From Synergistaceae bacterium (GTDB lineage Bacteria > Synergistota > Synergistia > Synergistales > Synergistaceae), in contig JAITOY010000038.1 in NCBI GenBank assembly GCA_031289775.1, forward strand, positions 1 through 64,000: a stretch of 64,000 nt of DNA, in the 5' to 3' direction. A model generated the notes under the pieces. The model searched no databases. It was not told where the DNA came from and saw only the letters and a list, made by a program, of their open reading frames with translations. Positions 1 to 64,000 of this stretch are shown piece by piece. How positions within the stretch are numbered: position 1 is the stretch's first letter; each line of letters starts with the position of its first letter. Position numbers and translations under genes: made by a program.

Positions 1-464
1 CCGACGATTCGTTTACGAAAAATGCGGTTAAAATTCGCTGTCGACCCCGCGTCACACAACATGGAGGGAGTACCAAAACGGCTGTGAGGTCATAGATGAG
101 CCGGTAGAGTACCAGCACAGACGGCAGCCCGGAAAGCGTATATAAAACCGTATATTGACTAATCAACGTTAAAGTTTAATTTGACTATCAAGTTTCACCA
201 AGAAAGTATTCATATAGTAAGTCTCTTGTATGTAATGGTTTGAGCGAAAGCGCAAGCATTCAACAAACGCATGAAAAGTCGATTTGTTAATGCAGGTGTT
301 CCAACATATCAAAAAAAATTGATGCTATAATGCTGTCTGCTGAATATGGGTTGCGAAAAAGAGAGTTCATAATTCGGCGGCGTCCAAGCGAGGTCTGTTT
401 TTTGGTTTTCTCTCGCGAACGGGAAGAGATCGGCGGAATTTGAATAGGCGAAGGGTGCGTGAAG
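1..464. other. Left-edge region with no supported gene
   Basis: Two plus-strand frames are open from the window edge. One ends at TGA 85-87 and the other at TAG 93-95, so the tail of an upstream gene may lie here, but neither peptide is recognisable. The remainder is AT-rich and looks like an upstream control region. The only clear signal is an extended -10 element (TGcTATAAT) at 323-331 that would serve the gene at 465. Confidence 0.4.
323..331 (+). promoter_or_regulatory. Extended -10 promoter element
   Basis: TG-c-TATAAT is a perfect extended -10 for the housekeeping sigma factor. No good -35 lies 16-18 bases upstream, which fits an extended -10 promoter. It sits about 135 bases before the small membrane protein gene, giving a fairly long leader. 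Confidence 0.4.
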
Positions 465-1073
465 ATGAGTCCTGAGACGATCGGCATAGTGGCAGGAATG
501 GCGGGCGGCGCGTTCGGCGCCGTTTTGAGCGTCGTCAACTTCGGTTTGAGGATGGCTGACAATCGCGGTAAATTAGTTCTTAGGCCCGTGGTCTACATCA
601 GCAACGTAGACCCCTCGATGGGGATTGGCTATTACGGATTCGGGCTTCTCTACGATGAGAACGCGGAGGAGTTCCGGCAGAACCTCGGGGCGAATTACAA
701 AAAAAGATACATATTGCAGGATTATCATTACGAGTTCGGGTTTGAGGTGACGAACCTCGGCAAACACCCGATTTATCTCACCGAGCTCGGATTCAGCCCC
801 GAAAAAAAAGCCCTGTCGCCCGAGAGAAACCTGGCGAGGGAGCTTTTTGACGTGAGCAACGTGAGGGAGTCCATCCCTCTTTGCCTCCAGAGTGGGGAGA
901 TGAAGATAATTCGCACGTCGAAATATTCCGTGATAAAGGCAATCAACAAGGGCAACAAAATTATCTACATAAGACCGACGATGGGCAAACCGATTTACTG
1001 CAACGCCCTCGAAATGCTCACTCTTTTAGCCGAGGTCTACATAATCCCCGAGCCCGGCCACGACGACATCTGA
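465..1073 (+). CDS. Small membrane-anchored protein of unknown function
   Basis: A 202-residue protein. ATG 465 is preferred over GTG 459 because AAGGG at 451-455 is correctly spaced only for the ATG. Residues about 4-28 form one Gly/Ala-rich hydrophobic segment. The rest is soluble, with aromatic-rich beta-type sequence (YYGFGLLYDE near residue 50) and no enzyme motif I know. The likely topology is an N-terminal anchor with an exposed C-terminal domain. It is a single-gene unit ending in a terminator shared with the convergent MATE gene. I do not recognise the family, and codon use resembles its neighbours. Confidence 0.7.
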   Translation: MSPETIGIVAGMAGGAFGAVLSVVNFGLRMADNRGKLVLRPVVYISNVDPSMGIGYYGFGLLYDENAEEFRQNLGANYKKRYILQDYHYEFGFEVTNLGKHPIYLTELGFSPEKKALSPERNLARELFDVSNVRESIPLCLQSGEMKIIRTSKYSVIKAINKGNKIIYIRPTMGKPIYCNALEMLTLLAEVYIIPEPGHDDI

Positions 1074-1091
1074 TTCGATAAGAGATTGCGG

Positions 1092-1117
1092 GAGGCGCCT
1101 ACGCGGCGCCTCTTTTT
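1092..1117. terminator. Intrinsic terminator between convergent genes
   Basis: An 8-bp GC-rich stem (GAGGCGCC/GGCGCCTC) with a 5-base loop is followed by TTTTT on the plus strand. The MATE stop codon lies at its distal edge, so it probably ends the small membrane protein transcript and may act both ways. Confidence 0.8.
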
Positions 1118-2486
1118 ACATAATTTTTATTTTACTGTCGTAGATGCGCTTTATGAGGACGGCGCACAGCACGAGGGTGAAGAACTCCGTAATTGGAAAC
1201 GCCCACCAGATCGCGTTCACCGACCCGGTGAGAGAGAGCACCCACGCTATCGGCAGAAGCAGCAGAAGCTGACGCGAGGTCGCCGCTATCAGGCTATACA
1301 TGCCGTTGCCAAGCGCCTGGAAGACCGAGAGGGCCAGAATACAGAACGCCGCGAACGGAAAGTGAGAGCCGATTATCCGAAGCGCCGGGATCCCGATAGC
1401 CAGCATCTCCGGAGCGGCGTTAAACTGCTTCAGCAAAAATGCCGGGAAGATCTGGAATATCGCGGCGCCCAGCGACATTATGCCGAAGGCGTACATGAGC
1501 CCCAGCTTGACCGCCATGATGATGCGCTCCTTATTCCTCGCTCCGAAGTTATAGGCTATTATCGGAACCACGCCGTTATTCAGGCCGAAGATGGGCATGA
1601 ATATGAAGCTCTGGAGCTTGAAGTACACGCCAAACACCGCCACGGCCGTAGCAGTGAAGGATATTAAAAGCAGGTTCAGCGCGTAGGTCATCACAGAGCC
1701 GACTGAACTCATCAGGATGGAAGGCAGGCCGACCACGTAAATCCTCTTTATGATCGTGGCGCTTGGCCGAAGCTCCTTCAGGGAGAGCGTTATCTCGGAG
1801 TTTTTGGTCATGTTGAAATAAAACGCCACGGAGGCGCCGACGAACTGCCCGATCACAGTTGCGAGCGCCGCCCCCGCAACCTCCATCCTAGGGAAACCGA
1901 ACAGCCCGAAGATCATTATCGGGTCGAGTATTATGTTCGTGACAGCCCCAAGGAGCTGAGAAATCATCGAGTACACCGTCTTGCCCGTCGACATCAGGAG
2001 CCGCTCCATCATGATCTGGCTGAACATGCCAAACGACAGGACACAGATGATCGAAAGATAGTCGTTGCCGAACCCGACAATTTCGGCAATATCGGTCTGT
2101 GAGCGAAAAAAAGGGAGCGAGAGCGTGAGCCCAACGACCATAAAAACGGCGCAGCTAAACCATGCGAGGAGTATGCCGTTCATCGCCGAGCGGTTCACGA
2201 TCCCGTAATTTTTTTCGCCGAGGCTCTTCGAGAGAAAGGAATTCACCCCTACGCCCGTTCCCACCCCGACACCGATCATGAGCGTCTGGAGCGGAAACGC
2301 AAGGGAAACAGCCGTCAGCGCGTTCTCGTTTATCTGGGCGACGAAGATGCTGTCGACTATGTTGTACATCGCCTGCACTAGCATGGAGATTATCATCGGG
2401 ATCGACATGGTAAGCAACAACCTGTGAACGGGCATGACGCCCATTTTGTTTTCCGGCCGCCCTGGGGCGGCGTTTTGATTTTCCAT
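1116..2486 (-). CDS. MATE-family multidrug/metabolite exporter
   Basis: A 456-residue integral membrane protein with about 12 hydrophobic segments, typical in length for MATE (MatE repeat twice) Na+- or H+-coupled exporters. The N-terminal half carries the family signature around MSIPMIISMLVQAMYNIVDS, and the second repeat begins near the middle of the protein. ATG 2486 is chosen because it overlaps the TGA of the upstream kinase gene (TGATG), which suggests translational coupling. A TTG one codon earlier is also open. The exported substrate cannot be inferred. MatE proteins of this type often export cationic drugs or metabolites. Confidence 0.92.
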   Translation of the reverse strand: MENQNAAPGRPENKMGVMPVHRLLLTMSIPMIISMLVQAMYNIVDSIFVAQINENALTAVSLAFPLQTLMIGVGVGTGVGVNSFLSKSLGEKNYGIVNRSAMNGILLAWFSCAVFMVVGLTLSLPFFRSQTDIAEIVGFGNDYLSIICVLSFGMFSQIMMERLLMSTGKTVYSMISQLLGAVTNIILDPIMIFGLFGFPRMEVAGAALATVIGQFVGASVAFYFNMTKNSEITLSLKELRPSATIIKRIYVVGLPSILMSSVGSVMTYALNLLLISFTATAVAVFGVYFKLQSFIFMPIFGLNNGVVPIIAYNFGARNKERIIMAVKLGLMYAFGIMSLGAAIFQIFPAFLLKQFNAAPEMLAIGIPALRIIGSHFPFAAFCILALSVFQALGNGMYSLIAATSRQLLLLLPIAWVLSLTGSVNAIWWAFPITEFFTLVLCAVLIKRIYDSKIKIM

Positions 2487-3085
2487 CAATTGCAGCCGCA
2501 GTTCGTGAACTCTTCGACGAATTTTTTAAGCACGCTTGCCGAGGCCGAGATGCCGATGCTGCTGTCGAGGCATAGATGATAGTTGCGGGCCTTCCCCCAT
2601 TTTTGCTGGGTGAAAAAATCGTGATAGGCTGCGCGCCCCTTGTCCTGCCTGCGGATAAACCCCTCGGGATCATCCCCGCCCTCGTGGTATTCATCGCGCA
2701 CTATCCCGACCCTCCACGAGATCGGAGAGTGTATGAATATTCTGGCGCAGTTTTTCTCGCGGCCAAGCACATAATCTGCGCACCTGCCGATGATAACGCA
2801 GGAGTCTTTTCCCGCAACTTCCTTTATAACCTTCGACTGCGCGAGGAAAACCTGCTCCGGTATGGGTAGCTCGTGTGAAGCCATAAACGAGTTGTAGAAA
2901 AAGCCAGAGGCCTTTTTTTGCTCTATCGTCTGTATAAAATCCTCGTGAAGCCCGCTCTCAAGCGCGGCGAGCGATATGAGTTCCTTATCGTAGAACGCGA
3001 TCCCCAGCTCCTCCGCGATCTGTTTTCCAATAATCCGACCGCCTGAGCCGTACTCGCGCGCGATCGTGACGCTGTAATTTTTCAC
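2486..3085 (-). CDS. Cytidylate kinase-like family protein
   Basis: A P-loop kinase-like protein of about 199 residues in the AAA_26/cytidylate-kinase-like family. The start of the fold reads ITIAREYGSGGRIIGK (written VTIAREYGSGG here), with the glycine-rich phosphate loop, followed by FYDKELI and, further on, an SCVIIGRCADYVL strand and a helical RxxGRAAYHDFF region. These proteins resemble CMP kinase but lack several of its substrate residues, and their true substrate is unknown. GTG 3085 is preferred because GGGGAG sits 9 bases upstream. ATG 3106 is also open but has a poor ribosome site. The gene is translationally coupled to the MATE exporter. Confidence 0.82.
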   Translation of the reverse strand: MKNYSVTIAREYGSGGRIIGKQIAEELGIAFYDKELISLAALESGLHEDFIQTIEQKKASGFFYNSFMASHELPIPEQVFLAQSKVIKEVAGKDSCVIIGRCADYVLGREKNCARIFIHSPISWRVGIVRDEYHEGGDDPEGFIRRQDKGRAAYHDFFTQQKWGKARNYHLCLDSSIGISASASVLKKFVEEFTNCGCN

Positions 3086-3619
3086 TATCCCTAACTCCCC
3101 TGCCATATTAAATTATCGCACTCCATTATGAGGCGCAACGCCCTAAAACTTATATCATCAATTGCCATTTCTGTATACCGGAGTTAATGGGAGATAGCTC
3201 GTTTGAGAGGGAATAAAGTCTTATGGAGGGTTGCCGCGGCTCTCTAAAACACGGGCGGACTGTCGCGAGCCGGGAATTAAAGAATCCAATAGGGATTCTC
3301 AACGTGTTTTCATTCAACGAATGTCCTATTTCGGTTAAATAGTGTATTATCGAATTGAACGCAATGCTCGATAGACACTAGGGAGAGTGGATTATGTCCA
3401 AATTTTAAGACTCGCTTGCCTGTACGTAATGGATTGCTTCCTTGCCGCATACGTGGCATTTGAAGAAGAAGATATTTTGAAGAGGCGATATTCACACGTG
3501 ACCAGGAAAACGAGGACGTTTTACAATGGTATTCAGCACATAACTGATGATATACGCCTTTGCGTCATTGCCGATTCGCGACAGATGAACGGATGAAAAA
3601 TTATGGGAGGCCTTCGAAT
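3086..3619. other. Divergent intergenic region upstream of peptide-transport operon
   Basis: About 500 bases separate the kinase gene (minus) from the ABC importer (plus). Open frames here (for example 3387-3596 plus, 69 codons) have no recognisable product. A 7-bp hairpin AGAATCC/GGATTCT lies at 3281-3299, without a T tract. The region probably holds promoters for both directions and a long leader for the importer. No known riboswitch signature was seen. Confidence 0.4.
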
Positions 3620-5317
3620 TTGAAACGCATCTACAAGCTTTATGCGCTCGCTTTTTTCTTTTTCGCCATTTTTGCCCCGGCTGCGTCCGCGCTGGAGTCG
3701 TCGTTTGACATATCGCTATTCAGGGGACCAAAAATGAAGGATCTCTACTACGTGATAATTCGCGATATGGACGCGCAGCTTCTCGCGATGTCCACCGGCA
3801 AGCTCGATGTCCTGTCCGACCTGTACCGCCCGGCTGACGTCGAACGCCTCGCGAAATCCGGCGCCGCCGATCTCTCCATCGCGTCGAGCTTTCACGGATT
3901 TTTCATCACGTTTAACGTACGGAAGTTCCCCTGGGATCAGACCGCGCTCCGGCAGGCGGCCTCGCAGGTTGTTGACCGCAGGCGCTGGGTGAGGGATCTT
4001 TTCTCAGGGTACTGCGAGCCGATGACGAGCTTCCTGCCGGCCATATCGCCATACTGGGCGCCGGACGCCTCGTCGTTCCCGCATGGAGCGGAGGCCGCGA
4101 GAGAGCGCCTCGCGAACGCCGGATGGACGTGGGACATAAACGGATGGCTCGTGGCGCCTGACGGGCGTCCGCTGCCCGCGACAAAAATCCTCTGCCCCCC
4201 GTCGTCAGTGGCCGCGACTTCGACCGAGATAGCGCAGCTCATGGCGGAGGCTCTCTCCTCCATCGGGATCCCAGCCGAGGCTGAGCCGCTCGATTTCCAG
4301 ACGATGCTCGCCCGAGTCAACGTAAACGACTTCGACGCTTGCACAAACGCGTGGTCGATGTCGCGCGACCCGGACGTCCTCTACTCTTTCTACCACTCCT
4401 CGATGGACGTCGAGGGCGGATACAACACAAGCGGCATCGCGGATCCGGAACTTGACGAAACCCTGCGGGATCTGCGATACGCGCCGGACGAAGCGACGGC
4501 GCGCTCGGCAGCCTCGCGGGCGCAGCGGCTTCTGGCGAAGCTGATGCCTGTAATACCGCTTTACAGCCGCTACTCGATCTCGGCTATGCGCAACGACTGG
4601 GACGGAGTTTTTACGACGGATCGCTCGACGTCCGACAACCTGCTTACGCTCGTCTCCATGGCCCCAAAGGGCGATGGCGAAAAAAACCGCCCGATTTACT
4701 GGAACATCCCGGAGGAGATACGGACGCTGAACCCGCTCGTCTCGTCCACGGCCTATGACTGGACGGTGCTCGGCACGATATACGACACGCTGATCTCAGT
4801 GGATCCGTACACGTTCGAAGATATGTCATGGCTCGCGGAGAGCTGGGGCATAGAGACTGGCGATAAGGGGTCGATCCTGAGCTTCACTCTGCGCCCGGGC
4901 CTGAAGTGGCAGGACGGCAGGCCGCTCACCGTAGAGGACGTAGCCTACTCCCTCCAGTTCATCAAGGACAACAACGTCCCGCGTTTTTATGACAACGTGA
5001 AGGACATAGAGTCGATAGAGACGGACGCAAAAAAGCGAACCCTGCGCGTGTACATGGCGAACACGAGCTACTGGCACCTGCACAACATAGGCGGCGGCGT
5101 TCTCCTGCTGCCGAAGCACATTCTGGAGAACGTCCCGGACTGGCGAGCCTGGCAGCCGACGAACAACCCTCACGAGGCGCTTGACGGAACGATCCTGACG
5201 GAGCTGATAGGAACCGGGCCATTCACGTTCCGCGAGTCTCGCACCGGCGAGTACGTGCATATGACGCGCAACGAACACTATATTTTATATGATAAGTCCT
5301 CAGAGGCGGAGCGATGA
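3620..5317 (+). CDS. Peptide ABC transporter substrate-binding protein, halves in permuted order
   Basis: A 565-residue extracytoplasmic binding protein of the SBP_bac_5 (DppA/OppA) family. TTG 3620 is chosen because GGGAGG lies 9 bases upstream and the product then begins with a signal peptide (MKRIYKLYALAFFFFAIF, cleavage near ASA). The family's usual order is reversed. Residues about 37-345 match the C-terminal half: LLAMSTGKLDV, FNVRKFPWDQTALRQAAS, an ERLANAGW helix and the FDAC-SRDPDVLY region. Residues about 357-565 match the N-terminal half: LNPLV, YDTLISVDP, LAESW, LRPGLKWQDGRPLTVEDV, GTGPF and RNEHY. Total length equals one complete domain, so this looks like a circular permutation rather than a fragment. 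It overlaps the permease start by 4 bases and heads the importer operon. Confidence 0.85.
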   Translation: MKRIYKLYALAFFFFAIFAPAASALESSFDISLFRGPKMKDLYYVIIRDMDAQLLAMSTGKLDVLSDLYRPADVERLAKSGAADLSIASSFHGFFITFNVRKFPWDQTALRQAASQVVDRRRWVRDLFSGYCEPMTSFLPAISPYWAPDASSFPHGAEAARERLANAGWTWDINGWLVAPDGRPLPATKILCPPSSVAATSTEIAQLMAEALSSIGIPAEAEPLDFQTMLARVNVNDFDACTNAWSMSRDPDVLYSFYHSSMDVEGGYNTSGIADPELDETLRDLRYAPDEATARSAASRAQRLLAKLMPVIPLYSRYSISAMRNDWDGVFTTDRSTSDNLLTLVSMAPKGDGEKNRPIYWNIPEEIRTLNPLVSSTAYDWTVLGTIYDTLISVDPYTFEDMSWLAESWGIETGDKGSILSFTLRPGLKWQDGRPLTVEDVAYSLQFIKDNNVPRFYDNVKDIESIETDAKKRTLRVYMANTSYWHLHNIGGGVLLLPKHILENVPDWRAWQPTNNPHEALDGTILTELIGTGPFTFRESRTGEYVHMTRNEHYILYDKSSEAER

Positions 5318-6282
5318 TCGCCCTTTTAAAGCGCGTAGGCGCCTCCGTTTTGGTGCTGGGCGTTGTCCTCGTGCTGAACTTCTTCCTGTTTCGAATAATG
5401 CCCGGCGACCCACTGACCAGCATAGTGGATCCAAGGTTCTCCCCGGAGGCAAAAGCACAGCTCGCGGCTCAGTGGGGGCTTGACAGGCCGATGTCCGAGC
5501 AGTTCGCCGTCTACATCCGCGAGATGCTCTCGTTCCGCTTCGGCCTGTCCATGATGACAGGCGCGCCGGTCTGGGACGAGCTAAAAACCCGCGTGCCGAA
5601 CACGGTCGCGCTCCTTCTGCCGGCGCTGATTCTTTCGACCGCCCTTGGACTCTCTCTTGGGGTGAAGGCGGCCCTCGCGCGAGGGTCGATCGTCGAGCGA
5701 GTGGTGCTTCTGAGCGGCGCGGTCTCCTTCTCCTTCCCTTCGTTTTTCGTGCAGCTCATTTTGCTTTTGTGCTTCGGCTACGTATGGCAGGTTTTCCCGC
5801 TACGAGGCACAACGTCGATCCCGCCGCCGGAGGGGCCGCTCGCCATCCTCGACTACGTCTGGCACATAGCCATGCCGCTTTTTTCTCTCGTGATTATGGG
5901 CTTTGGAGGCCTCGCCCTCTACATCCGCAACCTGATGGTGAAGTCGCTCGGCGAGGACTACGTCCTGATGGCCCGGGCGCGAGGACTTCCGCACGGCCGA
6001 GTCGTCTGGAACCACGCATTTCGCTCCATACTGCCGCCGGTGCTGACGATCTTCCTTCTCTCGCTGCCGGGCGTTGTGAGCGGCGCGGTGATAACTGAGA
6101 CGGTCTTTTCGCTGAACGGCGCGGGGCGCTTCCTGCTGGAGGCGACAAACTCGCACGACTACCCCGCCGCCGGCGCGGCGTTTTTCCTGCTGGCGCTGCT
6201 GACTGTAGTCTGTAACCTACTGGCCGACCTCTGCTACGTCATCGTCGACCCCCGCGTCAGGCGCGAGGGCTCAAGGGGTTGA
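5314..6282 (+). CDS. Dipeptide/oligopeptide ABC transporter permease, DppB type
   Basis: A 322-residue inner-membrane permease with six predicted membrane segments. The N terminus has the DppB-type first helix followed by FRIMPGDPL and the conserved LGLDRP-like segment (QWGLDRPMSEQF). The cytoplasmic EAA loop is seen in MARARGLPHGRVVWNHAFRS, which docks on the ATPase subunits. The ATG overlaps the stop of the binding-protein gene (ATGA), so the two are translationally coupled. It pairs with the next gene to form the transmembrane channel of the importer. Confidence 0.93.
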   Translation: MIALLKRVGASVLVLGVVLVLNFFLFRIMPGDPLTSIVDPRFSPEAKAQLAAQWGLDRPMSEQFAVYIREMLSFRFGLSMMTGAPVWDELKTRVPNTVALLLPALILSTALGLSLGVKAALARGSIVERVVLLSGAVSFSFPSFFVQLILLLCFGYVWQVFPLRGTTSIPPPEGPLAILDYVWHIAMPLFSLVIMGFGGLALYIRNLMVKSLGEDYVLMARARGLPHGRVVWNHAFRSILPPVLTIFLLSLPGVVSGAVITETVFSLNGAGRFLLEATNSHDYPAAGAAFFLLALLTVVCNLLADLCYVIVDPRVRREGSRG

Positions 6283-6292
6283 GGCTGTCACG

Positions 6293-7471
6293 ATGAGACG
6301 AAATCTGAGCGCTATCTTGCTTCTAGTTCTCCTGCTACTCGCGCTGCTCGGCCCTGGGGCCTTCGGACTGAATGACGGGGCGCAGGCGCCGCCGTTTTCG
6401 AAGCCGTCGTGGCTCGACGGCGCCATCGCGTCGACGATAGTCCTGGATGCCATGGCTAATGGGAACAGTAACTCGGCCACGGCGCCGCTTGCGTGGGAAC
6501 ACTCCGCTCCGATTAGGGTTTCCGTGAGCGGGCGCCTCGAAAGCGGCGAGATCCGATGGGCGACGCCGAGCGGCGATTTCATGTTGGCGAACACGCCGGG
6601 AGAGGTCGACCTCGACGCGCGCGACATCCCGTTCAAAAGGTCGCTGGGGATCAGCCCGTTCGACAGCGCGCCCAACATATTGTTCCCGACGCGCGGCGAG
6701 TACGCGCTTTCGCTCACCGGTACCGGCGAGGTTACGATGAGGATCGAGGGCGGTCGGTGGGGACTGCTGGGAACCGACCACCGGGGACGTGACATTGCCG
6801 CGCTTTTCGTGCGCGGCATCAGGGTCTCGCTGATCGTAGGGATCGCGGCCACATTCATAGCCACGCTGCTCGGACTCTCATTCGGCCTTCTCTCCGGCTA
6901 CGCCGGCGGGCTGACCGACGCGCTAATAATGCGCGCTGTTGACGTGCTGCTCTCCATACCTACTCTGCCGATTTTGATGGTCGTCACTGGAATCTGGGGC
7001 AAAGGACTCTGGAACCTCGTCGTGATACTGTCCGTATTCTCGTGGATGGGAACCGCGAGGACAGTGCGAGCCATGACGCTCTCGCTCCGCGACGCGCCGT
7101 GGGTCGAGGGGCTGCGCGCCCTTGGCGCAAGACGAAACTACATACTGTTCAGACACCTCGTGCCGGAGGCGCTGCCGCTTTTGCTCGCTAACGTGGCGCT
7201 CGGAGTGCCGGGCGCTATACTCTCAGAGGCGGGTCTTGCTTTCCTCGGCCTCTCCGACCCGCGCGTACCGTCGTGGGGGAGAATGCTGCACGAGGCGCAC
7301 ACGTTCGGCGCGTTCACGAACGGCGCGTGGTGGATGATCCTCCCCCCTGGCCTCGGCATCTGCCTGATATGCCTCATATTCATGGACATAGGCCGCAAAC
7401 TGGAGGAGCGGGCAGACCCGCGTCTTGCCCAGGCGGCAAGGAGCGGGGCCCTGAAGGAGGCCGAGGTATGA
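6293..7471 (+). CDS. Dipeptide/oligopeptide ABC transporter permease, DppC type, with large external insert
   Basis: The second permease, 392 residues, longer than the usual 280-300. TM1 (residues 6-24) is followed by about 130 mostly polar residues before the conserved LLGTDHRGRDIAALF segment. This places an extra domain outside the membrane, near where the binding protein docks. The rest is normal, with an EAA loop around LRALGARRNYILFRH and a final helix before the acidic tail. The extra domain could adapt the channel to the unusual binding protein encoded upstream, which is inference. GAGG 8 bases upstream supports the ATG. Confidence 0.92.
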   Translation: MRRNLSAILLLVLLLLALLGPGAFGLNDGAQAPPFSKPSWLDGAIASTIVLDAMANGNSNSATAPLAWEHSAPIRVSVSGRLESGEIRWATPSGDFMLANTPGEVDLDARDIPFKRSLGISPFDSAPNILFPTRGEYALSLTGTGEVTMRIEGGRWGLLGTDHRGRDIAALFVRGIRVSLIVGIAATFIATLLGLSFGLLSGYAGGLTDALIMRAVDVLLSIPTLPILMVVTGIWGKGLWNLVVILSVFSWMGTARTVRAMTLSLRDAPWVEGLRALGARRNYILFRHLVPEALPLLLANVALGVPGAILSEAGLAFLGLSDPRVPSWGRMLHEAHTFGAFTNGAWWMILPPGLGICLICLIFMDIGRKLEERADPRLAQAARSGALKEAEV

Positions 7472-8313
7472 GCGTGATGAGAGACGCTGTAGCGATCGAG
7501 CTCAAAAACCTCTCCGTGACATACAGGGGCGGCGAGGGCGGCCGAACTGTTCACGCCGTCCGGGACTGCTCGTTCTCCGTCGCGAGGGGCGACGTCCTCG
7601 GCATCGTCGGCGAGTCGGGCAGCGGAAAATCGAGCGTCTTGATGGCAATTCCCCGCCTCCTGCCGGCGAGCGCCCTTGTCACCGGAGGTATATTCTGTGA
7701 CGGAACGGAGATATCCTCGCTTGACGAACGGGGCATGGGCGTCTGGCGCTGGCGGCGAATAGCCCTCGTCCCGCAGAGCGCGATGAACTCATTCACGCCG
7801 CACATCACGATCGAACGCCACATCACCGAGGTTCTCGAACACCACATGAGAACCCCGAGGCGGGATGCTCGCGAGCGCGCCGAGGAGCTTCTCTGGACTG
7901 TCAGACTGGACGGTAGCGCGGGCGCGCGCTACCCGCACGAACTGTCCGGCGGCCAGAAACAGCGCGCGGCCTTGGCGACCGCGCTCGCCTGCGGCCCAGA
8001 CTTCCTTCTGGCCGACGAGCCGACGACCGCCCTCGACGTCATCACCCAAAAAGAAGTCCTCGATATGACGGTGTCGCTCGTGCGTGAGCGCGGCATGGGG
8101 CTCCTGCTCGTGACGCACGACCTGCCCTTGGCTGCCGGCATCTGCGACTCCCTCGTCGTCATGCGGGAGGGCGCCATAGTGGAAAGCGGCCCATCTCAAC
8201 AGGTCGCGTCCAACCCTGAGAACGACTACACAAAGCTCCTGATAGGCGCGATAAGAGACATGGAGAGGCCGCGAGGACTCGAAGAGACGCCGGCGCGCAA
8301 GACGCGGGGTTGA
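7468..8313 (+). CDS. Peptide ABC transporter ATP-binding protein, DppD type
   Basis: A 281-residue cytoplasmic ATPase. Walker A is GESGSGKSS at residues 48-56, the signature is LSGGQKQR, Walker B is FLLADEPT with the D-loop ALDV, and the switch His lies in VTHD. ATG 7468 is chosen for AGGAGG 7 bases upstream and its overlap with the previous stop. A longer in-frame extension upstream lies inside the permease gene and is not used. The C-terminal NPENDYTKLLIGAI is typical of the DppD/OppD oligopeptide extension. It is expected to pair with the next gene as a heterodimeric motor. Confidence 0.94.
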   Translation: MSVMRDAVAIELKNLSVTYRGGEGGRTVHAVRDCSFSVARGDVLGIVGESGSGKSSVLMAIPRLLPASALVTGGIFCDGTEISSLDERGMGVWRWRRIALVPQSAMNSFTPHITIERHITEVLEHHMRTPRRDARERAEELLWTVRLDGSAGARYPHELSGGQKQRAALATALACGPDFLLADEPTTALDVITQKEVLDMTVSLVRERGMGLLLVTHDLPLAAGICDSLVVMREGAIVESGPSQQVASNPENDYTKLLIGAIRDMERPRGLEETPARKTRG

Positions 8314-9134
8314 TTGATATGACGGAGAAAACGGAAAAACAAGACATGATAGACGCAAAATATCTGGACGTAAAAAACCTGAGCGTCCACTTCAAGGGAC
8401 GTTTCCGCATATTCAGGGGACATGGCGAGGGGGTATGGGCGCTAAAATCCGTCTCGTTTTCCGTCGGGAGGGGCGAGACCCTCTCGGTCGTAGGCGAGTC
8501 GGGCAGCGGCAAAACGACGCTTTTGCGCTCGCTCTTGGGTCTTGTCACATCGACGGACGGGAACGTTGAGCTCTGGGGTCGGGCCATCGGGACGATGAGC
8601 GCCGACGAACTACTTGCGGCGAGGCGCCGGTGCGGCTATATCATTCAGGATCCGTACAGCTCGCTTCCGCCGACCCTCACGGTTCTGGGCGCGGTTCTCG
8701 AGCCGTGGAACGTCGTACACGGCAGGGGGGGGCACGGCGTTGCGAAGGCAAAAGCACTGCTCTCGGAGCTCAAACTGCCGGAGGAGCTGTGGGGCGCCCG
8801 CGTCCGCTACTCGCTCTCCGGCGGCCAGCGCCAGAGGGTCGCCGTCGCGCGCGCCCTGATACTGGCGCCCGAGCTCCTGCTCTGCGACGAGCCCACAGCG
8901 ATGCAGGACGTCTCTACGAGGGGCGAGGTGCTGGATGTGTTGAACCGCCGAGTCCGCTCCGGCATGTCCATGGTTCTAGTGACGCACGACCTTCTCCTGG
9001 CGCGCCACGCCGCGTCCCGCGCCATCGTCCTCTACAAGGGAGAGATAGTCGAGTCCGGCGACACATCCGAACTGTTGGAGCGCCCGACGCACAGCTACAC
9101 ACGCGCGCTCCTCGCCGCTCTTCCGAAGCTGTGA
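8310..9134 (+). CDS. Peptide ABC transporter ATP-binding protein, DppF type
   Basis: The second ATPase, 274 residues. Walker A is GESGSGKTT, the Q-loop is IIQDPYSSLPP, the signature is LSGGQRQR and Walker B is LLLCDEPT. The D-loop reads AMQDVS where ALDVS is usual, a mild departure next to the dimer interface. The C-terminal HSYTRALLAALP motif is that of DppF/OppF. The start may be TTG 8310, overlapping the previous stop, or ATG 8319; both are in frame. It completes a five-gene importer (binding protein, two permeases, two ATPases). No terminator was seen before the convergent PLP-enzyme gene. Confidence 0.93.
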   Translation: MIDMTEKTEKQDMIDAKYLDVKNLSVHFKGRFRIFRGHGEGVWALKSVSFSVGRGETLSVVGESGSGKTTLLRSLLGLVTSTDGNVELWGRAIGTMSADELLAARRRCGYIIQDPYSSLPPTLTVLGAVLEPWNVVHGRGGHGVAKAKALLSELKLPEELWGARVRYSLSGGQRQRVAVARALILAPELLLCDEPTAMQDVSTRGEVLDVLNRRVRSGMSMVLVTHDLLLARHAASRAIVLYKGEIVESGDTSELLERPTHSYTRALLAALPKL

Positions 9135-9173
9135 TTAACATGAGTTCAAGGAGCGTCTGGATAAATCAAATCG

Positions 9174-10388
9174 TTATTCGGCTTTGCGAAGCGCTTGGCG
9201 GATGTCCATTATTATATCCTCAGTGTCCTCCAATCCAATGCTGAGGCGGAAAAATCCATCGTGAAATTCGTCCGGGTACAGGCACTGCCGCTCGTCGTTT
9301 TCGCCGAGGAAAACTATCAGGCTCTCGTCATGCCCGAGAGAGACCGCAGAGGTTATGACGTTCAAATGGCTGACGAAGCGATTGTGCGCCTCGTGATCCC
9401 CGCGCAGGCCAAACGCCATAACCCCTCCGAAGCCCTTCGTCATCTGGCTTTTCGCGAGGTCATGCTTCGCGTGGCTTTCCAGCCCCGGGTAGCTCACGAA
9501 GCGCACACAGTCCTCCGCCTCCAGGAACTCCGCGATGAACTGCGCGCTCCTGTTGTGCTGCTCCACGCGAAGCGGGAGCGTGACGGCGCCGCGCATGATG
9601 AGCCACGCGTTAAAAGGGCTTATGGCGCCACCGAGGTTCACCATCGCCTCGGCCCTAATTATGTCGATCAGCTCTTTGCGGCCGATCACAGCGCCGCCCA
9701 TCGCGTCTCCATGCCCATTTATGTATTTCGTGAGGCTCTCGACGCAGAGATCCGCCCCGAGGGCAAGCGGGCGCTGATTGTACGGCGACGCGAACGTGTT
9801 GTCTACGGAGAGAAGCGCGCCGGCCTCGTGCGCTATAGCCGCTATAGCCGCGATGTCGCTGATCTTGATGGTAGGGTTCGACGGCGTCTCTATGTGTATG
9901 AGCTTCGTCTCCGGCGTCACGGCAGAGCGCACGGCATCGACGTCCGAGCTGTCCACAAGCGTGGAGCGCACGCCGTATTTTCGCGGCAGCAGCTCGTTCA
10001 AAAGCCGATAAGCCGCGATGTAAGTGCTGTCGGAGACCACGATGTGGTTACCGCTTTCAAGGAGCGCGAAAAAGACGCCGGAGAGCGCAGCTACGCCAGA
10101 GGCAAGAACGACGCAGTCCTCCCCCTCCTCCAAAGACGCGAGCTTCTCCTGAAGATACCCCTGGTTCGCCCCGCCGTTGCGCGTGTAGATGTTCCCGCTC
10201 GCGCTGCTCCAGTTTAGGTCGGACGGGTCGTAGGGCAAAGCGTAGCTGTTCGCCATGGTGATAGGCCGACGAATCGCCCCAGTTTCAGTGTCTATCCCAT
10301 TTCCGACGTGCACGGATCGAGTGAGGAAACCAAGCTTCCCTCCCGATTCCTCGCCATTTTCAATTTTTTTACCCTCAATGTAATTCAT
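9174..10388 (-). CDS. Cys/Met metabolism PLP-dependent enzyme (trans-sulfuration family)
   Basis: A 404-residue PLP enzyme of the cystathionine gamma-synthase/gamma-lyase/methionine gamma-lyase family. Visible family features are Y-T-R-N near residue 66 (phosphate-contact YxR), ASGVAALSGVFFALL, ETPSNPTI, SVDNTFASP and the PLP lysine in SLTKYINGH (about residue 219). These cytoplasmic enzymes make or split C-S bonds. The exact activity (synthase, beta/gamma-lyase or sulfhydrylase) cannot be assigned from motifs alone. In an amino-acid-fermenting cell next to a peptide importer, a lyase role is plausible. It lies 57 bases behind recD2 on the same strand, with a separate candidate -10 in between. 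Confidence 0.9.
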   Translation of the reverse strand: MNYIEGKKIENGEESGGKLGFLTRSVHVGNGIDTETGAIRRPITMANSYALPYDPSDLNWSSASGNIYTRNGGANQGYLQEKLASLEEGEDCVVLASGVAALSGVFFALLESGNHIVVSDSTYIAAYRLLNELLPRKYGVRSTLVDSSDVDAVRSAVTPETKLIHIETPSNPTIKISDIAAIAAIAHEAGALLSVDNTFASPYNQRPLALGADLCVESLTKYINGHGDAMGGAVIGRKELIDIIRAEAMVNLGGAISPFNAWLIMRGAVTLPLRVEQHNRSAQFIAEFLEAEDCVRFVSYPGLESHAKHDLAKSQMTKGFGGVMAFGLRGDHEAHNRFVSHLNVITSAVSLGHDESLIVFLGENDERQCLYPDEFHDGFFRLSIGLEDTEDIIMDIRQALRKAE

Positions 10389-10421
10389 TCGACCACCCCA
10401 AAGCAGTTAGTATCACAAAAT

Positions 10422-10427
10422 ATTATA
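10422..10427 (-). promoter_or_regulatory. Candidate -10 element for the PLP-enzyme gene
   Basis: Read on the minus strand this is TATAAT, in the short gap between recD2 and the PLP-enzyme gene. GGGGTGG then precedes the start codon. The -35 is weak, so it may only be an auxiliary promoter. Confidence 0.3.
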
Positions 10428-10445
10428 ACCTATTATTTATGTATG

Positions 10446-12719
10446 TTATAGAATCGCCTGTCTCAGGCGTTCTCCGAGGTATGTGTATCTGTGTCTTGTT
10501 TTGTCGTTTTTTACTGCTATCGCGGCGGCCTTTTTTGTCCCCACGAGGACTACGAGTTTTTTCCCCCTCGTTATTCCGGTGTAGAGAAGGTTTCTTTGCA
10601 GCAGGACGTAGTGCTGGGTGTGGATCGGCATCACTATGGCGGGGTACTCCGAGCCCTGCGACTTATGGATGGATACGGCGTAGGCGTGGATCAACGCGTC
10701 GAAGCCGTTCGCCTCGTATACGATCTCGCGGCCGTACATGTCTACGGAGAGCAGACCGGCTTCGTCGTCCGCCCGGATCACAAAACCTATGTCCCCGTTG
10801 TACACGTCGCGCTCATAGTCGTTGCGTATCTGCATAACCTTATCGCCCACCTTGAACCTCCTGCCGCCCCGCTCTATCGAGGGCCTGTCGTCGGGGTTGA
10901 GCGCGCGCTGCAGCGCGCCGTTAAGGTTCGACGCGCCGAGCGAGCCCCTGTGCATCGGGGTCAGCACCTGCACGTCCGATATTGGGTTGAGGCCGAACCT
11001 CGCCGGAATCCTGTCCCTTACCAGAGTCAGTATTATCTGGACGCACTTTTCGGGGTCGTCCTGCGTGACAAAATAAAAGTCCCTCAAACCATCGCCGTCA
11101 TGGGTTTGTCCCGCCGGCTCGCCGAACTCGTCCGGCGCGCCAGGTTCGCCCGTCCCGTCTGACAGCTCCTCCGGCAGAAGACCGCTGTTCACCCTGTGGG
11201 CGTTCACTATTATGCCGCTCTCCTTTGCTTGACGGAATATCTCGTTCAACTCGACGACCGGCGCCGCGCCGGACGAAATGAGATCCTTCAGCACGTTTCC
11301 CGGGCCGACGGATGGGAGCTGGTGAATGTCGCCCACAAGTATGAGCTTCGTCTCGTCTGGGATGGCCCGGAGGAGGTGGAAAAACAGAACCGAGTCGATC
11401 ATCGACGCCTCGTCAACGACAAGAAGGCCGCACTCCAGCGGCGAGTCCGCGTTTCTCGCGAATCCGCCCATCTTTCCATTGTACTCTAGCAATCTGTGGA
11501 TTGTGCGAGCCTCGTGCCCCGTCGCCTCGCTCATGCGCTTCGCGGCGCGCCCTGTCGGCGCGGCCAGCTCTATTTCGAGATTGCGCGCGCCCAGGATACC
11601 GATTATCGCCTTGATCAGCGTAGTTTTTCCCGTTCCGGGACCGCCGGTTATTATCATCACCTTCGACGTCAGGGCGAGCTTCAGCGCGCCCTCCTGTTTT
11701 TCGGCGAGTTTTATCCTCATGACGTTCTGCACCCATGCTACAGCCCGCTCTATGTCGATGCCGTTCGCCATGTCGTCCAGATCTGTCAGCGTGTCGCGGC
11801 GGAGGAGCGTGGCGAGCTTTTTGGCGCTTTTCCGCTCCGCAACGTAATATGTGGGCAGGTAGACGGCCTCCAGCGTCTCCCCGCCATCTGGGGTAATCAT
11901 GTCTATCACCAGCGCGGAGTCGGACACGGCTCTCGCTATCGCCTCGTCCGCAAGGCCCTCGGCGACGCCCAGCAACAGAGCGGCCCGTTTCGCCAGCACG
12001 TCCCTCGGCGCGTAGACGTGCCCCTCCCCCGTGAACTCCGACAGGGCGTACTGCACCCCTGCGTCGAGCCTCGTGGACGATTCCGGCGGGAGGCCCATGT
12101 TAGCGGCCACCTTGTCGGCAGTAAGGAAACCTATTCCGAAAATATCGTCGGCCAGCCGGTATGGGTTCTCCTTCACGATCTGTATCGTATTCTGACCGTA
12201 CTCTGCGAAAATTTTCGCGGCAAAGTTCGGGCTCACCCCGTTGGATTGAAGGAAGAGCATGACGGAGCGAACCTCCTTCTGCGACTCCCACGACTGTTTG
12301 ATGGATTCCAGAAGTTTCGCGCTGACGCCTTTTATCTCGAGCAGGTCGTCCGGGCTTTCGTCCAAGACGTCGAGGGCGCGCTCTCCAAAGGTTTTGACTA
12401 TCCTCTCTGCCATACGCGGCCCCACGCCCTTGACGAGGCCGGAGCCGAGATACCGCTTTATACCCTCGACGGTGGACGGCAGGAGCGACCTGCACCTCGT
12501 GAACTGGAACTGACGCCCGAACTTCGGGTGATTGGCCCAGTCCCCCAAGAGCTCGAGTTCCTCCCCCGGCATGTGGTTGTCGCATAGACCGACAGCGGTC
12601 ACGAGGTCGGCGACTCCAGCGTCGATTTTATACACGGAGTAGCCGTTCTCCTCGTTTCTATAGGTGACGCGTTCGAGCTGTCCTCGAAGCGTCTTTTCCC
12701 CGGGCCGGGGTTCGTACAT
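10446..12719 (-). CDS. recD2: RecD2-type ATP-dependent DNA helicase
   Basis: A superfamily 1B 5'-3' DNA helicase of about 757 residues, of the RecD2 (YrrC/TraA) type that works without RecBC. In order it has an N-terminal OB-like region (LRGQLERVTY...GYSVYKI), helix-hairpin-helix segments (LVKGVGPRMAERIV, EIKGVSAKLLE), Walker A ITGGPGTGKTT near residue 355, Walker B LLVVDEASMID, RAAKRMSE, and the C-terminal UvrD-like motif AYAVSIHKSQGSEYP with YTGITRGKK. The start MYEPRPGEK follows the phosphofructokinase stop by two bases. An in-frame extension overlapping that gene is open but not needed. It probably shares a transcript with the kinase upstream. Confidence 0.93.
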   Translation of the reverse strand: MYEPRPGEKTLRGQLERVTYRNEENGYSVYKIDAGVADLVTAVGLCDNHMPGEELELLGDWANHPKFGRQFQFTRCRSLLPSTVEGIKRYLGSGLVKGVGPRMAERIVKTFGERALDVLDESPDDLLEIKGVSAKLLESIKQSWESQKEVRSVMLFLQSNGVSPNFAAKIFAEYGQNTIQIVKENPYRLADDIFGIGFLTADKVAANMGLPPESSTRLDAGVQYALSEFTGEGHVYAPRDVLAKRAALLLGVAEGLADEAIARAVSDSALVIDMITPDGGETLEAVYLPTYYVAERKSAKKLATLLRRDTLTDLDDMANGIDIERAVAWVQNVMRIKLAEKQEGALKLALTSKVMIITGGPGTGKTTLIKAIIGILGARNLEIELAAPTGRAAKRMSEATGHEARTIHRLLEYNGKMGGFARNADSPLECGLLVVDEASMIDSVLFFHLLRAIPDETKLILVGDIHQLPSVGPGNVLKDLISSGAAPVVELNEIFRQAKESGIIVNAHRVNSGLLPEELSDGTGEPGAPDEFGEPAGQTHDGDGLRDFYFVTQDDPEKCVQIILTLVRDRIPARFGLNPISDVQVLTPMHRGSLGASNLNGALQRALNPDDRPSIERGGRRFKVGDKVMQIRNDYERDVYNGDIGFVIRADDEAGLLSVDMYGREIVYEANGFDALIHAYAVSIHKSQGSEYPAIVMPIHTQHYVLLQRNLLYTGITRGKKLVVLVGTKKAAAIAVKNDKTRHRYTYLGERLRQAIL

Positions 12720-12721
12720 CC

Positions 12722-13939
12722 CTACAGGAAGCGCTCCACTGCCGTTCCCTCGTTGGCGAAACAAACAGGCTCGAACGAGACAGACTGGCGGCCGAAACAG
12801 ATGTCCATCTGCTCGTAGAACGACACCATCTTGATACTGACTGGGCGCGGGGTGATCGCGAAGCTTGTCGGCATGTAGCGTATCTCTCCGTCGAACACCT
12901 GATAGACAGTCACGCCTGAGACGCCCTTCATCAACAACATGACAGCCGCCGCCCCCACTTCCTTGCCAAAGTTGACGTCGTAGGCGCCGGTCGAGCCGGA
13001 ACGCACAAGGTGGCCCGGGGTCACCTCGCGTATCTCAGGGTACTCGAGCACACCCTCGACGTACATGCCACAGGCCTTCATAAACTCCTTTATCTCTCCG
13101 TCGGACTTCATTCGAAGCTCAAGGGCGTGACGGACGTGCTTCGCCGCTCCGCCGAGCTTCGTGTGGCCGAACGCGTCCTTCGAACCATCCTCCGTGAAGA
13201 GGTCGCCGCCCTCGCTCTTGATGCCCTCCGCCACGACTATGCTGTAAGTGCCGGATTTCACGTCGCTGCGAAGTATGCGCCTCATATAGTAGCGCTTCAT
13301 GTGGTTGTAGACCTCGTCGAAGTCGACCGGTATCTCCGGTATGAGTATGCAGTCAGCGTCGGCGGCTATGCCCCCGCGAAACGCGGTGTGCCCAGTGTAG
13401 CGCCCAAAGACCTCCACGATCATGATCCGATTGTGTGTGCGACCCGTCGTTTTTATCTCCTCGACTATGTGGGCGATCTTGTTGATGGCGGAGTCGCCGC
13501 CGACCGAGTAGGTCTGGAGGTCGAGATCCATCGTCTTCGGAGCGTGGACGCACGGGATGCCGTTGTCGGCCAAGTCGACCAGAACGCTGCCTGTGTCGTC
13601 GCCACCGGATATCACGAGCCCGCCTATGTCGAATTTCTTCAGGCCGACTAAGATGCGCTTATACTTGTCCGGATTTTCGATCTTCGATATCTTCACGCGG
13701 GAGTGCCCGGCCTCGGAGCCGGCGAACGTCGAGTTGACGTGGTCGACCCGCTCCTCGTCGAGCCTTGTGAGCCTTTCCATATCTACGAGGTTATAAAGCC
13801 CGGCGTAGCCGTTCGGAATGATGTACGCCCCCATCCCGTTCGCCAGCGCTATTTTAGCGGCGCCGCGCACGACGGCGTTCAGCCCCCCGCAGTCTCCCCC
13901 GGCCGTAATAATGCCTATATTCTTAATTGGTACGCTCAT
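12722..13939 (-). CDS. pfp: 6-phosphofructokinase, residues point to PPi dependence
   Basis: A 405-residue phosphofructokinase. The nucleotide/PPi loop is GGDCGGLN (residues 14-21). Two positions that separate phosphoryl donors are informative. The GGDG of ATP enzymes reads GGDD at 112-115, and the Gly of the TID motif is Lys (PKTMDLD, 134-140). Asp and Lys at these positions are the classical marks of pyrophosphate-dependent enzymes. The motif itself is unusual (MDLD for IDND). A PPi enzyme would run fructose-6-phosphate phosphorylation reversibly in the cytoplasm and suits gluconeogenic, amino-acid-fermenting cells. The start has GGAG upstream, and a candidate extended -10 lies at 13993-13998. 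Confidence 0.88.
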   Translation of the reverse strand: MSVPIKNIGIITAGGDCGGLNAVVRGAAKIALANGMGAYIIPNGYAGLYNLVDMERLTRLDEERVDHVNSTFAGSEAGHSRVKISKIENPDKYKRILVGLKKFDIGGLVISGGDDTGSVLVDLADNGIPCVHAPKTMDLDLQTYSVGGDSAINKIAHIVEEIKTTGRTHNRIMIVEVFGRYTGHTAFRGGIAADADCILIPEIPVDFDEVYNHMKRYYMRRILRSDVKSGTYSIVVAEGIKSEGGDLFTEDGSKDAFGHTKLGGAAKHVRHALELRMKSDGEIKEFMKACGMYVEGVLEYPEIREVTPGHLVRSGSTGAYDVNFGKEVGAAAVMLLMKGVSGVTVYQVFDGEIRYMPTSFAITPRPVSIKMVSFYEQMDICFGRQSVSFEPVCFANEGTAVERFL

Positions 13940-13992
13940 CTGCCCTGTCTCCTATCGTCCCCTGATCTTTTTATGCTCTGCAAACACGGGAA

Positions 13993-13998
13993 ATGATA
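13993..13998 (-). promoter_or_regulatory. Candidate extended -10 for the phosphofructokinase-recD2 unit
   Basis: On the minus strand the site reads TGcTATCAT, an extended -10, in the AT-rich divergent gap shared with the plus-strand gene at 14158. The -35 is poor. Confidence 0.3.
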
Positions 13999-14157
13999 GC
14001 ACAAATCACAAACTATAAATAATTTATCCTCTGGACAAAAATAGTTTTTTTGCGTGATACCCCTTGCACATATTCGATAAATCGACGAAACTATGACCGT
14101 AACGTGAAGAGTAAAAATATTTTTGCTTTTGCTCCGCGCTCAAGAGGGAGTGATCGA

Positions 14158-14808
14158 TTGAGACAGTCGCTCAAGACAAAACTGACACAGTTGTGGTTTC
14201 CGAAGATATTCCGGCTGCCTGAGCCGGAGTTCTCAAAGGAACATCTAGACCTTTTGGAGGAGCTGATTCAGCTTATTCAACCCACTCTCTCCCGAACCGA
14301 AAGGGCCGAAAGCGACGAAAAGGTCGGAATGGCCAGCTTTCTGGTTGACCTCAGCACCGGCGTATGGCGCATAAGGCGCAAAATCGACGGGCTCTCGCGT
14401 GTGCCGAAGGAGGTCAAAGAAGCCCTCTACTCGCTCGAAAGCGTATGGACATCCATGGCCGAGAGCGGGGTGGAGATAGTCGACCACATCGGCACGATAC
14501 CGTCCAAGAACGAGGCGAAGATCGTCGAAGTCCGCGATATGCCGGACATCACCAGAGATCAGGTCGTCGAGACGATAAAACCGACAATCACGCTCCACGG
14601 CGAAATCATTCAGATCGGCGAGGTCGTCATGGGTCGCGCGGTTCTGGCCGGCGAGGGCGCTAAACAGACCGCCGGTCAGCTTGATGCCGCCGTAGAGAAA
14701 CCCGGTACAGTCGAGGCTACAAAGAAACCGCTCAATGTCGAGAGGCCCAAAAAGGCGCCGCGCACGAAGAAAAAGGACGCCGCAACGGAGGTAGAGGACG
14801 TTGGTTGA
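14158..14808 (+). CDS. Uncharacterised protein with a GrpE-like C-terminal motif
   Basis: A 216-residue soluble protein. TTG 14158 is chosen because GAGGGAG lies 7 bases upstream. Residues about 25-120 are helical. Then comes ITRDQVVETIKPTITLHGEI followed by IQIGEVVMGR, which recalls the short beta segment of some proteins annotated as GrpE-like or associated with Hsp70 relatives. That resemblance is from memory and is tentative. The C terminus is a Lys/Ala/Pro-rich tail (KKAPRTKKKDA). It overlaps the start of the following TPR-LysM gene by 8 bases, so the two products probably act together. No catalytic motif is seen. Confidence 0.7.
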   Translation: MRQSLKTKLTQLWFPKIFRLPEPEFSKEHLDLLEELIQLIQPTLSRTERAESDEKVGMASFLVDLSTGVWRIRRKIDGLSRVPKEVKEALYSLESVWTSMAESGVEIVDHIGTIPSKNEAKIVEVRDMPDITRDQVVETIKPTITLHGEIIQIGEVVMGRAVLAGEGAKQTAGQLDAAVEKPGTVEATKKPLNVERPKKAPRTKKKDAATEVEDVG

Positions 14809-15826
14809 GCGCATAAGACACCACAATGTTCCATCCGATGTAAAACTGCCGCAGAGCGAGGATAATGGCCTTGGCGTTCACACAGAGGAGATCATGGACG
14901 GTATCCAGAAGATCAAGGCCGTGGCGTCGCTTGTGGAGTCCGCTATAATCTGGCGCGCCCAATACATCGCTTGGAACATGGACATTTTTAAAGCGGAGAC
15001 GCTCCTGTTTCGCCTGATCTTCAGGGAGAGATCGCAAAACCCGCAGGCGATGGATCTTTTGGCCCGCATATACTTCCAACAGAGCAAATATGAGAAGGCG
15101 AAGGATCTCTGGAACCGGGCGAGCGAACTGCAACCCGGCAACCCGATGCTGAAGCGAACCGCTCTCTTTATGCAGAGCATATCCAAATCCCCCTCCTCGG
15201 CGATCATGCGCCATAAAATTGCGATGCTGGCAAAGTGCGCCTGCGCCCTGGTTCTGCTCTGTCTTGTGGGCTGGGGCGGAGCGAGTGGCTACAACTTAAT
15301 TCAGGAGTGGTTGAGGGGCCCTATGGCAGTCCAGAATTACGCGGGACGCTTCCACTACGAGTATGACTCCATCACAAAGGACATGGTTTACGTCCCAGGC
15401 CCCACTGTGACGGAAACAATCCCTGAAATGGCCGGGGCGGACGATTTGTACAGCATTGGGTTCACGCGCAAGAAAGCGTCGACTGGCGGGGATATCGGCA
15501 GAATAGAGGTCGTCGTAGAGCGGAGCGGCAACACAATCAAGGCGACAGGCACGATACCTAACCTCTACGTCCGCTACCTCGTCGAGCAGTCGCTGTGGGA
15601 GATTCCAGGCGTGAACGATGTGGACTTGCGCGGGCTAACGATCAACCAATCATACAGAGTAAACAGAGGCGAAAGCCTCTGGATAATAGCTAAGAGGCTC
15701 TATGGCGAGGGATCGTCCTGGACCCTTCTGGCGAAGGTCAACGATCTTGATAATCCCAACGTGCTCCGCATAGGGCAGGAACTGTCCGTACCGCTTGGCG
15801 ACGAGGTGCTGACGCAGGAACCATAA
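14801..15826 (+). CDS. TPR - membrane segment - BON - LysM protein
   Basis: A 341-residue protein starting at TTG, with GGAGG 9 bases upstream. Domains in order are an N-terminal helical region, TPR-like repeats (about 50-115: MDLLARIYFQQSKYEKAKD), one membrane helix (about 139-160), a BON-like segment (about 235-283: IKATGTIPN...IPGVNDVDLRG) and a C-terminal LysM (about 284-333: YRVNRGESLWIIAKRLYGEG). This predicts a cytoplasmic TPR platform with the LysM side outside the membrane, able to grip peptidoglycan. With its coupled neighbour it may form an envelope-linked scaffold, which is inference. It ends one base before the convergent kinase gene. Confidence 0.85.
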   Translation: MVERIRHHNVPSDVKLPQSEDNGLGVHTEEIMDGIQKIKAVASLVESAIIWRAQYIAWNMDIFKAETLLFRLIFRERSQNPQAMDLLARIYFQQSKYEKAKDLWNRASELQPGNPMLKRTALFMQSISKSPSSAIMRHKIAMLAKCACALVLLCLVGWGGASGYNLIQEWLRGPMAVQNYAGRFHYEYDSITKDMVYVPGPTVTETIPEMAGADDLYSIGFTRKKASTGGDIGRIEVVVERSGNTIKATGTIPNLYVRYLVEQSLWEIPGVNDVDLRGLTINQSYRVNRGESLWIIAKRLYGEGSSWTLLAKVNDLDNPNVLRIGQELSVPLGDEVLTQEP

Positions 15827-15827
15827 T

Positions 15828-18800
15828 TTAAGAATTGAGAAGGTTTATCTTCTCCACCGCCTTCTCGTATTCGAACATAAGGACATCCTGTTCTATGTTG
15901 GAGACCAAGTTTTTTGTCCTGCTGTCGAGGGGCATGGCGAGATATTTTGACAACATCTCGTTTATTTTTTTGACGTCCATATTGAGAAGAGCGTCCTTCA
16001 GCAATTCCAGTTGCGAATTTTCCAACAAAACGCCAGCCCGCGCTTTTCCAGTCACCAACTCGCGCGACTCCCACGCCAGGGCGGCGTATATGGCGCCGGT
16101 AAGACGGCGCAGTTCCTCCCACAGCGCGTCCGTCCTGTCGCGCAGTGCCTTCAACCCTCCCGTTTTCACGCTCTCCTCCAGCAACGCCGCCGATTGCCCG
16201 AGGCCCAACGCGCCGACGCTCAGCGACGCGCCTTTCAGGGAGTGAACCAGGATCACGTAGCGATCGGCGTCTCCCTCCGTCTCGGAGCGCTTCATCTGAA
16301 CCGCGGTATCGTTCGCGTCCCTGCAATAGTCGAGGAGTATGTCCTTATAGACCGCTACGTCGGCGCCGACGTTTTTCAGCCCGGCCGCGACATCCAGACC
16401 ATCTGCCTCGATCTCCGCCGCCCCGTCGGGCACGCCGTCGCTCTCAGTTAAATTGACATCGACACGCTTCTCCTCCGGTATCCATTTTTTTAAAATGCCG
16501 ACAAGTTTCTGCATCTCTATGGGTTTTGCCAGAAAGTCGTCCATCCCGCTCCGCAGGAACATCTCCCTCTGGCCGGCTATGGCGTTGGCCGTGAGCGCAA
16601 CTATGGGCAGGCGGCTGTAATACTCGTCGCGCTCTCCCATCTTTCGAATGGCCGCTGTCGTTTCGATTCCGTCCATGCCGGGCATCATATGATCCATAAA
16701 CACTATGTCGTAGAAGTTGTTCTTCACGAGCTCTATCGCCTCGTCCCCGCCGAGGCACGTGTCGACCTCCATATCGGCCTGCGCCACCAACTCCTTCGCC
16801 ACTCTCAGGTTTATCGAAAAGTCGTCCACTATCAGAGCCCTCGCGGAGGGCGCGGAGAATTGCCCCGAGGAATCGCGGCGATTCAGTCCGTTCGCCACGA
16901 CGCCGTTGAGCACGTTTGCGATCGAGACGGAGTAAAGGGGCATCGTTATGCTGTCGACATCCCTGAACGTCGAGACCTCGCCCAGATCGACCATTATCAC
17001 AAGATGAACCGGCAGGTTTCGTTTCTTGATAGTGTCCACACAATCCGCGTAGTGCTCCGACGAGATGAACGCATAATCATACTCGCCCTCCCTGAGCTCG
17101 TTCATGAACTCCGTCAGGCTGCGCGAGTAGACCGGATGGAGGCCAAGGCAACTCATGGCGGAGACGATCGATTTGTAGTGACTTGAACGGGCCTCGTAGA
17201 AAAGCACCCGCTTTCGCTCCGGATCCTCCACCGAAGCTATCTTTTTGTCGTCCTCGAACTTCTGGATCATAGTCGCTGAAAACGTGGAACCGACGCCGTA
17301 CTCGCTCGTTACGGAGATATCGCCGCCCATGAGTTTGCAGTAGCTCCTGGATATGACGAGGCCAAGCCCGGTGCCTTCTATTCGCTCCGTGTAAGCTGGG
17401 CCGAGCCGGGAAAAATCGACGAACAGCCTGTCCATGTCCTCTTTTTTTATTCCAACGCCACTGTCCCGCACGTTGAAGACCAGCTCCAGATCATGCTCCG
17501 ATACCGCGCCGAGAGAGACTTCCAGCGACATGAACCCCTCTTTGGTATATTTTACGGCGTTAGTGAGCAGGTTCAGCGCTACCTGACGGACTCGAACATC
17601 GTCGCCAACGAGCTCCGAGGGAATGTTGCAGTCGACGTTCACGAAAAAGTCTATCCGTTTATCCGCAGCCCTCATTTGAACTACGTTGATAAGATCGTTG
17701 ATCAGGGACGAGACGTGGTATTTCCTCGGGTCTATCCTCATCTGGCCCGACTCTATCTTTGAAAAATCCAGTATGTCGTTTATTATGGCGAGGAGGGTCT
17801 CGCCGGATTGGCTGATGATCGAGATGTACTCGTGAACCTGTTTTGAGATATGCTGACGTTTAATCAGCTCCGACATGCCGAGGATGGAGTTCATCGGCGT
17901 GCGTATCTCGTGGCTCATCCTGGCGAGAAAGGACGACTTGCTTTTGTTTTCCTCGTCCGATCGCATTTTAGCGATGCTGAGGCGAATTAAAAAACCGCTC
18001 AGCACCAGCATGAATATCGCGCCCAAAACCGAAAGTATCAGCATCATCAGGTAAACGTCGCGATAATAGCTGTCTGTGGGCGTAGCTATTCCTATGTACC
18101 ATCCGTTTTCCATCTTCACGCAGACGACTACGAGAGTGTCGCCTGAGGCGTCCTTCATGGTCATGGGATACACGCCGCCCGACATATCATTCTCGCTCGA
18201 TTGTATAAATTCTCCGAGCTGCCAGATGGGCTGGGGGACGTCATGGGGCGCTATGACGACGCGATTGGAGTCGAGCAGAAATCCGTAGCCCCCGTCGTTG
18301 AATTGAAGGCCCCTGACGTAATTGGATATCGCGGTCATGTCTATGTCCATGGCGAGCACCCCGTAATTCTCGCCCCTCGACCCGCGCAGAACCTTCGCCG
18401 CAGACACGATGAGCTTTCCCGTCATCCTGTCGTGATACGGCTTCGTGAAGACGACGGAGTCATCGTCGCCTTTTATTGCCTCGACATACCACGGGCGCTC
18501 CAGAGGCTTGAATTCGCCCGATGGATTCCAGCCGGCGCCCGAGAACAACTCGCCCCTGATATAGCCCAAAAGCCAAAGAACTCCGAACTTGCCGCCGGCG
18601 TACTTCGAGAGCCACACTGAGTATTCGGTTATATAATCGCGGATATCCTCCTGCGTCTCCCCGTCCTCCAATCTGTCGAGGATGGAGAACGAGGCGTTCA
18701 TCGTGATGATCTCTATCTCGTTGAAGTTCGACGAGATCAACGCCTCAGCCGTGGCGAGAGCCCGCTTGGCGCTCGAGAGAATTTGTTTTTCGACGATGCC

Positions 18801-18908
18801 GCTCACGAACAGAGAACTCGCCGCCGCCATCATTGAAAACGCGAGAAAGACAAAAGCGAGCTGAGCTCTGTTCGCGCGGATTATCGTCTTGATATTTATC
18901 GCGGCCAT
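15828..18908 (-). CDS. Hybrid sensor histidine kinase with receiver and Hpt domains
   Basis: A 1026-residue membrane sensor kinase. It has TM1 (about 14-36), a periplasmic dCache-type sensor region (about 40-280, with RPWYVEAIKG), TM2 (about 285-308), HisKA with MSHEIRTPMNS (His about 332), and HATPase with NLLTNAVKYT, DSGVGI and GTGLGL. A receiver-like domain without the usual acidic pocket follows, then a normal receiver (LIVDDFSINLRVAK, phospho-Asp in VFMDHMMPGMDG). The C-terminal Hpt carries HSLKGAS. Phosphate would flow His-Asp-His to a separate regulator. The gene lies 23 bases behind the HD-GYP regulator, the most likely partner. dCache sensors of this class usually bind small ligands such as amino acids. 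Confidence 0.92.
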   Translation of the reverse strand: MAAINIKTIIRANRAQLAFVFLAFSMMAAASSLFVSGIVEKQILSSAKRALATAEALISSNFNEIEIITMNASFSILDRLEDGETQEDIRDYITEYSVWLSKYAGGKFGVLWLLGYIRGELFSGAGWNPSGEFKPLERPWYVEAIKGDDDSVVFTKPYHDRMTGKLIVSAAKVLRGSRGENYGVLAMDIDMTAISNYVRGLQFNDGGYGFLLDSNRVVIAPHDVPQPIWQLGEFIQSSENDMSGGVYPMTMKDASGDTLVVVCVKMENGWYIGIATPTDSYYRDVYLMMLILSVLGAIFMLVLSGFLIRLSIAKMRSDEENKSKSSFLARMSHEIRTPMNSILGMSELIKRQHISKQVHEYISIISQSGETLLAIINDILDFSKIESGQMRIDPRKYHVSSLINDLINVVQMRAADKRIDFFVNVDCNIPSELVGDDVRVRQVALNLLTNAVKYTKEGFMSLEVSLGAVSEHDLELVFNVRDSGVGIKKEDMDRLFVDFSRLGPAYTERIEGTGLGLVISRSYCKLMGGDISVTSEYGVGSTFSATMIQKFEDDKKIASVEDPERKRVLFYEARSSHYKSIVSAMSCLGLHPVYSRSLTEFMNELREGEYDYAFISSEHYADCVDTIKKRNLPVHLVIMVDLGEVSTFRDVDSITMPLYSVSIANVLNGVVANGLNRRDSSGQFSAPSARALIVDDFSINLRVAKELVAQADMEVDTCLGGDEAIELVKNNFYDIVFMDHMMPGMDGIETTAAIRKMGERDEYYSRLPIVALTANAIAGQREMFLRSGMDDFLAKPIEMQKLVGILKKWIPEEKRVDVNLTESDGVPDGAAEIEADGLDVAAGLKNVGADVAVYKDILLDYCRDANDTAVQMKRSETEGDADRYVILVHSLKGASLSVGALGLGQSAALLEESVKTGGLKALRDRTDALWEELRRLTGAIYAALAWESRELVTGKARAGVLLENSQLELLKDALLNMDVKKINEMLSKYLAMPLDSRTKNLVSNIEQDVLMFEYEKAVEKINLLNS

Positions 18909-18931
18909 ATTTTCGAGAGCGCGAGCCTGCG

Positions 18932-20014
18932 TCAGGCCGAATGTAAAACGACGCCCGCGGCGAATCGCGCGGACGCGTCGACAAAAACAGGAGCCAGCAC
19001 CGGGTCGAACTGGCTGCCCGCTCCCTCCTCGATTATCCTGATCGCCTCCTCATGGGAAAAAGCCTTCTTGTATGGCCTCTCCGAGACGAGCGCGTCGTAA
19101 ACGTCGACTATCGCCATCATCCTCCCCTGAAGCGGGATGTCGTACACAGAGAGCCCGCGCGGATAACCCTTTCCGTCCCATCTCTCGTGGTGCGTCCCGG
19201 CCATGATCCTCGCGTGCGTCAGGAACATGTTCTCGCGTGAGCTGCTCTGTATTTTCTCGATGATTGCCTCGCCGAAAAGAGCGTGTTTTTTCATCTCCTC
19301 GAACTCTGCGGCCGTCAATTTGCCGGGTTTGAGGAGTATGATGTCGCGGATGGCGATCTTTCCTACGTCGTGCAGCAGAGCGGACTGGTAAAACAGCTCC
19401 ATGCCCCATGAGCCGAGCTGTTCCGCGTATAAACCGCGCTCGAGCATCTCGGCGACGAGAAAACGCAGGTAGAGCTCCGTCCGCTCGACATGCTCTCCAG
19501 TGACGTCGTCCCTGCACTCCACAAGGTTGCTCATAGTCATAAGGACAGCCCTCTGAAGCTCCAGGATAGACGCCGTCTTTTTCTCGACGAGGACTTGAAG
19601 GTTATCGTTCAGCTCCTCTAGATCCTTTCTCTGAGTCTCCACGAGCATGTGCAGATCCACCCGCTTGAGCAGGAGCTGAGGTGAAAATGGCTTCACGATG
19701 TAGTCCACCGCGCCAAGTGAAAGACCCTCGAACTCGCTCCCCGCATCGGATTTGGACGTCAGAAAGATGACGGGGATATCAGCCGTCATCGGGTCGCCCT
19801 TTAGTTTTTTTATCGTCTCGTAGCCGTCCAGACCGGGCATGAGAACGTCAAGCAGGACGAGATCCGGCAAGACCTGGTTCAACAAAAGAAACAGCTTGTC
19901 GGCGCTGGGGGCGGTGAAGACGTCGTACTTGCCCATGAGGGTGTTCCTCGCCAGCTTCAGGACAATTGGCGTATCGTCCACAAGTATGATTTTTTTGCGT
20001 TCACCAGCCATCAT
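18932..20014 (-). CDS. Response regulator with HD-GYP output domain
   Basis: A 360-residue response regulator. The receiver domain has LVDD (residues 11-14), phospho-Asp 56 in LLDVLMPG and KPFS, followed by a coiled-coil linker and an HD-GYP phosphodiesterase domain. The latter shows LLHDVGK, THHERWDGKGYP and ALVSERPYKKAF, which are metal-binding and signature residues. It is predicted to degrade cyclic di-GMP when phosphorylated. The start uses the ATG pair at 20014/20011, placed 7 bases behind GGAGGG. A longer frame would begin inside that ribosome site. It is the first gene of a two-gene unit with the hybrid kinase. Confidence 0.93.
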   Translation of the reverse strand: MMAGERKKIILVDDTPIVLKLARNTLMGKYDVFTAPSADKLFLLLNQVLPDLVLLDVLMPGLDGYETIKKLKGDPMTADIPVIFLTSKSDAGSEFEGLSLGAVDYIVKPFSPQLLLKRVDLHMLVETQRKDLEELNDNLQVLVEKKTASILELQRAVLMTMSNLVECRDDVTGEHVERTELYLRFLVAEMLERGLYAEQLGSWGMELFYQSALLHDVGKIAIRDIILLKPGKLTAAEFEEMKKHALFGEAIIEKIQSSSRENMFLTHARIMAGTHHERWDGKGYPRGLSVYDIPLQGRMMAIVDVYDALVSERPYKKAFSHEEAIRIIEEGAGSQFDPVLAPVFVDASARFAAGVVLHSA

Positions 20015-20154
20015 CAACCCACCCTCCGTCATATCTTCAGTATACGCCCATATTTAATTAAAAACAATAGATATATGCACGATATTATTGTAATTTATGA
20101 TTTTTAGTGTCAATTCACGGGTTGATTTTATTTGGCAGGGGTTTTATTTGCCGC

Positions 20155-20183
20155 TTGACAGATCGCCCTGATTCGCGTATAAA
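20155..20183 (+). promoter_or_regulatory. Strong sigma-70-type promoter before the leader ORF
   Basis: TTGACA (20155-20160) and TATAAA (20178-20183) are separated by exactly 17 bases. Transcription would start about 20190, giving a 285-base leader before the dehydrogenase gene. This is the best-matching promoter I saw in the window. Confidence 0.75.
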
Positions 20184-20235
20184 ATCGATTCATCGTATGG
20201 CAGAGTCTCAATTTGCAGATAGGAGGTCTTGGGAC

Positions 20236-20367
20236 ATGAAGTTTAGCTCGCTCGTCAATCCTGGGCAAGTCTATAGTCAAGTCACACGGTTCTCCTTTAC
20301 CGGCACGGATCCCGCTTCACCTGGGATCTGCGCGAAAAGTCGCTTCGAAGTTCTTCCGGCGAGGTAA
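20236..20367 (+). CDS. Putative leader peptide upstream of the dehydrogenase gene
   Basis: A 43-codon ORF with a near-perfect ribosome site (AGGAGGT, then 8 bases, then ATG). It lies between a strong promoter and an intrinsic terminator. The peptide (beginning MKFSSLVNPGQVYSQ) matches no family I know and has no run of one amino acid. The RNA of its second half can pair in two ways, see the neighbouring terminator. Position and ribosome site suggest a regulatory leader peptide rather than a functional protein. A remnant gene is the alternative. Confidence 0.5.
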   Translation: MKFSSLVNPGQVYSQVTRFSFTGTDPASPGICAKSRFEVLPAR

Positions 20368-20427
20368 GACTTGAGCTCAAATTCCAGTTTGTGAAGCAGG
20401 GATCCTGAAAAGGAACCCTGCTTTTTT
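20307..20427 (+). terminator. Intrinsic terminator with a competing antiterminator segment (attenuator-like)
   Basis: The terminator is GCAGGG (20396-20401) paired with CCCTGC (20416-20421), plus an inner TCC/GGA, then TTTTTT. Within the leader ORF, GGATCCC (20307-20313) can pair with the nearby GGGATC (20323-20328) or with GGGATCC (20399-20405), which contains part of the terminator's 5' arm. The second pairing would prevent termination. This is the geometry of ribosome-dependent attenuation. The GGATCC core is palindromic, so chance complementarity must be considered. Confidence 0.55.
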
Positions 20428-20475
20428 GGTGGATCGAAAGATAATCAACAAAAACTCAAGAGGGGGGCAAAACGA

Positions 20476-21801
20476 ATGAAGAGTCTGTTCACACCGTTGA
20501 AAGCCGAAGGTCTGACCACGCTCAAAATCAGGTCTGACTTCAAGAGCGGCAACGTCAGGCTGTACGCGGCCAGGGAGTGGGAGAGGGATTTTGACTTCTC
20601 GCGCTACAACAGGGATTTCTACCTCGACGGAATCTTCACGGAGGACGCGGTCTACCTGAACACGAAGCAGGTTTACGACCTGTACAAGCGCCATGATCTC
20701 TCGGGATACCTGGAGGAGGTCATCGGTCTGATGCGGGCCGGAAAGCACTTCGGCATCGACGCCCACTACTACGAAAAATACGACATCCGCTACATGATGC
20801 ACGAGCACAGCCGCAGGCTCGGGATCAACAACAAAAGCCACTCCATAATGGCAGGCGGCATTCGCCGGCACGAGCCGGAGGAGGAGGAGATCGAGGTCAT
20901 CATCGACGGTCTGAACCTCGGGCGCGGAATGAGCTTCAAGAACATCGCCTGCAATCTCGCCTTCGGAGGGTGCAAGGCGACGGTGCAGATGGGGCCGCTA
21001 GACCTCGATAACATGCGAATTATGGGGTTTCTGGGGTATGCGCTCGACAGTTGCCGTGACATGACTGGCCCGGACATGAACTTCCCTACGGAGATGTCGA
21101 GCGTAATGTTCCGCGAGGGGTATTCCGTCCAATACACTGGCGCCCCGACCGCGAAGACCGGCGAGACCGGCAAACCGACGGCTTACGGCATATACCTTAC
21201 CATGAAACAGGCCGTGAAGTTCAAGGAGGGGACTGACAGCCTCGATGGGAAGTCCGTAGCCCTGATGGGGCTAGGGGCCGTCGGGTGGCACATGGGCGGA
21301 CATCTGCTCGACGAGGGAGTGAAGCTCTATATAGCCGACATCAACCCAGAGACGGCGCGGAGGTTCATAAAAGAGCACCCGGGCCATGATATCAAGTCCG
21401 TCGGGGTCGATGAGGTCATAGAGATGGACGTAGACATACTCTGCCCCTGCGCGATAGGCGGCATCATTCACGACGGCAATATCCCGAACCTGAAATGCAA
21501 ATATATCTGGGGATCGGCGAACAACCAGCTCCGGGCGTCATCGCAGGAGGAGGAGATCCGCATATCGAAGCTGTTGGCGGCGCGGAACATCATCTTTCAG
21601 GCCGAGTGGTGGCACAACGCCGCTGGCGTCATGTGCGGAGCGGAGGAATATCTCTACGACGGAACGTGGGAGTCCCTCATAAAGAAAATTGAAGACTTGC
21701 TGCCGGCGAGCACCAGGGAAAACCTCAACAAGGCGCAGAAACTCGGCATTACGCCGACAGAGTGCTGTTACAGAACCTGCGAGGACAAGCTATACAGTTG
21801 A
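20476..21801 (+). CDS. Leu/Glu/Phe/Val-type amino-acid dehydrogenase
   Basis: A 441-residue NAD(P)-dependent dehydrogenase that oxidatively deaminates an amino acid to its 2-keto acid. The substrate-domain lysine motif reads LAFGGCKATV (GGxK), and the Rossmann motif is MGLGAVGWHMGGHL followed by the acidic IADIN, which suggests NAD. CPCAIGGIIHDGNIP and WGSANNQL resemble leucine/phenylalanine dehydrogenases more than classic glutamate dehydrogenases. At 441 residues it is longer than typical LeuDH (about 365), so the substrate stays open. GGGGGG precedes the ATG. The next gene is an NSS amino-acid symporter, supporting a catabolic role. Confidence 0.88.
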   Translation: MKSLFTPLKAEGLTTLKIRSDFKSGNVRLYAAREWERDFDFSRYNRDFYLDGIFTEDAVYLNTKQVYDLYKRHDLSGYLEEVIGLMRAGKHFGIDAHYYEKYDIRYMMHEHSRRLGINNKSHSIMAGGIRRHEPEEEEIEVIIDGLNLGRGMSFKNIACNLAFGGCKATVQMGPLDLDNMRIMGFLGYALDSCRDMTGPDMNFPTEMSSVMFREGYSVQYTGAPTAKTGETGKPTAYGIYLTMKQAVKFKEGTDSLDGKSVALMGLGAVGWHMGGHLLDEGVKLYIADINPETARRFIKEHPGHDIKSVGVDEVIEMDVDILCPCAIGGIIHDGNIPNLKCKYIWGSANNQLRASSQEEEIRISKLLAARNIIFQAEWWHNAAGVMCGAEEYLYDGTWESLIKKIEDLLPASTRENLNKAQKLGITPTECCYRTCEDKLYS

Positions 21802-21858
21802 CGCCTGGATATATTTACGCGTGAAAACTCGATACCAATTATGAACGGTGGGATACCT

Positions 21859-23166
21859 GTGGATTCAAAAAATAGCGGAAACGCCTTCAGTTCAGTATAC
21901 GGATTTCTCATGACCGCCATCGGTTTCGCGGTCGGCGTCGGCTCCATCTGGCGTTTCCCCTTTGTGTTGGGCGATAACGGCGGCGCGTTGTTTTTGATAG
22001 CTTACGTAGCCATAATCGTCGTAATCGGCGCGCCGCTCCTCACAGCGGAGATAGCTATGGGGTTCAGGACACAGAAAACCGCCGTGCGGGCCTATGAGGA
22101 ACTCGCGCCCGGAACAAAGTGGCCGCTCGGCGGGTACGCGCATCTGGCCGCGGCAGTGTTGATCATCTCATACACGCTCCCGATATACGCCTGGATACTG
22201 AAGTATGTGGTCGCGACAGGATCCGGCAGCTTCGTCGGGATGAACCCGGAGGAGGTCGCCGAATTTTTCGGGACTTTTATCGCCGACCGCAAACAGGTAA
22301 CGCTGTTCGCCATAATCAACGTCGCGATAAACGCCGCTATAATAAGCGGCGGCGTCAGAAGCGGCGTGGAGCGTTTAACGAAGATACTGCTCCCCATGCT
22401 CGGGGTCATCATGATAGTGTTGATCGGAGCGGGGCTCAGTCTGCCGGGCTCGGGCGAAGGCGTTTTGTTCCTCATAAAACCGGATCTGTCCAAATTTACG
22501 CTCGGCTCGCTTCAAACAGCCCTTGGACAGGCGTTTTTCGCGATAGGCATCGCCATGCTCGCGTCTTTAGTGTTTGGCAGTTATATTAAAAACACGGGCG
22601 AGAACATAGGCAAGTGCGCGGCCGTGATCTGCACCGCCCTCGTGTGCGCCGGTCTGATGGCCGGTTTCATGATTTTCCCGGTGCTGTTCGCGAGCGGCGT
22701 AGCGCCCACCGCCGGACCGGGACTCACGTTCATAGCCCTGCCAAACGTCTTCACCCAAATATCCGGGGGCAGAGCGCTTGGCGTCCTCTTCTACATCGGC
22801 TTCTACATCGCGGCGGTCACGTCCTCAGCTGGCGTCGCCGAGGCAGTCGTTGGGCAGCTCATGGATCAGTATTCCATGACGAGGGGAAAAGCCCTCGCCG
22901 TCACGATATCGATCATGACCGTAGTAGGCGTGATCTGCATATTCAGCGACTCAGTTTTCAACACGATCGACCTCATCGAGAACAACTATCTCCTGACGCT
23001 CGGCGCGCTGTGCATAGCTGTTTTCGTCGGCTGGGTCTGGGGAATCGACAACTTCGTCGATGCCGCCAATATCAAAAGCCCTCTGGCAAAACTCTGGCTG
23101 AAACTGACTGTGAAATACGTCAGCCCAATCGCGATTCTTTTTATATTCATTTCGTCGTTCTTCTGA
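21859..23166 (+). CDS. Na+-dependent amino-acid symporter, NSS (LeuT) family
   Basis: An integral membrane protein of about 435 residues with the LeuT fold. TM1 carries GFAVGVGSIWRFPF with the unwound GVGSIWRFP that binds Na+ and substrate, followed by NGGALFLIAY. About 11-12 membrane segments are present, the usual number for bacterial NSS members. GTG 21859 is preferred because GGTGGG lies 6 bases upstream; ATG 21841 is in frame but lacks a site. It follows the dehydrogenase closely and most likely imports the amino acid that enzyme oxidises. The actual substrate is unknown. Confidence 0.92.
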   Translation: MDSKNSGNAFSSVYGFLMTAIGFAVGVGSIWRFPFVLGDNGGALFLIAYVAIIVVIGAPLLTAEIAMGFRTQKTAVRAYEELAPGTKWPLGGYAHLAAAVLIISYTLPIYAWILKYVVATGSGSFVGMNPEEVAEFFGTFIADRKQVTLFAIINVAINAAIISGGVRSGVERLTKILLPMLGVIMIVLIGAGLSLPGSGEGVLFLIKPDLSKFTLGSLQTALGQAFFAIGIAMLASLVFGSYIKNTGENIGKCAAVICTALVCAGLMAGFMIFPVLFASGVAPTAGPGLTFIALPNVFTQISGGRALGVLFYIGFYIAAVTSSAGVAEAVVGQLMDQYSMTRGKALAVTISIMTVVGVICIFSDSVFNTIDLIENNYLLTLGALCIAVFVGWVWGIDNFVDAANIKSPLAKLWLKLTVKYVSPIAILFIFISSFF

Positions 23167-23173
23167 GTTAAAC

Positions 23174-23215
23174 GAGTTCCGAGCGGAGAGCTCTTTATTT
23201 CACCGCTCGGAACTC
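23174..23215 (+). terminator. 13-bp perfect hairpin after the symporter gene
   Basis: GAGTTCCGAGCGG (23174-23186) pairs with CCGCTCGGAACTC (23203-23215) around a 16-base loop. No T tract follows, so it may stop transcription with help, or protect the 3' end of the dehydrogenase-symporter message, rather than act as a standard intrinsic terminator. Confidence 0.5.
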
Positions 23216-23333
23216 TGGATAAACTCGCGGAGACGGCATTTTAACAACTGGCCTGACCAATATTCAACAGCGCCATCTGTAAACCTTCGACCCTTGAGAC
23301 TTCATTATTCCTTATTTCAAGACATTTTCCCTA

Positions 23334-23362
23334 TTGCTAAATTTCAGGATTTGCTGTATAAG
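23334..23362 (+). promoter_or_regulatory. Promoter of the GntR regulator gene
   Basis: TTGCTA and TATAAG are separated by 17 bases, about 36 bases before the start codon. The near-palindrome TATGCTGATCAGACCATA at 23364-23381 overlaps the expected start point. Confidence 0.45.
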
Positions 23363-23363
23363 G

Positions 23364-23381
23364 TATGCTGATCAGACCATA
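23364..23381 (+). promoter_or_regulatory. Candidate GntR/FadR-family operator
   Basis: TATGCTGATCAGACCATA is centred on the palindrome CTGATCAG and lies just downstream of the -10, where an autorepressor would bind. FadR-subfamily sites are often of the TGGTnnGACCA type. The match here is loose, so this is inference from position and symmetry. Confidence 0.3.
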
Positions 23382-23397
23382 GGGGGCGTCTCTCTGG

Positions 23398-24093
23398 ATG
23401 GAGACTACGACAAAAGGAACGAGGAAGTACGAGAAGGTGGTGGACGCCATAAAGGCCGCCATATCGCGGGGCGAGCTTGCCTATGGCGACCCGCTGCCGC
23501 CGGAGCGAAGGTTGATCGACGAGCTCGGGGTAAGTCGCAGCTCGCTTCGGGAGGCTTTCAGCGTCCTCGAGCTTCTCGGGCTTATCGAGTGCCTGCCTGG
23601 CAAGGGACGTTTCGTGCGCCACCCGCGAATGTTTCAGGGCAATGCGAACTCTCTGCCGCTGGAGGGGTCGGCGGTGCTCGAACTCATGGAGGCGCGCAGG
23701 GTGCTCGACCCGGCCATCGCCGGCGAGGCGGCGCGCAAGGCGTCTCCCACGGACATCACGAAGATAAGGCGCGTGCTCTCGTCGACGCGGGAGGATCTGG
23801 ACGAGCCGTCGCACAGAGCCCAGTCGGACTTCGACTTTCACCTGGCGATGGCGGAGGCGACGCACAACTTTATATTCGTCAACATCGTGAGGATGGAGTT
23901 CAACCTTATAATGGCGACTCACGGGATGATATACGGCGCTCTCGAGGACAAGCTGGCCTTCGTGAGCGAGCACGAAAATCTGTACGAGGCGATACTGGAT
24001 CATGACGTGGAGATGGCATCTGGGGCCGCGACAAGACACATAGAGAGAATTTACAAGACGCTGATGGGCGCCGTTGCCATGCAGCAGCGGTAA
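23398..24093 (+). CDS. GntR-family transcriptional regulator, FadR subfamily
   Basis: A 231-residue regulator. The N-terminal winged helix spans about 8-75 (LPPERRLIDELGVSRSSLRE, then LGLIECLPGKGRFV). The C-terminal FCD ligand domain, about 90-220, has a helical bundle with FDFHLAMAEAT and the metal-site histidines in this class (HLAMAEATHN, SEHENLYEAI). FCD regulators commonly respond to organic or keto acids. It lies between the dehydrogenase-symporter unit and the aconitase-type operon, so it probably controls the island and itself. AGGGGGCG serves as ribosome site. Confidence 0.93.
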   Translation: METTTKGTRKYEKVVDAIKAAISRGELAYGDPLPPERRLIDELGVSRSSLREAFSVLELLGLIECLPGKGRFVRHPRMFQGNANSLPLEGSAVLELMEARRVLDPAIAGEAARKASPTDITKIRRVLSSTREDLDEPSHRAQSDFDFHLAMAEATHNFIFVNIVRMEFNLIMATHGMIYGALEDKLAFVSEHENLYEAILDHDVEMASGAATRHIERIYKTLMGAVAMQQR

Positions 24094-24130
24094 ACGTGAG
24101 CAAAACGGCAAAATGGGGAGGATCGAACCG

Positions 24131-24688
24131 ATGAGGAAGAAAATAAGGCAGCTGTTGCCAGAGATAGAGTGGATTGGCGACAAGGAACTTCAGGAGAAGA
24201 CGCTGGCGAGCTACGAGGACGCGCTTTCGACTGGAGGCTGGACACCGGAGGACATGGACAAAATTCCGTTCACGCTCCTGATACCGGACTGCCCTGCGTC
24301 ATACCTCACTCACGTCAGAGGCGTGACAAGGATGGCAAAGCTCGCGATGGACGAGTTCAACTCGCTCTACGCAAAGGACGGGAAATTCGAAATGGACAAC
24401 GACCTGCTGGTGGCTGGCGCGCTCCTGCACGACGTCGGCAAGCTCGTCGAGTACGAGAAGTCGCCGGACGGGAAGACAGTGAAGTCGCAGATGGGGCGCG
24501 ACCTCCGCCACCCGTTCTCCGGGACGGTCATAGCGCTGCGAAACGGATGCGGCACCGCGATAGGGCACATAATCGCAAACCACGCCCACGAGGGCGACGG
24601 GACTCTTCGCAGTCCGGAGGGCGTGCTCGTGAACAAAGCGGACTTCATGAACTTCGAGAGCATAAAGAGTTTCCTGGGCATGAAATAA
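24131..24688 (+). CDS. HD-domain phosphohydrolase-like protein
   Basis: A 185-residue HD-domain protein. Visible metal-site residues are His in YLTHVRGV, HD in ALLHDVGKLVEYE, His residues in RHPFSG and ANHAHEGDG, and a final Asp in VNKADFMNF. ATG 24131 is preferred for GGGGAGG upstream; the in-frame extension to 24074 overlaps the GntR gene and lacks a site. HD proteins of this size hydrolyse phosphate esters or nucleotides. The substrate is unknown. Co-location with the GntR gene suggests a link to the catabolic island. Confidence 0.85.
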   Translation: MRKKIRQLLPEIEWIGDKELQEKTLASYEDALSTGGWTPEDMDKIPFTLLIPDCPASYLTHVRGVTRMAKLAMDEFNSLYAKDGKFEMDNDLLVAGALLHDVGKLVEYEKSPDGKTVKSQMGRDLRHPFSGTVIALRNGCGTAIGHIIANHAHEGDGTLRSPEGVLVNKADFMNFESIKSFLGMK

Positions 24689-24704
24689 TAAAGTGCATGA
24701 TTTA

Positions 24705-24733
24705 TTGACAGAGGCATAAATGCAGAGTAGCTT
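24705..24733 (+). promoter_or_regulatory. Candidate promoter for the aconitase-type operon
   Basis: A perfect -35 TTGACA (24705-24710) is followed after 17 bases by a weak -10 TAGCTT. A weak -10 with a perfect -35 would fit an activator- or repressor-controlled promoter. Confidence 0.35.
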
Positions 24734-24763
24734 TTTCGTCAAATTTCAGGGAGGGATAACGAC

Positions 24764-26053
24764 ATGGGCAAGACCGCGATAATGAAAATTATGGATCGCG
24801 CGTCCGGCGGGGAGGTCAAGGTCGGCGACAGGGTCTGGTGCGCCATAGACCTCTCGACGGCGCGCGACTTCGGCGGGGCGAACTGCACGCTCCAGTTCGA
24901 CGACATCACGGACAATAAGGGGCGCGTCTGGGATCCGTCGAAGATAGCGTTCACGTTCGACCTTCAGGCGCCGTCTCACTCCGAGAAGGTCTCGAACAAC
25001 CAGAAGATCATCCGCGAGTTCGCGAAGCGTCAGGGCATCGACAAGGTGTTCGACATCAACTGGGGCATAGGCCAGCACGTGCTGCTGGAGAACGGCTATG
25101 TAAAGCCGGGCGACGTCATCCTCGGCACGGACAGCCACATGAACCTCTTAGGCGCGGTTGGAGCTTTCGCCACCGGCGTCGGCAACACAGACATCGCGGC
25201 CTCGTGGCTCAACGGGACGAACTGGTTTCGCGTACCGGAGACGATGAAGATCGAAGCAACGGGCGAATTCGGCTGCGGCGTCTACATGAGAGACTTCCTC
25301 ACGCTCCTGGTCGGAGACCTCGGCGCAGGGGGCATGGACTTCCTAGCGGTGGAGTTCCTCGGGGACGTCATCGAAAGAAGCTCGCTCGCCGAGCGCATCA
25401 CCCTCTGCTCGATGGTGACGGAGATGAGCGGCAAGATCGGCCTCATTATCCCGAACGGGCCGGCGCTCGAATGGCTCGTGGAGCGCGCGGGCGCGAACGG
25501 CCAGGCCGTGAGGGATCGCGTGAGAGAGATAACGCCAGACCCGGACGCTCCATACTGCGAGGTGCGCAAGTACGACGTCTCGAAGCTCGAGCCGATGGTC
25601 TCCTGCCCGGACGCGCCCGACAACGTGAAGACTGTCCGCGAGGCATCTGGAGAGGCTGTTGATCAGGTTCACATCGGGAGCTGCTCCAACGGGCGTTTCG
25701 AGGACGTCGCGACGGCGTTCGAGGTTCTGAAAAAAAGCGGCTTCAAGGTCTCGTCCTCTGTGCGCGCGATAATCACCCCGGCGACGAGGGAGGTCATGGC
25801 GAAGTGCGCGAAGGAGGGCTTTATCGAAAAGTTCATAGAGGCGGGCGTCGTCTTCACGAACCCTACGTGCGCGCTCTGCACGGCCGAGCACTACGGTGCG
25901 CTGCCGTCCGGCGACGTTGGCTGTTCCACGACAAACCGCAACTTCATCGGCAAAGTCGGCAAGGGCAGCCACACGTACCTCATGAGCCCGGCATCGGCTA
26001 TGGCGACCGCTGTGCGGGGCGTCATCACAGATCCTCGCGACATCCTTTGTTAA
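24764..26053 (+). CDS. Aconitase/3-isopropylmalate dehydratase-type large subunit, divergent
   Basis: A 429-residue large subunit of the LeuC/homoaconitase class of [4Fe-4S] hydro-lyases. Three cluster cysteines are present: Cys307 in GSCSNGR, and Cys369 and Cys372 in CALC. Several active-site motifs depart from the norm. The usual DH pair reads D66-L67-Q68, the usual GxCHQ reads GIGQH (101-105), and DSHT reads DSHM (123-126). The sister subunit encoded downstream keeps all three in canonical form. This suggests a different substrate or weakened activity. GGGAGGG precedes the ATG. Its partner small-subunit gene follows directly and contains a stop codon. Confidence 0.88.
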   Translation: MGKTAIMKIMDRASGGEVKVGDRVWCAIDLSTARDFGGANCTLQFDDITDNKGRVWDPSKIAFTFDLQAPSHSEKVSNNQKIIREFAKRQGIDKVFDINWGIGQHVLLENGYVKPGDVILGTDSHMNLLGAVGAFATGVGNTDIAASWLNGTNWFRVPETMKIEATGEFGCGVYMRDFLTLLVGDLGAGGMDFLAVEFLGDVIERSSLAERITLCSMVTEMSGKIGLIIPNGPALEWLVERAGANGQAVRDRVREITPDPDAPYCEVRKYDVSKLEPMVSCPDAPDNVKTVREASGEAVDQVHIGSCSNGRFEDVATAFEVLKKSGFKVSSSVRAIITPATREVMAKCAKEGFIEKFIEAGVVFTNPTCALCTAEHYGALPSGDVGCSTTNRNFIGKVGKGSHTYLMSPASAMATAVRGVITDPRDILC

Positions 26054-26066
26054 GGGGGAAAATAGC

Positions 26067-26588
26067 ATGAGCAATGCGCTGAAGGGACGGGCGTGGGTGT
26101 TCTCGGACGACGTGGACACCGACCTTATTTACCACAACAAATACCTCGCGGAGACGGATCCCAAAAACATGCCGCAGTAATCGTTCGAGTACTATCCCGG
26201 CAAGGAGGGCTTCGCGAAGCAGGTAAAGCCGGGCGACTTCGTGGTGGCCGGCAAAAATTTCGGGTGCGGGTCGAGCCGCGAGCACGCCGTATACTGCCTG
26301 AAGGAAGCGGGAGTCCCTGCGATACTGGCCGAGACCTGTTCCCGCATCTACTACCGCAACGCCATCAACAACGGCTACCCGGTGCTATTCGTCAAAGGCC
26401 TCTCGGACGCCATAAAATCCGGCAAGATAAAGGACGGAGACTCGCTCGCGGTCGAGATGGATACCGGCACGATCGAGGACGAGACGAGCGGCGCGCTTTT
26501 CCACGGCGACGCGGTGAGCGACCTCGAGAGGGACATCATGACCGCCGGCGGTCTGATCCCATATCTCAAGGCACAGAAGAGCGGATGA
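26067..26588 (+). pseudogene. Aconitase-type small subunit interrupted by an in-frame TAA
   Basis: The frame encodes a 173-residue LeuD-type swivel subunit in which codon 38 is TAA (26178-26180). Family-like sequence continues on both sides without a frameshift: VFSDDVDTDLIYHNKYL before it, and SFEYYPGKEG, then GKNFGCGSSREHA after it. The sister gene has Tyr at the equivalent place (MAQY versus MPQ-stop), so a single TAC/TAT-to-TAA change explains it. Translation restarting at GTG 26241 would lose the DVDTD substrate loop. It could be a recent pseudogene, a sequence error or stop readthrough. GGGGG precedes the ATG, and the next gene overlaps by 4 bases. Confidence 0.85.
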
Positions 26589-27850
26589 AAAAAATGGGAT
26601 ATACGGTTGCTGAAAAGGCCCTCGGCAGGGCCGCGGGGTACAATGCGCGCGCGAACGAGGTCGTCACGGTCGAGCCCGATTTCTGCATGAGCCACGACAA
26701 CACCGGGCCGATCTCGCGCACGTTCAAAAAAATCGGGGTCAAAAACGTCTGGAAGCCGGAGCGACTCGTCGTCATACTCGACCACGGCGTACCAGCCCCG
26801 TCCAGCGACCACGCCGTCAACCACAAGGAGGCGCGCGAGTTCATGGCCGAGCAGGGCGCGCCGCACTTCTTCGACGTCACAAGCGCCGGAGGAGTCTGCC
26901 ACCAAAAGTTCTGCGAGGAGGGCTTCGCCCTGCCAGGGATCGTAGTCATAGGCAGCGACAGTCACACATGCACTTATGGGGCGTTCGGGACGTTCGCAAC
27001 CGGCATAGGGCGCAGCGAGATGGCCGCCGCATGGGCGACTGGCAAAATATGGTTCAAGGTACCGGAGAGCATGAAGATAAACGTCTCCGGCAAGTTCAAA
27101 AAAGGCGTCACGCCGAAGGACTTCATCCTGAAGGCGATGGGCGACGTAAAATCGGACGGCGCGGACTATATGAGCGTCGAGTTCCATGGAAGCGGCATCA
27201 CGGACATGAGCATTGCCGGCCGCATGACGCTCTGTAACCTCGGAATAGAGATGGGGGCCAAGAACGCGGTCTGCGCGCCAGATCAGAAGACGCTCGATTA
27301 TATAAAAAACAGGGAGAAAACTGAGGACTGGGAGGCGCTGTGGGCCGACCCAGACGCGGTTTACGCGAAAGAGCTCTCCTACGACCTTGGGGATATCGCT
27401 CCCGGAGTGGCAAAGCCCCACACGGTAGACAACTACGCGTCGATCGACGAGGTAAAAGGAACGAAGGTCGACCAGGCGTTCCTCGGAAGCTGCACGAACG
27501 GGAGGCTCGAGGATCTGAGAGAGGCCGCCTCCGTTTTGAAGGGCAAAAAAGTCGCGGTGCGAACGATAGTGATCCCGGCGTCGTGGAACATCTACCGCGA
27601 GGCCATACGCGACGGGACTATCGAGACGCTCCTGGACGCGGGCTGCATAATCTGCAACTCCGGCTGCGGGCCGTGTCTCGGCGCCCACATGGGTACGCTC
27701 GCCCCGGGCGAGGTCTGCGTCAGCACCGCGAACCGGAACTTCAAGGGGCGCATGGGCAACAAGGACAGCTTCATATACCTAGCGAGCCCGTACACTGTCG
27801 CTATCAGCGCGATCAAAGGCGAGCTCTCCGACCCCAGGGAGGCGTTTTAG
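26585..27850 (+). CDS. Aconitase/3-isopropylmalate dehydratase-type large subunit, canonical
   Basis: A 421-residue large subunit of a [4Fe-4S] hydro-lyase that moves a hydroxyl between adjacent carbons of a 2- or 3-hydroxy acid. Canonical motifs are the DH pair (D66-H67 in VILDHGVP), GVCHQ, GSDSHTCTYGAFGTFATGIG, GSCTNGR and the cluster cysteines in CGPC. The ATG overlaps the stop of the interrupted small-subunit gene (ATGA), so its translation may depend on ribosomes reaching that stop. The substrate could be isopropylmalate, homocitrate or a related acid. Clustering with catabolic genes, rather than leuA or leuB, argues against simple leucine synthesis. Confidence 0.9.
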   Translation: MKKMGYTVAEKALGRAAGYNARANEVVTVEPDFCMSHDNTGPISRTFKKIGVKNVWKPERLVVILDHGVPAPSSDHAVNHKEAREFMAEQGAPHFFDVTSAGGVCHQKFCEEGFALPGIVVIGSDSHTCTYGAFGTFATGIGRSEMAAAWATGKIWFKVPESMKINVSGKFKKGVTPKDFILKAMGDVKSDGADYMSVEFHGSGITDMSIAGRMTLCNLGIEMGAKNAVCAPDQKTLDYIKNREKTEDWEALWADPDAVYAKELSYDLGDIAPGVAKPHTVDNYASIDEVKGTKVDQAFLGSCTNGRLEDLREAASVLKGKKVAVRTIVIPASWNIYREAIRDGTIETLLDAGCIICNSGCGPCLGAHMGTLAPGEVCVSTANRNFKGRMGNKDSFIYLASPYTVAISAIKGELSDPREAF

Positions 27851-27851
27851 C

Positions 27852-28346
27852 ATGAAGATAAAAGGCAGGGTCTGGAAGTACGGGGACGACGTCAACACAG
27901 ACGTCATATTCGCCGGCAAATACACTTACACAGTGAAGGAGCGGGCCGACATGGCCCAGTATGCCCTGGAGGATCTCGACCCGGATTTCGCGAAGAACGT
28001 AAAACCCGGCGACGTAATAGTGGCCGGCAAAAACTGGGGCTGCGGCTCCAGCCGCGAACAGGCGGCGATCTGCCTCAAGGAGCTTGAGCTCGGCGCGATA
28101 ATAGCGAAAAGCTTCGCCCGCATTCATTATCGAAACTGCCTCAACGAGGGGCTGCCCATCCTCATAAGCGCGGAGGCGCAAGACCTCGTCAAAAACGGCG
28201 ATGAAATCGAGATCGACTTTGACCTCGGCGTCATTAAAGCAGGCGGACGCGAGGTAAAGTTCCCGCCATACCCGAAGTTCGTGCAGGGATTGGTGAACGA
28301 CGGCGGTCTTATCCCTCACGTCAAAAAATCTCTGGGGCTCGCCTGA
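27852..28346 (+). CDS. Aconitase/3-isopropylmalate dehydratase-type small subunit, intact
   Basis: A 164-residue swivel subunit partnering the canonical large subunit one base upstream. Motifs are GDDVNTDVIFAGKY with the substrate-specificity loop KYTYT, GKNWGCGSSREQA and ARIHYRNCLNEGLP. The specificity loop is neither the classic YLVS/YLVY of isopropylmalate enzymes nor the YLRT of homoaconitases, so the substrate remains open. The length is typical for stand-alone LeuD-type subunits. Confidence 0.92.
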   Translation: MKIKGRVWKYGDDVNTDVIFAGKYTYTVKERADMAQYALEDLDPDFAKNVKPGDVIVAGKNWGCGSSREQAAICLKELELGAIIAKSFARIHYRNCLNEGLPILISAEAQDLVKNGDEIEIDFDLGVIKAGGREVKFPPYPKFVQGLVNDGGLIPHVKKSLGLA

Positions 28347-28409
28347 CCCAGTAAACAGATGACTTATATGTTGGGTTAGGTATTTTTGTATATCCCTCGC
28401 TTTGTTTTG

Positions 28410-28418
28410 TGCTAAAAT
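28410..28418 (+). promoter_or_regulatory. Extended -10 element before the split-barrel gene
   Basis: TGcTAAAAT is an extended -10, with no good -35. It lies in the gap after the small subunit and would give the split-barrel and dehydrogenase genes their own transcript. Confidence 0.3.
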
Positions 28419-28452
28419 TCCTCACAATGATATATGCATGGAGGGGATTAGC

Positions 28453-28896
28453 ATGAGTGATAACGAGAGCGCACTTTCCCAGAAAGAAGCGCGCACGAAG
28501 GCGGAGAAGCTGTTGTCGGGCACAAAAACGGTGTTTCTCGCCACGAACGGCAGCCATGGGCACCCTAACGTAAGAGCGATGATGCCTCTGGTCTATGAGG
28601 GCGTCGAGACTTTGTGGTTCAGTACGTCGCTCGAGTCGAGCAAGATAATCGAGCTTGTAAAGGACAACAAGGCGGCGGTTTTTGGTTATTCACAGCGGGC
28701 AAAGGCCGAATTCCGCCTGTGGGGGGAGATCGCCATCCTCGATGATCTCGTATCCAGAAAGCGGATTTGGACGGACGAGCTGAAAGAGCAGTTCCCCGAG
28801 GGAGTGAACGACCCTGATTTAAGGGTTCTTCGTTTTAACGTGGTGTCCGGGTTGTTCACCGGGAAGGACGGAAAGAACGGCATTTTTACAATTTAA
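28453..28896 (+). CDS. Pyridoxamine 5'-phosphate oxidase-type split-barrel protein
   Basis: A 147-residue FMN-binding split-barrel fold protein. Family features are VFLATNGSHGHPNVRAM near the N terminus, LWFSTSLESSKIIELVKDN and FRLWGEIAILDD. Such proteins include FMN- or F420-using reductases and stress proteins; the reaction here is unknown. ATG 28453 is preferred for GAGGGG upstream; the in-frame extension contains the promoter element. It lies between the isomerase operon and the IDH-like gene, and may simply be co-regulated. Confidence 0.87.
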   Translation: MSDNESALSQKEARTKAEKLLSGTKTVFLATNGSHGHPNVRAMMPLVYEGVETLWFSTSLESSKIIELVKDNKAAVFGYSQRAKAEFRLWGEIAILDDLVSRKRIWTDELKEQFPEGVNDPDLRVLRFNVVSGLFTGKDGKNGIFTI

Positions 28897-28901
28897 CGTC
28901 T

Positions 28902-28959
28902 GCCGGGCGCTTATCGTTTTAGGAGCCTCCCGGCGGCGAACAAACTGGGAGGTCTTTTT
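28902..28959 (+). promoter_or_regulatory. Mutually exclusive hairpins burying the next gene's ribosome site
   Basis: GCCGGG (28902-28907) can pair with CCCGGC (28929-28934). The overlapping CCTCCC (28926-28931) can instead pair with GGGAGG (28947-28952), which is the Shine-Dalgarno of the ATG at 28960 and is followed by TCTTTTT. The second hairpin would act as terminator and as ribosome-site lock, and the first would free it. No known riboswitch consensus was recognised. Confidence 0.45.
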
Positions 28960-30219
28960 ATGTTTCGCGATGTTATGAAGGTACGAGAGAATAAGGATCG
29001 CTACAAGGTCTGTTATATGTCCGGCGACGACTCCGGCTTTGATATGATGGAGGGCGCGTTGCTTGTCCTAGAGGCCATGAACCTTCCAATAGACTGGGTG
29101 AGGGCCGATCTGGGCTGGTGCATGTGGGAGAAGTCGATCGCGAAGTTTGGCGAGGGCGACCCGAGGTGCAACACTGTCCCGCCAGAGACGATAGAATCTA
29201 TAAAAAACACAGATGCCACGCTGATGGCCGCCATAACGTCGAAGGCTGGCGTCAAGGGCTTCAAGTCCGCCATACTTCAAATGCGGCAGCTGTTCGACCT
29301 TTACATCAACCTACGCCCGGCCAAGACCCTGCCCGGAATCGGCACGCCCCTCAAGGGAGACCCGAAAATCGACATAGTGATGTTCCGCGAGAACACCGAG
29401 GATCTGTACGCGGCTGTGGAGTTCTGTCCGCTGCCGAAGGAGCACTTCGACATGCACCCCGGCATGGAGCGCTTCAAAAAGAGCAGCGAGGTCGCCGTCT
29501 CCTGGAGGGTCTTCTCGAAGGAGGGCTGCGAGAGGATCATCCGCGCCGCGTTCGAGTACGCAAAAACTACGGGCCGCAAGACCGTTCATTGCGGCAATAA
29601 AGCGAACGTGATCCGCCAGACGGACGGCATGATGAAAAGAATATTCCTCGAAATAGCTAAGGAATACGAGCAGTACGGCATCAAAGGCATCGAGGAGAAC
29701 GCCGACGCCACGGCGATGTGGCTCATCAAGAACCCGCAGGACTACAGCGTGGTAGTCGCGAGCAACGTGTTCGGGGATATCCTCTCCGACGAGGCGAGCC
29801 AGCTGACAGGCGGGCTCGGCTTCGCCCCGAGCGGCAACATAGGCGAGAACACCGCCCTCTTCGAGCCGTCGAGCGGTTCCGTCCCCAAGTATGCGCACAA
29901 GTATCGGGTAAACCCCTCCGCGATGCTTTTGACGTCGAAGATGATGCTCGAGTACCTCGGCCTGGGCGACGAGGGAGCAAAGATTGAGCGAGCGATAGGA
30001 GAGGTTCTGGTCGAGAACAAGCCCGGCACACTCACGTACGACGTACTCCGCGACTTCCGCGGCGACCCGGACTGGGAGAAAAACGCCGCGAGCACGATAG
30101 ACATGGCCGCAGCCATAGCCCAAAAGATAAACCCAAGATTCACTGGCGACGTCCTCGAAAAAGCGAAAGCAAAAGCAAAGGACATGTGCGACTGGACAAA
30201 ACCTGTAGGCTTTAAGTAA
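28960..30219 (+). CDS. Isocitrate/isopropylmalate dehydrogenase-family enzyme, divergent
   Basis: A 419-residue beta-decarboxylating dehydrogenase. The substrate loop is SAILQMRQLFDLYINLRP (about 105-122), with the Ser used by isocitrate-type members. The metal Asp residues lie in NVFGDILSD. Two features are unusual. The N-terminal GDGIGPE motif reads GDDSGFD, and the cofactor loop HGSAP reads SGSVP (about residue 304), losing its His. These suggest altered substrate or cofactor use. It probably acts on the product of the neighbouring hydro-lyases, giving a 2-keto acid and CO2. The ribosome site lies inside a predicted hairpin. Confidence 0.87.
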   Translation: MFRDVMKVRENKDRYKVCYMSGDDSGFDMMEGALLVLEAMNLPIDWVRADLGWCMWEKSIAKFGEGDPRCNTVPPETIESIKNTDATLMAAITSKAGVKGFKSAILQMRQLFDLYINLRPAKTLPGIGTPLKGDPKIDIVMFRENTEDLYAAVEFCPLPKEHFDMHPGMERFKKSSEVAVSWRVFSKEGCERIIRAAFEYAKTTGRKTVHCGNKANVIRQTDGMMKRIFLEIAKEYEQYGIKGIEENADATAMWLIKNPQDYSVVVASNVFGDILSDEASQLTGGLGFAPSGNIGENTALFEPSSGSVPKYAHKYRVNPSAMLLTSKMMLEYLGLGDEGAKIERAIGEVLVENKPGTLTYDVLRDFRGDPDWEKNAASTIDMAAAIAQKINPRFTGDVLEKAKAKAKDMCDWTKPVGFK

Positions 30220-30237
30220 AAACAGAACCGAGACCAA

Positions 30238-30268
30238 AAAACGCCCTCCTCAACCGCGAGGGCGTTTT
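30238..30268. terminator. Intrinsic terminator after the dehydrogenase gene
   Basis: An 11-bp stem (AAAACGCCCTC/GAGGGCGTTTT) with a 9-base loop and A/T-rich flanks on both sides can work in both directions between the convergent genes. Confidence 0.85.
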
Positions 30269-30281
30269 CGTATACGCAACG

Positions 30282-30314
30282 GCCGGCTACGCCGTCGAGG
30301 ACAGCGTAGCCGGC
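30282..30314. terminator. Second hairpin between convergent genes
   Basis: An 11-bp GC-rich stem (GCCGGCTACGC/GCGTAGCCGGC) with an 11-base loop lies just downstream of the first terminator. It has no T tract. It may back up termination of the minus-strand zinc-ribbon gene. Confidence 0.5.
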
Positions 30315-30352
30315 TGTATTCAGGATGTGATCTCGTCCAGAAAGTTATATTA

Positions 30353-31984
30353 TCAATAATCCTTCTGTCTGCCGCAGTTCCTGCACTTCTTGAAGAACCT
30401 GCTGAACGCGCCCCCGCAGTGCTGACAGAAGCCTTTCCTCCTCCACTCTACGCGCTGCTCCTGCAACTGCCTGTTGCGGCTAGTGATATCGGCGCTCTCC
30501 TTTTTATCCTCTTTTTTCTCATCAAGGGATCTTAGCTCGGCCTTCGCGATTATGACGTAACCGTTCGCTTGATCCTCGACATTACTCGCGGGCTCGCTGG
30601 GCGCAACTGTCGAACCATCGTAATCCGAGCAGTAATACGGGTCGCATAAATGCAGCTCGGAGTAATCGTCGCTGATAAACTCAATCCAGAAGGAGCGCTT
30701 TAATTCGCGCCCGCTGCCCTTTGTCGTAGTGGTGAATATGCCGTTTTCGTCGAGCGGCGACTCGGAGGCGTACTCCTCCCGCTTCGGTCCCTCAGGTTTG
30801 AGGGTCTCCTCCATGTAATTCGTCAGCCCGTTTCTGTACAACATGAAGTGATGTCTCTTATCTCCGTTTTCATCAGCTATTTTTTCACTTTTGTAGTAAA
30901 TGTACGACAAATTTGTCTCGCCAGACAAATCGAGAGTCATCATTCGCTTGTGCAGACCGTCCTTCAGGAAGGCGATCTTGCGCCTGTGAGTATCGCGCCC
31001 GTAATGGTAGCGGTCGACTATCTCATCCATGCTCTTGGTGTCCGCCAGGTCGCAGGCACGATCAAAGGCGAACTTCGCGGCCGTTGAAAAAAAACCGCTC
31101 AGATTCCTGGTGTAGTAAAGCAGCAATCCCCACCAGCCCCTGTGATCCTCTGGGTATTCCTTTATCACTCCGTCGAAAATAGCGTAAGCGCCCTGCATCT
31201 TGCCCTCCGCCATAAGCGCCATACCCTTTCGCATTGTCTCGTCCAGAATCTTGTTTCCCTCGGCGGAGAGTGCGGCGACATTCTCGCCCGTGCTCGCCGG
31301 GACGGCTTCCTCGGGTTCTGGCGCGCTCTTCAGGTCGTAGTCGATGTCTAACGCCGCGCTTTGGGACGGCAACTCGCCATATTGGCCGTAGTCGGCCTCG
31401 ACTGCCGGCTGCTGATCCAGTGGCGCTGGTTGAGGCAGCGTGACATGTTCTCCACTATGCGCGCTCTCCTCAACTGACGGCGCGACTTGCTGAACTAACG
31501 CGGGCGCCGCCGCGTTCTGGTCGGGCGCTGGAGTTTGCTCGCCTCCAGAGGAGTTCTCCGTGACCCCTGAGAGCGACACCCCATACTGGGCGTAACTGGA
31601 GACGGAGTGATCCTGCGGCGCCGGCGGCGTGTACGCGTAATCGGACTTGCCAGCCGCAGCGGGAGCGGCCTCTGGCGTCTGATCCAGATCCGGATCAGGA
31701 TCAGACGCGGCATATTGAACATCCGACGGAGCGCCTGGGTCTGGAGACGGCGTGTGTTGGGTAAAAACAACGCCGATCTCCGCTAACCCAAAATCAGACG
31801 CACTGACCTCCAACTGGCGCCGACTCTTGGAAGTTTCCCTCTCGTTATCGGCCTGTGCCGGCCCGGGACGTTTTTTCTCCTTTACAACCTTGACCCGGAT
31901 GCCGCAATTAGCGCATTCCTCGTAATCGCCCTTGGGGGACAGTCTTATCGTTCCCCCGCATAAGTTGCACTTGCGTTCCTCCAT
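30353..31984 (-). CDS. Protein with N- and C-terminal zinc ribbons and a Pro/Ala/Gln-rich linker
   Basis: A 543-residue protein I cannot assign to a family. It opens with a zinc ribbon (CNLCGG at 5-10 and CANC near 22) and ends with a second one (CQHCGG and CRNCGRQ). Residues about 40-240 are a low-complexity Pro/Ala/Gln/Glu linker with several tyrosine-centred repeats (YAQYGVS, YGQYGEL). Residues about 250-340 look TPR-like (GMALMAEGKMQGAYAIFDGVI). A beta-rich domain follows. No membrane segment or signal peptide is seen. GGGAGGGG precedes the ATG. The paired zinc ribbons suggest a scaffold, which is inference. Confidence 0.8.
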   Translation of the reverse strand: MEERKCNLCGGTIRLSPKGDYEECANCGIRVKVVKEKKRPGPAQADNERETSKSRRQLEVSASDFGLAEIGVVFTQHTPSPDPGAPSDVQYAASDPDPDLDQTPEAAPAAAGKSDYAYTPPAPQDHSVSSYAQYGVSLSGVTENSSGGEQTPAPDQNAAAPALVQQVAPSVEESAHSGEHVTLPQPAPLDQQPAVEADYGQYGELPSQSAALDIDYDLKSAPEPEEAVPASTGENVAALSAEGNKILDETMRKGMALMAEGKMQGAYAIFDGVIKEYPEDHRGWWGLLLYYTRNLSGFFSTAAKFAFDRACDLADTKSMDEIVDRYHYGRDTHRRKIAFLKDGLHKRMMTLDLSGETNLSYIYYKSEKIADENGDKRHHFMLYRNGLTNYMEETLKPEGPKREEYASESPLDENGIFTTTTKGSGRELKRSFWIEFISDDYSELHLCDPYYCSDYDGSTVAPSEPASNVEDQANGYVIIAKAELRSLDEKKEDKKESADITSRNRQLQEQRVEWRRKGFCQHCGGAFSRFFKKCRNCGRQKDY

Positions 31985-32082
31985 CGTTATCCCCTCCCTA
32001 TCTGGCGGTGGAGTTGCCGTAGAGAAGCCCTGCTTTATTGTCAGAGGCGCAAAGCGTAAAATAAATAATTGTCACCCTGGCG

Positions 32083-32646
32083 TCAGCTCTCTATGCCCTT
32101 TCTTGCCCTTACTCCCTTTTGGTAGTAGTGTTTTATCTCCCTCATCTCGGTCACAAGGTCGGCGCGCTCGATTAATGCTGTCGTCGCGCCCCTGCCTGTG
32201 ATGACGAGCTCGACGGCCTCCGGCCTCTCGTCCACAAAGCGAAGCAGGGCGGACTCCTCGAGCAGGCCGAGCTTTACCGCAACGTTGGCCTCGTCTAGCA
32301 CCACGAGCTGGTATCGTCCGCGCCTCATCTCGCGAAGCGCGTCCGCGAGACCGTCTCGTGCGGCTGCTATGTCCTCCTCCTCAGGGGCTCTCAGGACAAA
32401 GCAGCCTTTTCCGTACTGCCTGCAGACAAACGCATCGCCGACTGGGATGGACTCCAAGGATTCTATCTCGCTGTACCTGCCGCCTTTTATGAACTGCGCG
32501 AAAAAAACATTCATCCCAGCTCCCAGCGCTCTCACCACGAGCCCTATAGCCGCCGTTGTCTTGCCCTTGCCGTCGCCGGTATATACCTGCACATAACCAC
32601 GGTCAAACTCGTCCCTCATGTTGTCGTAGTTCGAAGCGCCGCCCAT
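32083..32646 (-). CDS. cobO: Corrinoid (cob(I)yrinic acid a,c-diamide) adenosyltransferase
   Basis: A 187-residue CobO/BtuR/CobA-type ATP:corrinoid adenosyltransferase, which adds the 5'-deoxyadenosyl ligand to cobalt(I) corrinoids in the cytoplasm. The P-loop is GDGKGKTT (about 24-31) in the family context VYTGDGKGKTTAAIGL, with FAQFIKGG, LVVLDEANVA and the C-terminal VTEMREIKHYY. GGAGGT precedes the ATG. It lies 12 bases behind the chemoreceptor gene and away from the cbi operon at 50 kb, with which it must cooperate to make adenosylcobalamin. Confidence 0.95.
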   Translation of the reverse strand: MGGASNYDNMRDEFDRGYVQVYTGDGKGKTTAAIGLVVRALGAGMNVFFAQFIKGGRYSEIESLESIPVGDAFVCRQYGKGCFVLRAPEEEDIAAARDGLADALREMRRGRYQLVVLDEANVAVKLGLLEESALLRFVDERPEAVELVITGRGATTALIERADLVTEMREIKHYYQKGVRARKGIES

Positions 32647-32658
32647 ACGGTGACCTCC

Positions 32659-34431
32659 TTAATTTGGAAGAGCCCTCAATCGATCGGCCCTTGTCGGGTT
32701 ATACTCCCCCTGGTTCGCTAGCCTGAAGAACGCCAGCTCGCCCCTGAGTTCGACGGAAAGGGTCGCCAGGCCCTCCGCCCCCTGCGCTACTCGCTCTGCA
32801 GCCGAGGCTACCTCCGCTGCGCTCGTGCGGATGTTCTCGCCGGTATTTGCCGTATCGCCTATCTTCAGGGACATTTGCTGAATCGTCTCCGCGATCTCCT
32901 CGCTGGAGGCGGCCTGCTGTTGCGCGACAGCCGCTAGATCTTGCGTCGAGGACGCGATGTCCTTCAGGTAGTCTATCATACTGTTTATCGCTGACTCGGT
33001 CTCAGCGGACAACGCCTTCGCCTTTGTCGATTTATCAACGTTTTCCTGCGAGAAGTTCACGATCGTATCGAGATCCCCGGCTATGGCGGACGCAAGTTCG
33101 GCGATGCTTCCGGCGGCGACGTTGCTATTCTCGGCGAGTTTGCGAACCTCCTCGGCAACGACCGCAAAACCGCGCCCGGCTTCTCCAGCCCGCGCGGCTT
33201 CTATCGCAGCGTTCAGCGCGAGCAGGTTCGTCTGGTCGGCAATACCCCCTATCTGGGAGACAAAACCCTGTATCTGGCGCGCCCTGTTGCCAAGTTCCAG
33301 CACAGCTGACGTCGTCGAGGAGGAGGACTCGGCTACATCGCTGATGCCGTCTGCGACTCGCTTTAGGGCGCCGACTCCAGCATCGCCCGCTGTGAGCGCC
33401 TCGTCAACCCTTCTGGCTATGTCGGTCCCCTTCTCAGCGGTGGCCTGAGCGCCTGCGGCGACCTCCTGAACAGTGGCGGTGACCTCCTCGCCCGACGACG
33501 CGAGTTTGTCGAGGTTGACGCTCATCTCGTCGACGTTCGCCCTGAACTCCTCCACAGACGCGTTAGTCTCCTCGGCCATGGCCGAGAACTCGTGAGCCGT
33601 CTCAGAGATGTTGCGGCTCGCGTTGTTCACAGAGCCAATCACGCGGTTCAGCACGGATGACATGTTCTGGAGCGTCCCGCCCATCTGCGCGACTTCGTCC
33701 TTCCCACCGCTTCCAAGCGCCACAGTGAGATCGCCCGTAGCGAACATTTCCACGCCCGCGCGAAGGGCGCCGAGCGGACGAGTTATGGCAACGGATATCC
33801 CAAGGCCGACGAGCGCGCCGACGACGATGGCGAGCGCGGACAAAATCACGGTTATCCGGACGGACACGTCAGCCTCGTCTATAGACGAGTCCTTTGTGTC
33901 TTCGGCGAGACTCATAAGAAGATCCACCAGCTCCCCAAAGCTGTTGAAATAAGCCTCCTCCAGGGAGCTTACCTCCTGGGACGCAAGAAGCGCGTAACCC
34001 TCGGAGTTCTTGTTGTCCATCCCCATTCGGAGCACCCTGTCCTGTACCGGGGTAATCTTTTCCATCGTCGACTCCAGCCTGGCGAGAATCTCCCTCTCCT
34101 TGCCGCTCATGTTCGTTTTCTTGTACGATCCTATGTAGCCGCTGATTTTCTTCCTGCTCTCAGCCACCTGCGCCGCGAAGGATCTCATATAAGCCTCATC
34201 GGTGGCCAGCAGGGACTCGATAACGACAAAACGCACGTGCCGCGCCTCCGTCTCCGCATCCCCCATCACGATGGCCGGAATAGAGTAATTGTCATACAGC
34301 ATCGCCATATTATCTTCAAGGTTTCTGCTCACGCGGTATCCCAAAAACGTCGTCGCCGCTATCAGAAACAACATGAGACCGACGAGCGACATTATTTTCG
34401 ACCTTGTTTTCAAATTCCCGAACCACGACAT
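32659..34431 (-). CDS. Methyl-accepting chemotaxis protein
   Basis: A 590-residue transmembrane chemoreceptor. It has TM1 (about 14-32), a periplasmic four-helix-bundle sensor (about 35-180, typical of 4HB receptors), TM2 (about 188-208), HAMP (about 210-260) and a long signalling coiled coil. The hairpin tip reads [20 protein letters not shown], then [13 protein letters not shown], the site that contacts CheA and CheW. The start MSWFGNL is chosen for GGGAG 11 bases upstream; an extension to 34470 is open. The ligand cannot be inferred. Confidence 0.95.
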
Positions 34432-34512
34432 AACGTTTATCACTCCCACCTGTCCTATCGTAACAACCATCGGGCAATCTTAAAAGGGTAAATTATCCTT
34501 ATTTCCGCCTAA

Positions 34513-35598
34513 CTAATTAAAATGTATCCTGAACGCCTCTATCTTGTTCAACGTATTCTCGGTGAGCCCGGACACAATGGGTATATCGCGCCACTCGCCT
34601 TCCACCTTGCAAGTCACGGCCCCGACGTGATAATCAGGATCCTCCGCGTCTCCGGGGCGGATGTAGTTCCTGAAAAAAGGCGCCTGCCCGGCGAGATCCT
34701 CGAAATCTACCCCGCGCAGGACTATGTACTGGCTCATCCTCCGCGTCTTCTGCATCTCCTTGGAATACGTGTGGCTCAGCGGGACTATCTGGAATCCGCC
34801 TATGTCAAATCTTTCCGTCGTCGATATGCAGATGACGCCAGGGTGGTTTGCCCGCACCTTGCCGAGCCCCTGATACAGCGTCCCCTGAAATCTGCCGGTT
34901 CCAGAGACCGGGCTCTCTACTATCGCGAACTGGTGATCGCCCTTTATGTCGTGGTACCACGCATGTCCGCCCTCTATATTTTCAATTTCTATGTAGTCGA
35001 CTTCGCTCTGCGGTTTGTACACTCGTATATCGAGCGCTGTCGCGAACTTCAGGAGGTTGATGTTATTGAAAAGGACAGGTATGCCAGCCTGGTTCACTAT
35101 ATATACCGGACTGCCCACAAAAGGGGAGTATTTCCCCCAAAGACCGGCGCCGCCGATGCCGTCGACGACAAAGGACGTGTCGAGCCCGGAGGCCGCGACA
35201 AACGTCTGGGACGGGAGGAGGCTCAGTGTTCGCCCTTCGCCGTCCTCGACGGACACCTGTATATGATGCGCGTTCGCCGCGCTCGCTATGACCTGCCCGC
35301 CGATCCCGAACTTGCTGGCCGTAAACCCGGGGTACCTGCTTTTGCTCGGAGTCGCGAACACTTTCCCCATATCGATCGACGTTTCATCCGGCAGCAGAAC
35401 CTGCGCGTGTTCGCCTAAAGTCATGGGAACCCTTATGGTGAAGAGCAGACGTTCAGGATCCTCGTCGAGATAAATCGAGGCCTCGGATGGAAGCGGCGTC
35501 AGCAAAATACCAATGCCGCAAATTACGCAAAGCAACACAAGCACACGCTGATAAAGCTGATAAATTTTTGACGACTCGGAAAAGATCGGAAGAAACAT
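34513..35598 (-). CDS. Secreted protein of unknown function
   Basis: A 361-residue protein with an N-terminal signal sequence (hydrophobic stretch VLVLLCVICGIGILL, cleavage near SEA). The mature part is beta-rich, with repeated Gly/Ser/Val segments and no cysteine pair or enzyme motif I recognise. Phrases such as YIVNQAGIPVLF and YKPQSEVDYIEIENIEGG suggest beta-sandwich or adhesin-like domains. It lies upstream of the chemoreceptor on the same strand and divergent from the glycan operon, so a cell-surface role is plausible but unproven. Confidence 0.75.
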   Translation of the reverse strand: MFLPIFSESSKIYQLYQRVLVLLCVICGIGILLTPLPSEASIYLDEDPERLLFTIRVPMTLGEHAQVLLPDETSIDMGKVFATPSKSRYPGFTASKFGIGGQVIASAANAHHIQVSVEDGEGRTLSLLPSQTFVAASGLDTSFVVDGIGGAGLWGKYSPFVGSPVYIVNQAGIPVLFNNINLLKFATALDIRVYKPQSEVDYIEIENIEGGHAWYHDIKGDHQFAIVESPVSGTGRFQGTLYQGLGKVRANHPGVICISTTERFDIGGFQIVPLSHTYSKEMQKTRRMSQYIVLRGVDFEDLAGQAPFFRNYIRPGDAEDPDYHVGAVTCKVEGEWRDIPIVSGLTENTLNKIEAFRIHFN

Positions 35599-35708
35599 GG
35601 CTTAGACCAACCACCCTCTGTGTTTTGTCGGGGGAAACGAGGATAAAGATACCAGTTGCCGAGCTTTAGTCAACCGCAACACTCAGTATTTTTACCTGTT
35701 TTCCTTTA

Positions 35709-35717
35709 TGATAGAAT
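35709..35717 (+). promoter_or_regulatory. Extended -10 promoter of the glycan operon
   Basis: The sequence TGaTAGAAT matches an extended -10. T-rich sequence but no clear -35 lies upstream. It precedes the short ORF at 35760 and the aminotransferase gene. Confidence 0.4.
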
Positions 35718-35759
35718 TTTGATCCAAGATCAAGAAAAAGTAAATGGGGGGGCGAACAA

Positions 35760-35882
35760 ATGCAACGTTTATTTTTTGGCTTTGCGCACGACTCGATCTC
35801 GAGACAAGCGATGCGCAGTCGCGAACTCCGGCGATTCGGGGCGGCGCAAAGAACTTTGATCGGATCGCCCGATGCCGGCTAG
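35760..35882 (+). CDS. Possible 40-codon leader ORF of the glycan operon
   Basis: A short ORF (begins MQRLFFGFAHDS, Arg-rich C-terminal half) behind GGGGGGG with 7 bases spacing. Its stop overlaps the first codons of the aminotransferase gene, whose own ribosome site is poor. Translation of this ORF could therefore deliver ribosomes to the downstream start. It resembles no known protein. Confidence 0.4.
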   Translation: MQRLFFGFAHDSISRQAMRSRELRRFGAAQRTLIGSPDAG

Positions 35883-37014
35883 GAGGAGGATATATCTCTC
35901 CTCTCCCCATATGGGAGGGGATGAGCTCGAATACGTCAGGGAGGCGTTCGAGGCGAACTGGATCGCCCCGCTCGGGCCTCACGTGGACGCCTTCGAGAAG
36001 GAGTGCGCGCGCTCCGCCGGCGTAGAGGCCGGACTCGCCCTTTCGTCCGGAACCGCCGCCGCCCTCCTTTCGGCGAGGCTCGTCGATCTGCGCGAAGGGG
36101 ACGTTTTTTTCTGCTCGTCGTTGACGTTCGTGGCGTCGCTCGCCCCCATAGTGCAACTGGGCGGGACACCGGTGTTCATCGACTCCGACCCCTGGTCGTG
36201 GAATATGTCGGCTTCCGCGCTCGCGAGGGCCTTCGATGACGCGGATAAAAGCGGCGTCCTCCCGAAGGCTGTGATTCTTGTAAACCTCTACGGCGCGCCG
36301 TGCGACATGGACAAGCTGCTGCCGCTGTGCCGAAAGTACGGAGTCCCTGTGATAGAGGACGCGGCTGAGTCCATGGGCGCCACGTACAACGGACGGCAGA
36401 CGGGGTCGTTCGGCAAGTTCGGCTTCTACTCGTTCAACGGGAACAAGATCATCACTACGTCCGGCGGAGGCATGCTACTCTCGGACGACGAGGAGGCGAT
36501 CGACAGGGCGCGCTTCTGGTCCGCGCAGGCGAGGGACAGCGCGCCGTGGTACCAGCACTCCGAGCTCGGTTACAACTTCCGCATGAGCAACATTCTCGCT
36601 GGGATAGGAAGGGCGCAGCTCAAACTTCTCGACGACAGGGTGACGAGGCGCAGAGCCATATTCGAAAGATACAGGAAAGCTCTCGGCAGCCTCCCTGGGA
36701 TAACCTTCATGCCGGAGGGGAGCGGATGCCGCTCAAACCGATGGCTGACCGTGCTCACAGTGGATCCTGGTCAGGCCGGGACGAGCAACATGAAAATAAT
36801 CGAGGCCCTGGAGGAGGAGAACGTCGAGTCGCGCCCCGTATGGAAACCAATGCACCTCCAACCCGTCTTTTCTGGCGCAAAATACTACGCGCACGGCCCG
36901 GACGAAAGCGCGGAGCTGTTTAAAAACGGCGTCTGTCTCCCGTCGGGCTCCAACATGTCCGAGGAGGATCAGGATCTCGTGACGGGCGCGATACGCCGCC
37001 TGTTCGGCGCGTGA
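35872..37014 (+). CDS. DegT/DnrJ/EryC1-family sugar aminotransferase
   Basis: A 380-residue PLP enzyme that aminates keto-sugar nucleotides, usually UDP- or dTDP-4-keto-6-deoxy sugars. Visible features are HMGGDELEYVREAFEANWIAP cut short here as HMGGDE, the region LSSGTAAALLSARL, EDAAESMGATYNG and the PLP lysine in FNGNKIITTSGGG (about residue 193). It heads a glycan operon with a PglC-like transferase, so it probably makes the amino sugar that is placed first on the lipid carrier. The ribosome site is weak and translation may be coupled to the short ORF upstream. Confidence 0.93.
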   Translation: MPARRRIYLSSPHMGGDELEYVREAFEANWIAPLGPHVDAFEKECARSAGVEAGLALSSGTAAALLSARLVDLREGDVFFCSSLTFVASLAPIVQLGGTPVFIDSDPWSWNMSASALARAFDDADKSGVLPKAVILVNLYGAPCDMDKLLPLCRKYGVPVIEDAAESMGATYNGRQTGSFGKFGFYSFNGNKIITTSGGGMLLSDDEEAIDRARFWSAQARDSAPWYQHSELGYNFRMSNILAGIGRAQLKLLDDRVTRRRAIFERYRKALGSLPGITFMPEGSGCRSNRWLTVLTVDPGQAGTSNMKIIEALEEENVESRPVWKPMHLQPVFSGAKYYAHGPDESAELFKNGVCLPSGSNMSEEDQDLVTGAIRRLFGA

Positions 37015-37018
37015 CAGC

Positions 37019-37648
37019 ATGTTCTATGGCGCGTTCAAGAGAATCCTGGACGTCGCCGGGGCGACGTTCGGGTTGTTGGTTTTCTCGCCCCTTATGCTCT
37101 GGGCCACAGCGAGAATCAGGCGGGAGATGTCGCCTCCAGCCATTTTCGCTCAGACGCGCGCCGGGAAGGGCGGCTCGCCATTCAAACTGTACAAGTTCAG
37201 AACTATGACAAACGAGCGCGGCCCAAACGGCGAGCTTCTGCCGGACGAGGAGCGCCTGACAGCCTTCGGGACATGGTTGCGGCGGACAAGCCTCGACGAG
37301 CTTCCCCAGCTCTGGAACGTACTCAAGGGCGATATGAGCCTCGTCGGCCCGAGACCGCTTCTCCTCGACTACGTGCCGAGATACAATGAAACCGAGCGAA
37401 GACGGCTCGACGTAATACCCGGGATAACCGGCTGGGCGCAGATCAACGGGCGCAACTCTATCTCGTGGCGGGAGAAGTTCGCGCTCGACGTCTGGTACGT
37501 TGAAAACAGATCCAGCTCGCTTGACGTCAAAATAATCGCGCTTACAATAAAGAAGACGCTGAAACGCGAAGATATTTCCGCGAAAGGTGAGGCTACGATG
37601 CCGCCTTTTCTGGGCAGCGGACGCGATGACTGGGGCGATGGCGGATGA
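37019..37648 (+). CDS. PglC-type undecaprenyl-phosphate sugar-1-phosphate transferase
   Basis: A 209-residue monotopic phosphoglycosyl transferase that starts glycan assembly on the polyprenol carrier. It has an N-terminal re-entrant hydrophobic helix (about 8-30: ILDVAGATFGLLVFSP), KLYKFRTM, the catalytic Asp-Glu in TSLDELPQLWNVL, then MSLVGPRPLL and PGITGWAQINGRN. The size matches small PglC/WcaJ-C-terminal-type enzymes. It follows the aminotransferase by four bases, and its stop overlaps the acyl-carrier-protein gene. Confidence 0.95.
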   Translation: MFYGAFKRILDVAGATFGLLVFSPLMLWATARIRREMSPPAIFAQTRAGKGGSPFKLYKFRTMTNERGPNGELLPDEERLTAFGTWLRRTSLDELPQLWNVLKGDMSLVGPRPLLLDYVPRYNETERRRLDVIPGITGWAQINGRNSISWREKFALDVWYVENRSSSLDVKIIALTIKKTLKREDISAKGEATMPPFLGSGRDDWGDGG

Positions 37649-37851
37649 GAGACAAAATAATCGAGATAGCAAGATCCATTTTGGGCGAAGGCGCTTCCGA
37701 GACGACTTCAATGGGCAATATGACGTCGTGGGACTCTCTGAAGACGCTTCAGATAGTGATGGCCCTCGACGAGGCTGGCATATCCGTTCCGTTCGAGAGA
37801 ATCGCCGAGATACGCGCCGTATCGGATATTATCGAGATGGCCGCTGACTGA
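37645..37851 (+). CDS. Acyl carrier protein
   Basis: A 68-residue acyl-carrier-like protein. The phosphopantetheine serine is Ser31 in WDSLKTLQI, within the usual four-helix pattern, and the surface is acidic. It sits directly before an FkbH-like gene, and in known systems FkbH-type proteins load a three-carbon hydroxy acid onto such a carrier. The likely role is to deliver an acyl group for modification of a sugar amine. Confidence 0.9.
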   Translation: MRDKIIEIARSILGEGASETTSMGNMTSWDSLKTLQIVMALDEAGISVPFERIAEIRAVSDIIEMAAD

Positions 37852-37866
37852 CCGGACGGGGACATC

Positions 37867-39522
37867 TTGACAATAGCGCTCCTCTCAAACGTAACGGTGA
37901 CGTCGCTCGCCATGAGGCTCAACGTAATCTCGCGCGAGGAGGTATACTGCCCGGCCGCGTACAACACCTGGCTCCAGGAGATCTCAGACCCCGGCTCGAA
38001 GCTGTATAAAAGCGAGCCCGCCGTTGTCTTTATTCTCCTGCACGGGAGGGAGCTGTTTGGCGAGACTGGGTGCGAGAGCCGCGAGCAGGCGGAGAGCGTC
38101 CTTTCGCCTCTGGCTGAGACAATTGCGGCTTCGTCCTCGCGCCGGAAGACCGCGTTTGTCGTCTCAACGCTCGACATCCAGGTGAAAAAAATCTGCCCGC
38201 TCGCCTCGCGCAGGATCGAGCCCTACGCCGCGGCTTTCTGGAGAAGGATTATGGAGGATCACGACATACCTCTTCTCGACCTCTCCGAGATAGCCGCCGA
38301 CATAGGGCGAAAAAAATTCTACAACAACAGGGTCTGGTATATGGGCGCCATCCCATTCTCCAAGATGGGCGAGGAGGCGCTTGCCGCGGAGATGGGCAGG
38401 ATATGGAGGGCCATTCGCGGCGAGAGGAAAAAGTGTCTCGCCCTCGACCTCGACGGCGCCCTCTGGGGCGGCGCCATCGGGGAACTGGGCATTGACGGGA
38501 TACATCTCGACTCGACGGGCTCCGGTTCGCGGTTCCGCGACTTCCAGAAGCGGATATTGGATCTGAAAAATAGCGGCGTCCTTCTCGCCATAATTTCGAA
38601 AAACAACATCGAGGACGCCATGGGCGGCATCAGGAATCACACGGCTATGCTGCTGAAAGAGAACGATTTCGCGGCGATACGCTCAAACTGGACGTCAAAA
38701 GCCGACAACCTGCTCTCCATCGCCAGCGAACTCAACATCGGGGTCGACTCATTCGTCTTCATAGACGACAGCCCAGTGGAGCGAGAGTCGATGCGGATAG
38801 CCCTCCCGGACGTGTCTGTTCCGGACTTTCCGTCCGACTCCGCTCAACTGGAGGATTTCATGATCGAAACGGCAAAAGAACACTTCCTCCAGCTCAGATC
38901 GACGGAGGAGGATCTGTTCCGGGCGGAACATTACGGCGCGGAGGCCGAAAGGCGCGAATACAGGAGCGCGTTCGGGAGCGTGGAGGAATATCTCGCCTCG
39001 CTCGACATGGTTCTCACCGTGGAGAACATTGGCAGCCACAGCGTCTCCCGGGCGGCCCAACTCTCGCAAAAGACGAACCAGTTCAACCTGACCACAAAAA
39101 GATACACGGAGCCGGAGATGAACGCCGCGTCGGAAGACCCGGCGCGCCGGGCGTATATCGGTTCTCTGCGCGACCGCTTCGGTAATTACGGGAAAATAGC
39201 GCTCTGTGTCGCCGCTGTTTCAGGCGAAACGGCATCCATCGAGGTCTTCCTCATGAGCTGCCGAGTGATGGGGCGAGACGTGGAATCGGCGTTTCTGTCA
39301 AGCGTCGAGCAAGATCTGATGGAGACCGGGGTGCGTGAGATAAATGCGGAGTACGTCCCCACGCCAAAAAACTCCGCTGTCCGCGACTTCTGGGGGAACA
39401 TGGGCTACGAGAGGCGCGGAAAATCCGGCAGCGCGACCCTGTACCGCGCCAAACTCGCAGGCGTACGCGAGCGCGGCGCCGTCGAGGTCGTGAGGAAAGC
39501 GGAAGAATGCCAGGGCTTCTGA
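37867..39522 (+). CDS. FkbH-like HAD-IIIC family protein
   Basis: A 551-residue FkbH-type protein starting at TTG. The N-terminal region (about 1-180) is SGNH-like. The HAD-IIIC core begins near residue 190 with CLALDLDGALWGG, followed by LAIISKNN and FVFIDDSPVERESM, and a C-terminal GNAT-like domain ends with SCRVMGRDVESAFL. FkbH proteins usually read DLDNTLW at motif I; here N-T is G-A, though both Asp are kept. Family members transfer glyceryl or related groups to a carrier protein, matching the ACP gene before it. It overlaps the next glycosyltransferase gene by 16 bases. Confidence 0.92.
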   Translation: MTIALLSNVTVTSLAMRLNVISREEVYCPAAYNTWLQEISDPGSKLYKSEPAVVFILLHGRELFGETGCESREQAESVLSPLAETIAASSSRRKTAFVVSTLDIQVKKICPLASRRIEPYAAAFWRRIMEDHDIPLLDLSEIAADIGRKKFYNNRVWYMGAIPFSKMGEEALAAEMGRIWRAIRGERKKCLALDLDGALWGGAIGELGIDGIHLDSTGSGSRFRDFQKRILDLKNSGVLLAIISKNNIEDAMGGIRNHTAMLLKENDFAAIRSNWTSKADNLLSIASELNIGVDSFVFIDDSPVERESMRIALPDVSVPDFPSDSAQLEDFMIETAKEHFLQLRSTEEDLFRAEHYGAEAERREYRSAFGSVEEYLASLDMVLTVENIGSHSVSRAAQLSQKTNQFNLTTKRYTEPEMNAASEDPARRAYIGSLRDRFGNYGKIALCVAAVSGETASIEVFLMSCRVMGRDVESAFLSSVEQDLMETGVREINAEYVPTPKNSAVRDFWGNMGYERRGKSGSATLYRAKLAGVRERGAVEVVRKAEECQGF

Positions 39523-40649
39523 TCGCCACAACCGTACCGGGAACGATCAGGGCGTTCCTGTTGCCGTATGCCGACTACTTCAGGAGCAAAGGATGGAATG
39601 TGGACGCGATGTCGAACGGAACCAGCTCCTGCGACGGGCTTTCCGAGCGCTTCGACTCGCTCTTCGACGTAGACTGGCGCCGGAACCCGCTCGACCCAAC
39701 AAACCTGCGTGAGACGGCCAAAATACGCGACATCGTAGTTAGCGGCGCTTACGATATAGTTCACGTCCACACGCCAGTGGCGGCGTTCGTGACGCGCCTC
39801 GCGCTGCGCAAACTCAGGGCGGGAAAAAGGGTCAGAGTCGTCTACACAGCGCACGGGTTCCACTTCCATAAAGGCGGAAAAGCGGCGCCGAACTTCATCT
39901 ACAGGACTCTCGAGCGGAGAGCTGGGCGATGGGCCGACAGGATCGTCGTCATAAACGCGGAGGATTTCGACGCGGCAAAAAAATATAGGATAACGGACGA
40001 GGCTTCATTAAGATATATGCCTGGCATAGGCCTCGACTTCTCGAAATACGAGACTCGCACGGCGAGCGACGGCGCCGTGAATGTCCGCGCGGAACTTGGC
40101 CTTGCGGACAGGGACGTTTTATATACCATGGCAGCGGAGTTCATCCCGCGCAAAAGACACCATGACGCGATAGAGGCGCTGTCGCGCGTGAAGAGGACGG
40201 ACATCCACATTGCGTTCGCCGGAGACGGCCCCCTTCGCGAAAAGACGCGAGACCTCGCGTGCGAATTGGGCGTGGCAAAACAGGCTCACTTTCTCGGCTT
40301 CAGGGAGGACATACCAGAACTGATCGCCGCCTCGCGCGCGACAATACTTGCGTCGGAGCGTGAGGGTCTCGCCCGTGTCCTCATGGAGTCAGCCTGCCTA
40401 GGGGTTCCGATAATAGGCGCCGACGCGCGGGGGATACGCGACGTCGTCCTGCCCGACAGGGGGCTTCTGTACCCCATAGGAGACCAGCTCGCCCTGCGGG
40501 ACGCCATGCTCCGAGTGGCAGACGACCCACTTCCGCCAGTAAAACCGGACGATATATGGAGGATAGAGAACCTCATAGCCATGCACGAGGAGCTGTACGC
40601 TGATCTCATGGCGAATGATAAAAAGCCGCCACAGGAAGAAAACGAATGA
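39507..40649 (+). CDS. Family 4-type glycosyltransferase
   Basis: A 380-residue GT-B-fold glycosyltransferase. The N-terminal domain has HVHTPVAAFVTRLAL and YTAHGFHFHKGG. The nucleotide-sugar domain has YTMAAEFIPRKRHHDAIEA, FAGDGPL, LGFREDIPELIAAS and ASEREGLARVLMESACLGVP, with the E-x7-E motif. It extends the lipid-linked glycan begun by the PglC-type enzyme. The donor and acceptor are unknown. The ATG lies within the end of the FkbH-like gene, and its stop overlaps the next gene, consistent with one operon. Confidence 0.93.
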   Translation: MPGLLIATTVPGTIRAFLLPYADYFRSKGWNVDAMSNGTSSCDGLSERFDSLFDVDWRRNPLDPTNLRETAKIRDIVVSGAYDIVHVHTPVAAFVTRLALRKLRAGKRVRVVYTAHGFHFHKGGKAAPNFIYRTLERRAGRWADRIVVINAEDFDAAKKYRITDEASLRYMPGIGLDFSKYETRTASDGAVNVRAELGLADRDVLYTMAAEFIPRKRHHDAIEALSRVKRTDIHIAFAGDGPLREKTRDLACELGVAKQAHFLGFREDIPELIAASRATILASEREGLARVLMESACLGVPIIGADARGIRDVVLPDRGLLYPIGDQLALRDAMLRVADDPLPPVKPDDIWRIENLIAMHEELYADLMANDKKPPQEENE

Positions 40650-41581
40650 TCTCCGTCGTCATAGCCACCCTTAACCGCGCGGAAGCGCTTGAAAACATAT
40701 CGCTCAAGTCTCTTCTGAAACAGGACTGCGGGAAGCTGGAGGCCATAGTGTGGGACGCGAGCGATGGAGACGGCTCGCGCGATTTATGCCTGACAATGTC
40801 TCAAAAATTCAATGAAAAAGGATTTTTATTGAGATATTTTAAAGCTCCGCGAAGGGGGCTCGCCTCTCAGCGAAACGACGCCGTGAAAATGGCAGTCGGA
40901 GACATAATTTTTTTCATTGACGACGACTGCGAGGTTCCCACAGACGGCATCTCGTCGCTGTCGACGTGCTTCGACAGCTACGATTGGCTCCCTGGGGCTT
41001 CGCTGCCGCTGCTGAATAAAACGACGGCCGCCGGCAACTCAGCGATTAAGGCGTTCGCGACCCTCCTTTTCGGCTCTAAAAACAAAAGCATGAAAAGGTT
41101 GGTGTCAAAAGCCGGCGGTCTCTCTCTCCCGATTAAAGATCTGCCTGGGTTGGCGGAGTGGCTCTCCGGGGGCACGATGGCGTTCAGAAAGTTCGTGTTC
41201 GATCGCCTGAAATTCGACGAGCGTCTGCAAATATTCGGAGGATACTCGCTCGGCGAGGACGTCGATTTTTCTCACAGGGTCATGTTGGAATTCGGCCAAC
41301 CACTGATGGTGGCTCGCGGCGGTTTCGTCGTACACCGCGCCGAGCCGGGGAGCAGATTGAGAGGCAGCGCCAGAGCGGCGGCTTTTTTTTACAATCCGGC
41401 TCTCATTCGAAGAAATTTTAAGGAATACGGCAAAAGATTCGGCTTTCTGCACTGCGCATGGGGATCGATCGGCACAGTTTTGTATCTTCTTTTCGTCGGG
41501 TGCTCGCCTCTCGACATTTTGCGAGGCGCGTGGATGGCGAGGCAAGAGATGAAAAAAACAAAAGGTTCGATCAGAGGCTAG
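40646..41581 (+). CDS. Family 2 glycosyltransferase, paralog A
   Basis: A 311-residue GT-A-fold transferase. It has the N-terminal strand ISVVIATLNRAEAL, RRGLASQRNDAV, the metal-binding IIFFIDDDCE (DxD), LSGGTMAFRK, and LGEDVDFSHR as the likely catalytic-base region. The C terminus has amphipathic or short membrane-associated helices (GSIGTVLYLLFVGCS). The sequence is strikingly like the minus-strand transferase on the far side of galE, indicating duplication. It is the last gene of the plus-strand glycan operon before galE. Confidence 0.92.
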   Translation: MISVVIATLNRAEALENISLKSLLKQDCGKLEAIVWDASDGDGSRDLCLTMSQKFNEKGFLLRYFKAPRRGLASQRNDAVKMAVGDIIFFIDDDCEVPTDGISSLSTCFDSYDWLPGASLPLLNKTTAAGNSAIKAFATLLFGSKNKSMKRLVSKAGGLSLPIKDLPGLAEWLSGGTMAFRKFVFDRLKFDERLQIFGGYSLGEDVDFSHRVMLEFGQPLMVARGGFVVHRAEPGSRLRGSARAAAFFYNPALIRRNFKEYGKRFGFLHCAWGSIGTVLYLLFVGCSPLDILRGAWMARQEMKKTKGSIRG

Positions 41582-41709
41582 CGGAGTGCTTTGCAAAGTT
41601 ACTCTCATACTGGCAAATCCCTGTTGAAAGTAGGATATGTGTGGCATGTGCCGCCTGATGTCACGCGTATATATGTCACCGCCGCAGGCGGCGTAAGATT
41701 TTACCAAGC

Positions 41710-41742
41710 CAGGGCTGGGTTTGCAAACACGCCCTGATTTTT
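41710..41742 (+). terminator. Terminator-like hairpin just before galE
   Basis: CAGGGC (41710-41715) pairs with GCCCTG (41731-41736) and is followed by ATTTTT. It lies between the glycan operon and the galE ribosome site, so it may end the operon or attenuate galE. A smaller CCGCC/GGCGG hairpin lies about 30 bases upstream. Confidence 0.5.
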
Positions 41743-41757
41743 ATGAGGGGTGATTTT

Positions 41758-42774
41758 ATGTCTATTCTCGTAACAGGCGGCGCCGGATACATCGGAAGCC
41801 ATACTTGCGTGGAACTTTTAGGGGCTGGGTACGACGTTGTTGTCGCCGACAATCTGGTCAACTCGAAGGAGGAGGTTCTCCACAGGGTTGAAAGGATCGC
41901 TAAAAAAAAGGCGGCGTTCTGCAAAGTTGACGTCTGCGACCCGAAGGGCTGCGAGAAACTTTTCGCGGAAAACCCCGAGATAGACGCCGTAGTCCACTTT
42001 GCGGCGCTCAAGGCGGTTGGCGAAAGCGTCGAGCTCCCCCTCGAATATTATTACAACAACCTGACCGGGGCGCTCACTATACTTGGCGCCATGAAAAGAC
42101 ACGGCGTCGCGAGATTTGTGTTCTCGTCATCGGCCACTGTGTACGGAAACCCTGAAACTGTGCCGGTAAACGAAGATTTTCCAACCTCGACGACGAACCC
42201 CTATGGCACGACAAAGCTCTTCATAGAGCGCATACTGCGCGACATCCGCGCGGTCAACCAGGAATTCAACGTCGCTGTGCTCCGCTACTTCAACCCAATA
42301 GGCGCGCATCGGAGCGGGCTCATCGGCGAGGATCCAAACGGCATACCGAACAACCTCGTCCCATACATCGCCCAGGTGGCCGCCGGCAAACACGAATACG
42401 TCCGCGTCTTCGGCGACGACTACCCAACGCCCGACGGCACTGGCGTCAGGGACTACATCCACGTCGTCGACTTGGCGCGCGGGCATGTGTCCGCGATCAA
42501 AAAACTCGAGGAGAACCGCGGCGAGTTCATCTGTAACCTCGGCACAGGGCGCGGCTACAGCGTTCTAGAGGTGATAGAGTCATATGGGCGCGCTTGCGGC
42601 AAGCATATTCCTTACAGGTTCGAGCCGCGCCGCGCTGGGGACGTAGCGCAGGTCTACGCCGACCCTTCAAAGGCGAAACGCGAACTCGGATGGACGGCCG
42701 AGCTCGGCATTGACGATATGTGCGCCGACTCGTGGCGCTGGCAGAGCGAAAACCCCGACGGCTACGCGGGGTAA
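41758..42774 (+). CDS. galE: UDP-glucose 4-epimerase
   Basis: A 338-residue short-chain dehydrogenase-type epimerase interconverting UDP-glucose and UDP-galactose (or their N-acetyl forms). It has NAD motif GGAGYIGSH, HFAALKAVGESV, SSSATVYG, the catalytic YxxxK in NPYGTTKLFIE and YFNPIGAH, and a C-terminal CNLGTGRGYSVLEV. ATG 41758 is preferred, with GAGGGG upstream; the frame extends 15 bases further. It supplies sugar donors for the glycan cluster and has its own hairpin-preceded leader. Confidence 0.96.
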   Translation: MSILVTGGAGYIGSHTCVELLGAGYDVVVADNLVNSKEEVLHRVERIAKKKAAFCKVDVCDPKGCEKLFAENPEIDAVVHFAALKAVGESVELPLEYYYNNLTGALTILGAMKRHGVARFVFSSSATVYGNPETVPVNEDFPTSTTNPYGTTKLFIERILRDIRAVNQEFNVAVLRYFNPIGAHRSGLIGEDPNGIPNNLVPYIAQVAAGKHEYVRVFGDDYPTPDGTGVRDYIHVVDLARGHVSAIKKLEENRGEFICNLGTGRGYSVLEVIESYGRACGKHIPYRFEPRRAGDVAQVYADPSKAKRELGWTAELGIDDMCADSWRWQSENPDGYAG

Positions 42775-42814
42775 CGCCCTCTCCAGATCACGGCGATCCA
42801 TTCGCTCCATCCAT

Positions 42815-42834
42815 CTAATTCGTGCTAATTCGTG
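42815..42834. repeat. Tandem 10-base repeat
   Basis: CTAATTCGTG occurs twice head-to-tail in the 61-base gap between the convergent galE and glycosyltransferase genes, ending at the stop of the latter. No function is evident. Confidence 0.6.
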
Positions 42835-42835
42835 G

Positions 42836-43798
42836 TTATGGCTTTTCAATGGAGCGGCGCTGCTCTCTCAGCGCCCTCCTATATAAAAAATAACCCCGGC
42901 AGATATCGGCGGCGGCCATTCCTTGCTCGAACATCGAGATGATCAAACCAAAGCGCAATTCCCATATAAAGGACAACAACCCATAATTCCCGTACTTCCT
43001 GAAATTCGTCCTTATTACCGCGGTATTGTAAAACATCGCCGCGGCTTTTTTCCCATTGTCGGCAATCCTGCCTCCCTTGGCGGGGTGATGAACGACAAAC
43101 CCCGAAGACGCGATGAGGAGAGGTTCTTTATAATGTAAAAAAACCCTGTGAGACAGGTCGTAATCTTCGCCAAAGGCATACCCGCCAAACAGCTCCAATC
43201 TTTCATCGAATCGCAATTTTTCAAACACAGACTTTCTGAACGCCATAGAAGCGCCGGTCAGCCATTCCGCAACTCCCGGCCGATCCGCAGAAGTAAAAAT
43301 ATTCATGGTGGAATTGCGAATTTTCCTGTAAGAACATTTGGCGCCCCTGAAAAAAAAACGAATCACGCCGCGCGCCGCGCCGACGACAGGGCGTTTTGCA
43401 TATCTGCCGGCAACGCTCGGCTCATCAGAAGTCAATGGCAGCCCCAAGCCCATCAGACGCCCAAAATCGCTGAAATGGCGATCAATGGAGCGAAGGCCGT
43501 CCGAGGAGACCTCGCTGTCGTCGTCTATAAAAAAAACGATATCCCCCTTCGCCTCGAGAAGCGCGTCGTTCCTCTGGGACGCCAACCCAACCCGGGGAGC
43601 TCGCCTGTAAAGCAAAGCGATTTCCCTTTCTTCGAAAAGCGATCGCCGCCGATCTACTGCTTCTTTTGTCAATTCGTCGTCGCTCGCGTCCCATATCAAA
43701 ATCTCAAAATTGGCAACGTCCTGCCGCAAGAGGCTCGGCAGCGATATGTCGGAGACGGCTTCGCTTCTGTTTTTCGTCGCAATGACTACGGAAATCAC
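42836..43798 (-). CDS. Family 2 glycosyltransferase, paralog B
   Basis: A 320-residue GT-A-fold transferase with ISVVIATKNRSEAV, RVGLASQRNDALLEA, IVFFIDDDSEV (DxD), WLTGASMAFRKSVF and FGEDYDLSHRV. These match paralog A nearly position for position, including the C-terminal NFRKYGN segment. GTG 43798 is chosen because GGGAGG lies 7 bases upstream; a further in-frame extension overlaps the upstream gene's end. Its orientation is opposite to paralog A, with galE between. It is the last gene of the minus-strand arm of the glycan cluster. Confidence 0.92.
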   Translation of the reverse strand: MISVVIATKNRSEAVSDISLPSLLRQDVANFEILIWDASDDELTKEAVDRRRSLFEEREIALLYRRAPRVGLASQRNDALLEAKGDIVFFIDDDSEVSSDGLRSIDRHFSDFGRLMGLGLPLTSDEPSVAGRYAKRPVVGAARGVIRFFFRGAKCSYRKIRNSTMNIFTSADRPGVAEWLTGASMAFRKSVFEKLRFDERLELFGGYAFGEDYDLSHRVFLHYKEPLLIASSGFVVHHPAKGGRIADNGKKAAAMFYNTAVIRTNFRKYGNYGLLSFIWELRFGLIISMFEQGMAAADICRGYFLYRRALREQRRSIEKP

Positions 43799-43820
43799 CA
43801 AAATGCCTCCCGAGCTTAGA

Positions 43821-44561
43821 TTATAAAATTTCACGAACTCCGGCGTGAAATTTGCGGGAAATCGCTCCGGGGAGACAGCGGAGCGCGCGAAACGCGCGTC
43901 CCCAGTACCCGATAATCGCCCTTATTCCGATATTGGAACCTGGTTCAGGATCGAGCAGGTTGAAGAATACGAGATCGCCCTGCGCTTTTATGAAGCTGTT
44001 GAGAGAATCCGTCCGAGAGTTTGGAACCGATATTAAAACGTCTCTCCACATAACGGTATATCTCGGCCCGGAAGAATCCAGGACATTCAGAACTTCCACA
44101 TAAGACGGCAAATCATGAGTTTCCCGTATATACTTCGGAGGAGAGACCAATATGAGTCTCGCGTCATCAATCAAAATTATATGTTCCGGGTTAGAGCGCA
44201 ATATAATTTTTATTTCATCGAGAAGGGGGCAAGGCATATTCTCCCCCCCGGTGTCGCCGTCAGACCAATGCGCGTCCAACCAGAGCAAAGCTGGGCGAAA
44301 ACCGTCCACAAGAATACTGCTTAGTTCTGAGGAACTCGCGCCGCATATAAAATGGACATTCTCGACGCGCTTATACCTGTCGCTGACGTATTTATATATT
44401 TTTTCGGACAGTTCTATGGTATAAACTTCCTGAAAGAAAGAAGCTGCCCATAACGCGGTAGAAGCCATCCATGTGCCAGTTTCTATAAAAGTCGACAGAT
44501 CATATTCCTTTTGCAAAAATTTCCCAAGAACGGTTGGTATTCCAGGATAAACCGAGCCCAA
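43821..44561 (-). CDS. SAM-dependent methyltransferase-like protein
   Basis: A protein of about 246 residues. TIETGTWMASTALWAASFF looks like a Rossmann motif-I region (FIETGTW), followed by YTIELSEKIY and FICGASSSEL, then LLWLDAHWSDGDTGG and HIILIDDARL, as in methyltransferase_24-type folds. The methyl-donor assignment rests on fold-like spacing only. TTG 44561 is preferred for GGAGG 8 bases upstream, and another TTG five codons earlier is open. It lies among glycan genes, so a sugar or lipid-linked acceptor is plausible. Confidence 0.72.
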   Translation of the reverse strand: MGSVYPGIPTVLGKFLQKEYDLSTFIETGTWMASTALWAASFFQEVYTIELSEKIYKYVSDRYKRVENVHFICGASSSELSSILVDGFRPALLWLDAHWSDGDTGGENMPCPLLDEIKIILRSNPEHIILIDDARLILVSPPKYIRETHDLPSYVEVLNVLDSSGPRYTVMWRDVLISVPNSRTDSLNSFIKAQGDLVFFNLLDPEPGSNIGIRAIIGYWGRAFRALRCLPGAISRKFHAGVREIL

Positions 44562-44605
44562 ATTCGTGTCCTCCAATCTTCGCGGGCAGCCAGCGCGGAC
44601 GGCAG

Positions 44606-45391
44606 CTACCTCAAAGGTTTCTCAAACAGAAAACAGCCGCATCCGTATGACTGACAACCGACATCTTCCCCAGTCGCTTTTTCGATAAAACGTCCATCAT
44701 CAGTGACTAAAGCGAACTCACTTAGATTCAGACCGTCGAAGTATTCCAAAATCTGCGCATAGGAATATACCCTATGCGCATTGAAACATAAACGCGGCGC
44801 GCCTCCGACTGGCGCCGCAAACAGCAAACTCCCGCCAGGCGACAAAACCCTCTTCAACTCCGAAATTCCCTTCAAGTCGCCCTTTGGGTCAAAAGGATCC
44901 CCGTACCTCCCCAGACCGATATGCTCCATGACGTGCAAACAGGATAAAGATTTTACGCTATCGTTTTCAAAAGGTAACTTGGTAATATCCGCCTCCTTGC
45001 ACTCGAGTCCTGAAAGTGATAATTTTGCCGGACGATAGTCGTAAAAACGCACCGGGACGACGGACGACGTCAACCCGACGAAGTAGAGCGAAGAGCTTAT
45101 ATCGACATGGTATTCCGGTTTGAGACGAATCACCTCGCGGGCGGCCCAGCTCGTGTGGTATATATAATGGGCGTCAAACCCCGTCGCCTCGGTAGCGTCA
45201 TCCAAACAGGGCCAACAGAGTTTCCACCCTCTTTCAAATCTGCCATCGGCCAATTTTTTCGCCTGATTGGAATAATCCCTGCAAAATCCGACGTAACGGT
45301 AAAGTCGCCTTAAAATCTTCGCGATCCATATAACTGGAAAAATTCGGCGCTTTACAACAAATTTCCTCACTGACTCCTTCATTTTGCCCAA
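44606..45391 (-). CDS. DUF268-like, methyltransferase-fold protein
   Basis: A 261-residue protein that looks like DUF268, a family with a class I methyltransferase core. Supporting features are DISSSLYFVGLTSSVVPVRFYD, ADITKLPFENDSVKSLSCLH and VMEHIGLGRYGDPFDPKGD, followed by LKRVLSPGGSLLFAAPVG. The motif-I glycine loop is not canonical, so catalysis is uncertain. TTG 45391 has GGGAG upstream. Family members are often found in polysaccharide clusters. A 170-base gap separates it from the fucosyltransferase gene upstream, and no clear signal was seen in that gap. Confidence 0.8.
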   Translation of the reverse strand: MGKMKESVRKFVVKRRIFPVIWIAKILRRLYRYVGFCRDYSNQAKKLADGRFERGWKLCWPCLDDATEATGFDAHYIYHTSWAAREVIRLKPEYHVDISSSLYFVGLTSSVVPVRFYDYRPAKLSLSGLECKEADITKLPFENDSVKSLSCLHVMEHIGLGRYGDPFDPKGDLKGISELKRVLSPGGSLLFAAPVGGAPRLCFNAHRVYSYAQILEYFDGLNLSEFALVTDDGRFIEKATGEDVGCQSYGCGCFLFEKPLR

Positions 45392-45561
45392 TCCATCATC
45401 TCCCTTTTGAAATCGCCCTGATTCGATGATTATTCAATGAGCTTCCCCCAGGGAATCTCTGGCATAATCACCCTATCAAGAATTCTCTCTGGAGCAAGAT
45501 TCGACATCGAGGCACTCTGTCAACTCGAATCCATTTGAAGGTCGAACCCTGTCGCGCTACG

Positions 45562-46539
45562 CTATCTGACTGGCATTGCAATCCAATCCTTAACTTTCAT
45601 GGCATATTTGTCACAAGCGCGCTCTTTCGAGAGCCAGACGTCGGGCATCACGACTATTTTATCCGCGGAACGCCTCGAAAGCCACGCCGGCCACCAACTG
45701 AACGACGAATTCGATATAATAAAGTGACGACACCTAGACATTAGGAACATGTCGACCTCTCCATCGTCGTTGTCGTTGTTTTCGACAAAGACAAATTTTT
45801 CGTCGATACCGCTCAGGACTTCTCTGCTCCAGTCCATCCCGTTCGAAAAAACGAAAAAAACAGCTTTGCCTCTCGGCAGGCGATCCGCTACATGCCGGAC
45901 GGCCTCTCTGAAGTAGCTCGGCGTCGTCACGTCGTGAATCGAGCCCACATAGTCGCCGCGCCTTATGTGAAGCGCCGCCGGGTAATCCTCCGACTCCACT
46001 CGCGACAGGACGTCGCTGCTGTCAGGAGTCAGGTTGACCTGAAAATCAAATACGTCCCTGAGCGAGTCGCCCTGCCGGTCAATGTATTCCGCGTTAACGT
46101 AATATCCGCCAAGATATCTCGGAGCGCCCGAAGTGAGCGCCGCTTCGTCAAAATCAAACCTGGTTCCTGGGAAGAGGTCAAAATATATCTGGTATATCCT
46201 GAGAAGCGTCGGGTCTGCCCGGTTGACTTTCACCAAAGGGAAAACGTACTCAAGCCTGTAAGCCCTGTTGTTGAGGTTTTTTATATCCCTGCCGCTACGC
46301 TCATACCATGTAAGATCGTAGCGCACCGGCAAACCTGAGGCACAAGCCGCGCGCCCGAGGGCGTACTGCCACATCTGGCTGCCCAATCCGCCATCCATCA
46401 GTACGACGACCATCCGCTCAAAATTTCTGGAGGCCGTCTCGACTCGATCTCTCAGAAGGGGCGCGATAACCGCTTTATACGGCCTCATTAAAAGACGCCG
46501 ATGCATGGCAGCCAATATCCTGCGGGCGAGTTTTTTCAT
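45562..46539 (-). CDS. Alpha-1,2-fucosyltransferase-like glycosyltransferase (GT11)
   Basis: A 325-residue GT11-type transferase. Diagnostic motifs are GGLGSQMWQYALGRA near residue 51, HIRRGDY in the middle (the family's GDP-fucose-binding motif) and ISNSSFSWWPAWLS. The N-terminal 40 residues are basic and amphipathic, probably membrane-associated. GT11 enzymes add fucose from GDP-fucose to galactose, though some family members use other donors. No GDP-fucose synthesis gene is in the window. It belongs to the minus-strand arm of the glycan cluster. Confidence 0.9.
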   Translation of the reverse strand: MKKLARRILAAMHRRLLMRPYKAVIAPLLRDRVETASRNFERMVVVLMDGGLGSQMWQYALGRAACASGLPVRYDLTWYERSGRDIKNLNNRAYRLEYVFPLVKVNRADPTLLRIYQIYFDLFPGTRFDFDEAALTSGAPRYLGGYYVNAEYIDRQGDSLRDVFDFQVNLTPDSSDVLSRVESEDYPAALHIRRGDYVGSIHDVTTPSYFREAVRHVADRLPRGKAVFFVFSNGMDWSREVLSGIDEKFVFVENNDNDDGEVDMFLMSRCRHFIISNSSFSWWPAWLSRRSADKIVVMPDVWLSKERACDKYAMKVKDWIAMPVR

Positions 46540-46567
46540 ATTGATCCTGCCCTATAAAAAACTACTA

Positions 46568-47482
46568 TCAGACTCTGGCAAACAAAATATCCGGCATGTG
46601 CACAATGCGATAATCCGGATTAGCGTCGAGGATTATTTTTTCCAACACCTCCGGGTCATCCGGAAAATGATAAGTACAGATCGCGAGTTTCGGCGCGAAA
46701 TCCCTCAACGCCTTCTTCGCTCCTTTGAGCATCTTCCTTTCAAATCCCTCGATGTCCGATTTGATAAAATCTACCCTCTTTATATTATTTTCCGCGACAA
46801 AATTGTCAATTGTGTCTATTTTTGAAACAGAGTCCGACAAGTTGTTGTCGCAAGTCGAGCGAAACGAATTTGCTCCGGAATTACTGCCGTCATCTTTAAA
46901 TATTGGCAGTTCTTCTCTCGCGTCGCCTAAACCTAAATTAACCGGGGTGATACCCGGATTTAATTTGGCCGTCTCACACAAAATTTCGTATATTTCAGAC
47001 GTTGGCTCAAACGCATACACTTCCGCCCCGCATTTCGACGCATAAGCAGCAAAATCTCCAATCCAACTGCCTATGTCAAACACCACGTCGCCTTGTTCAA
47101 CTACCACGCTGAAATCTTCCATTTCGAGTCCATAATAAACGCCGTGGGCGTAAGTTTCGTGAATGGATTTAAAGAAACGATTTTGAAAAAATATATAAGG
47201 AACAAACGTTTCAAAAAAAATAACGCCAAATAGAAGCGTTTCGTCTTTTGGGTTTAGCAAAGGCAATTTAATCCCTTCAATATTGTAAAAAGACTCCTTT
47301 TTGTATTTTTTGATATTCATCTCGGAGTTCGCTTTTACTCTTAGGTCTATCCTGTTGCGCGTCAGAATCCAAACGGCGTAATTCATCAGCATACAAAGGG
47401 GCGCACAGGGAGATTCTATGCCCTTCAAGGAAGCTTTTTTAATTTTAGCTAAAAGACCGAGCCTGCTTTTCCAGCTTGCCAC
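46568..47482 (-). CDS. FkbM-family methyltransferase
   Basis: A 304-residue SAM-dependent methyltransferase. Motif I is VVFDIGSWIGDFAAYA, followed by VYAFEPTSEIYEILC, then IDTIDNFV and the FkbM hallmark DFIKSDIEGFERKMLKG. FkbM enzymes O-methylate hydroxyl groups, often on sugars. GTG 47482 has GAGGGCGG 9 bases upstream. It is the first gene of the minus-strand arm and would modify the surface glycan. The region up to the divergent methyltransferase at 47664 is a 180-base AT-rich gap probably holding both promoters. Confidence 0.9.
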   Translation of the reverse strand: MASWKSRLGLLAKIKKASLKGIESPCAPLCMLMNYAVWILTRNRIDLRVKANSEMNIKKYKKESFYNIEGIKLPLLNPKDETLLFGVIFFETFVPYIFFQNRFFKSIHETYAHGVYYGLEMEDFSVVVEQGDVVFDIGSWIGDFAAYASKCGAEVYAFEPTSEIYEILCETAKLNPGITPVNLGLGDAREELPIFKDDGSNSGANSFRSTCDNNLSDSVSKIDTIDNFVAENNIKRVDFIKSDIEGFERKMLKGAKKALRDFAPKLAICTYHFPDDPEVLEKIILDANPDYRIVHMPDILFARV

Positions 47483-47663
47483 AAACGAACACCGCCCTCT
47501 TCAATATCGGCATTATAAGCCCATACCGGCCAGTTTTCCACTCCATAACCCGCTCGTCTATATTATTAAACCTTACATAGGGTAAAATAACTCCGTACCC
47601 AAGGTTGCTTGTCGGCGCCGCGGTATTTTTGTGAAACATATATCTCGAAAGGCGGTTGAGCGC

Positions 47664-48473
47664 ATGATAATAATAGGCGAAAAGATCAACGGCTCCATCC
47701 CCTCCGCGGCGAAGGCCATCGCCGAGAGGGATGAGGCGTATATCCGCGAACTCGCGAGGAAACAATCCGAGTCCGGGGCGGACTACCTCGACGTAAACGC
47801 CGGCACGCCGCCCGATATAGAGCGCGAGACGCTCGCGTGGCTCATTGGGCTTGTTCAGGACGAAGTCGACACGCCCATCTGCATCGACTCCTCCAACCCG
47901 GAGACGATACTCGAGATGATCCCGCTTGTGAAAAAACCTGGCATGATAAACTCCGTAAGCGACGAGGCGAACAAGTGTGAACGGCTCTTCCCTCACGTAG
48001 CGAGCGGAGAGTGGAAGATAATAGCCCTCACTTGCGACGATCGCGGCATACCGGCGGCGCCTGACAGGAAGTTCGAGATTGCCGGCGCTATAATGAAAAA
48101 AGCCGACTCCTTCGGCATAGCCCAGGACAGGATTTTTTTCGACGCCCTCGTGAACACGGTCGGGACGACGCCTCTCGCGCAAGTTTCCTTCACGGAGGCG
48201 TCCAGGCGTATCAAGGAGGCATTCCCGGGCGTCCATCTTACGTCGGGGCTTTCTAATATCAGTTTCGGAATGCCCTGCCGCAAGGCGATAAACCAGTGTT
48301 TCCTGACTCTTGCCATGAACTCCGGCCTCGACAGCGCGATAATGGACCCCACGAATTCGGACATGCGCGCGGCGCTGTACGCGACCCAGGTGCTGCTGGC
48401 GCTGGACGAGGACTGCGTCGATTACCTGTCCGCATATCGCGGAGGACTTTTTGGCGTCCCGAAAAAGCCCTGA
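47664..48473 (+). CDS. Methyl-tetrahydrofolate:corrinoid-protein methyltransferase
   Basis: A 269-residue TIM-barrel protein of the pterin-binding class (MtgA/AcsE-like). The motifs IIIGEKINGSI, ADYLDVNAGTPPDIE, PICIDSSNPETI and KPGMINSVSDEANK correspond to the family's methylpterin-binding strands, followed by LTSGLSNISFGMP. Such enzymes move a methyl group between a corrinoid protein and tetrahydrofolate in the cytoplasm. ATG 47664 begins at the conserved strand; an extension to 47631 is open. It forms a unit with a DUF2284 gene and a corrinoid-protein gene. No substrate-specific (MttB/MtgB-type) partner is present. Confidence 0.9.
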   Translation: MIIIGEKINGSIPSAAKAIAERDEAYIRELARKQSESGADYLDVNAGTPPDIERETLAWLIGLVQDEVDTPICIDSSNPETILEMIPLVKKPGMINSVSDEANKCERLFPHVASGEWKIIALTCDDRGIPAAPDRKFEIAGAIMKKADSFGIAQDRIFFDALVNTVGTTPLAQVSFTEASRRIKEAFPGVHLTSGLSNISFGMPCRKAINQCFLTLAMNSGLDSAIMDPTNSDMRAALYATQVLLALDEDCVDYLSAYRGGLFGVPKKP

Positions 48474-48486
48474 GTCATGTTGAGAA

Positions 48487-49038
48487 ATGCGAGAGATTGG
48501 CGTAAAAATTAAAGAGCTGGAGAAGAGGGCGCTGGCGCACGGTTTCTCGCACGTGTCGGCTCTGCGGGCCGGCACGCTGAGGCCGCGCCCCGAAGTGCGC
48601 GAGATGTGCGGAGCGGACAAGTGCCAACATTTCAACAAAAGCTGGATGTGCCCGCCAGCCTGCGGTCCGTTGGAGGAGAACGCGAAACTGCTCCTGGGTT
48701 ACTCCGACGGCCTTATCGTGCAAACCACCGGCGACCTCGACGACGATTTCGACTATGAGTCGATGAGAGACGCCGGGCGGCTGCAGGGGAGGCTTTTCGC
48801 CTCATTCAACAAAGAGCTGAAGGGCGAGTACAGGAGCGTGCTCGCCCTCGGTAACGGCTGCTGCGGCTTGTGTGAGAAATGCGCTTACCCTGACGGCCCG
48901 TGCCGAAAACCCGATGAAGCGACGCAGTCCATGGAGGCTTTTGGGCTTGTGGTCAGCGACGTCTGCCGGGAAAACGGGCTCGGTTACTATTATGGGCCCA
49001 GAACAATCACATTTACCGGCTGTTATCTGCTAAAATGA
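48487..49038 (+). CDS. DUF2284-type cysteine-rich metal-binding protein
   Basis: A 183-residue protein with the DUF2284 cysteine pattern: MCGADKCQHFNKSWMCPPAC, then NGCCGLCEKCAYPDGPCRKP. The spacing suggests an iron-sulfur cluster or other metal site. The function is not established; relatives often sit beside corrinoid-dependent methyltransferases, and a role in electron supply or corrinoid reactivation is a reasonable guess. It lies 13 bases after the methyltransferase gene and before the corrinoid-protein gene. Confidence 0.87.
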   Translation: MREIGVKIKELEKRALAHGFSHVSALRAGTLRPRPEVREMCGADKCQHFNKSWMCPPACGPLEENAKLLLGYSDGLIVQTTGDLDDDFDYESMRDAGRLQGRLFASFNKELKGEYRSVLALGNGCCGLCEKCAYPDGPCRKPDEATQSMEAFGLVVSDVCRENGLGYYYGPRTITFTGCYLLK

Positions 49039-49088
49039 CGTTCGCTAACTAAAATTTTATATATTTTTCATTCGAAGGGGATCACAAG

Positions 49089-49724
49089 ATGAGCGAGCTT
49101 CTAAAAGAAATCAGCGAGAACCTCCAGATTGGCAAGGCGAAGATCGTGGCCGAACTCGTGGGGCGCGCGCTCTCCGAGGGCATACCGCCGCAGAAGATAC
49201 TCGACGACGGTCTCCTGGCGGGCATGGGCATCATAGGCGCAAAATTCAAAGCGAACGAGGTCTTCGTACCAGAGGTGCTCGTGGCCGCCCGCGCCATGAA
49301 CAAAGGCACGGAAATACTCAAACCCGCTCTCGCCGCCGAGGGCATCTCGGCCAAGGGAAAGGCCGTGATCGGGACAGTCAAGGGCGACCTGCACGACATA
49401 GGCAAAAACCTCGTCAAGATGATGATGGAGGGACGCGGCATCGAGATGGTCGACCTGGGGGTCGACGTGCCTCCCGAGCGCTTCCTCGAAGCCGCGAAGG
49501 AGCACGGCGCTTCCATAGTCTGCTGTTCCGCCCTGCTCACCACAACCATGGGCGAGATAAAAAACGTCGTCGAATTAATCAAATCCTCAGACATAGCCGG
49601 CAAGGTAAAGGTCATGATAGGCGGCGCGCCGATAACACGGGCATATTGCGACCAGATAGGCGCCGACAGCTACAGCCCCGACGCGGCTTCCGCCGCCGAG
49701 GCGGCGGAAGCGCTCATCTCCTGA
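49089..49724 (+). CDS. Corrinoid (B12-binding) methyl-carrier protein
   Basis: A 211-residue carrier of the MtbC/MttC/MtgC type. The N-terminal helical cap is about 1-85. The B12 domain has the cobalt-ligand histidine (about residue 102) in GDLHDIGKNLV, then VDLGVDVPPERFL, CCSALLTTTM and the C-terminal IGGAPITRAYCDQIGAD. It shuttles methyl groups to the methyl-THF transferase encoded two genes upstream. GAAGGGG precedes the ATG. It depends on the cobalamin made by the operon that starts next to it. Confidence 0.94.
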   Translation: MSELLKEISENLQIGKAKIVAELVGRALSEGIPPQKILDDGLLAGMGIIGAKFKANEVFVPEVLVAARAMNKGTEILKPALAAEGISAKGKAVIGTVKGDLHDIGKNLVKMMMEGRGIEMVDLGVDVPPERFLEAAKEHGASIVCCSALLTTTMGEIKNVVELIKSSDIAGKVKVMIGGAPITRAYCDQIGADSYSPDAASAAEAAEALIS

Positions 49725-49744
49725 TTGCAATTGCGTCAGGGAAA

Positions 49745-49841
49745 GGCTGATTAATTCGCTCAAACGAAATTTCTTCGTTTGGGCACGAGGAGGCATCCCG
49801 GTTTTTATCTTTACCCTTTAGGCCTCTGACAATAAATCAGC
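49745..49841 (+). other. Long-range inverted repeat and small hairpin after the corrinoid gene
   Basis: GGCTGATT near 49745 can pair with AATCAGCC near 49834. Inside lies a hairpin CAAACGAA/TTCGTTTG (49761-49781). No clean T tract follows. It probably folds the 3' end of the corrinoid operon message; terminator function is uncertain. Confidence 0.3.
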
Positions 49842-49909
49842 CCTTCCCCAATAACATTCTTTAAACATACGCACAAAAATGAAAATACGATATATAATCA
49901 CAGAGTGAT

Positions 49910-50075
49910 TGATTCATACCGACGTTGAAGAACGGGAATCCGGTTGAAAGCCGGGACGGCCCCGCCACTGTGACCGTGACGAAACCGCATTATGCCACTG
50001 AAATTTTCCGAAAATTTTGGGAAGGCGCGGGACTAGGATGAACGGGAGTCAGGAGACCGATTCGACGTCTGAAGT
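49910..50075 (+). promoter_or_regulatory. Cobalamin riboswitch aptamer
   Basis: Conserved cobalamin-aptamer blocks appear in order: GGGAATCCGG (49934-49943), GCCCCGCCACTGTGA (49959-49973) and the terminal GTCAGGAGACC (50048-50058). It binds adenosyl- or related cobalamins and controls the cbi operon downstream. The expression platform is the terminator ending about 20 bases before cbiC. Confidence 0.95.
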
Positions 50076-50140
50076 CGCGGAATTTTTGTCTGCGAGGGCA
50101 GGCGTAACCGCATCATCGGGTCTTAACGATTCCGAAGGGC

Positions 50141-50181
50141 ATGGGCGCCGCGTCGACTGTTTGATGCAGCGCCCATTTTTT
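50141..50181 (+). terminator. Riboswitch-controlled intrinsic terminator
   Basis: TGGGCGC (50142-50148) pairs with GCGCCCA (50169-50175), followed by six T. Placed directly after the B12 aptamer and before cbiC, it should stop transcription when cobalamin is bound. Confidence 0.85.
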
Positions 50182-50201
50182 GCCGGAAGGGAGAGGCGTG
50201 A

Positions 50202-50828
50202 GTGGAAGAAACCACACGGAATTACGAAAAAGACCCGGCCAACATCGAGAGGCTCAGTTTAGAGATTATCAGAAACACGCTCTCCTCATACGCGATAGAC
50301 GAACGTTTGATGGATGTCGTCGCGAGGGTAGTACACGCGGCCGGGGATTTTTCGCTGGCCAGCCTGATAGAATCTCGAAACGACGCGCTCGCGTTGGCGC
50401 GGGAAGCGTTTTCCTCCGGCGGGCAGATATTTTGCGACGTGGAGATGCTCAAGTCGGGCATCTCCCGCAGAGAGTGCGCGCGCCTGGAGCTCGAACCGGT
50501 CTGTTTCATCCACGATGAAAAGACGGCGGAGCTGGCGCGGAGAAACGGGGTGACGAGGGCCATGGCCTCCGTGGATATCGCTGTCGAGCGCGGCATTCGG
50601 CTTTTTGCGTTCGGCAACGCGCCGACCGCTCTTTTTAGGCTCCTCGAGCTGAGAGAGCTCGGCGCGGAGGTAGATTTCACCGCCGCGATGCCAGTCGGCT
50701 TCGTGGGGGCGGCAGACAGCAAGGAGACCCTCGCGGCCTCCGACATACCCTCCATACTGCTGAGAGGGCCAAGGGGGGGCTCTGGCCTCTGCGCGGCCTG
50801 CTTAAACGCGCTCCTGCGCATGGTGTGA
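50202..50828 (+). CDS. cbiC: Cobalt-precorrin-8 methylmutase
   Basis: A 208-residue CbiC/CobH-type isomerase that moves the C11 methyl to C12, giving cobyrinate. It has the catalytic-histidine segment RVVHAAGDFS, FCDVEMLKSGIS, RAMASVDIA, FGNAPTALFRLLEL and MPVGFVGAADSKE. GTG 50202 begins just after the riboswitch terminator, with GGAAGGGAGAGG upstream. It is the first gene of the cobalamin operon although it acts at the last corrin-ring step. Confidence 0.95.
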   Translation: MEETTRNYEKDPANIERLSLEIIRNTLSSYAIDERLMDVVARVVHAAGDFSLASLIESRNDALALAREAFSSGGQIFCDVEMLKSGISRRECARLELEPVCFIHDEKTAELARRNGVTRAMASVDIAVERGIRLFAFGNAPTALFRLLELRELGAEVDFTAAMPVGFVGAADSKETLAASDIPSILLRGPRGGSGLCAACLNALLRMV

Positions 50829-50876
50829 ATTTTTCGTCTTGCGGCAAAAATCAAACCGTGACAGGAGGAGTTTTTT

Positions 50877-51782
50877 ATGAGCATTAGAACAGTGATTGGA
50901 GCGCTGATAGCGATGGCCGTCCTTTTGGGCGTCTGCGGAGAAGGGCGTATCGCCTTCGCAGACGAGTCTGGGGAGGCGCGGCGCGGGATATTGATCGTCG
51001 CGTTTGGAAGCAGCGTCCCGGAGGGAGAGGCCGCGATTTTGGCTGTGGAGAGCGCAGTGAAAAAGGCATGGCCCGACATCGAAGTCCGAGTCGCGTACAC
51101 GTCGCGCATCATAATGCGCAAGATAGCGCGCGAACAGGGCCGAACAATCGACGAACCGGCGATAGCCCTTGCGAAGATGGCCTACGAGGGATTCACCCAC
51201 GTTGCCGTCCTCTCGACCCACATCATACCAGGGGCGGAGTACCAGGATCTCGAAGCCGTCGTGGACGGTTTCAGGTCGATGAGAGAGCGCGGGACAAAAG
51301 CCGGATTCGAGTATATCGGCCTCTCCATGCCGCTCCTGGCTAACGCGAACGACTTCGCGCGTTTGGCCCAGACGCTCACAGAGTCCTACGCGAGCGAGGG
51401 GCGCGACGGCGCGGTCGTCTTCGTGGGGCACGGCACTCATCACTTTTCCGACGCTGCGTACAGCGCCCTCCAGATAGCGCTCTGGCGCAGGTCGCCGAAC
51501 TTTTTTGTCGGCACGATAGAGGGTCTGCCATCGTACGGTGATGTCCTCGCGCAGCTTAAAAAGACAAAAAACAAGAGAGTGACGCTCGTCCCGGCAATGC
51601 TTGTCGCGGGCGACCACGCGCAGAACGACATAGGAGGGGACGATGACGATTCGTGGAAAAAACTGCTCTCTGGAGAGGGCTTCAGCGTCACGCCCAAGTT
51701 TCAAGGGCTCGGGCAGGTTGAAGCGGTTCAGAGGCTGCTGATCGACAAACTCCGCGAGGTGTGGAGCGATTCCTCGCCCTGA
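50877..51782 (+). CDS. cbiK: Sirohydrochlorin cobaltochelatase with a signal peptide
   Basis: A 301-residue CbiK-type chelatase that inserts cobalt into sirohydrochlorin. It has GILIVAFGSSVPEG, the metal-site His in VFVGHGTHHF and the second His in VAGDHAQNDIGGDDDDSW. Residues 1-28 form a signal peptide (basic start, IGALIAMAVLLGVC, cleavage near AFA), so the enzyme is predicted to be exported. Exported CbiK forms are known in sulfate reducers. This is odd inside a cytoplasmic pathway with no second chelatase visible, unless a cytoplasmic copy lies elsewhere. AGGAGG precedes the ATG. Confidence 0.93.
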   Translation: MSIRTVIGALIAMAVLLGVCGEGRIAFADESGEARRGILIVAFGSSVPEGEAAILAVESAVKKAWPDIEVRVAYTSRIIMRKIAREQGRTIDEPAIALAKMAYEGFTHVAVLSTHIIPGAEYQDLEAVVDGFRSMRERGTKAGFEYIGLSMPLLANANDFARLAQTLTESYASEGRDGAVVFVGHGTHHFSDAAYSALQIALWRRSPNFFVGTIEGLPSYGDVLAQLKKTKNKRVTLVPAMLVAGDHAQNDIGGDDDDSWKKLLSGEGFSVTPKFQGLGQVEAVQRLLIDKLREVWSDSSP

Positions 51783-51802
51783 TACATATCGTTTTTATTT
51801 CG

Positions 51803-51859
51803 GCCCCGACTTATCAACAATCTTCTCTTGGCGAGATCGTCTGAATCGGGGCTGTTTTT
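51803..51859 (+). terminator. Structured terminator-like element between cbiK and the binding-protein gene
   Basis: GCCCCGA (51803-51809) pairs with TCGGGGC (51846-51852), followed by TGTTTTT. The long loop holds an inner TCTC/GAGA hairpin. It may lower or uncouple expression of the following genes relative to cbiC-cbiK. Confidence 0.5.
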
Positions 51860-51902
51860 CCACAAAGTTATCCACGAATTGGGCATAACTTCGGGGGATT
51901 GA

Positions 51903-52823
51903 GTGTTGAAATCTTTAAAAAAGGGTATACTTATCATTATATTCCTGCTTTGCATTGCGGGGTCGGGCGTTGCCAGGTTCCGCGCCACAGCGGGGGTTGC
52001 GGAGATCGTCGATGATATGGGTGTGGCAGTCTCTTTTGAGAAACCTGTCATACGCGTCATATCGTTATATGCCGGGCACACTGAAAACCTGATCGCTATC
52101 GGCGCTCGTGATCGCCTTGTCGCGGTGAGCAACGGAGACGACCCGGAGATAACGGGTTCCTTGCCGCGCCTTGGCGTCAAACCCGGAGTCGAGCAGATAG
52201 CCGCGCTCAGACCTGACGTCGTCCTGACGCGACCTATGCATGTGCGAGCACAGGCCGCACTCTATGAAAGGCTGCAAACGCTCGGGGTGAAGGTGCTCGC
52301 GATAGACCCTCCCGTCTGGGAGGAATTCCCGGCCTATATCGAACTCCTCTCAAGAATGGTCGGGGCCGAAAAACCCGAGCTCATTGCAGAGGAAACGAGA
52401 CATCTTTTAGACGCGTCCCGAAGAGTCGGCAAAAACGCGGGGGCGATTCTCATAACAAACGGCAGAAATATGGCGACCTGCACTGCGAATTCGTGGGCCG
52501 CCCATATTATGGAGCGAGCCGGGCTCTCGAACGCGGCGCCAGACGCGGCGCCAATCACATCGAATAGCGTAATAGCAGATTTTGGCACTGAGCGTCTTCT
52601 TGCGTCGGATAAACATATCGAGGTCGTCCTGCTCCAGCAGGGCGCGATGAATACAGTGAGCGCGACAGAGTTCATGAGCGACCCGAGGTTCTCTGGCATG
52701 AGGGCCGTGCGGGAGGGAAATGTGTTCGATATTTCCGAGGCCGACATCTCCCGCCCGTCACTTCTTCGCCTCAGGAGAGGCGTTATTGAGGATCTCGGGA
52801 AGATCGCGGTTGTCGGGAGGTAA
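51903..52823 (+). CDS. BtuF/FhuD-type periplasmic metal-chelate binding protein
   Basis: A 306-residue substrate-binding protein of the cobalamin/siderophore class. The signal sequence ends near residue 25 (IIIFLLCIAGSGVA). The mature fold shows VIRVISLYAGHTENLIAIGA, GVKPGVEQIAALRPDVVL and VKVLAIDP, typical of BtuF-like proteins. No permease or ATPase gene lies next to it, so it would have to share a transporter encoded elsewhere. Its place after an exported CbiK suggests binding of a corrinoid, a cobalt chelate or a tetrapyrrole outside the membrane, which is inference. GTG start behind GGGGG. Confidence 0.86.
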   Translation: MLKSLKKGILIIIFLLCIAGSGVARFRATAGVAEIVDDMGVAVSFEKPVIRVISLYAGHTENLIAIGARDRLVAVSNGDDPEITGSLPRLGVKPGVEQIAALRPDVVLTRPMHVRAQAALYERLQTLGVKVLAIDPPVWEEFPAYIELLSRMVGAEKPELIAEETRHLLDASRRVGKNAGAILITNGRNMATCTANSWAAHIMERAGLSNAAPDAAPITSNSVIADFGTERLLASDKHIEVVLLQQGAMNTVSATEFMSDPRFSGMRAVREGNVFDISEADISRPSLLRLRRGVIEDLGKIAVVGR

Positions 52824-52827
52824 TCCT

Positions 52828-53946
52828 TTGGACGAAACTGGCGTTGGAGGAGCTAAGGGCTTTACGACAGGGGCAGCGGCGGCAGCTGCGTCTGTGGCTG
52901 CCGTGCGCTTCCTGCTCGACAGGAGCTGCCGCGACATACTGCTCCATCTGCCAACCGGAAGAGATGTCGTGATCCCTGTGACTGGCTGCCTCAGAACCGA
53001 AAAAGGCGCGGAGGCGTGGGTCACGAAGGACGCGGGCGACGACCCGGACGTGACGCACGGGGCCGTGCTTGTGTCGTCCGTCGAGATGCAGGAGGCCTCC
53101 GGCGTGACCATTCTCGGAGGCAAAGGAGTGGGCGTGGTCACAAAACCCGGACTCCCCGTTCCGCCAGGGAAGGCCGCTATAAACCCAGGGCCGATGGCAC
53201 TCATCAGAAAATCGCTCGAAGCCGAGCTGACACAGGGAAACGGCGCGCTCGTGTCCATATCGATACCCAACGGAGAGGAACTGGCAAAACGCACGTACAA
53301 CCCAAGGCTTGGCATAGTCGGCGGGCTGTCCATTCTAGGTACGACCGGGATAGTCTCGCCCATGAGCTCCGAGGCCATAGTGGGCACCATAAAGTCAGAA
53401 CTGTCGATGCTGTCCGCCTCCGGCGCGAACATCGCGTGCCTCGTTCCCGGAAACTACGGCAGAAGGATGGCGATGCTGCTTGGCGTCCCAGAGAAGATGA
53501 TAGTCAACATCAGCAACTTCGCGGGCGACGCGCTCGCGATCAGCGGCAACCTCGGCTTTGAAAAGCTCCTGCTGATCGGCCAGATAGGCAAGTTCGCAAA
53601 ACTCTCCGCCGGCTCGCTGGACACCCACAGTTCGAAGAGCGACGGCCGTCTCGAGGCGCTGGCCGCCTACTCCGCGTTGCACGGCGCTTCGAGCGGCGAT
53701 GTGCGCGAAATACTGGACAGCACTATGGCGGACGAGGTCGCGACGAGGATTTCAAAGACCGCTTGGGGCGTGTTGGCGCTTAACGAACTCGTAGAGCGAA
53801 TAGTCAGGACGGCGCTTGTTGGCGCCACCGGCATATCGGAGTGCGCCTGCCTCACATTCTCGCTGCCCGACAGGGAACTATCGCGAACATCCAACCTCGG
53901 CCCCATGATAGAGGAGATAAAATCACACTCAAGGGAGCTGCAATGA
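52828..53946 (+). CDS. cbiD: Cobalt-precorrin-5B C1-methyltransferase
   Basis: A 372-residue CbiD, which methylates C1 of the anaerobic corrin intermediate. It has the N-terminal GFTTGAAAAAA (family GFTTGxCA with Ala for Cys), SVEMQEASGVTILGGKGVG, KPGLPVPPGKAAINPGP and GTTGIVSPMS. TTG 52828 is preferred because GGGAGG lies 7 bases upstream; an in-frame extension overlaps the binding-protein gene. The stop overlaps the cbiE start. Confidence 0.95.
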   Translation: MDETGVGGAKGFTTGAAAAAASVAAVRFLLDRSCRDILLHLPTGRDVVIPVTGCLRTEKGAEAWVTKDAGDDPDVTHGAVLVSSVEMQEASGVTILGGKGVGVVTKPGLPVPPGKAAINPGPMALIRKSLEAELTQGNGALVSISIPNGEELAKRTYNPRLGIVGGLSILGTTGIVSPMSSEAIVGTIKSELSMLSASGANIACLVPGNYGRRMAMLLGVPEKMIVNISNFAGDALAISGNLGFEKLLLIGQIGKFAKLSAGSLDTHSSKSDGRLEALAAYSALHGASSGDVREILDSTMADEVATRISKTAWGVLALNELVERIVRTALVGATGISECACLTFSLPDRELSRTSNLGPMIEEIKSHSRELQ

Positions 53947-54596
53947 TAAGAATAATAGGACTCGGCCCTGGAACGTTCGAACACATGACAAACGAAGCGA
54001 TAAACGCTCTCTCGACCGCTGACGTTATCGTCGCGAGCAAGAGGATGCTCGAAGCCGCTAAAATCTCGCCATACGCCAAGCGGGTAGAGCTGCCCGGCTC
54101 TGGAATGGCCGACTCGGTGATCGGGATTCTGGAGTACGAGACACTGCGCAGCGGGGAAGTGGCGCTCGTGGTGAGCGGCGATCCCGGCTTTTACAGTCTT
54201 GCCAAAAAGGTGATACAGCACTTCGGCCGGGACACCGTCAGCGTCGTTCCTGGCATCTCCGCGCTTCAGGTCATGGCCGCGAGGATTGGGCGTTCGTGGG
54301 TAAACGTCTCCTCTGAAACGCTCCACGGCCGCGACCTTCCCGACAGGGACATTCTGGTCAAACGCCTTCTCTCATCCCAGGCTCTGGTACTCCTGCTCAG
54401 TTCGACCGATCAGGCCGTATACCACATCAACTGGCTCGCCGAGAACAAAATTTTAGCGCGCGCATGGGCTGCGGTCGGGTGGGATCTCGGCCTCCCGAAC
54501 GAGCTTGTCTTCGAGGCAGAGAACCTGAAAGACCTGGCCCGCTGTCCATACGTCGGCAGGCTGGCATTGCTCTGGCTCGAGATGGACGAGTCGTGA
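53943..54596 (+). CDS. cbiE: Cobalt-precorrin-7 C5-methyltransferase
   Basis: A 217-residue tetrapyrrole methylase. It has IRIIGLGPGTFEHMTNEA, LVVSGDPGFYSLAKKV and VVPGISALQVMAARIG, the SAM-binding features of the family, and the CbiE-type WVNVSSETLHGRD. The ATG overlaps the cbiD stop (ATGA), and the end overlaps the cbiT start. In many genomes CbiE and CbiT are one protein (CobL); here they are separate but translationally coupled. Confidence 0.95.
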   Translation: MIRIIGLGPGTFEHMTNEAINALSTADVIVASKRMLEAAKISPYAKRVELPGSGMADSVIGILEYETLRSGEVALVVSGDPGFYSLAKKVIQHFGRDTVSVVPGISALQVMAARIGRSWVNVSSETLHGRDLPDRDILVKRLLSSQALVLLLSSTDQAVYHINWLAENKILARAWAAVGWDLGLPNELVFEAENLKDLARCPYVGRLALLWLEMDES

Positions 54597-55183
54597 CGAC
54601 GGATCTCCCCGAGAGAGGGGTTCTGGCCGACGACTGGTTCGAGAGGATGGACGGAATACCCATGACAAAGGCCCCAGTGCGCTCGCTCGCGATCTCCATC
54701 CTCCTCCCGCTGAACGGGGCCAGTGTGCTCGAGACGGGGAGCGGAACCGGCGCAATGACGGTCGAGCTCGCGCGGGCTGTCGGCGAAGAGGGCCGGGTGA
54801 CCAGCCTGGAATTTTTACGCGCCGCGTCGGAGCTCGCCGCGAAAAATGTAGAGCGCTCCGGCCTCGCCTCACGGGTCGAAATCATCGCTGGCCGCGCTCC
54901 GAAGGCCATACCGGACGGGGAGTTCGACGCCGCTTTCGTCGGAGGGCACGGGCGCGACTTGGAGGCGGTTTTAAGCGCATGCTGGAGGCGTCTTTCGTCC
55001 CGAGGAAGGCTTCTTCTCACCGCCATTACACCTGGAACTACGTCTCGAACCCTGGCTTTTTTCGACTCCATTGACGCGAAAGTCGGTTTTTGGCGGGTGC
55101 AGACGTCAACGGGGCGTAAGGCCGGCTCGGACTGGCTTCTGCTCGGGAATAACCCGATCGACCTGATATGGGGGGACAGATAA
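54593..55183 (+). CDS. cbiT: Cobalt-precorrin-6B C15-methyltransferase (decarboxylating)
   Basis: A 196-residue class I methyltransferase that methylates C15 and removes the C12 acetate carboxyl. It has the CbiT N-terminal GIPMTKAPVRSLAIS, motif I VLETGSGTGAMTVELA, VTSLEFLRAASELA and PDGEFDAAFVGGHGRDL. GTG 54593 overlaps the cbiE stop. The longer frame upstream lies wholly inside cbiE and is not used. Confidence 0.95.
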   Translation: MTTDLPERGVLADDWFERMDGIPMTKAPVRSLAISILLPLNGASVLETGSGTGAMTVELARAVGEEGRVTSLEFLRAASELAAKNVERSGLASRVEIIAGRAPKAIPDGEFDAAFVGGHGRDLEAVLSACWRRLSSRGRLLLTAITPGTTSRTLAFFDSIDAKVGFWRVQTSTGRKAGSDWLLLGNNPIDLIWGDR

Positions 55184-55186
55184 ATA

Positions 55187-55963
55187 ATGTCCGATTCACA
55201 GTATAAAAAGCCGGATAAAAAAGTATTCATAGTGGGCGCGGGACCTGGCGACCCTGAGCTGATAACGCTCAAAGGAGCGCGTCTTCTGGCGTCCGCGGAC
55301 TTCGTGCTTTACGCCGGCAGCCTCGTCAACGCGGAGATCCTGCGCGGCGCCAGGGAGGGTTGCATCCTCTTGGACTCGTCTGGCATGACGCTCGAGGAAC
55401 AGGTCGACGCCATGTCCGAGGCCGTCCTCAAGGGCATCGTAGTGCGTATGCACACTGGGGATCCGAGCTTGTACGGCGCTATATCCGAACAGATTTTCGC
55501 GCTGCGCTCGCGCGGCATCGAGTGCGAGATAATCCCCGGCGTCTCGAGCCTTCAGGGCGCGGCGGCACGCCTTGGGGTGGAGTACACAGTGCCAGGCGGC
55601 TCTCAAACGCTGATCTGCACGCGAATGTCGGGGAGGACGCAAGTTCCTGCCGCTGAAAGCATGGAATCTCTGGCGTCGCACGGCTCGACCCTCGCCGTTT
55701 TCCTCTCCGCCGACAGGGCTGGCGCGGTGGCGCAGGAGTGCATAAAAGCCGGCCGAAGCCCAGAGTCGCCTGCGGCGTGGGTATACAGGGCGACATGGCC
55801 GGACGAGATGAGCGCCGTCACGACGCTCGACGGCCTGGCGCGATCACTCGCCGAAGCCGGGGTCACAAGACACGCGCTCATAGTGATAGGAGACTGTCTC
55901 GATCGCGAGACCTCGTCGCGAAGCCTGCTCTACGACCCGTCGTTCTCCCACAGGGCGAGGTAG
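55187..55963 (+). CDS. cbiF: Cobalt-precorrin-4 C11-methyltransferase
   Basis: A 258-residue tetrapyrrole methylase. It has VFIVGAGPGDPELITLKGA, VLYAGSLVNAEIL, MHTGDPSLYGAISEQ and IIPGVSSLQGAAARLGVEYT followed by PGGSQTLICTR, the CbiF/CobM pattern. It begins three bases after cbiT and ends directly against the next start. It methylates C11 of cobalt-precorrin-4. Confidence 0.96.
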   Translation: MSDSQYKKPDKKVFIVGAGPGDPELITLKGARLLASADFVLYAGSLVNAEILRGAREGCILLDSSGMTLEEQVDAMSEAVLKGIVVRMHTGDPSLYGAISEQIFALRSRGIECEIIPGVSSLQGAAARLGVEYTVPGGSQTLICTRMSGRTQVPAAESMESLASHGSTLAVFLSADRAGAVAQECIKAGRSPESPAAWVYRATWPDEMSAVTTLDGLARSLAEAGVTRHALIVIGDCLDRETSSRSLLYDPSFSHRAR

Positions 55964-58528
55964 ATGTTCGAAAAAAAGGTCTATGTACTTCATTATGACG
56001 GGGGCGCCGAAGTAGCCCGTAAGCTCGCGGGGGCGCTCGAAGCCCGGAGCGTCGAGCGAGTGGAAATATCATCAGGGGGAACGGAGGAGACGTTCTCCTC
56101 TCGTTGGGATGAGGCAGGCGCCTTTGTTTTTGTAGGTGCGCTCGCAATAGCCGTCCGCTCCGTAGCGCGCCTCATGAAGGACAAAACGACCGACCCCGCG
56201 CTTGTCGTCGTTTCGGAGGATGGCGGCGTTGCGCTGCCAGTCATATCCGGACACGTCGGAGGCGCGTCCGACCTCGCGAGAAATTGCGCCAACGCGCTCT
56301 CGGCATACGGGGCAGTCTTTGTGCCAACGACGTCGAGCGACCGATCCGGCTTCGTCGCCCCAGACCTCTGGGCGGCGCGGAGAAACTGGCGCGTTCTCCT
56401 TCGTACCGGTCTTGCATCGGTCATACGAAAACTCGTCAAAACTGGAAAAATTTCGATCTGGATCGATCCGCTCCTCACGGAGAAGGGCGTCAATTTCCCT
56501 CTTCCCTACGGTTATGACGTTATCGAGTCACAGGCGGAAGCCGACGTCATAATATCGCCTCGCAGCGTCCAAAAGCTGGCCGGGGCGAAACCGCAGATAG
56601 TGCCTCGCGTCCTCTCGGCCGGCATAGGCTGTAGAAGAGGGGTTCCGCGCGAATCCCTCGAGCGAGTCCTCAAAATAGCGCTCTCGTCTAGCTCCCAGGG
56701 GCCTTTCCTCGTGGACGCGCTCCGCGAGCTCCGCACTGCGGAGCTGAAGTCGAACGAGGACGGCCTCATATCTCTTTCGGAGTGTCTCGCCCTGCCTCTC
56801 GTGTTCGTGCCTGACGATGAACTGCGCTCCCAGGAGGGCGAATTCACGCCTTCCGCTGCCGAAAGGCACGTTGGCCTGCCAGGCATCGCCGAACAAGCCG
56901 CATCCAGCGCAGGCGAGCTGCTTGGCCCGCGCCACGCGGAGGAGGGAGTTACCGTCGCGCTCTCTATATCGAAACCTTCCGAGAGGGGGGAGCTTTTCGT
57001 GACCGGGACAGGCCCGGGAGACGCAAGGTTCCTCACTGCGGAGGTTCGGGACGCCATAAAGGATTGCGACGTCATCGTAGGGTACGGCCTTTACGTCGAC
57101 CTGCTTCCGTCTTCGCTCTTGCGCGGCAAGATAATCGAACGCTACGGCATGGGACAGGAGGAGGACAGGGTGAAAAGCGCCGTGACCTTTGCCTGGAACG
57201 GCTACCGAGTCGCTCTGCTCTCCGGCGGGGACTCCGCTCTTTTCGGGCTAGCGCCGCTTGCGCTCTCCATGGCGCCGGAAGGTCTCTCCGTCCGGGTGTT
57301 ACCTGGAATAACAGCGGTTCAGGCCGCCGGAAGAATACTGGGCGCACCGTATTCGAACGGCCTCGCCCTGCTCTCCCTCTCCGACTATCTGCAACCCTGG
57401 GACGCTGTAGCCCGAGCTATGGAGGGGGCGGCGCAGAGCGGCCTTGCCGTCGCGATATACAACCCTGTGAAGCGCGGACTTGCGGAAAAACTGGCCGAGG
57501 TTCGCAAGATCTTTTACGACAGGCGCCTCCTGCTCGTCAGGGACGCGGGCAGGGTGGACGAATCCGTGCGTGAACTGCCTATATCCGACCTGAACGAGGA
57601 CTCAATCGACATGAGAACTCTGCTCTTTTTCCTCTCTCCCACGACGCGCGAGTTTTTCACGTCCGCGGCGCTCGGCCGAAAACTCTGGATCGAGGCGAGG
57701 GGCTACGACTCGGAGCTTCCGGTTCGAGAACACAAAGGCATTGGTCAGTTCCTAGTGCTGGGCGGGACGAGCGAGGGCAGAATTGTTGCCTCGAAACTGA
57801 TCGAAGAGGGCTACTCCGTGACGGTCTCCGTTTCGCGCGAGGCTGGACGAACCACCATCCCGGATGGCGCTGAGGCGCTCGTCGGGGCGCGCGGCGAGGA
57901 GGCTTGGATCAGACTGCTTCGCGGCGAGACGACGTCAGAGCTGCTTGGCGTAATTGACGCGACGCACCCGTTCGCGCTCAAAGCCACAGAGACAATCAGA
58001 GACGCCTGCACGGCGACCGGGACGCCCCTCTGTCGCTTCACCCGCGAGGACTCGATCCCAGAGGGCGCCATACTGACGGACACTCCAGGGGGAGCGGCCG
58101 CGCTTGCGGTAGAGCTGACCGAGAAGGGGGACGTCATACTCCTCGCCACCGGCGTGAACACGCTGCCCCACATGCTCCCCGCCTTGCGGAGCGCCGAAAG
58201 GAACGTGCTCGCCCGCATACTTCCGACTGCGGAGAGCATGACGACGGCGACGAAGGCCGGCCTCGAACCGCGCGAGATAATCGCGATCTGGGGCGGCGGG
58301 GGCGCTGATTTCAACGAGGCCCTCTGTGCAGACCGTGGCGTGCGATGCCTTATAAGCAAAGCGTCCGGTGACGCCGGAGGCGTACTTGCCAAAGCTGCGG
58401 CGGCGAAGGAGCTCGACATACCCATAATCCTCATATCGCGGCCAAAGGAGCCGGAGGACATGGAGCGCTTCAACAGCGCCGGCGCATTATTGGAGTGGTG
58501 CGGCGCCCGTTTCGTTGTGCGGGAATAA
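55964..58528 (+). CDS. cbiGHJ: CbiG-CbiH-CbiJ fusion: precorrin-5A hydrolase, C17-methyltransferase, precorrin-6A reductase
   Basis: An 854-residue fusion of three pathway enzymes. Residues about 1-335 are CbiG (FVGALAIAVRSVARLMKDKT, ISGHVGGASDLAR, then AGIGCRRGVP). Residues about 343-585 are CbiH (FVTGTGPGDARFLTAE, LLSGGDSALFGLAP, RVLPGITAVQAAGRILGAPY). Residues about 594-854 are CbiJ/CobK (FLVLGGTSEGRIVASKLIEE, VIDATHPFALKATETI, CRFTRE). CbiH acts on cobalt-precorrin-3, CbiG opens the lactone of cobalt-precorrin-5A and CbiJ reduces cobalt-precorrin-6A. All three keep their core motifs, so all may be active and could channel labile intermediates. Confidence 0.95.
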   Translation: MFEKKVYVLHYDGGAEVARKLAGALEARSVERVEISSGGTEETFSSRWDEAGAFVFVGALAIAVRSVARLMKDKTTDPALVVVSEDGGVALPVISGHVGGASDLARNCANALSAYGAVFVPTTSSDRSGFVAPDLWAARRNWRVLLRTGLASVIRKLVKTGKISIWIDPLLTEKGVNFPLPYGYDVIESQAEADVIISPRSVQKLAGAKPQIVPRVLSAGIGCRRGVPRESLERVLKIALSSSSQGPFLVDALRELRTAELKSNEDGLISLSECLALPLVFVPDDELRSQEGEFTPSAAERHVGLPGIAEQAASSAGELLGPRHAEEGVTVALSISKPSERGELFVTGTGPGDARFLTAEVRDAIKDCDVIVGYGLYVDLLPSSLLRGKIIERYGMGQEEDRVKSAVTFAWNGYRVALLSGGDSALFGLAPLALSMAPEGLSVRVLPGITAVQAAGRILGAPYSNGLALLSLSDYLQPWDAVARAMEGAAQSGLAVAIYNPVKRGLAEKLAEVRKIFYDRRLLLVRDAGRVDESVRELPISDLNEDSIDMRTLLFFLSPTTREFFTSAALGRKLWIEARGYDSELPVREHKGIGQFLVLGGTSEGRIVASKLIEEGYSVTVSVSREAGRTTIPDGAEALVGARGEEAWIRLLRGETTSELLGVIDATHPFALKATETIRDACTATGTPLCRFTREDSIPEGAILTDTPGGAAALAVELTEKGDVILLATGVNTLPHMLPALRSAERNVLARILPTAESMTTATKAGLEPREIIAIWGGGGADFNEALCADRGVRCLISKASGDAGGVLAKAAAAKELDIPIILISRPKEPEDMERFNSAGALLEWCGARFVVRE

Positions 58529-58574
58529 AAGTGAAAACAAACACATAAAATGGACGAGAAGCGGGGTTGATGCC

Positions 58575-59273
58575 TTGGTACTTTATGGAGTAGGCGTAGG
58601 GCCGGGTGATCCGGATTTAGTGACGATTGGCGCGCGTCGCGCGATAGACGAGGCGGACGCGGTTTTTCTGCCGGTGTCGGCCGTCGGGCGCAGAGGCGTG
58701 GCCGGCGACATATTCGCGAGCCTGTGCGGCTCGAATAGAGAAGCGCACGAGTTCTGGTTCCCCATGACGCAGGATGCCGAGAAAAGGGATCGAGAGATCA
58801 AACGCCAGATCGAAGAGCTGCGTGGCGTCTGGAAAGAGGCCCACAGCGTGGCGCTCCCGGTGATAGGCGACTCGGTGCTGTTCGCGACCGCTTCGTACCT
58901 GTACGATGTCTGGCGCGAAATCTGCCCGGGCCTCGAACTCAGGCTTTTGCCGGGAATATCCGCACACTCGCTCGCCTCGAGTGTCGCGCGCGAGTTTATA
59001 GCTTTGGGGGACGAGCGCCTCGCGATACTGCCAGGGTCGGCGGACGCCGAAAAACTGACGGAGTCCATGATGACTTCGGACTGCGTCGCGTTATATAAAC
59101 CCTCTGCCTTGGGGGAAAATCTCACCGGCCTCGTCGAGTCCACCGGACCGTGGCGAAAGGCCGTGAGGGTACATCGCGCCGGCATGAGCGAGCAGAGCGT
59201 CTCCGTAGGCAACGAGGCAATATCGCCGACCAAAGACTACCTCTCCGTATTATTGCTCTGGAGAGACAGATAG
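58575..59273 (+). CDS. cbiL: Cobalt-precorrin-2 C20-methyltransferase
   Basis: A 232-residue tetrapyrrole methylase. It has LYGVGVGPGDPDLVTIGARR, VFLPVSAVG, LPVIGDSVLFATASYLYD and LLPGISAHSLASSVARE, which fit CbiL/CobI. TTG 58575 is preferred: GGGG lies 8 bases upstream and the methylase fold begins at once. The in-frame extension to 58515 overlaps the preceding gene. It performs the first C-methylation after cobalt insertion. Confidence 0.93.
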   Translation: MVLYGVGVGPGDPDLVTIGARRAIDEADAVFLPVSAVGRRGVAGDIFASLCGSNREAHEFWFPMTQDAEKRDREIKRQIEELRGVWKEAHSVALPVIGDSVLFATASYLYDVWREICPGLELRLLPGISAHSLASSVAREFIALGDERLAILPGSADAEKLTESMMTSDCVALYKPSALGENLTGLVESTGPWRKAVRVHRAGMSEQSVSVGNEAISPTKDYLSVLLLWRDR

Positions 59274-59283
59274 AGACCACTGG

Positions 59284-60246
59284 ATGGAAGTCGTCCCGAT
59301 ATCGTCGCCCGACTTCTGGCGCGCGCTTTTTCGCGCCGAGGCGATCCTGACCGTCAATATAATCGCTGGGCTTCTGACTGGCGAGGTCATACTGAGCCTC
59401 GGGATAGTGGACAGGATATTCGCCCCGTTGGTTCCGCTTCTTTCGAAGTGGGGGATACACAGGACTATAGCTGGGGCAATGCTCGTGTCGCTCGGCGCCC
59501 CTCGCTCCGGCGCCGCATTGATTGCTGCCGCTTACGCCGACGGCGACATTTCGGAGCAGGAGGCGACATACGGGACGCTCTCCCTCGCATTTCCCGGCTA
59601 CCTGCGGAGATGGGTCGGGACGGCGGCGATGGCGTTCGGCATGGCTGGCCTGGCCGGATTGATCTACTCGGCAGTACTAATCGCGAGGAGCGCCATTCGT
59701 TTCCTCTGGGTGACGTGCCTGTTGAGAAACCGGATGAGGAACTCGCCAGCCAACAGAACGCTGCGGCTGGGCGCGGATTCTGACGTACCGGCGTCGGACG
59801 CCAAAGCACGGCGCAAAAGGCTTCTTAAGACCCTGAAGCGTTCTCTGCCATGGGCGTGGCTTTTTTTTGCGATCACATACTCCATCATGCCCCTAGTGGA
59901 GACGTTATTCACAGACCATGTCACGCGATGGGGCCTCTACGCCTTTCTACCGCCGGAGGGATGGGCGGTGGCGGTCAGCGCTCTGGCTCACGTGACTGCC
60001 GCGCTATCATCTGCCGGCGGCGCCCTCGCCTCCGGCGAGTTGAGCGTTGCACAGGCAGTTCTGGCGCTGCTCGTAGGCAACATGGTTGGGACGATAACGA
60101 GGACTATGAGGCAGAACGTGGGTTACTGGATGGGAATATTCCCGGCCGAGCTCGTACCGAGGCTTCTGAGGTGGCACTTTTTGACGATGTTTTCGCTCGA
60201 GATCCTTTCGATATTTATCGCGTGGAGTTTTGGAAGCGTAGTTTAA
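59284..60246 (+). CDS. Gate-domain (nucleoside-recognition) membrane protein in the cobalamin operon
   Basis: A 320-residue integral membrane protein with about eight hydrophobic segments in two halves. Each half carries a Gate/nucleoside-recognition-like stretch: AGAMLVSLGAPRSGAALIAA followed by AYADGDIS in the first, and AHVTAALSSAGGALASGELS with LLVGNMVGTITRTMRQN in the second. A charged cytoplasmic linker (AKARRKRLLKTLKRSLP) separates them. The family includes transport-related proteins of unclear substrate. Position between cbiL and hemC suggests a role in moving cobalt, a tetrapyrrole or a corrinoid; this is inference. The ribosome site is weak. Confidence 0.85.
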   Translation: MEVVPISSPDFWRALFRAEAILTVNIIAGLLTGEVILSLGIVDRIFAPLVPLLSKWGIHRTIAGAMLVSLGAPRSGAALIAAAYADGDISEQEATYGTLSLAFPGYLRRWVGTAAMAFGMAGLAGLIYSAVLIARSAIRFLWVTCLLRNRMRNSPANRTLRLGADSDVPASDAKARRKRLLKTLKRSLPWAWLFFAITYSIMPLVETLFTDHVTRWGLYAFLPPEGWAVAVSALAHVTAALSSAGGALASGELSVAQAVLALLVGNMVGTITRTMRQNVGYWMGIFPAELVPRLLRWHFLTMFSLEILSIFIAWSFGSVV

Positions 60247-60283
60247 GAAGACTGACTTTTGGAGTGATGAGAAATGGACAGGC

Positions 60284-61744
60284 ATGAGGAATAGCCCCTA
60301 CAGACTGATAGTGTCGCTGAACCTCGACCGCCACGAGATCTTAGTCGCTGGAGGGGGGCGCGTTGGAGAGCGCAAGATTGGGACGCTGCTCGCGTCCGGC
60401 GCGAGCGTAAAGCTCGTCTCTCCCGACGCCACTCAAATTCTTCGCACGATGACCGAAAGCGGCGGCATAACATGGGAGCGGCGCACCGTAGCCCGCGAAG
60501 ACTTCGAGGGCCGCCGGTTTGCCGTCCTCGCGCTTCCGCGCGAAATCCTGAACGACGTAGCCAAAATGGCGCGCGCGGAAAACTGCGCCATTGACGCCTG
60601 CGCCGACGGAAGCGCCGGCGACTTCGCCCTCTGTGCCCAGTTCGAGACGGACGGCTGCTACGTCGGCGTCTCGAGCGGCGGCGGAAACCCGGCGAAAGCG
60701 GCGGCGATGAAAAGAGCGATAAAGGAGAAAATTCAAGACCGCGCGGCGCCGCCACACTCCCCGCAGGAGGACTATGTCTCCCTGAGCCCTGCGGGATCCA
60801 GGGGGCGAAGCTCGCTGAATCTAACCCTGCTCACCAGAAACAGCCCGCTGGCTCTGGCTCAGGCGGAGGTCTGTGCCGAGGCTCTAGCGGGAGTCGGGAT
60901 ATCCGCTTCGAGCAGGACGGTGACGAGCCACGGCGACAGGGACAGGAAGCGGGATCTTGCCGAGTTTGGAGGTTTTGGGGCGTTCGTCAAGGCGCTTGAG
61001 CAGGAGCTCCTCGCCGGACGGGGGGACTTAGCCGTGCACAGCATGAAGGACATGCCGGCCGAGCTTCCAGAGGGATGCGTCATCGCGGCGGTTCTGCCGA
61101 GGGAGTCATCCCGCGACATCCTTATAACCAGAGACGGGAGCGGGCTCGAGTCCCTGCCGGCTGGCGCGGTTGTAGGGACGTCGAGCCTGAGACGGCGTGC
61201 GCAGGTGCGCATAGCGAGGAGAGATCTCGTCTGCGTCACATGCAGGGGCAACGTGGAGACGAGGCTCGACAGGCTCGAACGCGGCGATGTCGACGCGATA
61301 ATTCTTGCGGAAGCCGGACTGAACAGGCTTGGGATCGACCTGGCCGGTGCGCGGCGGCTGCCGTTCATAACGTCGGCAGGGCAGGGGGCGATAGCGATAG
61401 AGACGCTCTCCGGTTCGCCTAAGGAGGAGATAATTCACGGGCTGAACCATTTTGATACATGGTGCGAGGTCTCGGCGGAGCGGGAGCTTCTTAGGCTGAT
61501 GGGGCTCGGATGCGCCTGTCCAATCGGCGTCGGGGGAAGGATGAGGAACGGGGTCATGCGGCTTTCCGCTGCGATTTATTCCATTGAACCGAAGGAAAAC
61601 CCAGAGGACGAGTATCTGGAGCTCTCCGCAGAGGGGCACGTCAATTCGCGCGACGACGCCAGGGCGCTCGCCAGCGGTCTGTGGGCTAGGATACGCGAGT
61701 TTCCCCTCATGCTTGAACTCTCCGCCTGCGGGCTCCGGCGATGA
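60284..61744 (+). CDS. hemC: Fusion of precorrin-2 dehydrogenase (CysG-N) and hydroxymethylbilane synthase
   Basis: A 486-residue two-enzyme fusion. Residues about 1-160 are the siroheme-synthase N-terminal domain: ILVAGGGRVGERKIGTLL (NAD loop), IDACADGSAGDFALCAQF and VGVSSGGGNPAKAAAMK. Residues about 181-486 are HemC: LTLLTRNSPLALAQAE, LAVHSMKDMP, GTSSLRRRAQV, TCRGNVETRLDRL and the dipyrromethane-cofactor cysteine region GLGCACPIGVG. The protein thus works at two separate steps, PBG to hydroxymethylbilane and precorrin-2 to sirohydrochlorin, with the missing steps supplied by the next fusion gene. The stop overlaps that gene by 4 bases. Confidence 0.94.
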   Translation: MRNSPYRLIVSLNLDRHEILVAGGGRVGERKIGTLLASGASVKLVSPDATQILRTMTESGGITWERRTVAREDFEGRRFAVLALPREILNDVAKMARAENCAIDACADGSAGDFALCAQFETDGCYVGVSSGGGNPAKAAAMKRAIKEKIQDRAAPPHSPQEDYVSLSPAGSRGRSSLNLTLLTRNSPLALAQAEVCAEALAGVGISASSRTVTSHGDRDRKRDLAEFGGFGAFVKALEQELLAGRGDLAVHSMKDMPAELPEGCVIAAVLPRESSRDILITRDGSGLESLPAGAVVGTSSLRRRAQVRIARRDLVCVTCRGNVETRLDRLERGDVDAIILAEAGLNRLGIDLAGARRLPFITSAGQGAIAIETLSGSPKEEIIHGLNHFDTWCEVSAERELLRLMGLGCACPIGVGGRMRNGVMRLSAAIYSIEPKENPEDEYLELSAEGHVNSRDDARALASGLWARIREFPLMLELSACGLRR

Positions 61745-63237
61745 GCGTGACGCTCGTGGGCGCCGGATGCGGCGCCCCAAGGCTTCTCACAGTGGCTGCG
61801 CTCGAATGTCTTTCGAGGGCAAACCACATTGTGTACGACCGACTCATTCACCCCGACATTCTTCAGCTCGCCCCTGCCGGCTGCCAGTTTCATCCAGCCG
61901 GGAAGAGGGAGAGCAGCCATACTCTTCCTCAGGATGAGATAAACGCGCTGCTGGTAAAACTGGGGCGAGACGGGGGAAACGTCGTCCGCATCAAGGGTGG
62001 CGACCCATTTGTCTTTGGACGCGGCGGCGAGGAGGCTGAGGCGCTCGATGATGCCGGCCTGGAGTGGAGCGCCATCCCAGGCGTGACAGCAGCGCTTGGA
62101 GGGGCTCTCTGTGCCGGCCTTCCTATCACGCACAGAAGCGCCGCGTCGTCGGCGACGCTCGCAACCGGACACAGGCGATGCGCGCCGGGCTACTCGGCGG
62201 ACGCCACAAAAAACATCGACGAGAGCCTGCTGCGCGAGATAGCGAACTCTAATGGGACGGTCGCCCTCTACATGGGCGCGTCCGCGTTCGCCGGGATATC
62301 TGAAGAACTCTTGGCGATGGGCAAACCGGCCGACACTCCTGTGGCAGTGATTGTCTGGGGTGGATGGGGAAGGGCCCGCAGGTTGGACGGCAACCTGTCC
62401 GGGATGAATAAAGCGGCGAGAGAATCGAAGCTGCCCAGCCCGGCCGTGATATACGTCGGAGGCACGGCAGGGATTGACCTCGCCCCGACTAAGGGGCCGC
62501 TCGCCGGGATGCAAGTCGCCATCTGCCGCCCATATCCGGAATGCTGGAGGACGGGACGAGCAATAGAGGAATTCGGCGCAGACTGCTACGGCCTTCCGTT
62601 GCTATCGATGGCGCCGCTTGCCCCAGACGACGCGGACGAGACCGCATCGGTCGTCGAGAACGCCGACTGGCTGATACTGACGAGCCCCAGGGGCCCGTCG
62701 GAACTCCGGCGTCTTGTCCGCGACCTGCGACGTATAAAGGGCAAGTTCGTCGCCATAGGCGAAAGCACAGCGAAAGCCCTGCGCGAAATCGGCATAGATC
62801 CGCATAAAACAGCGAGCGGATCGAGCGAGGATGTTGCGGCGTATCTGCAAATCGAGCTGAAACCTGGCGAATCGGTGGTCTTCACGAGGAACGAGCGAGG
62901 CGCCCACGTCGCGGTCGAAGCCGCGAGGGCAGCGGGCGCGGTTACGCGCTCCATAGCGACGTACAGGATGATCCCACGGCAGATTCCGGGGCTCGATGTA
63001 GCGCGCGAGCAGTGGGACTCCTGTGGGCTGGACGTTTTAGTTTTCGGAAGCTCCGCGCTCGTGGAGGAGTACAAGCGAACGATTGGCGCCCCGCCTGACT
63101 CCACCGAGATAGTGGCGTGGGGTTCCGCCTGCGCTAAAGTTGCGGAGAATAACTTCGGCCGAAGGGCTGTGAAGCTCGCGAGGCCGGACATAGAGGGCCT
63201 GATCGAGGTTTTGAAAAATTTGAGGGCGTCACTGTAG
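61741..63237 (+). CDS. cobA: Fusion of uroporphyrinogen-III C-methyltransferase and uroporphyrinogen-III synthase
   Basis: A 498-residue CobA-HemD fusion. Residues about 1-250 are the methylase (VTLVGAGCGAPRLLTVAALE, VYDRLIHPDIL, VRIKGGDPFVFGRGGEEAEA, AIPGVTAALG, GTVALYMGA). Residues about 260-498 are HemD (LAGMQVAICRPYPE, WLILTSPRGPSELRRL, AIGESTAKALREIGI, VFGSSALVEEY). HemD closes hydroxymethylbilane to uroporphyrinogen III, and CobA makes precorrin-2 by methylating C2 and C7. It ends the cobalamin operon; no T-rich hairpin was found in the 190-base gap that follows. Confidence 0.95.
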   Translation: MSVTLVGAGCGAPRLLTVAALECLSRANHIVYDRLIHPDILQLAPAGCQFHPAGKRESSHTLPQDEINALLVKLGRDGGNVVRIKGGDPFVFGRGGEEAEALDDAGLEWSAIPGVTAALGGALCAGLPITHRSAASSATLATGHRRCAPGYSADATKNIDESLLREIANSNGTVALYMGASAFAGISEELLAMGKPADTPVAVIVWGGWGRARRLDGNLSGMNKAARESKLPSPAVIYVGGTAGIDLAPTKGPLAGMQVAICRPYPECWRTGRAIEEFGADCYGLPLLSMAPLAPDDADETASVVENADWLILTSPRGPSELRRLVRDLRRIKGKFVAIGESTAKALREIGIDPHKTASGSSEDVAAYLQIELKPGESVVFTRNERGAHVAVEAARAAGAVTRSIATYRMIPRQIPGLDVAREQWDSCGLDVLVFGSSALVEEYKRTIGAPPDSTEIVAWGSACAKVAENNFGRRAVKLARPDIEGLIEVLKNLRASL

Positions 63238-63433
63238 GTTATAGGTTATATTTGTCAAAAGCCCCTGAGCGCGTTGTCAAGGACTTTCTAATCTTGTTCG
63301 CAAATGGTGAAACCCTGATCGCAGACGCATGACCGGCATGTTTTTCTTGCCCGTCTCTTTGTTGTAAGCGCTCTTTCTCTTTGGGTGGATTCCTGTTATT
63401 ATCAACCTAAGGATCACATAAGGAGGGATTGGG

Positions 63434-64000
63434 ATGGCGTCCAGGAGAGGCTGGAGAGCTCCTTTTGTTATGGAGCCCGGGTTGTCCGAGGTACTTGGCG
63501 ACGTGTGCGAGCTCATTGGAGGATACGTCGAGAGAGTCGGCGGAGATGCGCGCCCCGTCAGCCCTAAGCGCTTCAACCCGTACAGCGTCTCTGACCTGGC
63601 CAAAACTCACGGCGAGCTTTTCAGCGGAGAGATCCCTGACGCGGGGGTTTTTCGACGGGCGGACGCGCGCGTCATGCGAGGCGCTCAGGTCGCGTTCGTA
63701 GCGCCGCAGCCGTCCATGACGCAGAGAATGACGGAGGATCTCTTCGGATGGCTTAACGAACCGGACGAGCACCCGCTTATCGTCTTTGCGGTATTCCACT
63801 ATCAACTGCTATTTATTCATCCCTTCACGGACGGCAACGGCCGGCTCGCGCGTCTCTGGCACGAAACTCTGCTCGACGCATGGCGTCCCGCTCTCGGGAC
63901 GTTCGATCTGGAGAGAGCCGTAGAGGAGCGCAAGCAGGAGTATCTCGCGTTCCTCGAAAGATCCGACAGGCAGAAAAATTCCGCCCCCTTCGTCCTCTTC
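63434..64000 (+). CDS. Fic-domain protein, cut by the window edge
   Basis: The first 189 codons are visible and the frame runs off the right edge. The Fic motif is intact: HPFTDGNGRLARLWHE, with the catalytic His and the GNGR nucleotide loop. A preceding LIVFAVFHYQLLFI helix fits the core fold. No inhibitory SxxxE(G/N) motif is obvious in the visible part. Most Fic enzymes transfer AMP from ATP to a target hydroxyl. No antitoxin-like gene is visible beside it. AGGAGGG lies 6 bases before the ATG, so the start is firm. It is separated from the cobalamin operon and is probably an independent gene. Confidence 0.88.
   Translation, partial: MASRRGWRAPFVMEPGLSEVLGDVCELIGGYVERVGGDARPVSPKRFNPYSVSDLAKTHGELFSGEIPDAGVFRRADARVMRGAQVAFVAPQPSMTQRMTEDLFGWLNEPDEHPLIVFAVFHYQLLFIHPFTDGNGRLARLWHETLLDAWRPALGTFDLERAVEERKQEYLAFLERSDRQKNSAPFVLF

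Follow-up and report, generated by a model that had tools for sequence, protein, structure and literature searches.

A natural circular permutant of the cluster C substrate-binding proteins, probably a peptide receptor, encoded with an Opp-type importer in Synergistales

A gene in the window (the whole 64,000-nucleotide stretch of Synergistaceae DNA analysed here) appears to encode a genuine, functional, naturally circularly permuted substrate-binding protein (SBP) of cluster C with a role in peptide import. We put the probability of this reading at about 0.87. The gene occupies positions 3620..5317 of the forward strand, and its product (565 aa from TTG 3620) is a family-5 (SBP_bac_5) protein that matches PF00496 in reversed order and has full-length permuted homologs across Synergistales. 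The segment order of a normal SBP is here called A-B-C. The window protein, which we name type 1, reads B-C-A, and a second permutant, type 2, reads C-A-B.

The open frame is unbroken from 3560 to 5317, with the stop codon at 5315-5317. Translation is likely to begin at ATG 3593 or at the in-frame TTG 3620, the latter preceded by GGGAGG at 3603-3608. A signal-peptide-like segment without a cysteine lipobox, LKRIYKLYALAFFFFAIFAPAASA, was recognized by reading the sequence at 3620..3691 and lies at the same position in relatives. Segments B and C, the native middle and C-terminal part, come first in the gene (3692..4684, forward strand) and are closed by the native C-terminal tail, LLTLVSMAPKGDGEK. 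Segment A, the native N-terminal part (RPIYW...LNPL...GTGPF...RNEHY), comes last (4685..5317, forward strand).

The sequence-only reading had proposed that the two halves of an SBP_bac_5 protein stand here in reversed order, and profile alignment bears this out. Protein residues 57-280, in segments B and C, align to PF00496 model positions 146-363; the second part, segment A, scanned as a separate piece, aligns to positions 5-141. The two stretches cover positions 5-363 of 368, in keeping with the earlier claim that the total equals one full domain. Because only positions 142-145 are absent, in the gap at the cut, the segments have been swapped without loss. The match of the whole protein is far beyond chance (E-value 1.9e-55; 188.9 bits against a cut-off of 32.4) and places it in SBP_bac_5 and cluster C, while the canonical N-to-C domain order is found neither in this protein nor in 73 type 1 frames.

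Individual proteins give the same picture. In a phmmer search against PDB chains, query residues 405-575 align to residues 50-208 of AppA (1xoc_A) and query residues 61-347 to residues 216-499. The NCBIfam models SapA, Opp4A and NikA, as well as PDB entries 1xoc (AppA) and 8efz (CcNikZ-II), each match the window protein in two stretches, and the reversed order can be followed residue by residue in both printed PDB alignments. Rotation in silico restores a single match. Scored against a profile built from 27 proteins of normal order, the unrotated protein yields two domains (169.7 and 105.8 bits) whose model order is reversed, while the rotated protein gives one domain of 277.3 bits spanning model positions 7-464 of 480, a gain of about 108 bits for that domain; a gain was likewise seen in 72 of 72 type 1 relatives. 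Both parts are homologous to one parent and are swapped with neither loss nor repeat, which is the general definition of a circular permutant.

Whether the halves could close into one fold had been raised alongside the sequence-only reading, and AlphaFold2, given an alignment of 55 type 1 sequences, predicts a confident single fold for the mature protein (pLDDT 93.1, pTM 0.89, with very low confidence at the last four residues only). For the whole model, Foldseek finds cluster C proteins at a probability of 1.00, in alignments that mostly span about 290-315 columns and have a TM of about 0.47. This partial coverage is as expected, because an alignment in sequence order takes in the B-C part alone. 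Half A folded alone reaches a pLDDT of 71.5, with its first 24 residues below 50, a contrast that is indicative only since a shallower alignment was used; weaker folding is expected if half A needs the other half. The half A model finds the same PDB family as the whole model, over 170-220 columns. These predictions are most simply read as a single fold of the usual two-lobed kind in which the chain is connected differently, its closure being judged from pTM and pLDDT.

Directly downstream lies the intact importer to which the sequence-only reading had coupled the gene. It comprises an OppB/DppB-type permease kept directly downstream of the permuted SBP (5314..6282; PF00528, PF19300), an OppC/DppC-type permease (6293..7471; PF00528), an OppD-type ATPase (7468..8313; PF00005) and an OppF-type ATPase (8310..9134; PF00005), all on the forward strand, and the SBP stop and the oppB start share ATGA at 5314-5317. 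The window SBP is thus encoded with two permeases and two ATPases. In relatives with enough flanking sequence, the permuted SBP likewise heads an SBP-B-C-D-F operon. The few exceptions come from contigs that are short or from coarse clustering of genes, and at two loci (L048, L057) about 2 kb separate B and C. No neighbour beyond the operon, such as a peptidase or another clue to the ligand, is conserved among the type 1 loci compared.

The OppC permease carries an insertion. In all 25 type 1 operons measured, its GTDxxGRD motif lies at residue 154-224, whereas four comparison permeases have it at residue 65-92 and a fifth, the outlier L104, at residue 350. The shift implies that OppC of the type 1 operons has some 80-90 extra residues, located after the first TM helix and ahead of the motif. 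This extra segment probably faces the receptor side and is possibly part of a docking surface for the permuted receptor. Both ATPases of the window stop early; their matches to the oligo_HPY C-terminal family stay under its cut-off, and most of the extension usual at this end seems to be missing.

The order first read from the window alone recurs in related genomes. At a threshold of E <= 1e-20, with nearly all matches below 1e-100, the permuted SBP is present in 108 of 188 Synergistota genomes, spread over ten Synergistales families (f1-f10) and including six single-contig genomes (G014, G029, G049, G057, G078 and G080). It is absent from some genera, and none was found in the sampled Synergistota genomes outside Synergistales. 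The 55 distinct full-length type 1 sequences are 39-82% identical to the window protein and share its end points, starting at GPKxxDLYxVI and ending at GTGPF..EYRxGEYV..RN..Y; 48 of their columns are invariant, among them the AWSxSRDPD..YSFYHSS region. A scan of public genomes with short exact peptides, able to find close relatives only, added 30 type 1 loci, all from Synergistaceae or Synergistales. No type 1 protein was found on phages or on plasmids, where the top listed matches fall below 30% identity and come as two separate pieces.

Could the order instead result from a faulty assembly or binning that put two pieces of an ordinary SBP gene together the wrong way round? The window comes from a 75-contig genome estimated to be 83% complete, but the frame is intact, a signal peptide is present, the stop overlaps the oppB start, and the same order and boundaries occur in more than 100 genomes. 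This explanation retains practically no probability and is already refuted, because independent complete genomes show the same order. A real permuted protein might alternatively have lost its role as a transport receptor and persist, for example, as a structural or signalling relic. A few broken copies exist (in two family f4 genomes, G161 with a frame break in L083 at C1:1106351-1107930, and G158 with an internal TAG in L086). Against loss of function stand the leading position of the permuted SBP in an importer operon that is otherwise complete, the invariant columns, and the genomes in which it has no apparent substitute. Twelve genomes (G001, G003, G006, G007, G012, G019, G023-G026, G028 and G045), most of them nearly complete, have only two PF00496 stretches by per-genome counts, with best E-values of 1e-32 to 1e-40. 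Two weak stretches of this kind would be expected if a genome's one family-5 SBP were the permuted protein, as is apparently the case in about 12 genomes. We regard the relic as very improbable.

In the type 1 chain, a few residues join the native C-terminal tail to the native N-terminal strand, and the new termini fall in the loop that follows the GTGPF...RNxxY hairpin. A functional receptor of this build would work as follows. The signal peptide would direct secretion, and the protein would adopt the normal two-lobed fold, with chain connectivity alone altered. Its likeliest ligands, by comparison with the Opp/Dpp class, are short peptides, which it would capture and hand to the co-encoded OppB-OppC/OppD-OppF importer. 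By this analogy, an ordinary role as a peptide receptor is the most likely one.

The second permutant is cut at a different point. In the Synergistales genome G037, a 561-aa family-5 SBP (L062, 3617-5299, reverse strand) has the order C-A-B and is accompanied by B, C, D and F genes belonging to it; no other type 2 protein was found within the sampled Synergistota. Its relatives are carried on 37 plasmid records from Halobacteria and Alphaproteobacteria, are 27-45% identical, collinear and full-length, and each matches L062 as one piece at a coverage of at least 80%. By segment profiles, 13 frames follow the C-A-B order, one gene being represented twice, and type 2 genes precede importer operons at plasmid loci L099, L103-L109 and L116-L118. 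Examples besides L062 are WP_238532955.1 (Halalkalicoccus jeotgali) and WP_207415789.1 (Roseomonas haemaphysalidis). Type 2 resembles type 1 in being a permuted family-5 SBP placed before an importer operon, with nearly equal junction spacing. It differs in its cut, which falls further along, after the AGYxW.. segment, in being only about 26-31% identical to type 1, and in its range, which takes in Alphaproteobacteria, Halobacteria and one Synergistales genome, whereas type 1 belongs to Synergistales.

Several genes next to type 2 operons encode M20 or M28 peptidases, creatininase-type amidohydrolases or oxoprolinases, which hints at peptide or amide ligands. The leader of the Halalkalicoccus member ends in a lipobox-like LAGC. 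Such a leader would put the anchor on the side of the second lobe, an assignment of lobes that follows what is established for OppA. In the type 2 operon on a Nitratireductor plasmid (L104), the permease gene at 9613-11286 is unusually long (1674 bp, with GTxxxGRD at residue 350) and is followed by a single 2304-bp ATPase gene (11283-13586), probably a fused pair.

The permuted order would have arisen by head-to-tail duplication, with the outer parts then lost. The sequence-only reading had favoured the same route, tandem duplication followed by loss of the outer halves, which is the standard model of permutation by duplication (PMC3320104). The clean junction and the existence of another trim pattern agree with this model, but a fused double SBP, the expected two-copy intermediate, was not found among the examined loci. 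Open frames of 850-1040 aa were considered as fused double SBPs and rejected; they are ordinary SBPs with an open upstream frame. At L077 (G039), two near-identical normal-order SBP genes lie head to tail (3621-5180 and 5184-6746) with 3 bases between the frames, a recent tandem duplication, so that raw material able to seed a permutant exists. Fission of the gene into halves and their re-fusion in the opposite order is also a general mechanism for permutants (PMC3320104). In no genome examined are the two halves separate intact genes, the split copies observed are contig ends or frame breaks, and precise joining with two trim patterns is more simply explained by duplication. We consider fission and re-fusion unlikely.

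Duplication leaves the question of one event or two. With all proteins rotated to A-B-C beforehand, type 1 forms one clade (100/100) and type 2 another (100/98), and the best tree places two normal-order proteins, L100 and L095, beside type 2 (97/93 and 96/78). Types 1 and 2 may both descend from one ancestral SBP fused head to tail and trimmed differently. A tree constrained to keep all permutants together is not rejected by the AU test (p = 0.131). Counted from the tail Pro to LNP, the junction spans 21 residues (mode) in type 1 and about 20 residues in type 2, the type 2 counts being partly by eye. Segment A of L062 is nearer to type 1, at 85 bits, than segment A of the sampled Synergistales normal-order proteins, at 62 or less. 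The grouping of L100 and L095 with type 2 speaks against a single fusion, segment A scores as high as in type 2 also occur in several normal-order proteins from plasmids (L114 at 99, L112 at 86), and similar spacing may merely reflect the closeness of the native termini. We hold a shared fusion tentatively, at somewhat less than even odds. The fuller version, in which one ancient family-5 fusion gave rise to at least two lasting lineages (one in Synergistales, one in Alphaproteobacteria and Halobacteria) and the second carries its signal peptide or lipid anchor on the other lobe, is a shade more doubtful still.

The window SBP shares whole-length homology, predicted fold class and OppBCDF-type partners with OppA, DppA, NikA, AppA and SapA (PF00496, cluster C) and differs from them in its B-C-A order and its new termini after the GTGPF..RNxxY hairpin. 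The known precedent for permutation comes from Treponema pallidum, whose glucose-binding protein TpMglB-2 (Tp0684) is circularly permuted and designated 'Type Ic / Cluster Bc' (PMC4990184). Like the window SBP, it is a natural permutant of the binding protein of an ABC importer, encoded with its importer and conserved in its family. Unlike the window SBP, it is a cluster B sugar receptor of type I fold with another cut point; the best fold and sequence matches of the window protein are all to cluster C, which sets it apart from Cluster Bc. The moved part of TpMglB-2 is 13% identical to EcMglB, whereas both halves of the window SBP match their family profile strongly. In the open-access literature searched, TpMglB-2 and its relatives were the one case we found of an importer receptor described as naturally permuted; a permutant of cluster C or SBP_bac_5 was not found there, a weak negative given that scope. 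No PDB chain in the permuted order of type 1 or type 2 was among the matches listed.

Relatives already in databases carry the plain label 'ABC transporter substrate-binding protein', which gives no sign of permutation and makes the finding relevant to annotation. It also bears on the choice of permutation sites in biosensors built from such binding proteins. Natural permutants of this kind let the role of chain order in folding, export and docking be tested, and they offer a natural test case for permutation by duplication. Most of the order Synergistales carries a permuted receptor of a large peptide-binding class.
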